DNA from: a virus
Strand: one strand, 5' to 3'
Virus record (IMG/VR): IMGVR_UViG_3300020221_000092
Location: 1 to 28,635 of that record
DNA length: 28,635 nt
Shown here: positions 1-28,635 of the stretch, in pieces
Numbering within the stretch: the first letter of the stretch is position 1
Layout: each line of letters starts with the position of its first letter
Notes under the pieces: model-generated
Database searches by the model: none
What the model saw: the letters and a program-made list of their open reading frames with translations, nothing else
Told to the model about the DNA's origin: nothing
Program-made: the position numbers and the translations under genes

Positions 1-120
1 TTTTTTGCTTATCTTTACACTCAACAAGGAGAGTGGTTATGCTATGATACTTGTCAGTGGCATGATTCTTATCTTGAAAGTGTAGAGATTCCCTCAGGAG
101 AACTTGTCTACTGCTTATAA
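1..120 (+). CDS. C-terminal end of a truncated small unknown protein
   Basis: Frame 1 is open from the window edge to the TAA at 118-120 and gives 39 residues. The piece is rich in aromatic residues (three Phe/Tyr near its start, two Trp) and has three Cys and one His. It ends in ELVYCL. I do not recognise the protein and its start lies outside the window. Its size and composition fit the short conserved ORFs that follow, so it is probably the last gene of an upstream set of small phage ORFs. No function can be assigned. Confidence 0.5.
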   Translation, partial: FFAYLYTQQGEWLCYDTCQWHDSYLESVEIPSGELVYCL

Positions 121-289
121 GATCAAAAAACGTAAAAAAGGTTCTAAAATGTAATAAAATGAATTAAAAATGGCTTTTTTAATTAAGCCTAATGTTTTAG
201 AATCTTGATAATTATCGTGATTATTATGTGATTCTGATACGAATTCGGATCATTTAGCTCCTTATAAATGTGCTGAGTCCTTGTGATCT

Positions 290-303
290 TAGCCTGCAGG
301 CTA
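290..303. repeat. 14-bp perfect palindrome
   Basis: TAGCCTGCAGGCTA equals its own reverse complement over all 14 bases; the symmetry ends at 289/304. It lies about 100 nt upstream of the sigma70-type promoter at 401. A dimeric regulator could bind it, but nothing else shows this. Confidence 0.4.
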
Positions 304-334
304 CCACACAACCGCACAAATGTCAAGTCCCCCG

Positions 335-346
335 AGTATAACCGAA
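335..346 (+). repeat. AGTATAACCGAA motif, copy 1
   Basis: This 12-mer recurs exactly at 626-637. Its 10-base core TATAACCGAA recurs inverted at 1408-1417 and 1476-1485. This copy lies 54 nt upstream of the -35 box of the promoter for the 458 gene. All four copies are intergenic. Confidence 0.55.
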
Positions 347-380
347 TCCCCCCAAAGTCCCTCAAAACATAAGAACCGCT

Positions 381-388
381 CATAAATA
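381..388 (+). promoter_or_regulatory. Possible T4-type late promoter (CATAAATA)
   Basis: CATAAATA matches the T4 late consensus TATAAATA at 7 of 8 bases and lies between genes, 69 nt before the ATG at 458. Such octamers arise often by chance in AT-rich DNA, so the support is only position and orientation. A stronger sigma70-type promoter follows directly. Confidence 0.25.
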
Positions 389-400
389 CTCCCAACCCAC

Positions 401-429
401 TTGACATAAACGCTCCGAGATCTTATAGT
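401..429 (+). promoter_or_regulatory. Sigma70-type (early) promoter
   Basis: TTGACA (401-406) is a perfect -35 box. A 17-nt spacer separates it from TATAGT (424-429), which matches the -10 consensus at 5 of 6. The expected start near 436 gives a leader of about 20 nt to the ATG at 458. T4-like phages use host sigma70-type promoters for early genes. Confidence 0.75.
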
Positions 430-457
430 AGCTCCAGTAACACATTCCTCCAAAGCC

Positions 458-625
458 ATGTCAGTTTCTTATCTTCAAGCCCAGAAAAAGAATGTACGTG
501 TCACGCTGGATCTTTCAGTGTACAATGACTTCGATGCCAGACAGATTGATTGGCGTAAGTTATTCGCACTCGATGGAGATGAGACTGTGGAGGCTTATGT
601 GGAGGATCTCGATGTTGAGTGGTAA
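458..625 (+). CDS. Small acidic protein, 55 aa, unknown function
   Basis: ATG at 458 begins MSVSYLQAQKKN and the frame runs to TAA at 623-625. The N-terminal part carries several Lys/Arg, while the C-terminal half is acidic (DGDETVEAYVEDLDVEW). No membrane segment, signal peptide or known motif is visible. There is no clear Shine-Dalgarno before the ATG, as in several neighbours. The gene follows the sigma70-type promoter at 401-429 closely and so is likely an early gene. Its codon use is less AT-rich than the structural genes (541-600 has 27 G/C of 60). It resembles short ORFs carried by cyanomyoviruses, but I cannot name a family. It is too short to rule out chance on length alone; the promoter and the codon-like composition make it likely. 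Confidence 0.65.
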   Translation: MSVSYLQAQKKNVRVTLDLSVYNDFDARQIDWRKLFALDGDETVEAYVEDLDVEW

Positions 626-637
626 AGTATAACCGAA
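626..637 (+). repeat. AGTATAACCGAA motif, copy 2
   Basis: The copy is identical over 12 bases to that at 335-346 and starts directly after the TAA of the 55-aa gene. It lies 31 nt upstream of the -35 box at 669, so both forward copies precede a sigma70-type promoter. Confidence 0.55.
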
Positions 638-668
638 GACTCATAAGCAACTCTGATGGTTTAGCCCC

Positions 669-697
669 TTGACTCCAGCCCCCTGATACCCTATTAT
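669..697 (+). promoter_or_regulatory. Sigma70-type (early) promoter
   Basis: TTGACT (669-674, 5/6) is followed after exactly 17 nt by TATTAT (692-697, 5/6). The start would fall near 704, just ahead of the ribosome binding site TGAGAGGA (706-713) of the gene at 724. Confidence 0.7.
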
Positions 698-723
698 GGC
701 CATGTTGAGAGGAACACAACTGC

Positions 724-966
724 ATGGCACTCTACACTCAGGCAACCGATCTGCACACCAAACAAACAGTATGGGTGAGCACGAATGTTGTTAAGAATCG
801 TGCACAACTTAATTCACACGGTTCTAACAGCATGAAAGCTGCAGGTGTCGATGGACTTTCTGCCGTTGAACTTGCGGATCTTCATACTGACTATCAGGGG
901 TGGACACATTCAACTCCCCGTTATTACTGCAATCCTAAAGCTTCCCGAGTTTCGTTTGCTGCCTGA
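724..966 (+). CDS. Small protein, 80 aa, unknown function
   Basis: ATG at 724 is preceded by a purine-rich site GAGAGGA ending at 713, with a 10-nt spacer, and by a well-formed sigma70-type promoter. The protein starts MALYTQATDLHTKQTVWVST and is hydrophilic and near neutral. It has His, Asn and Ser patches and a late Trp/Tyr region (GWTHSTPRYYC). No membrane segment or recognised domain is present. It is the first of a likely three-gene transcript: the next ATG is 34 nt after its stop and a third follows at 1252. This is probably an early accessory gene of the phage. I do not recognise a family. Confidence 0.65.
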   Translation: MALYTQATDLHTKQTVWVSTNVVKNRAQLNSHGSNSMKAAGVDGLSAVELADLHTDYQGWTHSTPRYYCNPKASRVSFAA

Positions 967-1000
967 TTCACACTTACTGAACACCTTCTACATTATCATC

Positions 1001-1168
1001 ATGCGTTACATTCCACAAAGCAAGTACACTTTCGAAGAGATCTGTGAACAGTGCTATAATGCTATCAATCGTCCCTCGGTGATAGAATCGGCACTCAAGT
1101 ATGACGAGCATCTTTATAATGAGATTCGTGAGTGTGATGAGTGGTGTAAAGAACTCGTAGCACAGTAG
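1001..1168 (+). CDS. Small four-cysteine protein, 55 aa, unknown function
   Basis: The frame is open from further upstream (an ATG at 845), but that start would overlap most of the 80-aa gene. ATG at 1001 leaves a 34-nt gap and gives a 55-aa product like its neighbours. The protein is acidic and probably helical. It has a CxxC pair (Cys15, Cys18) and a CxxxC pair (Cys45, Cys49). These could bind a metal or form disulfides, but no known zinc-binding family was recognised. There is no Shine-Dalgarno. The bases just before the start, TTCTACATTAT (986-996), recur exactly at the start of the gene at 1252. Confidence 0.6.
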   Translation: MRYIPQSKYTFEEICEQCYNAINRPSVIESALKYDEHLYNEIRECDEWCKELVAQ

Positions 1169-1251
1169 GTTACATTGTCCCAACGGGAATGAGGGGACAT
1201 TAAACATACTCCTTCCCAACCCACAGTTTCTAACACTTTTCTTTCTACATT

Positions 1252-1392
1252 ATGTCTAAGCAAGTTCTTTTCTCCCTGCTGGATCGTGCCAACAATGGCA
1301 ATGAGATTCTGTCGGTGATTGACAGTTTCGCTGCTGAGCTTCAGAGTGAGACTGTCAGTGATAATGGTACTCTGGAGGAGATTCAGTTCTGA
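1252..1392 (+). CDS. Small acidic protein, 46 aa, unknown function
   Basis: ATG at 1252 begins MSKQVLFSLLDRANNG and the frame ends with TGA at 1390-1392. The sequence looks like one amphipathic helix (VLFSLLDRANNGNEILSVID) followed by an acidic tail ending TLEEIQF. This layout is common among short ORFs of cyanomyoviruses, but no function is known to me. The gap from the previous gene is 83 nt and holds no good promoter, so it is probably co-transcribed from 669. The start overlaps an 11-base repeat, TTCTACATTAT (1243-1253), also present before the 1001 gene. A hairpin at 1401 follows its stop and may end the transcript. Confidence 0.6.
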   Translation: MSKQVLFSLLDRANNGNEILSVIDSFAAELQSETVSDNGTLEEIQF

Positions 1393-1400
1393 TGTAGCTT

Positions 1401-1436
1401 GGGGTGCTTCGGTTATACGTGGCACCCCTCTTATTC
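1401..1436 (+). terminator. Possible terminator hairpin after the early cassette
   Basis: GGGGTGC (1401-1407) pairs perfectly with GCACCCC (1422-1428) around a 14-nt loop. The tail TCTTATTCGTTT (1429-1440) is T-rich but not a clean T-run. The position, 8 nt after the stop of the 46-aa gene, suits a terminator. The loop holds copy 3 of the TATAACCGAA motif in inverted form. Confidence 0.4.
1408..1418 (-). repeat. TATAACCGAA motif, copy 3 (inverted)
   Basis: TTCGGTTATAC is the exact reverse complement of GTATAACCGAA found at 336-346 and 627-637. It occupies most of the loop of the 1401-1428 hairpin. Confidence 0.55.
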
Positions 1437-1471
1437 GTTTCAGCAGTTATTCGTGATCGGCAGTGTTTGTG

Positions 1472-1532
1472 GCGGTTCGGTTATAACGTCGGCGGGCGTA
1501 GCGGGGGTTATAAGCGTATAAGGGCGAACCGC
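1472..1532. other. GC-rich structured non-coding element
   Basis: GCGGTTCG (1472-1479) pairs perfectly with CGAACCGC (1525-1532) across a 45-nt loop. The loop has GGTTATAA twice (1480-1487, 1506-1513) and GTATAAGG once (1517-1524). The stretch 1441-1500 is 33 G/C of 60, the richest line I counted. There is no T-run after the stem, and no tRNA fold or anticodon arm could be drawn. It could be a structured RNA or a protein-binding DNA site. It contains copy 4 of the motif. Confidence 0.4.
1476..1486 (-). repeat. TATAACCGAA motif, copy 4 (inverted)
   Basis: TTCGGTTATAA carries the inverted 10-base core. Its first four bases are part of the 8-bp stem of the GC-rich element at 1472-1532. Confidence 0.5.
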
Positions 1533-1619
1533 GTTCTAAAAAAGGCAAACTACCCTAACCTACAGAGGTGACAATCCGAGCGACTTATATTCATCTCAAA
1601 AAAATTTCCGGAGGAAAAA

Positions 1620-1760
1620 ATGCGAAGAAAACCCCCCTACTGGAATTTCTGGAAAGTTGTGCTTGCTGGATGGTTAATTAGATATCCAAAGACATTTTTT
1701 TCTGCGGGTTTCACGATTCTTGGGTTTCTTCTAGTGATGCTATATAATGCGTTGAGTTAA
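1620..1760 (+). CDS. Small single-pass membrane protein, 46 aa
   Basis: ATG at 1620 has an excellent ribosome binding site, GGAGG at 1610-1614 with a 5-nt spacer. The product begins MRRKPPYWNFWKVVLAG and has a basic, Pro- and Trp-rich N-terminus. A hydrophobic stretch follows at about residues 26-45 (TFFSAGFTILGFLLVMLYNA), likely one transmembrane helix. By the positive-inside rule the N-terminus would face the cytoplasm. Its function is unknown. Short membrane peptides like this occur in many cyanomyoviruses and could act at the host membrane, which is inference. The final codons overlap a promoter-like sequence for the next gene, 9 nt downstream. Confidence 0.7.
   Translation: MRRKPPYWNFWKVVLAGWLIRYPKTFFSAGFTILGFLLVMLYNALS
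1720..1748 (+). promoter_or_regulatory. Possible sigma70-type promoter inside the membrane-protein gene
   Basis: A perfect TATAAT (1743-1748) lies 17 nt after TTGGGT (1720-1725), which matches the -35 consensus only in its first three bases. It would start transcription about 15 nt before the GTG at 1770. It is embedded in coding sequence, so chance is possible. Confidence 0.4.
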
Positions 1761-1769
1761 AAAAATTTC

Positions 1770-1952
1770 GTGGAAAAAATTTACCATATCTATGCTCGTG
1801 GTACATGCATCTATCATTCTCTAAAAGAAGAAGAATTTAAGTTGGCTTGGATTGCATTAAACCGTCTTGCGGATCTGGTAGCAGACAAATCAGAACTATC
1901 CTATGAAGAACTGATTGTAGATAAAAAGATTATACTTAATTCGTCCCATTGA
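1770..1952 (+). CDS. Small conserved protein, 60 aa (paralogue of the 2746 gene product)
   Basis: The frame has a stop at 1758-1760 and its first usable start is GTG at 1770, which places EKIYHIYARG at the N-terminus. No ribosome binding site is visible. The first 25 residues look like a short beta hairpin (YHIYARGTCIYHSL) followed by helices. The pattern aligns with the product of the gene at 2746: I-x3-G-x2-IY-x-SL-x2-E is shared. Proteins of this form are frequent in cyanomyoviruses, and their role is unknown to me. The gene overlaps the next promoter: the TGA stop at 1950-1952 lies inside the TTGACA box at 1949-1954. Confidence 0.65.
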   Translation: MEKIYHIYARGTCIYHSLKEEEFKLAWIALNRLADLVADKSELSYEELIVDKKIILNSSH

Positions 1953-1977
1953 CAAATTCTAAATAAACTGATAAAAT
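1949..1977 (+). promoter_or_regulatory. Sigma70-type promoter for the glycosyltransferase gene
   Basis: A perfect TTGACA (1949-1954) is followed after 17 nt by TAAAAT (1972-1977, 5/6). The start would be near 1984, about 17 nt before the ATG at 2001. The -35 box contains the stop codon of the preceding gene. Confidence 0.7.
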
Positions 1978-2000
1978 TGATCTGAAGGTTATTTTTTCTT

Positions 2001-2768
2001 ATGGCAAAAGGATTTACGGTAAAGGCAAAAACTCCCCAGGTTCAGAAAGAAGAGTGGGATTATGTTGCAATTAAAGAAAGAATGAAAGGTAAGTCAATCG
2101 TCTTCTGTCTTCCTGGAAGAGGTTGTTCTTTTACTTTTCTCAAAGCATTTGTACAACTATGCTTTGATATGGTACAGAATGGTATGAGTATTCAGATTTC
2201 TCAGGATTACTCTTCCATGGTAAACTTTGCACGTTGTAAGTGTCTTGGTGCAAATGTTCTTCGTGGGCCTAAGCAAATTCCTTGGGATGGTAAACTGCAA
2301 TATGATTATCAACTCTGGATTGACAGTGACATTGTATTCAACTCAGAAAAGTTCTGGCAACTCTGTGATCTTGCTCTGAATGCAGAAGGAGAGGAGAAGG
2401 AGATTGTTGCTGGTTGGTACGCAACAGAAGATGGACACACAACCTCAGTGGCTCACTGGTTGGAAGAAGATGATTTTCGCCGCAATGGTGGTGTGATGAA
2501 TCACGAAAATGTGGAGGGTATCTCGAAACGTCGTAAGCCTTTCACAGTGGATTACACGGGATTTGGTTGGGTTCTGATTAAGAAAGGAGTCTTTGAAAAT
2601 CTTGAATATCCTTGGTTTGCTCCAAAGATGCAAGTCTTTGAGTCCGGTGCGGTTCAGGATATGTGTGGAGAAGACGTTTCATTCTGTCTCGATGCCAAGG
2701 ATGCTGGTTTTGAGATCTGGTGCGATCCGAGGATTCGTGTGGGACATGAAAAAACCAGAGTCATCTAA
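2001..2768 (+). CDS. Putative glycosyltransferase, GT-A-like fold
   Basis: The 255-residue product begins MAKGFTVKAKTPQVQKEEWD. It has a beta-strand-loop start typical of nucleotide-sugar enzymes (KSIVFCLPGRG, residues 31-41) and a WIDSD motif (106-110), a D-x-D metal/sugar-nucleotide site. A late CGED motif (222-225) resembles the acidic residues that hold the acceptor or base in GT-A enzymes. It closes with VGHEK (247-251), a His often near the metal site. No membrane segment is present. Substrate and target are unknown; glycosylation of phage DNA, a virion protein or host surface sugar are options I cannot separate. ATG at 2001 has GAAGG at 1984-1988, rather far upstream. The gene has its own sigma70-type promoter and overlaps the next gene by 23 nt. 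Its length is compact for the family but appears complete. Confidence 0.7.
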   Translation: MAKGFTVKAKTPQVQKEEWDYVAIKERMKGKSIVFCLPGRGCSFTFLKAFVQLCFDMVQNGMSIQISQDYSSMVNFARCKCLGANVLRGPKQIPWDGKLQYDYQLWIDSDIVFNSEKFWQLCDLALNAEGEEKEIVAGWYATEDGHTTSVAHWLEEDDFRRNGGVMNHENVEGISKRRKPFTVDYTGFGWVLIKKGVFENLEYPWFAPKMQVFESGAVQDMCGEDVSFCLDAKDAGFEIWCDPRIRVGHEKTRVI

Positions 2769-2922
2769 GACTTTTGATATCTTATATCAAGGCCGGAGAA
2801 TCTATCAGAGTCTCTCTCATGAACAATGTGCAGAGGTACTAGAAGAAATCTCTCAACAATACTATGAAGATCAATCATTCGATGCAAACCTATTAGAACT
2901 GGAGGAACATTATGGCAATTAA
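2746..2922 (+). CDS. Small acidic conserved protein, 58 aa
   Basis: ATG at 2746 lies inside the end of the glycosyltransferase gene and the frame ends at TAA 2920-2922. The frame is open further upstream, but longer versions would overlap the glycosyltransferase by over 150 nt. The product begins MKKPESSKTFDILYQGRRIY. It has a short beta-type start then an acidic helix (HEQCAEVLEEISQQYYE). It resembles the 60-aa product at 1770: the I-x3-G-x2-IY-x-SL pattern is shared, suggesting an old duplication either side of the glycosyltransferase. Function unknown. It overlaps the next gene by 11 nt, indicating translational coupling. Confidence 0.7.
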   Translation: MKKPESSKTFDILYQGRRIYQSLSHEQCAEVLEEISQQYYEDQSFDANLLELEEHYGN

Positions 2923-3055
2923 AGGTGGAATGAATAAGGTAATCTTTGAACCAGGCCCACCGAAAAAAACTCGGCAGGGACGTTCAGCAAATACTTTGTT
3001 ATCTGCTACCTCTCGTAATGGACGTAAAAAGAAATATCGAGGCCAAGGTAAATAA
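2912..3055 (+). CDS. Small basic conserved phage protein, 47 aa
   Basis: ATG at 2912 has a perfect GGAGG at 2901-2905 with a 6-nt spacer, so this start is well supported. The product begins MAIKGGMNKVIFEPGPPKKT. Its N-terminus contains the Pro-rich FEPGPPKKTRQGRS, and its C-terminus is strongly basic (RNGRKKKYRGQGK). There is no membrane segment or fold that I recognise. Very similar short basic ORFs are common near the baseplate genes of cyanomyoviruses. Binding to nucleic acid or a ribosomal-type surface is plausible from charge alone. It is the last gene before the strong terminator at 3062, 6 nt after its stop. Confidence 0.75.
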   Translation: MAIKGGMNKVIFEPGPPKKTRQGRSANTLLSATSRNGRKKKYRGQGK

Positions 3056-3061
3056 TTTTTT

Positions 3062-3095
3062 GAGTGCTTAAATAGAATTAAGCACTCTTTTTTTT
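3062..3095 (+). terminator. Strong intrinsic terminator
   Basis: GAGTGCTTAA (3062-3071) pairs perfectly over 10 bp with TTAAGCACTC (3078-3087) around a 6-nt loop, and eight T residues follow (3088-3095). It ends the early-type transcript from 1949. The ATG of the next gene begins at 3096, directly after the last T. On the opposite strand no T-run follows the stem, so it acts on + strand transcripts only. Confidence 0.85.
3067..3074 (+). promoter_or_regulatory. Weak late-promoter-like octamer within the terminator
   Basis: CTTAAATA matches TATAAATA at 6 of 8 bases and sits in the terminator's stem and loop. It lies 21 nt before the ATG at 3096, the same distance as AATAAATA before gp25 (3974-3981 to 4003). 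This agreement is the only reason to list it. Confidence 0.25.
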
Positions 3096-3785
3096 ATGGC
3101 ATATCTGAATCATAATCTTCCAACATTCACTTGTTATATTCGTAATGAATTTCTTTACAATCACAAACAAGGACACGGTGAGGTAACATTGTGTGATGTA
3201 CACTCTGTAGCATCATTGGAAAAGCACGTACCCCTCTTTGAAACGTTTCTAGAAAATGGAGTAAATTGGACACGAAGGCCAATTCATGCATTTTGTTGGA
3301 AACCTGATGCACCAGTTCCAAAATTAGAAGAATGTATGTGGTGGGATTGTTTTTCTCCTTATGTTGATGTTCAAGTTCGTTCAAGATTGGCTAATTTACG
3401 CGCCGAACTCATCAATTATCGAGGAGAAAAAAATGAAGGTGTCTACATGTTCACTCTTGATTGGGCATGGGAGTCAAAATCAACACTGAATACTAATTTC
3501 AGTGAGACTCCAGAGCATAAATGTGCTCATTTTTTCAAGATGGATAATGGAAACTTTTATGCATACCCAAATAATAAAATTTTGCGGTATGATGATGCGT
3601 GGATTCGTAATCGAATTGCAAAAAATCCAGGGTATGAAATCGATCTAACTGAGTATTCTGTTGAAAATTTAAGAAGAATTGAGACTTCAGACGATTTTAT
3701 GTATGAAATTAGGGATAGCAACCCCGTAAAAAGTTCTGATTTTAACGAATCAGGAGCAAAAACCAATGGCCAACAGTCCAATTGA
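3096..3785 (+). CDS. Conserved cyanomyovirus protein of unknown function, 229 aa
   Basis: ATG at 3096 begins MAYLNHNLPTFTCYIRNEFL. The protein is soluble and rich in aromatic residues, with motifs such as NWTRRPIHAFCWKPDA (about residues 56-71), FTLDWAWES and FSETPEHKCAHFFKMDNGN in the middle. The tail (after about 205) is Asn/Ser-rich and probably disordered. I recognise the overall pattern as a conserved hypothetical of T4-like marine phages found before the baseplate genes. It is not gp53 or another named wedge protein as far as I can judge. There is no room for a Shine-Dalgarno because the start codon abuts a terminator T-run. Expression may therefore need late transcription or read-through. 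Its end overlaps the 3766 gene by 20 nt. Confidence 0.75.
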   Translation: MAYLNHNLPTFTCYIRNEFLYNHKQGHGEVTLCDVHSVASLEKHVPLFETFLENGVNWTRRPIHAFCWKPDAPVPKLEECMWWDCFSPYVDVQVRSRLANLRAELINYRGEKNEGVYMFTLDWAWESKSTLNTNFSETPEHKCAHFFKMDNGNFYAYPNNKILRYDDAWIRNRIAKNPGYEIDLTEYSVENLRRIETSDDFMYEIRDSNPVKSSDFNESGAKTNGQQSN

Positions 3786-3960
3786 TAAAGGTGAAGACTT
3801 CATTCAGTCAGGAATGACATTGATTACCGAAATTTCTTCAGAAAAATACCTTCAAAAAGCAAAAAAACTTAAAAATTACAAAATGCCCAATGATCGTTAT
3901 TCAAGACATTGTGGCGGTGCAGGCGGATTTGATGATTTTGTTGAAAGGTGGCATGAATAA
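3766..3960 (+). CDS. Small basic protein, 64 aa, unknown function
   Basis: ATG at 3766 has AGGAG at 3752-3756 with a 9-nt spacer and overlaps the previous gene by 20 nt in another frame, so the two are coupled. The product begins MANSPIDKGEDFIQSGMTLI. An amphipathic helix (TEISSEKYLQKAKKLKNYK) is followed by a Gly-rich turn (HCGGAGGFDDF) and a short end, VERWHE. No known domain is seen. It is the last gene before the late-promoter-like octamer and gp25, so it ends the upstream group. Confidence 0.65.
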   Translation: MANSPIDKGEDFIQSGMTLITEISSEKYLQKAKKLKNYKMPNDRYSRHCGGAGGFDDFVERWHE

Positions 3961-3973
3961 GTCAAAAAACACG

Positions 3974-3981
3974 AATAAATA
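3974..3981 (+). promoter_or_regulatory. T4-type late promoter for gp25
   Basis: AATAAATA matches the T4 late consensus TATAAATA at 7 of 8. It lies in the 42-nt gap between the 64-aa gene and gp25, 21 nt before the ATG. Position, orientation and the late function of the genes downstream support it. Confidence 0.5.
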
Positions 3982-4002
3982 AGTTAGATTTATCATATTT
4001 TC

Positions 4003-4404
4003 ATGCCCACAGAACGGGTAAGTAAGGCATTCAAGGACATCAGTATGTCATTTCAGGTAAATCCCCTGAATTATGACTTGATTGTGACTAAAAATGAGAC
4101 AGCCATTGCTCGTTCTGTTCGAAATCTTGTTCTGACGTACCCTGGAGAACGTTTTTTTAACTCAAATTTGGGTTCTAGAGTCTCTAGAGCACTCTTTGAT
4201 AATGTTGATCGTGTTTCCGCGTCAATTATTCAAGATGAAATTCGTAATACAATCGAAAATTATGAGCCAAGAGTGAATTTGACAGGTGTAGATGTCAGTC
4301 CAGACTACGATAATAACACTTTTAACGTCACAATTCGATATACAATTGTTGGAATTGATGTTTTACCTCAACAATTGTCATTTGCCTTACAACCGACACG
4401 ATAA
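4003..4404 (+). CDS. gp25: Baseplate wedge protein gp25
   Basis: The 133-residue product begins MPTERVSKAFKDIS and is almost the same length as T4 gp25 (132 aa). It has the family hallmarks: a helical N-terminal half with TYPGERFFN (about 45-53) and GSRVSRALF (57-65), then the EPR motif (residues 88-90), conserved from phage gp25 to the type VI secretion protein TssE. A beta-rich end follows (FNVTIRYTIVGIDV). In T4, gp25 joins gp6 and gp53 to tie the wedge to the tube-sheath start. A late-promoter-like octamer precedes it. No clear Shine-Dalgarno is seen. The gp6 start codon follows its stop with no gap, so the pair are likely coupled in translation. Confidence 0.93.
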   Translation: MPTERVSKAFKDISMSFQVNPLNYDLIVTKNETAIARSVRNLVLTYPGERFFNSNLGSRVSRALFDNVDRVSASIIQDEIRNTIENYEPRVNLTGVDVSPDYDNNTFNVTIRYTIVGIDVLPQQLSFALQPTR

Positions 4405-6318
4405 ATGGCACTAGTTAACTTTACAAATCTCGATTTCGATCAAATTAAAACTTCGATTAAGGATTATCTTAGATCGAATTCGAATTTTACTGACTATGAC
4501 TTTGAAGGATCGAACTTATCGACTATTATTGACGTTCTTGCGTATAATACATATATCTCCTCATATAATGCTAACATGGTTAGCAATGAGGTTTTCATTG
4601 ACAGTGCGACTTTAAGAGAAAATGTCGTCTCTCTCGCAAGAAATATTGGTTATGTCCCCAAATCACGTTCGGCTTCAAAGGCAACAGTTTCATTTTTCGT
4701 CGATACTACAGGATTTACAACAAATCCAATCACACTAACTCTTAGAAAGGGTATTGTTTGCACAAGTGCCACAAGTTTTGGTACTGAAAGTTATACTTTT
4801 TCGATTCAGGATGATGTCACTGTTCCAGTTGTGAACGGAATTGCTTCCTTTGATGGAATTGAAGTTTATGAGGGTACATATTTAACTCAAAACTTTACCG
4901 TAGACGCAAATAATCCAAATCAAAGATTTATTCTTCCAAATGCAAATATTGATAGTAAACTTATTCGTGTAATTGTAAGAAACACTCAACAAAGTTCTTT
5001 CACCCGCAAGTTTAGCCTTGCTGATAACTTAATTGGAGTCAATAGTGAATCAAAGGTTTTCTTCATTCAAGAAATTGAAGATCAAAGATATGAATTAATT
5101 TTTGGTGACAATGTTTTTGGCAAAAAACTTGACAATTTAAATTATATTGAAGTTGCATATGTTGTGACGAATGGAGAATCTGGAAATGGAGTTTCTTCAT
5201 TCACGTATAATGGTAGGATCGTAGATAATAATGGAACTGTCGTAACATCTGGAATTTCTTTATTAACGACAGATGTTACCTCTCAGAACGGCGCAGAGAT
5301 TGAATCGATAGATTCAATTAAAAAGTACGCACCACGCATCTATGCGTCCCAGAACCGCGCTGTAACTGCCTCTGACTATGAAACTATCATTCCTACACTT
5401 TATCCCGAAGCCGAGTCCATTTCAGTTTTCGGTGGAGAAGAACTGACTCCCCCAAGTTATGGAAAAGTTTTTATTTCAATTAAACCTTTTAATGGATCTT
5501 TCGTACCCAATAGCGTTAAAGATAACATCAAAACAAGATTGAGAAGTTATAGTGTTGCAGGTATCGTTCCCGAAATTTTAGATCTCAAGTATTTGTATGT
5601 TGAGTATGATAGCACAGTATATTACAACACAAATACAACTTCTGGAGTAGATTCTTTAAAAACTTCAGTTGCATCAAATATTGAAAAATATGCAAACTCT
5701 ACGGAACTTAATAAGTATGGCGCAAGATTTAAGTATAGTAAATTTTTAAAAATTATAGATGATACCAATCAGGCTATCACATCAAATATCACTAAAATTG
5801 TGATGCGTCGAGATGGAAAAATTGAAAAGGATAAACTAGCAAGATATGAAATTTGTTTTGGTAATCAATTTCATATCAAAGATTTGAAGAATGGATATAA
5901 TATAAAATCTTCCGGATTTAATGTTGATGGAATATCCGATATTGTATACTTATCAGATATTCCCGATGCTGATGGATTAAATGGAAGAATTTTTCTGTTT
6001 AAATTAAATTCTTCCGCAGAACCGATTGTTCTTCGTAATAATATTGGAAGTGTTAATTATGTAAAAGGTGAAATTTTACTTAATCCGATTAAAATTACAA
6101 ATACTGTTAAATTTGATAATGGAATTCCAATTATTCAAGTTTCCGCGATTCCGCAGTCAAATGATGTTATTGGATTACAGGATTTATATTTGCAACTAGA
6201 TATTAATAATAGTGTGTTAAATATGGTATCAGATGAAATTTCTTCTGGCGCTAGTATTTCAGGATCAACTTACACAGTAACCTCAAGTTACACAAACGGA
6301 GCCTTCGTAAGATCGTAA
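4405..6318 (+). CDS. gp6: Baseplate wedge protein gp6
   Basis: The product is 637 aa, close to T4 gp6 (660 aa). It begins MALVNFTNLDFDQIKTSIKD, and the N-terminal region (to about 100) carries DFEGSNLSTIIDVLAYNTY and the NEVFIDSATLRENV segment typical of the gp6/J-like wedge family. The middle holds the conserved block PRIYASQNRAVTASDYETI (about 311-329). In T4 two gp6 copies per wedge form the ring that encircles the tube and holds gp25 and gp53. The C-terminal third is beta-rich and more variable. It starts directly after the gp25 stop and leads with a 4-nt gap into the giant gene, consistent with one late transcript for wedge proteins. Confidence 0.92.
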   Translation: MALVNFTNLDFDQIKTSIKDYLRSNSNFTDYDFEGSNLSTIIDVLAYNTYISSYNANMVSNEVFIDSATLRENVVSLARNIGYVPKSRSASKATVSFFVDTTGFTTNPITLTLRKGIVCTSATSFGTESYTFSIQDDVTVPVVNGIASFDGIEVYEGTYLTQNFTVDANNPNQRFILPNANIDSKLIRVIVRNTQQSSFTRKFSLADNLIGVNSESKVFFIQEIEDQRYELIFGDNVFGKKLDNLNYIEVAYVVTNGESGNGVSSFTYNGRIVDNNGTVVTSGISLLTTDVTSQNGAEIESIDSIKKYAPRIYASQNRAVTASDYETIIPTLYPEAESISVFGGEELTPPSYGKVFISIKPFNGSFVPNSVKDNIKTRLRSYSVAGIVPEILDLKYLYVEYDSTVYYNTNTTSGVDSLKTSVASNIEKYANSTELNKYGARFKYSKFLKIIDDTNQAITSNITKIVMRRDGKIEKDKLARYEICFGNQFHIKDLKNGYNIKSSGFNVDGISDIVYLSDIPDADGLNGRIFLFKLNSSAEPIVLRNNIGSVNYVKGEILLNPIKITNTVKFDNGIPIIQVSAIPQSNDVIGLQDLYLQLDINNSVLNMVSDEISSGASISGSTYTVTSSYTNGAFVRS

Positions 6319-6322
6319 TCAT

Positions 6323-9300
6323 ATGTCAGAAACCAGAGTCAACGTTAATCTGCTTGTTGAAGGACAACTTCCTAATTTTGTCAGAGAAGAATTTCCATTA
6401 GTTTCCGAATTTTTATCTCAGTATTATAAGTCTTTAGAATATCAAAGTGGAACTTCTGATATTTTGCAAAATATTGATCAATATGTAAAAGTCGATCAAT
6501 TATCAAACATAACAGATTCAACAACACTCACTCAAGATGTTGGATTTATTGATGATGCGATTAATGTTGTATCGACATATGGTTTTCCAGATCATTATGG
6601 ATTAATTTTAATTGATGATGAAATTATTACATATACTGCAAAAACAGCAACTTCATTTACTGGATGTGCTCGTGGATTTAGTGGAGTAACTTCTTATCAA
6701 GGAGAATCAAATTCAGATCAACTTGTATTTTCACAATCAGACTCTGCAGAACATACATCTTCAACAACAGTTACAAATTTAAGTGTACTGTTTTTGAAAG
6801 AGTTCTTTTATAAGTTAAAAAAACAAGTTACTCCAGGATTTGAAAATAGAGAGTTATATTCACAGTTGAATGATGGTTTATTTGTCAAACAATCTAAAGA
6901 TTTTTATTCATCAAAAGGAACTGATGCTTCTTTTAAAATTCTTTTTGGTGCATTATATGGAAAAAATGTTGAGATTATTAGGCCTAGAGATTATCTCATT
7001 CAACCTTCAGATGCTCAATATAGAATTACAAAAGATTTAGTTGTAGAAGCAATTGAGGGTGATCCCACAGACTTAGAGAACAAAACTCTGTATCAAGATG
7101 CTGCCACTAATATTAATAAGGCAGAAGGAACAATTTCAAATGTAGAAAAAATTGTTAGAGGAGAAAAGGAATATTATGTTATTAGTTTAGATGCAGATTA
7201 TGATAGAGATATTAATGTAAATGGAACGGTTCTTGGAAACTTCACAGTTCATCCAAAAACTAGATTAATCTCAGATGTAAGTATTGGATCAGAAACTTTA
7301 GATGTTGATTCTACTGTAGGATTTCCTTCTGCCGGATCTTTAATTATTGATTTAAATAATGAAACATCAGTCACAATAACTTACACATCAAAAACGTTAA
7401 ATCAATTTTTTGGATGTTCTGGAATTACTCAAAATTTATCATCGCAGCAAGATATTAGATTAGATACATTTGCTTATGGATACTCAGATAATCAAGGCAC
7501 AAATATTGTAAAAGTTAGAATTACTGGCGTTTTATCTGACTTAGATATTCTCAATTTTAATTCTTACTACTCTGCAAATGATTTAATTAATGTTAAATCT
7601 CTTGGAAAATCTCTTGAAGAACAAAAAGCAAATAATTGGTTTTTTAATGTTTCTACAAGATATGAAGTTAAATCTGTTATTCTCTTAGATTCATCAGATT
7701 TCACGTATCAAATAACCCTGTACGATGATCATAATTTATCAATTGGCGATTCAGTAACACTAATTTCATCAACTGGAGTAGAATATCTTCCAAGTGATAT
7801 TGTATTAATTCAAAATAAAAAAGTTTTTGATATTAAAGGACAAGGAATATTAGATACAAATCTTTTTTATACTATTAGAAAAAATCTATTAAAAGTTAAT
7901 TCTACAAATTACCCAGAATTAAGTAAATATACTTCAAATGTTCAAAATGTTTATTCTGATTTGCAGGATTCGTTATATGTTGCTTCACCATCACTACCAA
8001 CATATTTAAATCAAGCTTTAGATATTAAAGATAGAACAGTAACTTTCTCTGGAACATTTAATGGAACAGATCTTGTAATCGGAACGCACGGGTTTTACAC
8101 CGGAGACTCTGTAGTTTATTATGAAACTAATGAGGCGAATAAACTTGATTTAATTAACGGAGTTTATTTTGTAAAAAAAGTTGATGATTCAGCAATTAGA
8201 TTGGCAAGAAGTAAGGATAATATTTTTACGAACAATTATATTACAGTTAACGGAACAGTAACAAATAATAAATTTTATTTAGCTCAATTTACAAATTCAG
8301 ACTTAACTCTTAAAAAATTAGAACCTCAAAAGTTAATTAGAAAATTAATTGAACCAACAGACGATGTTATTCAACATGAGACTGTTCCAGGATCTACGGG
8401 AATATTTGTAAATGGTGTCGAGGTACTTAATTACAAATCTCAAAATGCAGTTTATTTTGGAGAAATTGAAAATATTGCAGTAACTGCATCTGGAATTGGA
8501 TATGATATTCTTAATCCTCCCGTTTTAACTATTAGTGATGATATTGGAAGTGGTGCGAATGCGTATTGCTCTGTGTCAGGACAACTGGAAAGAATTGATA
8601 TTATTGATCCTGGATTTGATTATGTGGAAGATCCAATTATTACTATTTCCGGCGGTAATGGATCTGGAGCAACGGTAAAAGCAAATTTAACTGATTTTGA
8701 TCATAGTGTTGAATTCAATTCCATTGAATCGGCATCTTTGGTTAATTTAACAAATAATACAATTGGATTTTCTAGTCATCACAAATTTAGAGATGCTGAA
8801 GAAATAATTTACAGCACTCAAGGAGGAACAAATGTTGGTGGTTTAACAACTGGATCTAAGTATTATGCTTCTGTACAAGACGCATTTACTATTAAATTGC
8901 ACAAAACTTTTACGGATGCTGCAGTAGGAATTAATACAATTGATTTAACAAGCTATGGAACAGGAAATCATAGATTTTTATCGATTGGTAAAAAGAAGAA
9001 ATTAATATCGATTATTGTTACCAACGCAGGAACAGGTTATAAAAATAAAAAAACAACAATAAATTCATCTGGAATCAACACAGCATCAAATTCTATTTTG
9101 ATTCAAAATCATGGATATCAAAGTGGAGAAATTATTACTTATAGCACGAGTGGATCATCTATAGGCGGTTTATCACCATCATCATCTTATTATATTACTA
9201 AAATTGATAATAACGAATTTAAATTATCTCCACTTGGAATTGGAACAGAAATAAAATCTTTTTATTATACAACAAAACAATATATTGATCTAACTTCTTC

Positions 9301-12300
9301 TGGAAGTGGGATTCATGAATTTAATTATCCACCAATTGAGGTTTCTATTAAAGGAAATATTGGCGTATCAACTTTAACTGGACAAAATTATCAAGCCGTT
9401 TTACAACCAATTTTTAGAGGATCCATTGATTCAGTTTATATTGAAAATGGAGGAACAAACTATGGTTCTGAGGAAATTTTAAATTACAATAGACAACCAC
9501 AGTTTTCTTTACTTAATGGAACTGGTGCTCAAGTTTTATCAATTATTTCTAATGGGAGAATCTCTGAAGTTTTAGTTAAAAATGGAGGATCTGGATATAA
9601 TTCTCCACCCACATTAAGCGTTAGTGGTTCTGGCAATGGGGCAATTTTAACTCCAATTATTGCAAACGGATCTTTAGTTGAAGTTAAAGTTATTTCTGGC
9701 GGAATAGGGTATTCATCTTCATCAACTATCATTGATGTAATTTCTGCTGGATCGGAAGCTAAATTTGAAGCACAAATTAAGGAATGGAGAATTAATTTAG
9801 TTGAAAGTTTATTTAATGCAAATCAAATTTCATCTGATGATGGAATTGTAGCAGATCCCATTATCTCAACATTTGGACTTGAATATTCTCATGCATATGC
9901 TGCAAGAAAATTAAGAAGTTCAGTATTGGCAAAACAATTTACTGGTTCCAATGAAGTTTTTATTCCAGATCTTCAAGTTTTTAATGGAAAAGAAGTAACT
10001 TCAACAATTCATTCTCCAATTATTGGTTGGGCATATGATGGTAATCCCATTTACGGGCCATATGGATATTCAACGCAAACCGGTGGAGCGATAAAAATAT
10101 TAAAGTCTGGTTATGAAGTGGTTTCAAAACCCGGAAGGCCAAGCACATCTACTTATCCTTTAGGTATTTTTGTTAACGATTATGAATTTACAAACAGTGG
10201 AGATTTGGATGAGCATAATGGAAGATTCTGCATCACTCCAGATTACCCAAATGGAGTTTATGCTTATTTCTCTACAATAAACTCACAATATCTTGAATCG
10301 GTTGGCCCATTCCAAAATTATAGAAAACCAGTATTTCCATATTTGATTGGCAATACTTATAAGTCAACTCCAATTGAATTTAACTTCCATAAAACATCAA
10401 ATCAAGATGATATTAATTTGAATGAAACAAAATGGATTAGAAATACTACACCATACAATGCGACTAAATCCAGAAGTTATTATGATTACCTTTTAGATCC
10501 AAACTCTATTAAAAAGCAACTTTCTATTGTTAAGAATAGTTCAAGAGGAATAGTTGACTCAATAGGTATTGTAACTGGTGGAAATGATTATCAAATAGAT
10601 GATCAAATTGGTTTTGATAATTCGAATACTGGTGGTGCGGGAGTAATTGCAAAAGTTTCTTCAATTAAAGGAAAAACAGTATCTCAAGTTAGCGTTGCAA
10701 CATCAACAATTTCAAATATTGAATTTGTGCCGTTTAATAAACCAAATGCACTTATTGGATTTGCAACATCACCTCACAATTTACTTACAAATGAAATTGT
10801 TACCTTTAGTTCATTAAATGATTCAGAACAATCTGGAAAGATTACAGTTACACCCAATAAACTCACACTAGTAAGTGGAATTGGATCTGTAGGGTACACT
10901 GGACTTGTTACTTATTTTGAAGTTTCTGGATCTTTAACTTATCCTTCAATAAAAGAGAATGACATATATCAAATTTTAACTGAACAGGTTAGAGTTCTCA
11001 ATATTGATACAAATTCTTCAAGAATTAGAGTTCTTAGAAATCAAAATGGAACTCTTGGAGTTTCTACATATAGTGCTGGAATAGCTTTAACTGAAAATTC
11101 TAGAAAATTTGAAATTAATATCGGATTATCCACATCATATCAATATGATTTAAATACCGAATTTTATTTTAATCCAGAAGAATCTGTCGGACTTGGAACA
11201 ACTTCTGGCCCTGGAATTGGATACACTTTAACATTCACAAATCCTGGAGTTGGAATTACGCAAATCAATGTTCCAACCCAGTCAATTTACTTACCAAATC
11301 ACAGATTACTAACTGGATTGGAATTGGTATATTCTTCAAATGGTGGAACAGCGGTTTCTGTTTCTACTGATGGTATTTCAAGTTTTCAACTTTTAGATAA
11401 TCAAATTGTTTATGCTGCTAAATTATCAGATGACTTAATTGGCATTTCTACTATTAAAGTTGGTTTAGGATCTACTGGAATTTTTGTTGGAATTGGAAGT
11501 ACATCAACTAATCTATTATACTTTACAAATGTTGGAACTGGAGATACGCATAGTTTAACAACTAACTATTCAAATATATTAACTGGACAAATTAGCAAAA
11601 ATACAGTTACTGTATCAACTTCCTCTACTCATGGACTTTTAACTGAGGACAATGTTGTTATTTCGGTAAAACCAGGAATAACTACTACGGTTGTGTTGAA
11701 ATATGACAATTATAATCGTAGATTAATTGCAAATCCTAGAGAATTTGTAGCAGGAGATGTAAATGTCATAAATGATACTATTAATATTCCCAATCATCGT
11801 TATTTTACGGGACAAAAGATTCTCCACACAGCAACAACTGCACTTTCTGGAGGATTATTGAGTGAACAAGTTTATTATGTTGTAGTTGTTAATGATAATG
11901 AAATTAAACTTTCAAATTCATTTTACGAGTCAACAAAAACAAATCCAAGTTTTGTTGGCATCACCACAGCGGGTTCGGGAACAATTTCCGAAATTAATCC
12001 GCCAATTAAATTAACAAAAAATAATAATTTAGTTTTTGATGTTTCAGATTCATCATTATCATTTACAAAAGGCGGACAAAACTATCCAGCATTTAATTTA
12101 AATTTTTACACAGATTCTGAATTTTTAAATAAATTTGAATCCACTGGAACTAATAATACATTTGAAGTTGTAAAATCTGGAAGTATTGGCATTAGTTCTT
12201 TAGCAAAAGTAACTTTAAGAACTAATGATAATTTTCCTAATGTTTTATATTATAGGTTAGAAGCAGCAGATTTATTGAATAATGAATCGGTTAAAACTGA

Positions 12301-15300
12301 GATTATAACGGACAATGAGGTTGTTAATTATAATCAAATTTTATTAGTAGATAGCATTTATAATGGATTGCATAATATTTTCCAAAACTCTTCAACTTCT
12401 TTCACATATACTACATCATCTACTCCAGAAAAGTCCGAATATACATCATCCGAAGCTATAATTGAATATACTACAGATTCGAAAACAGTATATGGCACAA
12501 TATCATCAATTGAACTGAATTCAAAAGGTAGAAATTATAAAAAAATTCCAAAAGTTTCTTTTATCAAATCTACATTTGGCAACAATGCAATTCTTAAGGT
12601 AAACAGTTCTTCAATAGGACTAATTAATAAAATTGAAATTCAAGATATTGGATTTGATTATCCCTCCGATCTAACTGTTCGTCCTTCTGCAAAATTACCA
12701 GATGTTTTGCAAATAGAAAATCTTTCATCATTCAAATCGATTGGAATTTCTTCGGTTGGAAGAAATTATACTTTAGCACCAGATTTATTGGTTATTGATG
12801 GTATAACAAATCAAACTATTAATGATGTTGATTTGGAATATGATTTGGATAACCAGAGTGTTACTATTCTTAAAAATACAAAGAGTTTAAGTAATGCTAC
12901 TCCCACAATTTTGCCAGTTAACAATATTAATGGAGTTGGTATAAGTACAATTCGTTTTATAGAATCAACTAAAGATGTTATTGTAACTTTAGGATCTAGT
13001 TTTAGTAACGCATCAGATTTCCCCTTTGGAATTGGAGATAAAGTTCTAATTGAAGGTATAGGTGTTGGTATTGCTACTACTGCTAGGGGATATAATTCTT
13101 CAGGATATAACTATGCTTTATTTGCGATTGTAAATACTGATCCAAATATTGGCGGTATTGGCGCAACTGTCTCTTATAATTTAACATCATATCTTTCTGC
13201 GGGACAAATTCCCGGAACATTTGATCCACTCAATTCTGCTGGAAGAATAATTCCTCAAAGTCATTTTCCAATTTTCGATATAGAAATTGAACCAAATGAA
13301 TTTAGTGTTGGGGAAAATGTATATTCAAATTCTTCTTTAGGAGTAGTTCAAGAATGGGATGAATTGAATGGAAATTTAAAGGTAGCAACTAACAAAGATT
13401 TTATTGCTAACGAAATATTAATTGGCCAAAGTTCGGGAACTAAAGCATTAATTAATAATGTTATTAAAGCAGACTCAGTATATAATGTTGGATCCGGATC
13501 AACCGTAAGAAAAGGATGGAATACTGAGACGGGATTTTTGAATAATGATTTACAAAGAATTCATGATAATGATTATTATCAATATTTCTCATATTCACTG
13601 AAATCTGAAGTAGAAATTGAAACTTGGAATGATCCTGTTAGTTCTTTGAATCACACTGCCGGATTTAAAAAATTCAGTGATTTATTACTTAATTCGTCAC
13701 CATCAATTTATTCAGGAATCTCTACTTCTCAAGATAATGGAGATGTTAGTGGAATAGCAGATCTCACTAGAAATGTAAGTTTAAACTGCACATATGATTT
13801 TGATTTGGCATCGGAAAGAATTATTAATATTAGTGGCAATTTTGCTTCAAATGAGATTGTATTGAATTCTCAAGTGGTGCAAGATTACTTAGAATCGATA
13901 GGCAATAGAGTTTTAGTTGTTGATGATTTAGGAAATCAATTCAATAGTAATCCAAGGCCAACAAAATTCAGTGTAGTTGATACTTTCCTAACAAGTGCTC
14001 ATAGGTATAAAAAATATATCGCATCTATATTTGACACATTTGACACAAATGAAAGAGAAACTCTTATAATTTCGATGTTGCATGATGATGGTGGTAATGC
14101 ATATTTGAATCAATATGGAAGAGTTGAAACTGTTCATGATTTGGGTTCTTTTGATTTTAATATAAGTGGAACTGATGGGCAACTCTTATTTTTCCCAAAA
14201 CAATTTGCATTAAATAATTACGACATTTCATTATCATCCTATGGAATTGGAGATATTGCTTCGGGAATTGCAACTTGCAATTTAGGTGATGTCGTAAAAA
14301 TTCAAAGTTCAACAACTCTTGTATCTATAGGAACATCTACAGCAACAACTATTGTTGGAATTGCATCTACATATAGATCAACGAAAGTTTTAATTTTATT
14401 TACTGCTTCAGATGAGTCATATTTTGAAGTCGATGAGATTACTTTAATACATGATAACACTAATGTAGAGTTACTTGAGTATGGACAGTTAACCACTGAT
14501 ACTCTTCAACCAGACGGAATCCCTGGATTGGGAACATACTCTGCATATATTTCGGGATCTACTTTAAATATCGATTTTACTCCAAATGTTGGATTGAGTA
14601 CTGATTATAATGTAAATACGATCCAAGTTTCTATTGCAAATACAAACTCAGTAGGAGTTGGAACTTCAACAATTCTTGACACGCAACTTTCTTCTAACTT
14701 TGTTTCTATTGCATCATCAACATCACCAACAGCTACGGTAGTTTCTCAATTCAATCTTGATGACTATACTTCTGCATATTATATTGTTTCAATAGAAGAT
14801 ACTACCAATAATCAATATCAAACTGAAGAGATAATTGGTATTTCTGAAGGTTCAAATGCTTATATAACAGAGTTTGGAACTTTAACTACAAACTCATATC
14901 TTGGCGATTTCAGTGCAGATCTTTCTGGTAATAATTATCAACTTAAATTTACTCCAAATGCAAATATAGATTGCCAAGTTAGAGTATTTGAACATTTAGT
15001 TAGTCATGTTCACAATTTATCTTTAGATTCAGAAATAGATTTAGAATTAGCAAATATTGAGGGTGATTATGGATCATATAGTGGAACTGACATTGACATC
15101 AAAAAGTCTTTTCCACTAACTTATAAAGAACTTTCAATTTTTGAAAGATATGTTCTTGGAAATGATTCCTCAATTGTAGATTTGAGTTTAAATGCAATTA
15201 AAGTTCCAAATCACTTCTTTGTTACAGGTGAAAAAATATCATACACTTATGATGATTCTGGTGCGGGCACATTAAATGCAATTGGAATTTCCACAACGTC

Positions 15301-18300
15301 AATTGTTGGTATTGGCACTACCGACAAATTGCCAACAGATTTGTATGTCGTAAAAGTTAATGATCTTTATGTTCGGGTAGCAGCATCAGCATCTGAAGCT
15401 TTAAGTGTTCCTCCATCTGTATTAACTTTGAGCAGTGTAGGAATCGGAACTTCTCATGTTTTAAGATCTTTGAATCAAAATAATAAAGCATTGATTAGTA
15501 TCGATAATGTAATACAATCTCCCATTGTTTCTACAGCAATAACAACAACTATTAGTACATATGTTTCGGCAACAGATACTCAAATAACATTAAGTGGAAT
15601 CACCTCATTCTTTGGTGGGGATTTAATTAAGATCGATAATGAAATTATGAAGATTAGTTCAATTGGAATTGGATTTACTAATGCTGTAGTGGTTGAACGT
15701 CCTCTTCTTGGAACTGGAGTTGCAACACACGCTCAAAATTCTATTATAACTAAAGTTTTAGGAAATTACAATATTACTAATAATACTATTCATTTTGTTA
15801 CTGCTCCATATGGACTAGTTCCCTTTTCCAATCCATCAAATAGAGCAGATGAACAAGATTATGTTGGATTGACTACTGGATCCACATTTAGTGGAAGAGT
15901 TTTTACAAAATCTGGAGTCCCACAAACTTCTAATGAACCATACTATAATAATTACATTTTTGATGATATTTCTTCGCAATTTAATGGATCCGATAAAACA
16001 TTTACGCTACAAACAAACAATTCAAATGTCACAGGATTCTCAACCAGCAATGCTGTAGTTTTAATTAATCAAATTTTCCAAGGGCCAGCAAGAGATGGAG
16101 CAAATCCAATTATTGGCGATTATGATCTTAGTGAGCAATCAGGAATTACGTCAATCACATTTACTGGAACAGGAATTTCTACAGATTATGATGTCAATAC
16201 TGCAAGCATTCCTCGTGGTGGAATTATAGTTTCTGTCGCATCAACTGAAGGATTTGGGTATCAACCATTAGTTGCTGCAGGAGGAACTGCAATTGTTTCT
16301 ATTGCGGGAACTATTGAATCAATTAGTATTGGAAACAGTGGTTCTGGATATAGATCTGGAATTCAAACTCACGTCAATGTTGGAGTTATTACCGAAAGCA
16401 CTGGAATTGTCAATATTGAGTATATTGGAATTGCTACTATAAGTGATGGACATGTTATTGGAGTTGCAATCACAAATCCTGGGATTGGTTATACATCATC
16501 CAATCCCCCAATTGTAGTATTTGATGATCCACTTTCATATTCAAATATTCCATTAATTTATAGTTCCTCTTCCGTTCTTGGAGTAGGTACTGGAGCGGTT
16601 GTCGATATTGTTGTTGGCCAAGGTTCAAGCGTAATTAACTTTGAAATTAGAAACACTGGATATTCTTATGGACAAGGCGAAATTCTAACTGTTGCTACTG
16701 GAGGATCAACTGGTATTCCAACAGACACTGCGCTTACTTTTGAAGAGTTCCAAATTGCAATTGATAGAACTCAAACAGATTCTTTCTTTGGAATGACGAT
16801 TGGAGATTTACAAGTTTTAGATCCTATTGATAATCTATTTGATGGCGAGTTAAAAACTTTCCCATTAAAAATTGACGGACTTCAAACGACAATTAGAGCA
16901 AGAAAAGGATCAAATATTGATATTCAAGCAACATTATTAGTTTTCATTAATGACATTTTGCAAGTTCCCGGAAATGGATACACATTTGATGGCGGAAGTA
17001 CAATTACTTTCCCAGAGCCTCCAAAACCTGGAGACATATCAAAATTACTTTTTTATAAAGGCAATGGTGATATTGATGTTATAACTGTTGATATTCTTGA
17101 AACAATCAAAGAAGGCGACACCGTACAATTATATGATGATAGCATTGACTTGACACAAAATAAGAGATTGGTTACTCAAATAAACTCTACAGATATAATT
17201 CAAACTAATGCTTATTATAAACCAGGACTAACTCAAGATAGTACACTATTGAGGCCTTTGATTTGGTGTAGACAAACTGAAGATAAAATTATTAATGGTG
17301 TTGGTGTTGGTAAAGATAGAATTTCTTATGAACCTTTGATTCAACCAACAACAAATATTATTCAAAATGTAGGCATTTCTTCAGATGAAATTTTTGTCGA
17401 AAGTGTTAAAACATTTTTTGATCATGCTAAAGAGTATGATTCAAGTTCTAAGTTACCACGAAAATTAATTCTTATAGATCAAGATATAATTGTTGGAGGA
17501 ATCGCAACTGCTTTAGTTTCAATCGCTGGAACAATTAGTTCAATCGTTATTTCTGATGGAGGCGTTGGATATACAACAACACCAACTGTCACGATTTCTG
17601 ATCCAATTGGAATTGGAACAACAAGAGCGACAGCAACAGCAACTATATCATCTGGAAGTGTAACATCTATTTCCATAGATTATCCTGGATATGGGTATAC
17701 TACCACAAATCCACCATCTGTTTTAATAGAGCAACCTCCACCCAAGTATGAGATAATTGATAATGTTTCTTATGAAGGTGACTTTGGTATTATTGTAGGA
17801 GTCAATTCAACATCTGTTGGAGTTGCATCTACGGGTATTGTGTTTGATTTCTTTATTCCTCAAGATTCTTTCTTAAGAGATTTAAACATTAATACTGTTG
17901 GTATTGCAACTACAGGAGTTAGTGGAATTCAAACTGGATATTACTTTATTATTGATAATTCCAATATTGGATATGGAGTTACCTCTTTAAGACAAGATGG
18001 ATCTGTTGTTGGACTAGGAAGTACTTTTATTGATAATATTTACGAGGTAGCATCAGTTTCTATCGCGCAAACTGATGTTGCTGGAGTTGGATTAACTTAT
18101 GTTGCTCAAGTAACTGTAAGTCTTGATTCTTATAATGGATTAAGTGGATTTGGATTTAGTAGTTTCTATGGTGAATATAGTTGGGGAAGATTAAGTTCTT
18201 TTGTCAGATTAGATCCTAAAGAATTTACAATTTATAATAATGGTATTTTAGGAATTAGTACTTCACCAACAATTCAAAGAGTAAATCCACTCAAATACCG

Positions 18301-18316
18301 CAATTATAACACATAA
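6323..18316 (+). CDS. Giant virion structural protein in the gp7 position, with YHYH-family domain
   Basis: One uninterrupted frame encodes 3997 residues. It lies between gp6 and gp8, where T4 has gp7 (1032 aa), so I infer a greatly enlarged wedge/baseplate protein. The N-terminus (MSETRVNVNLLVEGQLP; then EFPLVSEFLSQYY) is of a type I know from marine T4-like phages. A conserved block near 195-240 holds FYSSKGTDASFKILFGALYG. A YHYH-family region has GWAYDGNPIYG (1235-1245) and EHNGRFCITPDYPNG (from 1297). The rest is mostly beta repeats: GxGY modules (near 724, 764, 903, 1043, 1088, 1126, 3339, 3386, 3747, 3787), H-x3-TG[DE] modules, a triplicated domain at about 2562-2893, and ID-x-EII modules (about 78-121, 321-372, 3078-3133). 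Homology to T4 gp7 itself is not visible by eye. The composition is very AT-rich and uniform, with no sign of frameshift. Confidence 0.85.
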   Translation: MSETRVNVNLLVEGQLPNFVREEFPLVSEFLSQYYKSLEYQSGTSDILQNIDQYVKVDQLSNITDSTTLTQDVGFIDDAINVVSTYGFPDHYGLILIDDEIITYTAKTATSFTGCARGFSGVTSYQGESNSDQLVFSQSDSAEHTSSTTVTNLSVLFLKEFFYKLKKQVTPGFENRELYSQLNDGLFVKQSKDFYSSKGTDASFKILFGALYGKNVEIIRPRDYLIQPSDAQYRITKDLVVEAIEGDPTDLENKTLYQDAATNINKAEGTISNVEKIVRGEKEYYVISLDADYDRDINVNGTVLGNFTVHPKTRLISDVSIGSETLDVDSTVGFPSAGSLIIDLNNETSVTITYTSKTLNQFFGCSGITQNLSSQQDIRLDTFAYGYSDNQGTNIVKVRITGVLSDLDILNFNSYYSANDLINVKSLGKSLEEQKANNWFFNVSTRYEVKSVILLDSSDFTYQITLYDDHNLSIGDSVTLISSTGVEYLPSDIVLIQNKKVFDIKGQGILDTNLFYTIRKNLLKVNSTNYPELSKYTSNVQNVYSDLQDSLYVASPSLPTYLNQALDIKDRTVTFSGTFNGTDLVIGTHGFYTGDSVVYYETNEANKLDLINGVYFVKKVDDSAIRLARSKDNIFTNNYITVNGTVTNNKFYLAQFTNSDLTLKKLEPQKLIRKLIEPTDDVIQHETVPGSTGIFVNGVEVLNYKSQNAVYFGEIENIAVTASGIGYDILNPPVLTISDDIGSGANAYCSVSGQLERIDIIDPGFDYVEDPIITISGGNGSGATVKANLTDFDHSVEFNSIESASLVNLTNNTIGFSSHHKFRDAEEIIYSTQGGTNVGGLTTGSKYYASVQDAFTIKLHKTFTDAAVGINTIDLTSYGTGNHRFLSIGKKKKLISIIVTNAGTGYKNKKTTINSSGINTASNSILIQNHGYQSGEIITYSTSGSSIGGLSPSSSYYITKIDNNEFKLSPLGIGTEIKSFYYTTKQYIDLTSSGSGIHEFNYPPIEVSIKGNIGVSTLTGQNYQAVLQPIFRGSIDSVYIENGGTNYGSEEILNYNRQPQFSLLNGTGAQVLSIISNGRISEVLVKNGGSGYNSPPTLSVSGSGNGAILTPIIANGSLVEVKVISGGIGYSSSSTIIDVISAGSEAKFEAQIKEWRINLVESLFNANQISSDDGIVADPIISTFGLEYSHAYAARKLRSSVLAKQFTGSNEVFIPDLQVFNGKEVTSTIHSPIIGWAYDGNPIYGPYGYSTQTGGAIKILKSGYEVVSKPGRPSTSTYPLGIFVNDYEFTNSGDLDEHNGRFCITPDYPNGVYAYFSTINSQYLESVGPFQNYRKPVFPYLIGNTYKSTPIEFNFHKTSNQDDINLNETKWIRNTTPYNATKSRSYYDYLLDPNSIKKQLSIVKNSSRGIVDSIGIVTGGNDYQIDDQIGFDNSNTGGAGVIAKVSSIKGKTVSQVSVATSTISNIEFVPFNKPNALIGFATSPHNLLTNEIVTFSSLNDSEQSGKITVTPNKLTLVSGIGSVGYTGLVTYFEVSGSLTYPSIKENDIYQILTEQVRVLNIDTNSSRIRVLRNQNGTLGVSTYSAGIALTENSRKFEINIGLSTSYQYDLNTEFYFNPEESVGLGTTSGPGIGYTLTFTNPGVGITQINVPTQSIYLPNHRLLTGLELVYSSNGGTAVSVSTDGISSFQLLDNQIVYAAKLSDDLIGISTIKVGLGSTGIFVGIGSTSTNLLYFTNVGTGDTHSLTTNYSNILTGQISKNTVTVSTSSTHGLLTEDNVVISVKPGITTTVVLKYDNYNRRLIANPREFVAGDVNVINDTINIPNHRYFTGQKILHTATTALSGGLLSEQVYYVVVVNDNEIKLSNSFYESTKTNPSFVGITTAGSGTISEINPPIKLTKNNNLVFDVSDSSLSFTKGGQNYPAFNLNFYTDSEFLNKFESTGTNNTFEVVKSGSIGISSLAKVTLRTNDNFPNVLYYRLEAADLLNNESVKTEIITDNEVVNYNQILLVDSIYNGLHNIFQNSSTSFTYTTSSTPEKSEYTSSEAIIEYTTDSKTVYGTISSIELNSKGRNYKKIPKVSFIKSTFGNNAILKVNSSSIGLINKIEIQDIGFDYPSDLTVRPSAKLPDVLQIENLSSFKSIGISSVGRNYTLAPDLLVIDGITNQTINDVDLEYDLDNQSVTILKNTKSLSNATPTILPVNNINGVGISTIRFIESTKDVIVTLGSSFSNASDFPFGIGDKVLIEGIGVGIATTARGYNSSGYNYALFAIVNTDPNIGGIGATVSYNLTSYLSAGQIPGTFDPLNSAGRIIPQSHFPIFDIEIEPNEFSVGENVYSNSSLGVVQEWDELNGNLKVATNKDFIANEILIGQSSGTKALINNVIKADSVYNVGSGSTVRKGWNTETGFLNNDLQRIHDNDYYQYFSYSLKSEVEIETWNDPVSSLNHTAGFKKFSDLLLNSSPSIYSGISTSQDNGDVSGIADLTRNVSLNCTYDFDLASERIINISGNFASNEIVLNSQVVQDYLESIGNRVLVVDDLGNQFNSNPRPTKFSVVDTFLTSAHRYKKYIASIFDTFDTNERETLIISMLHDDGGNAYLNQYGRVETVHDLGSFDFNISGTDGQLLFFPKQFALNNYDISLSSYGIGDIASGIATCNLGDVVKIQSSTTLVSIGTSTATTIVGIASTYRSTKVLILFTASDESYFEVDEITLIHDNTNVELLEYGQLTTDTLQPDGIPGLGTYSAYISGSTLNIDFTPNVGLSTDYNVNTIQVSIANTNSVGVGTSTILDTQLSSNFVSIASSTSPTATVVSQFNLDDYTSAYYIVSIEDTTNNQYQTEEIIGISEGSNAYITEFGTLTTNSYLGDFSADLSGNNYQLKFTPNANIDCQVRVFEHLVSHVHNLSLDSEIDLELANIEGDYGSYSGTDIDIKKSFPLTYKELSIFERYVLGNDSSIVDLSLNAIKVPNHFFVTGEKISYTYDDSGAGTLNAIGISTTSIVGIGTTDKLPTDLYVVKVNDLYVRVAASASEALSVPPSVLTLSSVGIGTSHVLRSLNQNNKALISIDNVIQSPIVSTAITTTISTYVSATDTQITLSGITSFFGGDLIKIDNEIMKISSIGIGFTNAVVVERPLLGTGVATHAQNSIITKVLGNYNITNNTIHFVTAPYGLVPFSNPSNRADEQDYVGLTTGSTFSGRVFTKSGVPQTSNEPYYNNYIFDDISSQFNGSDKTFTLQTNNSNVTGFSTSNAVVLINQIFQGPARDGANPIIGDYDLSEQSGITSITFTGTGISTDYDVNTASIPRGGIIVSVASTEGFGYQPLVAAGGTAIVSIAGTIESISIGNSGSGYRSGIQTHVNVGVITESTGIVNIEYIGIATISDGHVIGVAITNPGIGYTSSNPPIVVFDDPLSYSNIPLIYSSSSVLGVGTGAVVDIVVGQGSSVINFEIRNTGYSYGQGEILTVATGGSTGIPTDTALTFEEFQIAIDRTQTDSFFGMTIGDLQVLDPIDNLFDGELKTFPLKIDGLQTTIRARKGSNIDIQATLLVFINDILQVPGNGYTFDGGSTITFPEPPKPGDISKLLFYKGNGDIDVITVDILETIKEGDTVQLYDDSIDLTQNKRLVTQINSTDIIQTNAYYKPGLTQDSTLLRPLIWCRQTEDKIINGVGVGKDRISYEPLIQPTTNIIQNVGISSDEIFVESVKTFFDHAKEYDSSSKLPRKLILIDQDIIVGGIATALVSIAGTISSIVISDGGVGYTTTPTVTISDPIGIGTTRATATATISSGSVTSISIDYPGYGYTTTNPPSVLIEQPPPKYEIIDNVSYEGDFGIIVGVNSTSVGVASTGIVFDFFIPQDSFLRDLNINTVGIATTGVSGIQTGYYFIIDNSNIGYGVTSLRQDGSVVGLGSTFIDNIYEVASVSIAQTDVAGVGLTYVAQVTVSLDSYNGLSGFGFSSFYGEYSWGRLSSFVRLDPKEFTIYNNGILGISTSPTIQRVNPLKYRNYNT
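14006..15001 (+). repeat. Tandem triplicated domain in the giant protein (about 127-aa period)
   Basis: Three stretches of about 80 residues (near 2562-2640, 2687-2773, 2816-2893) share one pattern. A strand ending in D or E is followed by an E-rich turn, a phrase like HDxxNAYLxEYG, then T-x-x-x-LGxFxA-x-SG and a closing L-x-FTPN. Examples are NAYLNQYGRVET, VELLEYGQLTTD and NAYITEFGTLTT. Copy 2 reads IDFTPN and copy 3 LKFTPN; copy 1 has diverged there (LLFFPK). The linkers are Ser/Thr/Gly-rich. The repeats are at protein level; the DNA has diverged. Confidence 0.65.
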
Positions 18317-18319
18317 ATA
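18312..18319 (+). promoter_or_regulatory. T4-type late promoter for gp8
   Basis: CATAAATA (7/8 to TATAAATA) overlaps the TAA stop of the giant gene (18314-18316) and lies 17 nt before the gp8 ATG. An A-rich leader follows. It would allow gp8 and later genes to be made independently of the 12-kb gene upstream. Confidence 0.5.
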
Positions 18320-18336
18320 GATAAAAAAACGACAAA

Positions 18337-19890
18337 ATGTCTGCAATTATAACTGATCAATTAAGAATTTTAAATGCGAAGAATTTCGTTGCTGCAGCAA
18401 CATCTTCAGCAAATTCTTATTATGCTTTTGTAGGACTTCCCAATGCAACAAATTATAGCTCTAATTGGGATATTAATCCTCCTGCCCCAAAGGATAATTT
18501 TGATCAAGAAAATGATCATTGGGACACTGCAATTGCATTAAAAAAAATTAATTCCAGTGACGTAAAACAAGTAATTCGAAAAATCACTTGGACTTCTGGT
18601 ACAACATATGACATGTATCGGCATGATATTAGTAGAACTAATTTATCAAAGCCTTCAGGAGTAACCAGTTTATATTCATCAAATTTTTATGTAGTAAATA
18701 GCGATTATAAAGTTTATATTTGTCTTTATAATGGCATTGATCCTGAAAATCCAGAAGGAAAACCATCATTAGATGAGCCAACTTTTACAGATTTAGAGCC
18801 AAGATCTGCTGGTAATAGTGGAGATGGATATATTTGGAAGTATCTTTATACAATTAAACCAAGCGATATTGTTAAGTTTGATTCTATTAACTTTATGCCA
18901 GTTCCTAGAGATTGGGAAACCAATTCTACAGATTCGGCTGTAAGAAACAATGCTTCTACTAGTGGACAATTAAAAATTGTAACAATTGTAAATCGTGGAG
19001 TTGGTTTAGGAACAGCAAACAAAACTTATACCAGAGTTCCTATTCGTGGAGATGGTTTTAATGCAGAAGCAACAGTCATTATTAATAATGATTCTAAAGT
19101 AGAATCTATTACTATTTCTAATGGAGGATCTGGATATACCTACGGAACTGTTGATTTAGTTGCTGGAAATGTACCGACAGGAACAACCGCACCAACTTTT
19201 GATGTAATTATTCCACCTAAAGGTGGACATGGTGCAAACATTTATAGAGAATTGGGTGCATTTAATGTTTTAATTTACTCTAGAATTGAAAATGACTCCC
19301 AAAATCCAGATTTTATTACAGGAAATCAAATTGCTAGGGTTGGAATTATTGAAAATCCAGAGGCATATGGATCAACTTCTTTATTAAATCTTGATAAAGC
19401 AAGTGCAGTCTATGCTCTAAAATTGACTGGAGTTGGATATAGTTCAGCTACATTCGCAGCAGATAGTAGAATCACTCAAACAGTTGGTGTTGGATCTACA
19501 GCGGTTGGTAGGGTTATTTCATATGATCAAAATACTGGTGTTTTAAAATATTGGCAAGACAGAACCTTGGTTGGGTTTAATACTGATGGAACCCAAAATT
19601 CTCTTCCAACATATGGATTTAAATTAAATAGATTTACTTCCTTACCAGCAAGTGGAGGTTCTCTAACGATTCAAGGTGGCAGCACAAACCTTTCAATTGA
19701 CACTGGATTTAGTGGTATTTCAACTACAATAAATAGTAGGACATATTATTTGGGCCAAGATTTTACAAGTGGTGTAGCAAATCCAGAAGTCAAAAAATAT
19801 TCTGGAAATACAATTTATGTTGATAATCGTCCATCGATTACTAGATCAACTAACCAAAAAGAAGATATTAAAGTCATTTTGCAATTCTAA
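18337..19890 (+). CDS. gp8: Baseplate wedge protein gp8
   Basis: The 517-residue product begins MSAIITDQLRILNAKNFVAA. It carries the pattern I associate with cyanophage gp8: YYAFVGLPNATNY, the DNFDQENDHWDTAIALKK block (about 52-69), the WTSGTTYDMYRHD segment, and GNSGDGYIWKYLYTIKPSD (about 158-176). T4 gp8 is 334 aa, a dimer in each wedge between gp7 and gp10. The extra length here is in the second half and includes a GGSGY module (about 260-266) of the kind repeated in both giant neighbours. A late-promoter-like octamer lies just upstream. The stop is 6 nt before the next ATG, so translation is probably coupled. Confidence 0.85.
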   Translation: MSAIITDQLRILNAKNFVAAATSSANSYYAFVGLPNATNYSSNWDINPPAPKDNFDQENDHWDTAIALKKINSSDVKQVIRKITWTSGTTYDMYRHDISRTNLSKPSGVTSLYSSNFYVVNSDYKVYICLYNGIDPENPEGKPSLDEPTFTDLEPRSAGNSGDGYIWKYLYTIKPSDIVKFDSINFMPVPRDWETNSTDSAVRNNASTSGQLKIVTIVNRGVGLGTANKTYTRVPIRGDGFNAEATVIINNDSKVESITISNGGSGYTYGTVDLVAGNVPTGTTAPTFDVIIPPKGGHGANIYRELGAFNVLIYSRIENDSQNPDFITGNQIARVGIIENPEAYGSTSLLNLDKASAVYALKLTGVGYSSATFAADSRITQTVGVGSTAVGRVISYDQNTGVLKYWQDRTLVGFNTDGTQNSLPTYGFKLNRFTSLPASGGSLTIQGGSTNLSIDTGFSGISTTINSRTYYLGQDFTSGVANPEVKKYSGNTIYVDNRPSITRSTNQKEDIKVILQF

Positions 19891-19896
19891 AGAATC

Positions 19897-22800
19897 ATGC
19901 CTCAACAGACTAACCTCAACGTTTCGCCATATTTTGATGATTTTGATGCAACAAAAAATTATCATAAGGTATTATTCAAACCGGGATATCCTGTTCAGGC
20001 AAGAGAATTAACGACTTTACAATCAACTCTACAAAATCAAATTGAGCAATTTGGTAATCATGTATTTAAAGAAGGATCTGTTGTAATTCCAGGCCAGATA
20101 AACTATAACAATCAATTTTTTGCTGTAAAAATTGAAAATCAATATTTGGGAATAGATGTAAATCAATATCTTCCAGGCTTAGTAGGAAAAACTATTATTG
20201 GAGATACTACTAAAGTTGAAGCAAAAATTATTCATGTTTTGACTGAAAATGAAATTGGAAACGAGTATGCTACATTATATGTAAGTTATTTGGCATCTGG
20301 TATTGAAGAGCAAAGAGTATTTTCCGATAGAGAAAAATTAAACCTGCAAGAACTTTTTACTAAAGATGCTATTATTATTCAGGCAGGGGAAGGATTTGCA
20401 AATACAACTTCAGACTGCTCAGCTATTGGATCAGCAATCATTTTATCTGCTGGTATCTATTTCTTAAGAGGATCTTTTGTTGAAGTTGATGATGAAACTT
20501 TAATTTTAGATCCATACTCAAACCAACCATCATACAAAGTCGGACTTGATGTTATTGAAGAAATCATTACTTCAGACGAAGATGAAAGTTTAAATGATAA
20601 TGCTCAAGGATTTTCAAATTATGCTGCTCCAGGCGCTGATCGTTTTAAAATTTCAGCACAGTTATCTAAAAAAGAAATTGATGTAGTTAATACAGAAAAC
20701 TTTGTAGGACTTCTTGAAATTAGAAATGGTGTATTAATCAAAAACACTACACCAAATCCACAGTATAATGTTCTTCAAACAGAGTTGGCAAGAAGAACTT
20801 CAGACGAATCTGGCGATTACTATGTAAAATCGTTTTCAATCACTCCAAAAGAGACATTAAACAATTATTTGGGAAATAGTGGGGTATTTGATCCCGTACA
20901 GTTAACATATAATAATAATGTTCCAGCAGATGATTTAGGAACTTATAAAATTTCTCCAGGAAAAGCTTATATCAAAGGTTGTGAGGTAGAAACAACTTCT
21001 ACTGTATTTTTAGACTTTAAGAAACCAAGAACAACTAAAACACAACCCAACGCAAGTATTCAATACTTAACTGGTTCAACTTATACATTAAATCGTGTTT
21101 ATGGCGCTCCTAACTTAGATCTTGCAAGTCCTTTTATTGTAAGTTTAAGAGATTCGAGAGTTGGAACATCTCAGACAGTTGGGGCAGGAAAAGAAATTGG
21201 AGTTGCTAGAGTTTATGATTTTGCTCTAGAATCAGGATCCTATACTACTTCAAATGCAAACTTAAATCAATGGGATATTGCATTATTTGATATTGAAACT
21301 TATACCGAAATTTCATTGAATGAACCAATTACATTATCTACTCCAGTTCACATTAAAGGAAAGGCAAGTGGAGCTACTGGTTATCTGAGATTTGATGTTA
21401 ATAATGCCGGTATTATAACGGCATACGGTGTTCAAGGATCTTTTGCATCTGGAGAAAAGTTTATTTTCAATGGAGTTGAAACTACAAGTAGAGTTTCTAC
21501 TGCAATTACCGAGTATACTACTAGAGATATACAATCCGTATCTCAATTAAGTGGTATTAGCACTATCTTTACCGGAGATATTATTCCATCAGCAGTTTAC
21601 AACGTTGGAATTGCTTCTATTACTGCACTATCAACAGCAGGTATTAGTAGCATTACAATTCCAACATCAACTGATTTTACATTTACAAATAATTTAAAAG
21701 TTGGATCATTAGTTGGATATACAGTCCCAGGTTCTGCACTTCCAACTTTATCTAAAGTATTAACAATAGAACCAAGAACAATTACAGTTACTGGTATTAC
21801 TACTGTTACGGGAATCAATAAGGGATCTCCACCTTCAACATCTTCTAATGTAACTGACTTAACTATTCTTGGATCAAGGTTCCAAATTTCTTCAGACAAT
21901 ACTTTATATACTCAACTTCCAAAATCATATGTCATGTCGGTAGATTTGACTGAATCAAATTTAACCATTAGAAAAGAATTTTCTGTTTCAATTACGAGCA
22001 ATCAGACAAATACTGTTACTGCAGGAACTAACGAGTTCTTCTTACCTTTTGACGAAGAAAGATATGTTTTAACCCGTTCAGATGGAACATTTGAAGTTTT
22101 AACTTCCGACAAGTTGGTTTTTGATAGTGAATCTAAGCAACTTACAATCTTTGGATTGGGGACAAATGATACAAATGCTAGATTAATTACAACATTAAGA
22201 AAAATTAATGTTACATCAAAAGTAAAAAATAAAAACAGAATCAATACTTTAGTTATTAATAATTCAAAGTTAAGTGCATCTGGGATTGGATCCACGACAT
22301 TAAATGATGGACTTACATATGGATCATATCCATATGGTACAAGAGTTCAGGATGAAGAAATTTCGCTGAATACTCCAGAAGTTACTTTCTTATATGCAAT
22401 TTTAGAATCAAATAATACTGACGATCCAATTACTCCAGCAATTACATTCAATCAATTAAATGGCCCAACCGCAAAAACGGGCGATTTATTGGTTGGTGAG
22501 CAATTTGTTGGAAAAACCAGTAAAGCAGTTGGCGTTTATGTTGCTAGAAATAATGATTTAAAAATTGACTTTTTATATTTAAATGAAAAAACCTTTCAAG
22601 AAAACGAAGTTGTTACATTTAAAGAATCGGGAATCACTGGAGTCATTCAGACTATTGAATTAGGATCTACAAACATTTTAAACAACTATGAATTGGATTA
22701 TGGACAAACTGATACAATTTATAATTATGTAAGGGTAATTAGAAAAGCAAACACTAAAGAACCATCAAAAAAATTAAAAATTATTTTTGAGTCTGCAGGA

Positions 22801-25800
22801 TTTGCATCTTCTGATTTGGGAGATATTACAACTGCAGATTCTTATAATCAATTCGATTATTGTACAGTTGCATTTGCAAAACCAAATGTAAATAATACAG
22901 ATATTTTAGATATTAGGCCAAGAGTTGCAAATTATACAACTACTGAAGGTACTAGATCCCCATTTGAATTTTTATCAAGAACATTTTCTATCAGTGGCAA
23001 TAGTGGAAGAAATATTCTTGCATCAGACGAATCTATTGTATTAAGTTATTCACATTATCTTCCAAGAGTTGATAGATTGTTTTTAACTAAAGAAGGAATT
23101 TTCCAATTAAACTTAGGAGATCCTGCAGAAAATCCCGAATTACCTCCAGCGTTACCAGACGCATTAGAAGTTGCTACAATTACATTACCACCATATCTGT
23201 GTGATGTATCAAAAGTACAAATAAACTTCTTACAGCATAAGAGATATCAAATGAAAGATATCTCAAATCTTGAAGAAAGAATTAAAAATTTAGAGTCATA
23301 TACAACTTTAAATCTTTTAGAAACAGTTACTCAAAACACAACAATTAAAGATACTTTGGGTGTTGATAGATTTAAATCTGGATTCTTTGTTGACGATTTT
23401 ACAACAACAAATTCTCAAAATAAATCAACAATTATCAAAAATAGTATTGATCCAGTAAACTCAGAGTTGCGTCCATCTCCATACACAACTCAAGTTGACT
23501 TATTAATTGGTTCTAAATCCTTAATCGGTATCGGACAATCTGTAGATCCTACTGCAGATTCTAGATTTGTAACCGATTTGGTTGGTAATAATATTAGAAG
23601 AACAGGACAGTTAATTACTCTTGATTATACTGATGTTGAAAAAGTTATTCAACCATATGCTACAAGATCTGTTAATGTCACTCCTTTCTTAGTTACAAAA
23701 TATAATGGACAAATTGAACTGTTCCCATCATCAGATACTTGGGTTGATCAAGTTAGAATTGATGCAAAGCGTGTTGAAATTGATAACTTTACAGCTACAC
23801 AAGATCAATTAATTGCTCAAGGATGGGATCCTCAAACAGGATATAGTCCAGTAACTTGGGGTGCTTGGGAGACAACTTGGAGTGGAACTACATCATCACA
23901 ATCCCAATCGGCTCAATATTATGGTTATGGTTGGCCATATTGGGGTTGGGGAAGATATTATGGTTGGTATGGTGGATATTATGGATATTATGCAGGACAT
24001 CCCCGTTATGGTGGATGGTGGGGCGGCTGGTGGGGCGGCGCTTTAGTAACAACCACAACAACCGCAACAACCACAAAGCAGCAGCAAAGATCTGGTACTC
24101 GTTTACAATTGCATGAAAGAGTTACTACCGAATCTTTAGGAGATTCTGTAGTATCCAGTGAGATGCTCCAGTACATGAGATCTCGAAACGTTGAGTTTAC
24201 AGGAAAGAGATTTAGGCCTTTTACTCAAGTATATTCGTTCTTTGATGGACAAGACGTTAACACATATATCACTCCAAAATTACTCGAAATTACCATGGAG
24301 TCTGGTGTATTTGAAGTTGGCGAAACTGTCGTTGGATCACTGCCACTAAATGCAATTGCAGAAAATTTTACTCCACAAACGACTCTAGAGTCTATTGTTT
24401 TTAGAGTTGCTGCGCCGAATCATAAATATGGGCCATTTAATAATCCAATAGATATATTTGTAAGAAACCCATATGATCAACAAAATACCACTGCATTACC
24501 TTCAGATTACTCATCCACATCTACAATTCTTAATATAGACGTTTCAAGTCTTGCTGAGCAGGCTTTAGGATCTTTCTATGGAAGTGTTGTTAGTGGTATT
24601 AAATTGAGGGGACAAACTAGTGGTGCTGAGGCAACAATTAATAATGTTCGATTAGTTACTGACAATGTAGGAACAGTTATTGGATCTTTCCTCATTCCAA
24701 ATCCAAATGTACCAACAAATCCAACATTTGAAACCGGAACCAAAACTTTTAGATTAACAAGTAGTTCTGTCAATTCTCAAATTGACGGTGTAGTTGATAC
24801 AAGTGGCGAAGGAAGTTATTACGCTCAAGGAAAACTTGATACAATCCAAGAAACTATTGTTTCAACTAGAAGTGCTGAGTTTACGTCAGAAACATTAACT
24901 GAAAATAGAACTATAACTGAAACATCAACCAGTGCATCATCTAATGTTGTTGGATATAATCCTTGGTATAGATATGGACGTTGGGGATACTGCTATTGGG
25001 ATCCTCTCGCACAATCGTTCTTTGTTGACGAAGAGAATGGTATTTTTGTAACCAAAGTTGATCTTTACTTTAGAACAAAAGATGACACTTTACCAGTCAT
25101 TGTTCAATTTCGTCCAATGACATTGGGAACACCCAAATCTGAGGTTTATCCATTAAGTTCCATTGCGGTAGAACCAAAAGATATCAATGTTTCAGATGAT
25201 GGTTCAGTAAAAACTACTATTGTCTTCCCCTCACCAGTTTATTTGAAAGGTGGACAAGAACATGCAATTGTTCTTCTTTCAGAATCCAATGAATATAATG
25301 TTTGGATTTCTAGATTGGGAGAAGCGACTGCAGATACGGCATCTGGCCCAGAGTCTCAACAAGTTATTGTTACTCAACAACCTCTGTTAGGATCTCTGTT
25401 TAAGTCTCAAAATGGATCAACTTGGGATCCAAGTCAATATGAAGATCTCAAGATGACTCTGTATAGGGCAGAGTTTAATACATCTTCAATTGGCGACATC
25501 AACTTCTACAATCCAGATTTAAATATTGGAAACAAGCAAATTGCAAACTTGCTTATAAATCCATTGGAACTTAATTCAAGAGTTCTCCGAATAGGATTAG
25601 GAAAAACTGTAACAGACACTGGATTAACTCTTGGAAATACGATTATTCAAACGAATTCAAATGCAAGTGGCAATTATGTAGGTGCTGCCGGTTCTGCAAC
25701 AGGAACCATGACAATTGTGAATGCAGGTATCGGTTATTCTGATGGTGTTTTTGCAGACGTTGCTCTTGCAAATGTAACAGGATCTGGAAGAGACGCAACT

Positions 25801-27516
25801 GCAAAAATTACAATTATTAACAATGTAGCTACAGCAGCCACAATCAGTTATCCAGGTTCTGGATATAGAGTTGGTGATGTTTTAACTGCAACTAATTTTG
25901 GTGGTAGTGTATTGGGAAGAAACCTGAGACTGTCAGTCTCATCAATTGACGCAATTAATGAACTGATCGTTGATAATGTTCAAGGAACATTTACAACTGG
26001 TGCAGGAAGCACTATTGCGTATATTGCAACAGGAATTGGATCCACAAACTTAAATGGAACGGCAGGAAATGTAGAGGTAACTTATGCTACTGTCGATTCT
26101 GAAGATAAGGAAGGAACCTTCATTAAGGTAAATCATAAGAATCATGGAATGTATGCATTAAACAATGATGTTACAATTTCTGGAGTATATCCAGATTCTT
26201 TACCATCATTTTTAACTGCTGATGTTGCTAAAGATTCTACTGCATCAATTTCATTGTCAGATATGATTCTTGATCCAATTACGGGAATCAGTATTTTCCA
26301 GACATTTGAAAACGTAAGCGTAAGTTCTACAAATCCAGGTTATGTATTAATTGATCAAGAAATTATTGCTTATGAAGGTGTAAGTGGAAATACTCTTACT
26401 GGAATTACAAGACAAATTGATCAAACCAAATCGTTTACTTACACTACAGGAACTCCAGTATTTAAATATGAACTTGATGGTGTTTCGTTGAGAAGAATCA
26501 ATAAAACACATACTCTTCAAGATGCATCAGATTTAGATAGATCTTTAGATCTTGATTATTATTATATCAAAGTAGATACAAGTCAGGCAGGTAAGACTGA
26601 ATCTTCACCACACGGACAAGTTGATAGGAGCGTTAGTACTTCATTCCCAAGACTTTATATTAATGAAACTAAGTCTGCTGGCGGCCCAAACATTTATGCA
26701 ACTCAAAATATTCCGTTTGAAATCATCAAACCAAATATTCAAACAATGAAGTTGACAAATACTAATATTACTGCAACTGTGAGAACAACTAGTGGTAGTA
26801 GTATTGATGGCACCGAAGAGTCCTATCTGGATCAAGGATTTGAACCCATTAATTTGGATGGCAACACTTACTTCTCAACACCTCGAATTATTGCATCTAA
26901 GATTAACGAATCTACTAAACTTATCCCAGCAACATTCCCAGGAAGTAAATCTTTGACATTGAATATGAAATTAAGTAGTGCTGATGAAAATATTTCTCCA
27001 GTTATTGACTTAGATAGGGTAAGTGTAATTCTTACAAGCAATAGAGTAAATAGTCCAATCACAAATTATGCTACAGACTTTAGAGTTTCATCTTTGAAAG
27101 ACGATCCATCTGCATTTGTTTATGCTACAAATGCAATTTCGCTTGAAGTTCCTGCATCATCATTAAAGATTATCACAGCTGGTTATGTAAATCAATTGAG
27201 CGATCTGAGAGCATTATATGCCATCATGAAAGATCCAAATGAAACTCCAGTATACTATCCATTCCCAGGTTATAATAATTTAACTAATCTTGGATCAATC
27301 ATTGATTCAGCAAATAATGATGGACTTCCTGACAAGAATATTGCAAAATCAGCAAACTTTAAGAACTTAAGTCCTGAATTGGAATATAAAGAGTATCAAT
27401 TCACTATTAATAACTTACCAGAGTTTAGATACTTTAGTGTTAAATTAATTGGATCTTCTCAAGATCAGGCTCATCCACCAAGATTAAGAGAATTTAGAGT
27501 TATTGCTCTCGCATGA
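19897..27516 (+). CDS. Giant virion structural protein, DUF4815-type, in the gp9-gp12 position
   Basis: This 2539-residue protein begins MPQQTNLNVSPYFDDFDATK. The following phrase KPGYPVQARELTTLQSTLQN and the next several hundred residues match the DUF4815-type start of large marine phage virion proteins. A short coiled-coil-like stretch lies near 1121 (DISNLEERIKNLES). Residues 1341-1381 are almost only Gly, Tyr and Trp and are followed by a Thr-rich run. A conserved block follows from about 1399 (GTRLQLHERV; MLQYMRSRNVEF). From 1686 comes GYNPWYRYGRWGYCYWDPLA, then DPLAQSFFVDEENG, typical of this family. A GxGY pair is at about 1943-2005 and an IDQEIIAYEG module near 2152. It lies where T4 has gp9, gp10, gp11, gp12 and wac, so a peripheral baseplate or fibre-anchoring role is inferred. 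Its stop is 1 nt before the ATG at 27518. Confidence 0.82.
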   Translation: MPQQTNLNVSPYFDDFDATKNYHKVLFKPGYPVQARELTTLQSTLQNQIEQFGNHVFKEGSVVIPGQINYNNQFFAVKIENQYLGIDVNQYLPGLVGKTIIGDTTKVEAKIIHVLTENEIGNEYATLYVSYLASGIEEQRVFSDREKLNLQELFTKDAIIIQAGEGFANTTSDCSAIGSAIILSAGIYFLRGSFVEVDDETLILDPYSNQPSYKVGLDVIEEIITSDEDESLNDNAQGFSNYAAPGADRFKISAQLSKKEIDVVNTENFVGLLEIRNGVLIKNTTPNPQYNVLQTELARRTSDESGDYYVKSFSITPKETLNNYLGNSGVFDPVQLTYNNNVPADDLGTYKISPGKAYIKGCEVETTSTVFLDFKKPRTTKTQPNASIQYLTGSTYTLNRVYGAPNLDLASPFIVSLRDSRVGTSQTVGAGKEIGVARVYDFALESGSYTTSNANLNQWDIALFDIETYTEISLNEPITLSTPVHIKGKASGATGYLRFDVNNAGIITAYGVQGSFASGEKFIFNGVETTSRVSTAITEYTTRDIQSVSQLSGISTIFTGDIIPSAVYNVGIASITALSTAGISSITIPTSTDFTFTNNLKVGSLVGYTVPGSALPTLSKVLTIEPRTITVTGITTVTGINKGSPPSTSSNVTDLTILGSRFQISSDNTLYTQLPKSYVMSVDLTESNLTIRKEFSVSITSNQTNTVTAGTNEFFLPFDEERYVLTRSDGTFEVLTSDKLVFDSESKQLTIFGLGTNDTNARLITTLRKINVTSKVKNKNRINTLVINNSKLSASGIGSTTLNDGLTYGSYPYGTRVQDEEISLNTPEVTFLYAILESNNTDDPITPAITFNQLNGPTAKTGDLLVGEQFVGKTSKAVGVYVARNNDLKIDFLYLNEKTFQENEVVTFKESGITGVIQTIELGSTNILNNYELDYGQTDTIYNYVRVIRKANTKEPSKKLKIIFESAGFASSDLGDITTADSYNQFDYCTVAFAKPNVNNTDILDIRPRVANYTTTEGTRSPFEFLSRTFSISGNSGRNILASDESIVLSYSHYLPRVDRLFLTKEGIFQLNLGDPAENPELPPALPDALEVATITLPPYLCDVSKVQINFLQHKRYQMKDISNLEERIKNLESYTTLNLLETVTQNTTIKDTLGVDRFKSGFFVDDFTTTNSQNKSTIIKNSIDPVNSELRPSPYTTQVDLLIGSKSLIGIGQSVDPTADSRFVTDLVGNNIRRTGQLITLDYTDVEKVIQPYATRSVNVTPFLVTKYNGQIELFPSSDTWVDQVRIDAKRVEIDNFTATQDQLIAQGWDPQTGYSPVTWGAWETTWSGTTSSQSQSAQYYGYGWPYWGWGRYYGWYGGYYGYYAGHPRYGGWWGGWWGGALVTTTTTATTTKQQQRSGTRLQLHERVTTESLGDSVVSSEMLQYMRSRNVEFTGKRFRPFTQVYSFFDGQDVNTYITPKLLEITMESGVFEVGETVVGSLPLNAIAENFTPQTTLESIVFRVAAPNHKYGPFNNPIDIFVRNPYDQQNTTALPSDYSSTSTILNIDVSSLAEQALGSFYGSVVSGIKLRGQTSGAEATINNVRLVTDNVGTVIGSFLIPNPNVPTNPTFETGTKTFRLTSSSVNSQIDGVVDTSGEGSYYAQGKLDTIQETIVSTRSAEFTSETLTENRTITETSTSASSNVVGYNPWYRYGRWGYCYWDPLAQSFFVDEENGIFVTKVDLYFRTKDDTLPVIVQFRPMTLGTPKSEVYPLSSIAVEPKDINVSDDGSVKTTIVFPSPVYLKGGQEHAIVLLSESNEYNVWISRLGEATADTASGPESQQVIVTQQPLLGSLFKSQNGSTWDPSQYEDLKMTLYRAEFNTSSIGDINFYNPDLNIGNKQIANLLINPLELNSRVLRIGLGKTVTDTGLTLGNTIIQTNSNASGNYVGAAGSATGTMTIVNAGIGYSDGVFADVALANVTGSGRDATAKITIINNVATAATISYPGSGYRVGDVLTATNFGGSVLGRNLRLSVSSIDAINELIVDNVQGTFTTGAGSTIAYIATGIGSTNLNGTAGNVEVTYATVDSEDKEGTFIKVNHKNHGMYALNNDVTISGVYPDSLPSFLTADVAKDSTASISLSDMILDPITGISIFQTFENVSVSSTNPGYVLIDQEIIAYEGVSGNTLTGITRQIDQTKSFTYTTGTPVFKYELDGVSLRRINKTHTLQDASDLDRSLDLDYYYIKVDTSQAGKTESSPHGQVDRSVSTSFPRLYINETKSAGGPNIYATQNIPFEIIKPNIQTMKLTNTNITATVRTTSGSSIDGTEESYLDQGFEPINLDGNTYFSTPRIIASKINESTKLIPATFPGSKSLTLNMKLSSADENISPVIDLDRVSVILTSNRVNSPITNYATDFRVSSLKDDPSAFVYATNAISLEVPASSLKIITAGYVNQLSDLRALYAIMKDPNETPVYYPFPGYNNLTNLGSIIDSANNDGLPDKNIAKSANFKNLSPELEYKEYQFTINNLPEFRYFSVKLIGSSQDQAHPPRLREFRVIALA
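23917..24039 (+). repeat. Gly/Tyr/Trp low-complexity segment inside the 2539-aa protein
   Basis: This DNA encodes residues 1341-1381, of which 15 are Gly, 12 Tyr and 8 Trp (35 of 41), ending in WWGGWWGG. It is followed by a Thr-rich run and QQQ. The coding strand is unusually G-rich for this gene, with GGGG tracts near 23942-23950 and at 24011-24040. Confidence 0.8.
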
Positions 27517-27517
27517 T

Positions 27518-27745
27518 ATGATGTTTTCTAAAGTAGACGGACATGACAACTTAGTTCGTGACGAACAAACTCAAGCAATTTTGAATGTTAACATGGTTGA
27601 ATATAAAAATTACTTAGAACAAAAACGTGTTAAGGAGATTGAATTTGAAAAAATTCAGTCTCTAGAAAATGAAGTAAATTCTATGAAAAGTGATTTAGAT
27701 GAGATTAAAAATTTGCTCAGGAGTATGATCAATGGATCCAAATAG
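27518..27745 (+). CDS. Small coiled-coil protein, 75 aa
   Basis: Two adjacent in-frame ATGs (27518 and 27521) give MMFSKVDGHDNLVRDEQTQA; a TTG at 27503 is also in frame but would overlap the giant gene. I list the first ATG, while the second (MFSK) is equally likely. The N-terminal part (KVDGHDNLVRDEQTQAILN) is a known pattern in small cyanophage proteins before gp13. The C-terminal half is a likely coiled coil, with heptad-like LENEVNSMKSDLDEIKNLL. Function unknown; its place among baseplate and neck genes suggests a virion or assembly role. It overlaps the next gene by 14 nt. Confidence 0.75.
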   Translation: MMFSKVDGHDNLVRDEQTQAILNVNMVEYKNYLEQKRVKEIEFEKIQSLENEVNSMKSDLDEIKNLLRSMINGSK

Positions 27746-27896
27746 TATTACATTAGAAAATATTAATAAAATGTTTGAATATGAGAAACATTCAAGAGAT
27801 ATAGATAGTATTAATGATCTTGAAACTTTGAAAACCCTTTCAAGGATGTATATTAAGTTGTATCTAAAACAACAAGAAGTCTTGACACAACTCTAA
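27732..27896 (+). CDS. Small helical protein, 54 aa
   Basis: ATG at 27732 lies in the end of the coiled-coil gene, and the stop TAA (27894-27896) shares its last base with the ATG of gp13, giving TAATG coupling. The product begins MDPNSITLENINKMFEYEKH and is predicted to be almost all helix, acidic in the first half and Leu/Lys-rich in the second (KLYLKQQEVLTQL). This pattern is common directly before gp13 in cyanomyoviruses. No function is known to me. The tight overlaps on both sides and the phase-correct reading support a real gene. Confidence 0.75.
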   Translation: MDPNSITLENINKMFEYEKHSRDIDSINDLETLKTLSRMYIKLYLKQQEVLTQL

Positions 27897-28635
27897 TGGC
27901 ACAACCATCTACTCGACAAGAGCTTATCGATTATTGTAAAAGAAAACTGGGTTATCCAGTTTTAGAGATCAATGTTGCTGATGAGCAGATTGAAGATCTT
28001 GTTGATGATGCAGTTCAATTCTTCCAAGAAAGACACTTTGATGGTGTCTATCAAACTTATATGAAATATCAGATCACACAAGATGATATTGATAGAGGAA
28101 GAGCAAGAGGTGGATCATCTGGATCTGTAGGCATTACAACCACAACTGTAACTGAAACTGTAGGATATAGTACATCATTTAAATATGAAGAGAATGGAAA
28201 TTATTTGCCAGTTCATCCATCCGTAATTGGAGTAAACAAAATTTATAAATTTGACGGCACTAATAGTATTACTCATAATATGTTTAGTGTTAAATATCAG
28301 TTGTTTCTCAACGATGTTTATTATTGGGGATCTACTGAATTGTTAACTTATGCAATGGTTAAAACTTATCTTGAAGATATTGATTTTCTTTTGACAACTG
28401 ATAAACAAATTAGGTTTAATAAAAGACAAGATAGACTTTACTTAGATATTGATTGGGGTAGTGCAGCAGTGGGAAATTGGATCATTATCGATTGTTGGAG
28501 AACAATGGACGGTAATGATTATGCACGAGTGTGGAATGATTCTTTCTTAAAACCATACTTAACAGCGTTGATTAAACGTCAGTGGGGACAAAATTTAATT
28601 AAATTCCAAGGAGTCAAACTTCCTGGAGGAGTTGA
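27896..28635 (+). CDS. gp13: Neck protein gp13 (3' end outside window)
   Basis: The frame opens at ATG 27896 and stays open to the window edge, giving 246 codons (T4 gp13 is 309 aa). It begins MAQPSTRQELIDYCKRKLGY, followed by EINVADEQIEDLVDDAVQFFQE (about 19-40), the helical start I associate with gp13 of cyanophages. A Gly/Thr-rich loop lies near 66-88 (GRARGGSSGS). The C-terminal part has DRLYLDIDW and the Trp-rich GNWIIIDCWRTMDGNDYARVWN. In T4, gp13 and gp14 form the neck that joins the filled head to the tail; here it acts late in virion assembly. The start overlaps the previous stop by one base. Confidence 0.85.
   Translation, partial: MAQPSTRQELIDYCKRKLGYPVLEINVADEQIEDLVDDAVQFFQERHFDGVYQTYMKYQITQDDIDRGRARGGSSGSVGITTTTVTETVGYSTSFKYEENGNYLPVHPSVIGVNKIYKFDGTNSITHNMFSVKYQLFLNDVYYWGSTELLTYAMVKTYLEDIDFLLTTDKQIRFNKRQDRLYLDIDWGSAAVGNWIIIDCWRTMDGNDYARVWNDSFLKPYLTALIKRQWGQNLIKFQGVKLPGGV

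Follow-up and report, generated by a model that had tools for sequence, protein, structure and literature searches.

The window analysed here is a stretch of 28,635 bases of viral DNA, a fragment recorded in IMG/VR. Its left part holds four short genes on the + strand upstream of a conserved noncoding element, and its right part a glycosyltransferase-like gene (2001-2768) followed by the large genes purM, gp25, gp6 and gp7, ordered by comparison with S-SM2. On this comparison the window can be assigned to a T4-like cyanophage (Kyanoviridae). The first of the short genes, P0001 (458-625), encodes a 55-aa early protein of phrog_12516, a group of unknown function, and the last, P0004 (1252-1392), encodes a 46-aa protein whose place immediately before the element is kept across the family; most family members have P0001 and P0004 together with the element. 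The genes between them, P0002 (724-966; 80 aa) and P0003 (1001-1168; 55 aa), constitute variable cargo. Most close relatives lack P0002 at this position, L056 carries another ORF together with P0003, and most of the loci L053-L068 have no cargo in the position corresponding to 626-1251, a segment that is a putative gene-exchange hot spot. Two short ORFs of 46 and 60 aa, the second of which matches phrog_2626, occupy 1620-1952, after the element and before the glycosyltransferase-like gene.

Upstream of P0001, an early sigma70 promoter (TTGACA-17-TATAGT; 401-429, +) is kept in relatives, and it is preceded by ATAAATA (382-388, +), a sequence resembling a T4 late promoter and conserved in relatives as GATAAATACT. 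A second early promoter (TTGACT-17-TATTAT; 669-697, +) follows P0001. On the opposite strand, a leftward sigma70-type promoter block (281-333, -) comprises a TTGACA -35 hexamer (321-326), a 17-nt spacer, a TAGCCT -10 hexamer (298-303) and the start region GGCTAAGATCACAA; its -35 is intact and its -10 is weaker than in relatives. Homologues of the block were found in S-SM2 (-715), SynMITS9220M01 (-693), L156, L105 and L076, and in the subset of loci that carry it the block lies farther upstream than the core-proximal promoters described below and has a conserved start region (GTGATCTT, + strand). Facing away from the P0001 promoter, the block would direct transcription of an antisense or small RNA leftward of the early genes.

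The initial annotation of this DNA had drawn attention to four copies of a short word around the early genes. We confirmed the ten-letter word TATAACCGAA at all four sites, 337-346 (+), 628-637 (+), 1408-1417 (-) and 1476-1485 (-), and found no other copy in the 28,635 bases; its 12-letter extension AGTATAACCGAA is likewise exact at 335-346 and 626-637. All four copies fall outside plausible genes, as had been stated, and the sigma70-like sites reported downstream of the forward copies begin 54 nt (401) and 31 nt (669) past them. Copy 1 (335-346, +) sits between divergent promoters, 10 nt behind the -35 of the leftward block, and copy 2 (626-637, +) comes immediately past the P0001 stop, where relatives have GAGTATAACC and then diverge. 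The reverse copies had both been placed in hairpin DNA. This holds for copy 3 (1408-1417, -; TGCGGTTATNCGT in relatives), which occupies the loop of an 8-bp hairpin at 1401-1428, but the hairpin at copy 4 (1476-1485, -; CGGTTATAACG, with CGGTT invariant in the family) is weaker. Dinucleotide shuffles of the window predict 0.07 copies of the word against the four found. The word having been chosen post hoc, we scanned every 10-mer in the window to allow for word choice, and TATAACCGAA was the only one with four copies within 1.2 kb; in a look-elsewhere test, one of 60 shuffled windows held some 10-mer four times in 1.2 kb (p~0.02 after selection). The earlier judgement that the four copies are unlikely by chance is thus upheld, but they are not overwhelmingly so.

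All four exact copies are kept in two near-identical contigs (L007 and L008/L052), and two of them in L056. Copy 1 is exact solely in these contigs and degenerate in other relatives. Absence of the word from the same places in close relatives had been named in advance as evidence against it, and the exact word is in fact missing at copies 1 and 2 from most relatives whose P0001 is 89-96% identical, which counts against the exact spelling. Its role as a general cyanophage signal is ruled out by a count of just one copy in 11 complete cyanophage genomes (~2.1 Mb). The degenerate form ATAACCG[AC]A, counted in 14 family members, reaches 1.49 per kb upstream of the conserved core described below against 0.012 per kb downstream of it (>100-fold), and is oriented + upstream of the element and - within it, save for a one-site exception in L059 and L068. 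The proposal of a regulator binding site is therefore plausible in view of this enrichment, but the exact 10-mer is no general phage or host operator. The four-copy word is a real lineage-specific repeat of recent exact spelling, and it is a local detail within a larger conserved noncoding region.

It is conceivable, but in our estimation rather unlikely, that the four 10-mers by themselves are operators of a lineage-specific phage regulator with no tie to replication. The sharing of the word with the near-identical contigs, the degenerate copies beside family promoters and the look-elsewhere probability of ~0.02 all favour such operators, yet copies 1 and 2 are not exact in most relatives, and the reverse copies are part of a conserved element that is under other constraints. 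The word may also act as an operator inside an origin, so that the confidence we attach to the several explanations is not mutually exclusive.

The larger region is a GC-rich noncoding element found downstream of P0004 in every family member examined. In the window it spans 1395-1590, with an alignment and a step in strand composition as evidence, and we propose it as the rightward half of an origin. Its left end is the hairpin at 1401-1428 (+), which is replaced by a hairpin of other sequence in relatives and in many of them lies just past a sigma70 -10. There follow several GTTAT[TA]CGT-like words, CGGTTAT and an A-rich tract, with a G-rich stretch ahead of the latter, and the element ends in the conserved noncoding site CCCTAACCTACAGAGGTGACAA (1553-1574, +), which contains the core CCTAACCTACA at 1554-1564. 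Copies 3 and 4 of TATAACCGAA are two of these GTTAT[TA]CGT-like/CGGTTAT words, and related words (TTATTCGT; 1431-1454, +) stand at 1431 and 1447. Rfam covariance models gave no credible match in window positions 1-2200, and a literature search by sequence returned no match.

The core is near-universal in T4-like cyanophages and normally occurs once per genome. Searches with blastn found the terminal sequence of the element at 287 places in 286 phage records, and a second query found it in 325 records; in IMG/VR it is present in at least 120 stretches. Comparison across genera defines the core as CCTAACCTACA, often inside ACTACCCTAACCTACAAAGG. The relatives of the window keep it, and it was found in nearly every cyanobacterial T4-like virus examined, freshwater and marine. 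Loci L092-L211 were fetched by the core sequence, and the invariance of the core among them is not independent evidence, as that among the named phages is. All but three of the 26 complete genomes contain a single perfect core: Syn30 has two, S-RIM44 has a one-base variant, and S-E7 has an extra site besides one that appears at both ends of the record. The core sits where the small, variable early genes give way to the baseplate module.

The surroundings of the core are also marked by the 9-mer TTTTCCACA, the established cyanobacterial DnaA box (PMC4674748). The 26 complete genomes contain 115 boxes in all, of which 54 are no more than 2 kb from the core, where 2.5 would be expected. The first 13 genomes, used as a discovery set, contributed 20 of 42 boxes (expected 0.9), and a held-out set of 13 genomes fetched later contributed 34 of 73 (expected 1.6). 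In most complete genomes boxes cluster inside these 2 kb, mostly on the upstream side, and at 183 distinct loci the 221 kb upstream of the core hold 115 boxes and the 765 kb downstream hold 5, a 72-fold enrichment; many of the box loci are related, so that these counts are not independent events and their p-values overstate independence. By comparison, the best of 300 letter-permuted 9-mers used as a control reached 15-fold upstream enrichment, with a median of 0.6, and an unbiased 9-mer scan of 91 sequence clusters placed TTTTCCACA among the leading words, with repeated occurrences (58 copies in 24 clusters, expected 1.1). Spacings between boxes on the same strand are 11-12, 20-22, 42 and 53 bp, with one outlier of 46, and are helix-phased (R=0.86 at 10.5 bp). 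L156 and L105 have seven or eight boxes crowded into the 450 bp immediately before the core, while S-RIM44 and S-CAM1 instead carry clusters of three and two boxes, respectively, 12 bp apart, at ~-3.4 and ~-3.7 kb. Seven of the 26 complete genomes, P-SSM2, P-SSM4 and Bellamy among them, are free of boxes to a distance of 2 kb from the core, and TTTTCCACA is also missing from the neighbourhood of the core in the window and its closest relatives, where one-mismatch boxes occur at chance level.

Promoters accompany the core as well. At 86 of 168 loci (13 after shuffling) the core is preceded by a near-consensus sigma70 promoter, in most cases at a distance of 65-145 b, as would suit T4-type origins, into which an early or middle promoter transcribes. 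In the window, only the promoters that start at 401 and 669 are intact, and the promoter immediately before the element is degenerate. The + strand has a step in GC skew at the element, from ~0 to +0.13 to +0.2, and gene content changes there too; over whole genomes the skew has no clean sign switch at the core, only the local step. The hairpin at 1401-1428 is followed by TCTTATTC and no T-run, and the window thus has no intrinsic terminator at this place. A hairpin with a T-run does lie just upstream of the element in P-SSM4 (L213), S-SSM4 (L220) and S-SCSM1 (L217). Directly before this terminator-like hairpin, P-SSM4 and S-SSM4 have a strong sigma70 promoter, an arrangement whose transcript would be very short and might serve as a primer.

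Taken together with the late-promoter-like TATAAATA that is found downstream of the core in several relatives, these signals would also suit a transcription boundary, in which early transcripts terminate at the hairpin, transcription resumes from the early and late promoters, and the late transcript contains the core as a conserved leader or processing site. The site is indeed the border between early and late genes, and in many genomes the hairpin stands right behind a sigma70 -10, with a T-run in the three phages just named. We nevertheless regard this explanation as unlikely, given that the hairpin of the window has no T-run, that the predicted RNA fold of the element is no better than that of shuffled sequences (z=0.16) and that the clustering of DnaA boxes is left unexplained.

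DnaA boxes can also serve as decoys or operators. The cyanophage boxes might titrate host DnaA and thereby halt host replication, or allow DnaA to control early phage genes, the core then being a separate matter. Such roles would agree with the variable number of boxes, with their position among early promoters and with their being missing near the core in some genomes that keep it. A decoy has no need to adjoin one near-universal, single-copy site, however, as nearly half of the boxes genome-wide do, and the 2-8 copies seen would be low for titration, which makes this alternative distinctly unlikely.

Very improbable, in our assessment, is a packaging (pac) function, in which terminase would start headful packaging at the core. 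A near-universal, single-copy sequence would be apt for this purpose, and among IMG/VR contigs of at least ~15 kb that contain the core, 19 of 49 have an end in the 2 kb upstream of it, where 3.6 would be expected, and the 5 kb downstream contain no contig end. The S-E7 record (MH920640.1) starts 110 b before the core and has it a second time at its end (111 and 177606), which suggests terminal redundancy or an assembly break. The contig ends, however, are scattered over the variable early region and do not converge on a single base, a pattern that breaks in the assembly of hypervariable DNA would also produce; they are probably such breaks and possibly packaging ends. Packaging would, besides, leave the DnaA boxes and the promoters unexplained. 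Finally, the earlier suggestion that the 10-mers are terminal inverted repeats bordering a transferable cassette can hardly be credited and is not borne out by the gene order of relatives: the copies are inverted around genes and the genes intervening between P0001 and P0004 are swapped among relatives, but the swapped segment sits inside the copies and not at them, P0001 and P0004 are fixed and co-occur with the element in most family members, and nothing resembling a recombinase, transposase or target duplication was seen nearby.

On balance, and if only just, we think it probable that the cis-acting region of the window is the replication origin of T4-like cyanophages (Kyanoviridae). A near-universal single-copy core, helix-phased DnaA boxes, early promoters and a skew step together fit an origin better than any rival considered; because the lineage of the window has no DnaA box near the core, the origin reading there draws on positional homology, the core and the promoters. 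The best reading of the sequence is of a region that would be part T4-oriE-like and part DnaA-box origin, with TATAACCGAA as a lineage-specific repeat inside it. At such an origin, host DnaA would bind the boxes and open the DNA, early transcripts from the promoters would stay in place as RNA-DNA hybrids that prime forks in the manner of T4 oriF, and the core CCTAACCTACA would be recognised by a phage protein. We put forward more tentatively, as a possibility that falls somewhat short of probable, that a shared cyanophage origin uses host DnaA by means of phage-borne boxes and a phage core, and that some lineages, including that of the window, have swapped the boxes for repeats of their own. 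In the box-less lineage, the ATAACCG[AC]A words may be iterons bound in place of DnaA boxes, and the origin would in that case be closer to T4 oriE.

In a review of T4 replication, oriF and oriG are described as a promoter plus an unwinding element primed by an R-loop, and oriE as dependent on an early promoter and provided with iterons; several T4 origins fall at compositional shifts, and no local sequence motif is common to all of them (PMC3016281). The cyanophage region is like oriE (an early promoter and 12-nt iterons, near repEA), oriF and oriG in belonging to a T4-like phage and in combining an early promoter, repeated short words and a shift in strand composition (PMC3016281). It differs from these origins in being a single candidate site with a near-universal core across the family. 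A further difference lies in the host DnaA boxes carried by cyanophages, which the consulted passages of the review do not mention at T4 origins, and, in contrast to the evenly spaced iterons of oriE, the GTTAT words of the window are unevenly spaced. The oriC regions of Synechococcus PCC 7942, Anabaena 7120 and Cyanothece 51142 contain the same TTTTCCACA 9-mer in several copies and both orientations (PMC4674748). An oriC-like cluster of boxes is found in the relatives (the 54 of 115 boxes in 26 genomes) and not in the window, and the cyanophage boxes differ from oriC in that they belong to lytic phages, have neither dnaA nor dnaN annotated alongside and are accompanied by a phage-specific core. 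In plasmid and phage-plasmid origins of the P1 oriR type, DnaA boxes are mixed with other repeated words. The cyanophage region shares this mixture of boxes and repeats, but no replication-initiator gene was recognised beside it.

In a literature search conducted largely outside the subscription journals, we found neither an account of a replication origin in T4-like cyanophages nor one of DnaA boxes on cyanophage genomes. If the proposed reading is correct, an origin of the T4 family would be coupled to the replication initiator of the host at one mapped place across the family, and phage DNA synthesis would be tied to host DnaA and possibly to the host cell cycle. It would also provide one site per genome that could be tested in hundreds of sequenced phages, as well as a single-copy family marker for metagenomes.

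Two minor observations concern the distribution of these sequences. The core had no match in cyanobacterial host records, and the search of host genomes returned three matches (L286, L287 and L288), none of them titled as a cyanobacterium. L286 and L288 are public MAG contigs, titled Woesearchaeota and Euryarchaeota, that encode proteins resembling the cyanophage baseplate region; they are probably cyanophage contigs misbinned into archaeal genomes, and the match in L287 is perhaps due to chance. Lastly, the S-RIM2/S-RIM8-like genomes L276, L277, L279, L284, L274, L275, L282, L285 and L218 share an inverted pair of DnaA boxes with a conserved spacing of exactly 23 bp.
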